Assembly: GCA_002780065.1 (NCBI GenBank)
Contig: PEWQ01000082.1
Location: 1 to 7,430 of the forward strand
Direction of reading: 5' to 3'
DNA length: 7,430 bases
DNA from: Candidatus Hydrogenedentes bacterium CG07_land_8_20_14_0_80_42_17
GTDB lineage: Bacteria > UBA8481
Both the position numbers and the translations under genes were made by a program. Positions 1-7,430 of this stretch are shown piece after piece. Under the pieces are notes generated by a model. It searched no databases, was not told the DNA's origin, and was given only the letters and a program-made list of their open reading frames with translations. Within the stretch, counting starts at the first letter, position 1; every line of letters begins with the position of its first letter.

Positions 1-1
1 T

Positions 2-265
2 AAGATGCTCGGCACCGATTCAGGTTCGAGAAGGCTTGGCGAATTTGGAATCGGCACAAATTTTGGAATTAAGATTCCGACAAAAGAGATTTTGTTTGAC
101 GAGAAGATCGGCGGAACAATTCATCTCGCTTTGGGTTCGGCATACAAAGAGTGCCGAGGCAAAAACGTTTCCGCTCTTCACTGGGACCTGATCAAAAGCA
201 TCAACTTTAACAATAAAAGAGGACAAATTTTAATCGACGGAAAAGAGTTGAAGGTTAGAAGGTAA
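2..265 (+). CDS. M29-family aminopeptidase, C-terminal fragment (left edge of window)
   Basis: The reading frame is open from the left edge and stops at TAA 263-265, giving the last 87 residues of a metallo-aminopeptidase of peptidase family M29 (AmpS/AmpT/PepS type), a cytosolic enzyme that removes N-terminal residues from peptides using two metal ions. The fragment shows the family's C-terminal signature in order: [11 protein letters not shown], then [11 protein letters not shown], then SALHWDLI. In known M29 enzymes the metal and active-site residues in this part are the Glu of the GE motif, the His and Tyr of the IHLALGxAY motif, and the His and Asp of HWD. All of them are present, so this copy looks functional at its C-terminus. 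The ATG at 5 is an internal methionine and not the start. A second M29 gene begins at the right edge of the window in the same direction, so this was probably the first of a tandem pair. No terminator with a T-run directly follows. Confidence 0.9.
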
Positions 266-304
266 CAGCGCCTCACCTGTCATGCTCCACGCTTGTTGCA
301 CAGG

Positions 305-355
305 CTGAAAAAGGGGACAGGCACTCGCTACGCTCGGAGCCAGTCCCCTTTTCAG
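305..355. repeat. REP-like imperfect palindrome (GGGGAC-A-GGC type)
   Basis: The left arm (305-322) pairs with the right arm (339-355). CTGAAAA pairs with TTTTCAG across one bulged A, GGGGAC pairs with GTCCCC, an A-A mismatch follows, then GGC pairs with GCC. The loop of about 16 bases contains CTCGCTACGCTCG. Imperfect palindromes with this GGGGACAGGC / GCCAGTCCCC core recur in intergenic regions of many bacteria and are often found near REP-associated tyrosine transposases (RAYT, Y1 family). That association comes from general knowledge and no RAYT gene is in this window. The hairpin lies 40 bases after the aminopeptidase stop and could also slow or end its transcription, but there is no uninterrupted T-run beyond the stem. 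Confidence 0.6.
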
Positions 356-358
356 ATC

Positions 359-457
359 TTTGATTTCACTGAGTAGCGTGACTTCTTGACCGTCCAGAGC
401 TTGTTTTTATTTCTGACACGTTCATGTTAGATCAAAAATATGAAATCAAATCACGCT
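359..457. repeat. Inverted repeat with a second, crossing inverted repeat
   Basis: TTTGATTTCA (359-368) is matched exactly by its reverse complement TGAAATCAAA (441-450). Immediately inside and outside these arms, AGCGTGA (375-381) is matched by TCACGCT (451-457). The two pairings cross each other, so in RNA they would form a pseudoknot or two alternative folds. The stretch has no open reading frame with recognisable content. It lies between the REP-like palindrome and the IS110 remnant and may be a transposon end or part of an upstream RNA. The 10-base match is unlikely to be chance at this distance; the 7-base one could be. Confidence 0.35.
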
Positions 458-486
458 GAAATTGTATGCGTTACAGAGTTAACTTA

Positions 487-576
487 GCGGGCATGGGAAT
501 AAGCCTGCGACTACTTTTGTTACCATAACTGTTTCCATGAACTGCCGGGGAGCCGTAGAGATACCTTTGTGGTATC
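487..576 (+). ncRNA. Possible bridge-RNA region of the IS110 element
   Basis: In IS110-group elements the non-coding left end, just upstream of the transposase, encodes a structured bridge RNA with loops that pair with target and donor DNA. Here the matching region contains two clear hairpins: GCGGGC (487-492) pairs with GCCTGC (503-508) around a 10-base loop with one G-U pair, and GATACC (560-565) pairs perfectly with GGTATC (571-576) around a 5-base loop. The position and the hairpins fit, but I cannot identify the guide loops or the RNA ends, and IS1111-like relatives carry this RNA downstream instead. This is an inference from family knowledge and not a recognised RNA. Confidence 0.25.
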
Positions 577-619
577 ATCGTGGTCATCCTCAAATTATAT
601 CTCAGAAAGGAGCCACATT

Positions 620-1639
620 ATGGTTAATTACCATATAGGAATCGACGTCCATCGGCAGTCATGGAACGTCTGTATTATACGCGAACGGGAGATTATATTT
701 CAAGGGGTAATTCCTCCTCGAACAAAGAATCTTCTCGAAATTTTTGGGAAGCACGGAGTGACGGCGGCTAAGTCTCAGATCGCATATGAGATTGGAGGTT
801 GCGGATTCTGGATCTACGACGAATTGACGGCGGCTCACTTCGATGTTGTTGTCGCTACGCCTTGTCAGATTCCTCGAGAACCGACAAGAATCAAGACCGA
901 TGCTCGTGATAGTCTTGAATTAGCCAGGCTATTGCAAAGAGGTATGCTTCGAAGTATCGCGATTCCCATTCCTGAGGAAAGAGCGATTCGCGATCTCGTC
1001 AGAACTCGAGGCATGCTTGTTTAAAATCGCACGTCCATGCTTCGGCGCATTAAAGCGAAACTGATGTTTCAGGGAATCGAGTACGGCATCCAAAACTGGT
1101 CCGGCAAATTCAAGGAGTGGATTCGTTCACAGACTTTAGCGTCAGAAGTAAGGCAGTCGTTTGAGCATTTGTTCTTTGTTATCGACGTATTAGATGATCA
1201 GATTTCCTCTTGCGAAAAGGAAATCGCTACAACGCTGAAAGAAAATTCAAGCGACCTGATGACGATGTATCAGAGCGTGCCGGCCTTCGGAAAGGTGACG
1301 TGCGCAATCATGGTCACTGAATTAGGTGATCTCAAATGATTCGCTTCGCCTGAAAAAGCTGTGGCGTTTGTCGGGCTGTGCCCCGGAGAATATTCCAGCG
1401 GAGAAACGATTCGACGCGGACGAATTACACGGCAAGGAAATGTGCAGTCGCGAACCGCTCTTGTGGAAGCTACCTGGCGGGTGATCCAAATGGATCCGGA
1501 GATGAAAAAGTTTTACCAGAGGCTGGCCGCAAAAAAAGGCGGCAAACGAGCGATCGTGGCTGTCGCTCGAAAATTGTTGCACCGCCTTTGGACGATGTTT
1601 CAAAGCGGAGAAAGATATCAAATCGGACGAGCGGCATAG
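620..1639 (+). pseudogene. IS110-family transposase with two in-frame nonsense codons
   Basis: One reading frame encodes a full-length IS110 transposase (339 residues plus the final TAG) except for TAA at 1022-1024 (codon 135) and TGA at 1337-1339 (codon 240). No frameshift is needed. The start at ATG 620 is set by AGAAAGGAG at 604-612 and by the MVNYHIGIDVH opening, although the frame is open further upstream. The N-terminal RuvC-like DEDD residues are visible: D9 in GIDVH, E57 in YEIGG, and D94 and D97 in KTDARD. The C-terminal Tnp domain has GLCPGEYSSGE followed by RRGRITRQGN, with the likely catalytic serine at S260. Each stop is one substitution from a family-typical codon (AAA to TAA, CGA to TGA). 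The stops fall near the domain borders, leaving RuvC, linker and Tnp pieces. The most likely reading is a recently inactivated copy; sequencing errors or recoding cannot be excluded. Confidence 0.9.
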
Positions 1640-1674
1640 GTAATCGAAGGGTGAGAGCATGAATATGAGGCTAA

Positions 1675-1709
1675 GGTTGACCACGTTAACCGGTTTGGAG
1701 TTCGACTCC
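1675..1709 (+). repeat. Paired small hairpins after the IS110 transposase
   Basis: GGTTGAC (1675-1681) pairs with GTTAACC (1685-1691) with one G-U pair and a 3-base loop. Directly after it, GGAGT (1697-1701) pairs with ACTCC (1705-1709) around TCG. They begin 36 bases after the transposase stop and may belong to the right end of the IS110 element. The second one superficially resembles a tRNA T-arm (GTTCGACTCC), but its loop is too short and no acceptor or anticodon arm surrounds it. Confidence 0.3.
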
Positions 1710-1827
1710 GTTTTGCTGTGTCTGGCGCCTCATTTCAAAGTGCGAATTGAAAACATGCGGCATAAAAAAATACGACCGCGAATATGTGATTGCTCCATTG
1801 CCCTTCTCTTGATACCACAGGTTTACT

Positions 1828-1932
1828 GCTGTGGAAAAGACGTTTGTGGAATTCCCAAAAAGAAGGGAATCCCACAAACTTGGAAAACTCGAAGCGGCGG
1901 TAGCCGCGTCGAGTTTTCCACTTTCCCACAGC
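1828..1932 (-). repeat. Three-way-junction (cloverleaf-like) palindromic element
   Basis: The whole 105-base segment folds into one closed structure. The outer stem is GCTGTGGAAAAG (1828-1839) with CTTTCCCACAGC (1921-1932): 11 pairs and one A-C mismatch (1835/1925). Arm 1 is GTTTGTGGAATTCCC (1842-1856) with GGGAATCCCACAAAC (1865-1879): 14 pairs, one A-C mismatch (1850/1871), and an 8-base A-rich loop. Arm 2 is GGAAAACTCGA (1882-1892) with TCGAGTTTTCC (1909-1919), then an A-G mismatch, then GCGGC (1894-1898) with GCCGC (1903-1907) closing a 4-base loop. Only 1-2 bases lie at each junction. On the minus strand both A-C mismatches read as G-U wobbles, so the minus strand is the better folder; hence the strand given. 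It could be a non-autonomous interspersed repeat (MITE or REP-like), or a structured RNA. Reading frames running through it on both strands appear to be by-products of the palindromes. I do not recognise the family. Confidence 0.8.
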
Positions 1933-2074
1933 ACGGCGACGATGGTTAAGAAAGGAGAAAATAAAATCATAAAACGGAAAATATTCGCTGTTGACAAAGC
2001 AGTTCATAGGTGACCGGTTACGAAGTTTTCTGATTTTTTCTGGACAACATGCTATTAATTGATATTTTTTATCC
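1933..2074. other. Non-coding stretch between the palindrome and the IS3 remnant
   Basis: No convincing gene is seen here. It contains an isolated purine-rich AAGAAAGGAG (1949-1958) resembling a ribosome binding site without a suitable start codon after it, a TTGACA at 1991-1996 without a good -10 partner at the usual spacing, and AT-rich DNA up to the transposase remnant. A TGA at 2060-2062 closes the frame upstream of that remnant. Confidence 0.4.
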
Positions 2075-2230
2075 ATGGTCGAAAAAAGAAATTTCCTATC
2101 AGTTCACTACGAAGATCCGGAGGAAGCGCTACACAACATCGGAAAGTATCTGGGTTTCTACAACACGAAGCGCCCTCACAACGCTCTCGGAATGAGGACA
2201 CCGGAGGAGGTGTACTTGAGCGTAAACTAA
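2075..2230 (+). pseudogene. IS3-type transposase (integrase core), C-terminal remnant
   Basis: The frame encodes 51 residues ending at TAA 2228-2230. The sequence carries the hallmarks of the extreme C-terminus of an IS3-family orfB or related rve-type DDE transposase: an acidic YEDPEEA helix, FYNTKRPHNALG, and RTPEEVY. Intact proteins of this kind are roughly 280-300 residues, so most of the catalytic core, including the DDE residues, is missing. The ATG at 2075 is a chance internal start: the frame is blocked by a TGA at 2060-2062 and no homologous sequence is seen further upstream. The remnant is probably the surviving right end of an older insertion whose left part was deleted. Its perfect hairpin follows directly. 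Confidence 0.8.
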
Positions 2231-2267
2231 AAGTTGATTTTCTCGGTGAAGCTGAGAAAATCAACTT
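2231..2267 (+). terminator. 14-bp perfect hairpin directly after the IS3 remnant
   Basis: AAGTTGATTTTCTC (2231-2244) pairs perfectly with GAGAAAATCAACTT (2254-2267) around a 9-base loop, beginning at the base after the stop codon. The stem is AT-rich and has no T-run after it, so it is not a classical intrinsic terminator. The position suits a transcription stop or a transposon-end structure of the IS3 element. It could work on both strands. Confidence 0.45.
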
Positions 2268-2272
2268 ACCCA

Positions 2273-2366
2273 AAACGGGACGGGCGACCGCCTCGCCGAT
2301 CAGGTGAGCGGTCGTTCCGTTTCAAGTATGGACGACCGGAAAAGCATCACGGACAACCGGCGTCGT
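2273..2366 (+). promoter_or_regulatory. Structured leader upstream of the exported two-gene cassette
   Basis: Two hairpins lie between the IS3 remnant and the first cassette gene. The larger one runs 2273-2322: AAACGG with CCGTTT, an internal loop (6 against 2 bases), then CGACCG with CGGTCG and CTCGCC with GGTGAG (one G-U pair, one bulged C) closing a 5-base loop. The second is ACGACCGG (2332-2339) with CCGGCGTCGT (2357-2366) with a 2-base bulge. An eight-T run (2384-2391) comes 17 bases later, too far away for a standard terminator. The hairpins may be the remaining transposon end or a regulatory leader. No confident promoter was found here. Confidence 0.35.
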
Positions 2367-2404
2367 ATCAACTTAAATCAGACTTTTTTTTGTCCAACAT
2401 ACGT

Positions 2405-2412
2405 GGAGGAGG
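2405..2412 (+). promoter_or_regulatory. Strong but distant Shine-Dalgarno GGAGGAGG
   Basis: GGAGGAGG is the only good ribosome binding site near the first cassette gene, but it ends 15 bases before the ATG at 2428, where 5-9 bases is usual. There is no in-frame alternative start between the two. The ATG at 2428 is still preferred because it gives a basic n-region before the signal peptide core. The next in-frame ATG (2470) would remove that region. Confidence 0.5.
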
Positions 2413-2427
2413 ATCAGAGTTACGGCA

Positions 2428-3549
2428 ATGAAAATAGACGTACGGATTCATATTCTGAGATTAACATTTATGGTATTGATGGTATCAATAGGTAGCACGG
2501 CATGTGCAAATGATTCTCGCTATAATGCCATGCTTCAAGAACCCGAGAAGCATACCTACGAGCTCGTGACGAGCGCATGCGACGAAATGATAAAGGATTG
2601 GCCAAATCCAAACGGGCCTCAAAATGTCGAAGAGGTTGAGCAATGGTTTCGAAATCATCCAGAGCAGGCCAAGCGAATTGGTGCCGTTTTTTCCACATTT
2701 TATGAAGGGAAGCGCACGCCAGGTAAGATCCTGATGTATAAAGACTTTGTTAGAATTTTCGTTGACAAGAAACAGTCGTTTTGGGCTCGGGGGCTGGCTG
2801 GCGGAGCTCTAAAATCAGATGTCGATATCTATGATACAAGTGTGTTGCAACATATTTACGAAGTTCTATCTGATAATAGCGAGCGCGAAGGGCTTCGTAT
2901 AATCGCGATGGATTTACTATCGAACTTGAGATATTCCCCTGCACTAATCTATTCAGTCGTTCTCGTTAGAAACGAGACTTCGCCGAAAACGCTCAGAAGA
3001 CGCGCTCTAAGTATTGCTCCACAAGTCAATCAAGATGTTTTTCCGGGCATAAACGAGAAAACGATGGGGCCGAATGTTCCGCTCGATAAACGAAGAGATG
3101 TGTTGGAGATGGCTAAAGGGGCAACACTATCAAATGAAGAGTTCAGAACATTGAGTGATTTGCTATATGATGCAAATCTAAGTCGGGATGCAGTGATCTC
3201 ATTAGGCTGTCAAGCGCAATTGCGAAAAGTGGAACTAGCGTTTGAACTATTGCTACAAGCCTTCAACAAGCATTTTCTTTCACATGATCGGTTGATGCCA
3301 TCAGAAAGCAACGCTTTTGTGCTTCTGAAAGTAATTGGATCAACCAGGCGACAAGAGGCGTATCTATCGTTGAAGGAATACCTCATGACATTTGATGTGA
3401 GATCGGAGATGTTGCTTCCAGAAATAGTTAGCTCATATCTGGAAACGGGGGCGCGTGCTAATGACCCTGCAATAATACGTATTTTAGAAAACTGTGATGA
3501 GAATGATAAAAGGCAAATATTAGAGGCGATAAGAGAGGAAATTCAATAA
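2428..3549 (+). CDS. Exported alpha-helical (HEAT-like) protein of unknown function
   Basis: The protein has 373 residues. I do not recognise it as a named family. The N-terminus is a clear export signal: basic residues at 2-11, a hydrophobic core at about 12-22, then STACAND. ACA before N28 fits signal peptidase I. C26 preceded by STA is a poor lipobox but leaves a lipoprotein possible. The mature part is rich in amphipathic helices with Leu, Ala and Arg/Glu spacing, most clearly from about 120 to 370, as in HEAT- or ARM-type helical repeats that serve as binding scaffolds. No catalytic motif, transmembrane segment beyond the signal, or cysteine pattern is visible. Codon use is AT-rich. The stop TAA at 3547-3549 is followed at once by the ATG of the next gene, so the two are almost certainly co-transcribed and translationally coupled. 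A scaffold or partner role for the large downstream protein is inference only. Confidence 0.85.
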   Translation: MKIDVRIHILRLTFMVLMVSIGSTACANDSRYNAMLQEPEKHTYELVTSACDEMIKDWPNPNGPQNVEEVEQWFRNHPEQAKRIGAVFSTFYEGKRTPGKILMYKDFVRIFVDKKQSFWARGLAGGALKSDVDIYDTSVLQHIYEVLSDNSEREGLRIIAMDLLSNLRYSPALIYSVVLVRNETSPKTLRRRALSIAPQVNQDVFPGINEKTMGPNVPLDKRRDVLEMAKGATLSNEEFRTLSDLLYDANLSRDAVISLGCQAQLRKVELAFELLLQAFNKHFLSHDRLMPSESNAFVLLKVIGSTRRQEAYLSLKEYLMTFDVRSEMLLPEIVSSYLETGARANDPAIIRILENCDENDKRQILEAIREEIQ

Positions 3550-6500
3550 ATGAGCATATCTCGGTTAGCGCAGGGCATCATATCTCTATGTATCGTTGTC
3601 GCAATCATTCCGACTTTTGCGCAAACGACAGGATTTGTTGAAGTACCTTTTGAACTTGGTGATATGGTTACGCGGGATGTCGGTAGCGGAGCAATTACAG
3701 GTGGTCATAACGGCATACTCACTGGTGTTATCAGCTATATTGATGGTGTTGTTAAAAGCGAAGAATATGTAATTAATCTTTTAACTTCCGATGGCACTAC
3801 TGCATTCATAACCGAAGAAACTCTGTCTGAATTTGAAAATGTGGGTGGACAAACCAACCCAATCTGGGGCGTAAGAACTTTAGGAGATGATGCAACAGAC
3901 ACAGTAAGAAAAAAGGTTATACGGTTGGCAAGAGAGTGGTTGCCCATAACGACGATAAGGTACAGTGGCGGTTCTAGCCCTTTGGGAGCGGGATCAAGCC
4001 TATATCCAACTATTTTGAATTTCAGAAGAAAATTGCCCAATTTGGCAACGGGATTGTACCCAGTTGATCCTGCTCATCCAGATTGGCCTGAATATCCGGT
4101 CTTCAGATCTGATGGATTCACAGAATATGTTTATGAGAAAGCTATGGTTAGAAACGGAGTCGGGATAACCGATGGAGAAGATCATCCATTAACGAATTTT
4201 TCTGCACAGAAACAATGGGATGCAATGTTGGATCGACTTACTGTATTGCCGCGAATACCTGTATGGGAGATCGTCGATGTTCATAAATGGGCATTGAACC
4301 CCGGAAACAATTCGAGTCCTTTCTATTTGCGAGCGCATGATTACAGCAAAGATGCTTCTGGCATACGTGCGTTCGAGATAGAACAAATTCAGACCGCACC
4401 AAATCAGTCGACAACTCCGACAATTACGAAGGACTATGGTAGCAACCCAGTGGAATACGGTAGCGCCGGGTATGCAACTCTTGGTTGGGCTATTGAAGAG
4501 AATTTAGGCGATTTATCTGATGGCGTCTACAGAGTTCGAGTATGGGACGGCGCCGGAAACATGTCCGAGCAAAACATTACCATTGAACAAAGGCTGAATA
4601 TACGGATCAACGGCACAGTTGCCAGACCAAGTGGAAATCTATTGCAAAAGGCAGTAGTGCGGATCTACTGGCAAGGGAACTACTTAACTACCGCTAAAAC
4701 GGGCATTGGTTTATCGACGGGGAAGTGGAGTACGGATCATATCGATCCAGTTGTCGCAATTACTGCGGGTCACTATCACCTATTAGAGATGTACGACGGA
4801 TATGGCCCCCAGCTTATCGATGTGGGCCAGCTTAATCCAGGGGAGACACGGACCCTTAATATCAATTTGCCAGCGGAGGGAAAAGTATCTGGTGTCGTGA
4901 GACGTTCTACTGACAATGCCCCTATAGACGGAGCTACTGTTGAAGCTTGGTATGATATTCCTGCTATCAACGAATCGATAAAGTTGTCGAAAGCTATTAC
5001 TGACGGTAATGGTAACTATTCCTTAGGATCGCTTCCAAATAATCAAGTCAGAATTAAGTATCATCATGATAAATACGCAGAGCTTGAAAATAGTGTAGCG
5101 GCAGTCTCAGGGCAAACCATCAACCATGATATTTTGCTAGTGCCTATGCCGGGATCGCTTGAAATAATTGTTGAGAGAGATCTTGATGGAACAAGGCTTG
5201 ATAACACTTCTGTCACGGCGACGGCGACCAACCTCTTCGCCGGAACAGACTATCAGTCAACATTCACTGGATCAACTTCAGGTGGTGGGCAGTTCCTAAT
5301 TTCTAATGTTGGCCCGGCTCTATATTCAATCACGGCATCACTGTCCGGATACTTCTCAGAAACCTCGCCTAATAATCAAGTTATGCCGGCCGAAACCAAG
5401 ACGATTGTCATCAAACTGGTCAAAAAAGCAAAACTAACGGCTCAGGTTGTGGATGCTTCGAATCAACCCATCCCCGGCGTTGCTGTCACCTTCACCGGCA
5501 CATCCGGGGGTAATTACCCCAGCCAGACGCTCAACCTTACCACTGACGCGCAAGGGTGGTTTCAAGTGGAAGGCTTGCCGCCAGGCTCATATGCGATAAC
5601 GCTGGATAAAAGCTCCGAAAACTACGCACCCAAAACCGTAACCGTCACCCTCGGCGACGGCGAGGCGAAAATGGACCAGTATGTTCTTCTCAAACTGGGC
5701 GTGATCGAGGGGACCGTAACGCGCGCCAATGCTACGAATGACGCAGTTCCTAACGTGACAGTTACGGTGGCCGGGCCTGTAACAAAAATGAATGCCACGG
5801 ATGCACAAGGTCATTATCGCATCGAAGCCCTTCTCGCCGGCAATTACGCCGTATCGGTCACGGCTCAAGGATACGTGACGCCTTCGTCACAAAATGCGAC
5901 TGCCGTTAACGGGCAAATAACCCCGGTGAATTTCGTTCTTCAGAAATTGGGAAGTCTTTCGGGCAACGTGCAAAGCACGACCGGGTCTGCAATCTCCGGC
6001 GCAACGATTATGATATCGGGTGCGATAACAAAGACCGCGACCAGCGACGGTTCAGGCCACTTCAACTTCGATGAATTGCCGCCCGGCGTATATTCAATCA
6101 GCACTACTGCAAATGGATACGCCTTGCAGAGCGGTAGCAAGGACGTTCCGGAGGGAGGGCAGGCCACAGTTACGATCGTCATGCAGGCAGTTGGAAAGAT
6201 CACGGGAGTTGTCTCTTCTTCGACAGGCGGCGGAGTTGGCGGTGCGATCGTTAGCGCCGGGAGTTATTCGACTACAACTGCAGGCAACGGATCGTACACA
6301 CTAGAAAATATTCCGCACGGCAACTACACGGTCACGGCAAGCGCGCCAGGATACACTGGCGGCTCACCGGTGAATGTGACCGTATCGGCCACGAACGCGA
6401 CGGCCAACTTCACGTTGAATCCTCAGCCGTGCGGCATCAATGTCACGGCGAATGTTTCGGCGTCGTTCTCGCTGTCTGGACCAAGCGGAGGAAGCGCGAC

Positions 6501-6888
6501 TGGCACTTCTCACGATTTCTATCCTTTGCCGCCCGGATCATATTCCATTACGGCATTTGCGAACGGATACCAGTCTCAAACGCAGTCCGTCGGAATTTCT
6601 CCGGGCCAGCATCCGACCATCAACTTCAATCTTCAGCCGAACCAAGGTAAGGGCACCATTCGCGTAACGGTGAGAAAGATCAACAAGAAGGGAGACGAAG
6701 TGTGTGCACAGAATACCTACGTGCAGGTTTCCGGCCCGGTAACCGCGGGCCACAACACTAATTTCTCGGGTGTCGCGACGTTTTCGGATCTGCCGTTGGG
6801 GAGTTATTCCGTTAGCTGTCAATACGGTAGCGGCAGCGTCCAATTGACGATTGACGGGCAGATAGTGAATATTCAGCTTGGACCATAA
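3550..6888 (+). CDS. Large exported protein: permuted NlpC/P60-like domain, Ig-like region and about nine regulatory-like beta-sandwich modules
   Basis: The protein has 1112 residues. Its start is set by the stop-start junction with the upstream gene and by GAGAGGAAA at 3532-3540. A signal peptide (hydrophobic 9-21, cleavage after A24 in PTFA-QTT) sends it out of the cytoplasm; no C-terminal anchor or sorting tail is seen. Residues 35-230 resemble a circularly permuted NlpC/P60 papain-fold domain: GDMV at 37-40, GGHNGI with His53, then FRSDGFTEYVYE at 185-196, where Ser187 sits where the nucleophilic cysteine is expected. The domain may therefore be non-catalytic. Residues about 236-347 look Ig-like, ending in WDGAGNMSE. 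From about 349 to the end run nine repeats of about 80-95 residues of the carboxypeptidase-regulatory/CnaB-like type, each with a TDxxGxY/F strand, an LPPGxYSI turn and a GY motif. Modules begin near 349, 442, 535, 627, 717, 801, 882, 961 and 1033. The role is unknown; a surface or periplasmic binding or structural function is inferred. GC rises markedly in the 3' third. Confidence 0.9.
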   Translation: MSISRLAQGIISLCIVVAIIPTFAQTTGFVEVPFELGDMVTRDVGSGAITGGHNGILTGVISYIDGVVKSEEYVINLLTSDGTTAFITEETLSEFENVGGQTNPIWGVRTLGDDATDTVRKKVIRLAREWLPITTIRYSGGSSPLGAGSSLYPTILNFRRKLPNLATGLYPVDPAHPDWPEYPVFRSDGFTEYVYEKAMVRNGVGITDGEDHPLTNFSAQKQWDAMLDRLTVLPRIPVWEIVDVHKWALNPGNNSSPFYLRAHDYSKDASGIRAFEIEQIQTAPNQSTTPTITKDYGSNPVEYGSAGYATLGWAIEENLGDLSDGVYRVRVWDGAGNMSEQNITIEQRLNIRINGTVARPSGNLLQKAVVRIYWQGNYLTTAKTGIGLSTGKWSTDHIDPVVAITAGHYHLLEMYDGYGPQLIDVGQLNPGETRTLNINLPAEGKVSGVVRRSTDNAPIDGATVEAWYDIPAINESIKLSKAITDGNGNYSLGSLPNNQVRIKYHHDKYAELENSVAAVSGQTINHDILLVPMPGSLEIIVERDLDGTRLDNTSVTATATNLFAGTDYQSTFTGSTSGGGQFLISNVGPALYSITASLSGYFSETSPNNQVMPAETKTIVIKLVKKAKLTAQVVDASNQPIPGVAVTFTGTSGGNYPSQTLNLTTDAQGWFQVEGLPPGSYAITLDKSSENYAPKTVTVTLGDGEAKMDQYVLLKLGVIEGTVTRANATNDAVPNVTVTVAGPVTKMNATDAQGHYRIEALLAGNYAVSVTAQGYVTPSSQNATAVNGQITPVNFVLQKLGSLSGNVQSTTGSAISGATIMISGAITKTATSDGSGHFNFDELPPGVYSISTTANGYALQSGSKDVPEGGQATVTIVMQAVGKITGVVSSSTGGGVGGAIVSAGSYSTTTAGNGSYTLENIPHGNYTVTASAPGYTGGSPVNVTVSATNATANFTLNPQPCGINVTANVSASFSLSGPSGGSATGTSHDFYPLPPGSYSITAFANGYQSQTQSVGISPGQHPTINFNLQPNQGKGTIRVTVRKINKKGDEVCAQNTYVQVSGPVTAGHNTNFSGVATFSDLPLGSYSVSCQYGSGSVQLTIDGQIVNIQLGP

Positions 6889-6920
6889 AGCGCAGGCGTT
6901 TTCAGGATTCTGAAGGTAGA

Positions 6921-7430
6921 ATACGGCATTCAACAAAACTTAAAAAAGGCGAAACGATCGGAATATACGCAAACACACTCTCGAGTCAACTCGCTGAAGC
7001 AGTTTATCGCGAAGCGCTTTTGATTGGAGCTCACCCGTTCATACGTTTGTCTCTGCCTTCTATTCAACCGTTCTTCTTCAAGAATGCTAATAAGGAGCAG
7101 TTGACACGAATTTCTAAATTGGATTGGGCAGAAGCGCGCGAGGTTGATGCCAGAGTGATAATCATTTCGGATTCGAATACTCGCTCTCTTGCCGGAATCG
7201 ATCCTCGTCGAATCGCAGAATTTTCCCGAGCACGTAAGCCTGTTAGAGACTATCTCATTAACAACAAGAAATGGTGTCTTACAATTCATCCTACCGAAGC
7301 TCTGGCTCAAGAGGCCGGAATGTCTTTGGAGGATTATTCTTCGTTCGTTTATTCGGCTTTGTTCATCGATCAAAAGGCTCCTATTAGAGAATGGGAGAAA
7401 CTGGAACGAAAGCAGGCTGAGCTTATTCGG
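6921..7430 (+). CDS. M29-family aminopeptidase, N-terminal part, start codon missing (runs off right edge)
   Basis: The frame encodes about 170 residues of the N-terminal domain of an M29 aminopeptidase: RHSTKLKKGETIGIY, EAVYREALLIGAHP, then DARVIIISDSNTRSLAGIDP, FSRARKPVRDY, and AGMSLEDYSSFVYSA, all typical of the family. The metal-binding C-terminal half lies outside the window. The frame is open back to a TGA at 6852-6854, but no ATG, GTG, TTG or CTG lies in frame before the conserved KKGE; the first is a TTG at 7020, inside the domain. The coordinate given uses ATA at 6921, four bases after AAGG (6913-6916), as the only place that would keep the conserved RHSTKL. Intact family members usually have about 15 more residues before this point. 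The gene is therefore probably 5'-truncated by the neighbouring accessory DNA, or starts at a rare ATA. It forms a tandem pair with the fragment at 2-265. Confidence 0.8.
   Translation, partial: MRHSTKLKKGETIGIYANTLSSQLAEAVYREALLIGAHPFIRLSLPSIQPFFFKNANKEQLTRISKLDWAEAREVDARVIIISDSNTRSLAGIDPRRIAEFSRARKPVRDYLINNKKWCLTIHPTEALAQEAGMSLEDYSSFVYSALFIDQKAPIREWEKLERKQAELIR

What the first reader, a model, noticed from the sequence alone, without database searches (positions are those of the whole stretch)
1828..1932. Near-perfect three-way-junction element with strand-biased wobbles
A 105-base stretch folds completely into an outer stem and two long arms, with 11, 14 and 16 pairs and only 1-2 unpaired bases at the junctions. 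Both A-C mismatches on the plus strand become G-U pairs on the minus strand, which is what selection on a minus-strand RNA or single-stranded DNA would leave. It is more elaborate than a simple REP or a terminator and I cannot match it to a family. It may be a non-autonomous mobile repeat or a structured RNA.
Basis: seen in the sequence. Interest (0 to 1): 0.7.

Follow-up and report, generated by a model that had tools for sequence, protein, structure and literature searches.

The report
Folded module shared by unrelated transposons
The folded 105-base stretch is real and is one member of an apparently undescribed family of three-armed hairpin modules that many unrelated bacterial jumping genes carry near one end, nearly always with one particular strand folding best, which points to a job done by that strand as RNA or single-stranded DNA.

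Summary
Window 1828-1932 folds into a three-way junction far beyond chance (z about -11), best on the minus strand. It is single-copy in its own genome, but it belongs to a family. A covariance model built only from Acidobacteriota copies finds the window copy at E 4e-12. A broad model finds relatives in 8 other genomes among 386 diverse ones. In Acidobacteriota, 44 of 396 genomes carry copies. Across 63 aligned copies, 37 of 40 base pairs change on both sides and 96.5% of cells pair. Each helix largely keeps the motif TGGGAA/TTTCCA with its G.U wobble.

New finding: the module sits just inside one end of insertion sequences of unrelated families (ISNCY, IS481, IS3, IS21, IS256, IS110, IS6-like). 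Homology between families is confined to the module. In 47 of 50 loci its wobble strand points inward. The window copy lies 188 nt behind a dead IS110 transposase gene in that orientation.

No Rfam family and no paper found matches it. The function is inferred: a host-recognised, strand-specific structure, most likely RNA. Single-stranded DNA or a selfish hairpin remain possible.

The parts
1828..1932 (-). three-way-junction module, whole; wobble (G.U) strand is the minus strand
   Evidence: fold z -11; found by R2, a model built only from Acidobacteriota copies, E 4.1e-12
1921..1932 (-). outer helix, 5' strand (GCTGTGGGAAAG) with the conserved GTGGGAA motif
1828..1839 (-). outer helix, 3' strand (CTTTTCCACAGC)
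1881..1920 (-). first arm, hairpin TGGAAAACTCGA..TCGAGTTTTCCA (12+5 bp, one mismatch)
1842..1879 (-). second arm, hairpin GTTTGTGGGATTCCC..GGGAATTCCACAAAC (15 bp, one G.U)
1933..1943 (-). conserved 5' tag of the family, (YMG)3-RGG type; here TCGTCGCCGT
   Evidence: position frequencies over 84 copies
620..1639 (+). IS110-family transposase pseudogene; one frame with two stop codons (TAA 1022-1024, TGA 1337-1339); probably the IS the module belongs to
   Evidence: Pfam PF01548 and PF02371; ORFs; same subgroup as the IS110 beside the module in L160
1640..1827 (.). interval between the transposase stop and the module

Best explanation
Shown: the stretch is a member of a conserved structured module of about 80-135 nt: an outer helix and two hairpin arms, a TGGGAA/TTTCCA motif with a G.U wobble in each helix, and a (YMG)n tag on the 5' side. 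Insertion sequences of several unrelated families carry it just inside one end, with the wobble strand running from the IS end inward. Copies also persist where no transposase was recognised. In the window it lies behind a decayed IS110 element. Inferred: because unrelated transposases share it, the module is probably read by a host factor or by nothing but its own fold, not by the transposase. It acts as a single-stranded molecule of the inward strand. The most likely mode is RNA: transcripts that run from the flanking chromosome into the element fold into this tight structure at the border, which stops, processes or inactivates them and so insulates the element, and in most cases limits antisense transcription across its transposase gene. 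Probabilities: module identity about 0.95; single-stranded, strand-specific action about 0.75; the RNA insulator mode about 0.4.
For: Homology of the window copy: E 4.1e-12 genome-wide with a model that never saw it. Covariation: 37 of 40 pairs with both-side changes, 504 such cells against 125 in shuffles, 96.5% paired against 73.7% (A6). That alignment was fitted to the structure; the MAFFT alignment A4 of 16 close copies gives 98.4% paired and 8 such cells against 2.0. Strand: 89 of 90 distinct copies fold better on the wobble strand as RNA (median 13.3 kcal/mol better) and 87 of 90 as DNA (6.4); G.U makes up 382 of 3183 pairs on that strand and 22 of 2829 on the other. Shared across IS families: NCBIfam names ISNCY_2 4e-108; IS481 4e-74, IS3 4e-61, IS21 IstB 9e-65, IS256 1e-102 and IS110 7e-59; IS6-like 2e-20 and more IS21, IS110, IS256. 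DNA similarity between copies in different families stops at about -16 and +8 nt of the module, e.g. IS21 (L136) and IS256 (L161), 88.8% over 89 nt; within one IS it spans the whole element. Orientation: 47 of 50 loci with a recognised transposase within 600 nt have it on the 3' side of the wobble strand, 39 antisense and 8 sense. In orthologous loci without a recognised transposase the module is better kept than its flanks in the more distant comparisons (about 0.8 against 0.67-0.72).
Against: No transcript data exist for any copy here. There is no T-run after the module on either strand, so it is not a standard terminator; only the second arm of the window copy is followed by a short TCTTTTCC. 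An insulator against read-through activation should sit at the 5' end of the transposase gene, yet most copies sit at the 3' end. RNA and single-stranded DNA both prefer the same strand, so the asymmetry does not separate them. The covariance models were built on that strand, which inflates the asymmetry somewhat. Many copies are near relatives and not independent. 45 of the loci show no recognised transposase, partly because contigs end beside the module.
Confidence: 0.45

Rival explanations
1. It works as single-stranded DNA. Several of the carrier families copy themselves out through circular or figure-eight intermediates; the displaced strand would carry the wobble version of the fold, which a host protein (primase, PriA or RNA polymerase) uses to start the second strand, as single-strand origins do for unrelated rolling-circle plasmids.
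For: Explains sharing among unrelated transposases, one copy per element, fixed orientation relative to the IS end and strand preference. The copy-out habit of IS3, IS21 and IS256 and circle formation by IS110 are from general knowledge, not tested here.
Against: The strand difference is about half as large with DNA parameters (6.4 against 13.3 kcal/mol). Copies persist in orthologous host loci without a recognised transposase. An IS6-like carrier would not fit the copy-out rule.
Confidence: 0.25
2. It is a selfish palindromic hitchhiker, like a giant REP, that inserts by itself into IS ends and other places and rides along.
For: Sharp module borders across IS families; a tag of GYMG type beside the palindrome and strand-specific mismatches recall GTAG-tagged REPs (PMC3733652); copies without a recognised transposase; an arm wholly replaced between otherwise near-identical copies in G039.
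Against: RAYT (PF01797) is absent from 5 of 21 genomes that carry the module, among them G582 and G750 whose copies lie on megabase contigs. Copy numbers are low, 1-11 per genome. The position near one IS end with inward orientation is not random.
Confidence: 0.2
3. It is a terminator or 3' stabiliser of the transposase mRNA.
For: 39 of 47 modules on the 3' side follow the transposase gene at its 3' end.
Against: The mRNA strand is the weaker one in nearly all copies, carrying A.C where the other strand has G.U. No T-run follows. Eight carriers have it in front of the transposase gene.
Confidence: 0.08
4. It is a part of the IS110 element itself, such as its bridge RNA.
For: Beside an IS110 transposase in the window, L160 and L175.
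Against: The same module is carried by DDE-transposase elements, which are not known to use a guide RNA.
Confidence: 0.02

Closest known systems
GTAG- and CGTC-tagged REPs and RAYT elements (PMC3733652, PMC2817692)
   Same: palindromes with a short tag on one side and a favoured strand; probably more than one copy per genome
   Different: REPs are 20-40 bp single hairpins, usually in high copy; CGTC REPs are reported as not associated with transposase genes; this is a three-way junction of 80-135 nt inside unrelated IS, in low copy, also in genomes without Y1 transposase
ISNCY-family insertion sequences (NF033594) and the IS1202 family (PMC10132070)
   Same: ISNCY_2 is the main carrier in Acidobacteriota; the module overlaps the last codons of its transposase
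   Different: the module is not specific to this family, and no hairpin, stem or palindrome is mentioned in the IS1202-family paper
Single-strand origins of rolling-circle plasmids (own knowledge)
   Same: orientation-specific folded modules shared by unrelated replicons and read by host enzymes
   Different: no sequence relation tested; IS, not plasmids; function not shown
Antisense and structured regulatory RNAs of IS, e.g. ISPpu9 (PMC8450116, abstract only)
   Same: IS-borne small RNAs and mRNA structure that regulate a transposase
   Different: those belong to one IS; this module recurs in unrelated families with the same sequence motif
PATEs, palindrome-associated transposable elements of haloarchaea (own knowledge)
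   Same: long palindrome coupled to transposon ends
   Different: no homology tested; non-autonomous elements with one family of ends

Membership tests
Any Rfam 15 RNA family | score above the curated gathering threshold | tested here: not met
   no match for the window; only a tRNA in nine loci with copies
REP (GTAG or CGTC superfamily) | simple 20-40 bp hairpin | tested here: not met
   three helices, mostly 80-135 nt; a single-hairpin relative was seen once (L201)
REP (GTAG or CGTC superfamily) | cognate RAYT transposase in the genome (GTAG type) | tested here: not met
   Y1_Tnp absent from 5 of 21 carrier genomes
REP (GTAG or CGTC superfamily) | tag GTAG or CGTC at one end | tested here: inconclusive
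   tag is (YMG)3-RGG; GTAG, GTCG, GCAG and GCCG all occur
Structured RNA or single-stranded DNA element | covarying base pairs | tested here: met
   37 of 40 pairs with both-side changes; MAFFT alignment A4, not fitted to the structure, agrees on a smaller scale
Structured RNA or single-stranded DNA element | transcript or single strand observed in cells | not testable with these tools
   no RNA or DNA reads available
Intrinsic terminator | hairpin followed by a T-run | tested here: not met
   mean 3.6 T of 12 after the module on the wobble strand, 2.5 on the other
IS110 bridge or seek RNA | specific to IS110/IS1111 elements | tested here: not met
   shared with DDE families
Terminal inverted repeat of an IS | at both ends, family-specific, bound by its transposase | tested here: not met
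   one module per element, shared by unrelated families; in ISNCY about 80 nt inside the end; binding itself not testable

The most novel reading that the evidence does not exclude
A hitherto undescribed, host-read structured module has been picked up again and again by unrelated insertion-sequence families. It serves them all through the same strand-specific fold at the border between chromosome and element, as an RNA insulator or as a single-strand DNA start site: a shared accessory part of bacterial transposons, as single-strand origins are for plasmids.
Probability: 0.5. Interest if true: 0.85.

Novelty: categorically new. Interest (0 to 1): 0.75.

Why it matters
Insertion sequences are usually described as two ends and a transposase. 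A conserved folded module that at least seven unrelated families share, with strand and orientation fixed, suggests a common need of these elements that no current model of them contains. It also gives a ready search model for annotating IS borders and remnants, and a test case for whether it acts as RNA or as single-stranded DNA.

Tried and rejected
Dispersed repeat of the host genome: one copy only by blastn and by model, none in the one other genome held for its phylum. Plasmid and phage collections: no useful match. Many hits of the first pattern scan (Halodesulfovibrio, Bipolaricaulota, Oscillospiraceae, Sphingomonas and others) were unrelated palindromes and were dropped. The idea that the structure belongs to ISNCY alone was dropped. 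An element restricted to 3' ends and antisense to the transposase was dropped when eight carriers had the transposase on the same strand; the rule that survives is inward orientation from the IS end. Selection on the peptide encoded across the module was rejected as the general cause because in IS21, IS256, IS481 and IS110 carriers it lies outside the transposase reading frame. RAYT mobilisation is not required.

Full report
Observation. The stretch 1828-1932 folds as described. On the minus strand it reaches -70.9 kcal/mol as RNA against a shuffled mean of -27.0 and -43.2 as DNA against -12.4. Two transitions on the same strand are no evidence in a single copy, so relatives had to decide.

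The host genome. The window is a whole 7430-base contig of a 2.39 Mb draft genome whose phylum has only one other genome in the collection. The element is present once in its own genome and absent from the relative. Rfam has no match.

Finding the family. A pattern for the outer helix alone, with the strand left open, gave 58 stretches in the GTDB genomes. In 26 of them, all in Acidobacteriota, the whole three-way fold and the junction letters agree with the window. The flanks are conserved too in most: these copies lie about 80 nt inside the end of an ISNCY-family insertion sequence, over the last codons of its transposase gene. A model built only from these copies (R2) then found the window copy in its genome at E 4.1e-12. 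It found copies in 44 of 396 Acidobacteriota genomes and up to 11 per genome. A broader model (R3) found copies in 9 of 386 diverse genomes, the window's own among them. R3 includes the window copy, so only its hits in other genomes count as new.

Structure. Among 63 aligned rows 96.5% of the cells pair, 37 of 40 pairs change on both sides, and 504 cells carry such changes against 125 in shuffles and at most 84 with slid partners. That alignment was fitted to the structure and holds the window copy on both strands. The plain MAFFT alignment of 16 close copies agrees on a smaller scale. Each helix keeps the motif TGGGAA opposite TTTCCA, and the third G stays opposite U in 43, 53 and 36 of 63 rows. 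Arm ends vary freely. In genome G039, copies with near-identical flanks carry an entirely different first arm.

Strand. 89 of 90 distinct copies fold better on the wobble strand with RNA parameters and 87 of 90 with DNA parameters. The models were made on this strand, which can exaggerate the count. The first 26 copies, however, were found by a pattern blind to strand.

Context. Transposases beside the module belong to ISNCY_2, IS481, IS3, IS21, IS256 and IS110, to an IS6-like element and to two unassigned DDE elements. DNA similarity between carriers of different families ends at the borders of the module, about -16 to +8 nt, while carriers of the same family are alike from end to end. Of 50 loci with a recognised transposase within 600 nt, 47 have it on the 3' side of the wobble strand, 39 antisense and 8 sense. 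The strand therefore points from the IS end inward. Several loci are near relatives, so the count is not 50 independent events. On the 5' side a tag (YMG)3-RGG is conserved. The window fits: a dead IS110 transposase gene with two stop codons ends 188 nt from the module, in the usual orientation, and the tag reads TCGTCGCCGT. The ends of this IS110 could not be mapped, so that the module lies inside it is inferred.

Copies without transposase. In genomes G639, G768, G631 and others the module is kept with the end of an IS481-like element while the rest is gone. In four orthologous loci with no recognised transposase, the module is more conserved than its flanks in the more distant comparisons (about 0.8 against 0.67-0.72), and some pairs change together. 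This suggests selection on the structure outside active elements, but four loci are few, and between the closest pair (L156, L159) the 3' flank is as well conserved as the module.

Mechanism. The module is shared by unrelated transposases, so it is unlikely to be a transposase binding site. It occurs once per element, near one end, and one strand is favoured. An RNA made by transcription from the flank into the element would fold at the border. I take this as the most likely mode, at about 0.4, because the strand difference is largest with RNA energies. A single-strand DNA start site for copy-out transposition explains the same facts at about 0.25. A selfish REP-like hitchhiker is left at about 0.2; a RAYT is missing from five carrier genomes. 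No T-run follows the module. None of these modes has been shown.

Known or new. No Rfam family matches the window or nine other loci. Full-text searches found no description; the library lacks most subscription journals and ISfinder was not searched, so this is not proof of novelty. REPs differ in size, copy number and RAYT dependence. I call it categorically new with that reservation.

Noticed in passing
window 620-1639: IS110 transposase gene with two in-frame stop codons (TAA 1022, TGA 1337): a dead element beside an intact module.
   Followed up: partly
window 2099-2230 and 2231-2267: C-terminal remnant of an IS3/IS481-type transposase (..YLGFYNTKRPHNALGMRTPEEVYLSVN*) followed by a perfect 14-bp hairpin; part of it has an 80% copy on contig C146.
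   Followed up: no
window 309-352: REP-like hairpin AAAAGGGGACAGGC..GCCAGTCCCCTTTT with partial matches on contigs C10 and C19; the genome has four Y1 transposase matches.
   Followed up: no
window 1815-1834: CCACAG..CTGTGG: a small hairpin that competes with the outer helix of the module; could be an alternative fold.
   Followed up: no
window 1-265 and 7020-7430: Both contig ends lie in M29-type peptidase genes (C-terminal part and N-terminal part); the contig may be flanked by paralogues or be a collapsed repeat.
   Followed up: no
window 3550-6888: 1112-aa probably exported protein with about seven carboxypeptidase-regulatory-like domains.
   Followed up: no
G039 loci L200, L203-L206: Near-identical element copies differ by wholesale replacement of the first hairpin arm and, in L206, an insertion in the second arm that makes new pairing.
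   Followed up: partly
L031, L066, L135, L180, L131: Transposases of unrelated families share C-terminal tails of the kind FPTAPTA/FATAPATG because the module overlaps their last codons.
   Followed up: partly
L154, L155, L156, L159: Module kept at an orthologous place behind a gene for a protein that looks like a TraD-type coupling protein (by eye), with no transposase recognised nearby.
   Followed up: partly
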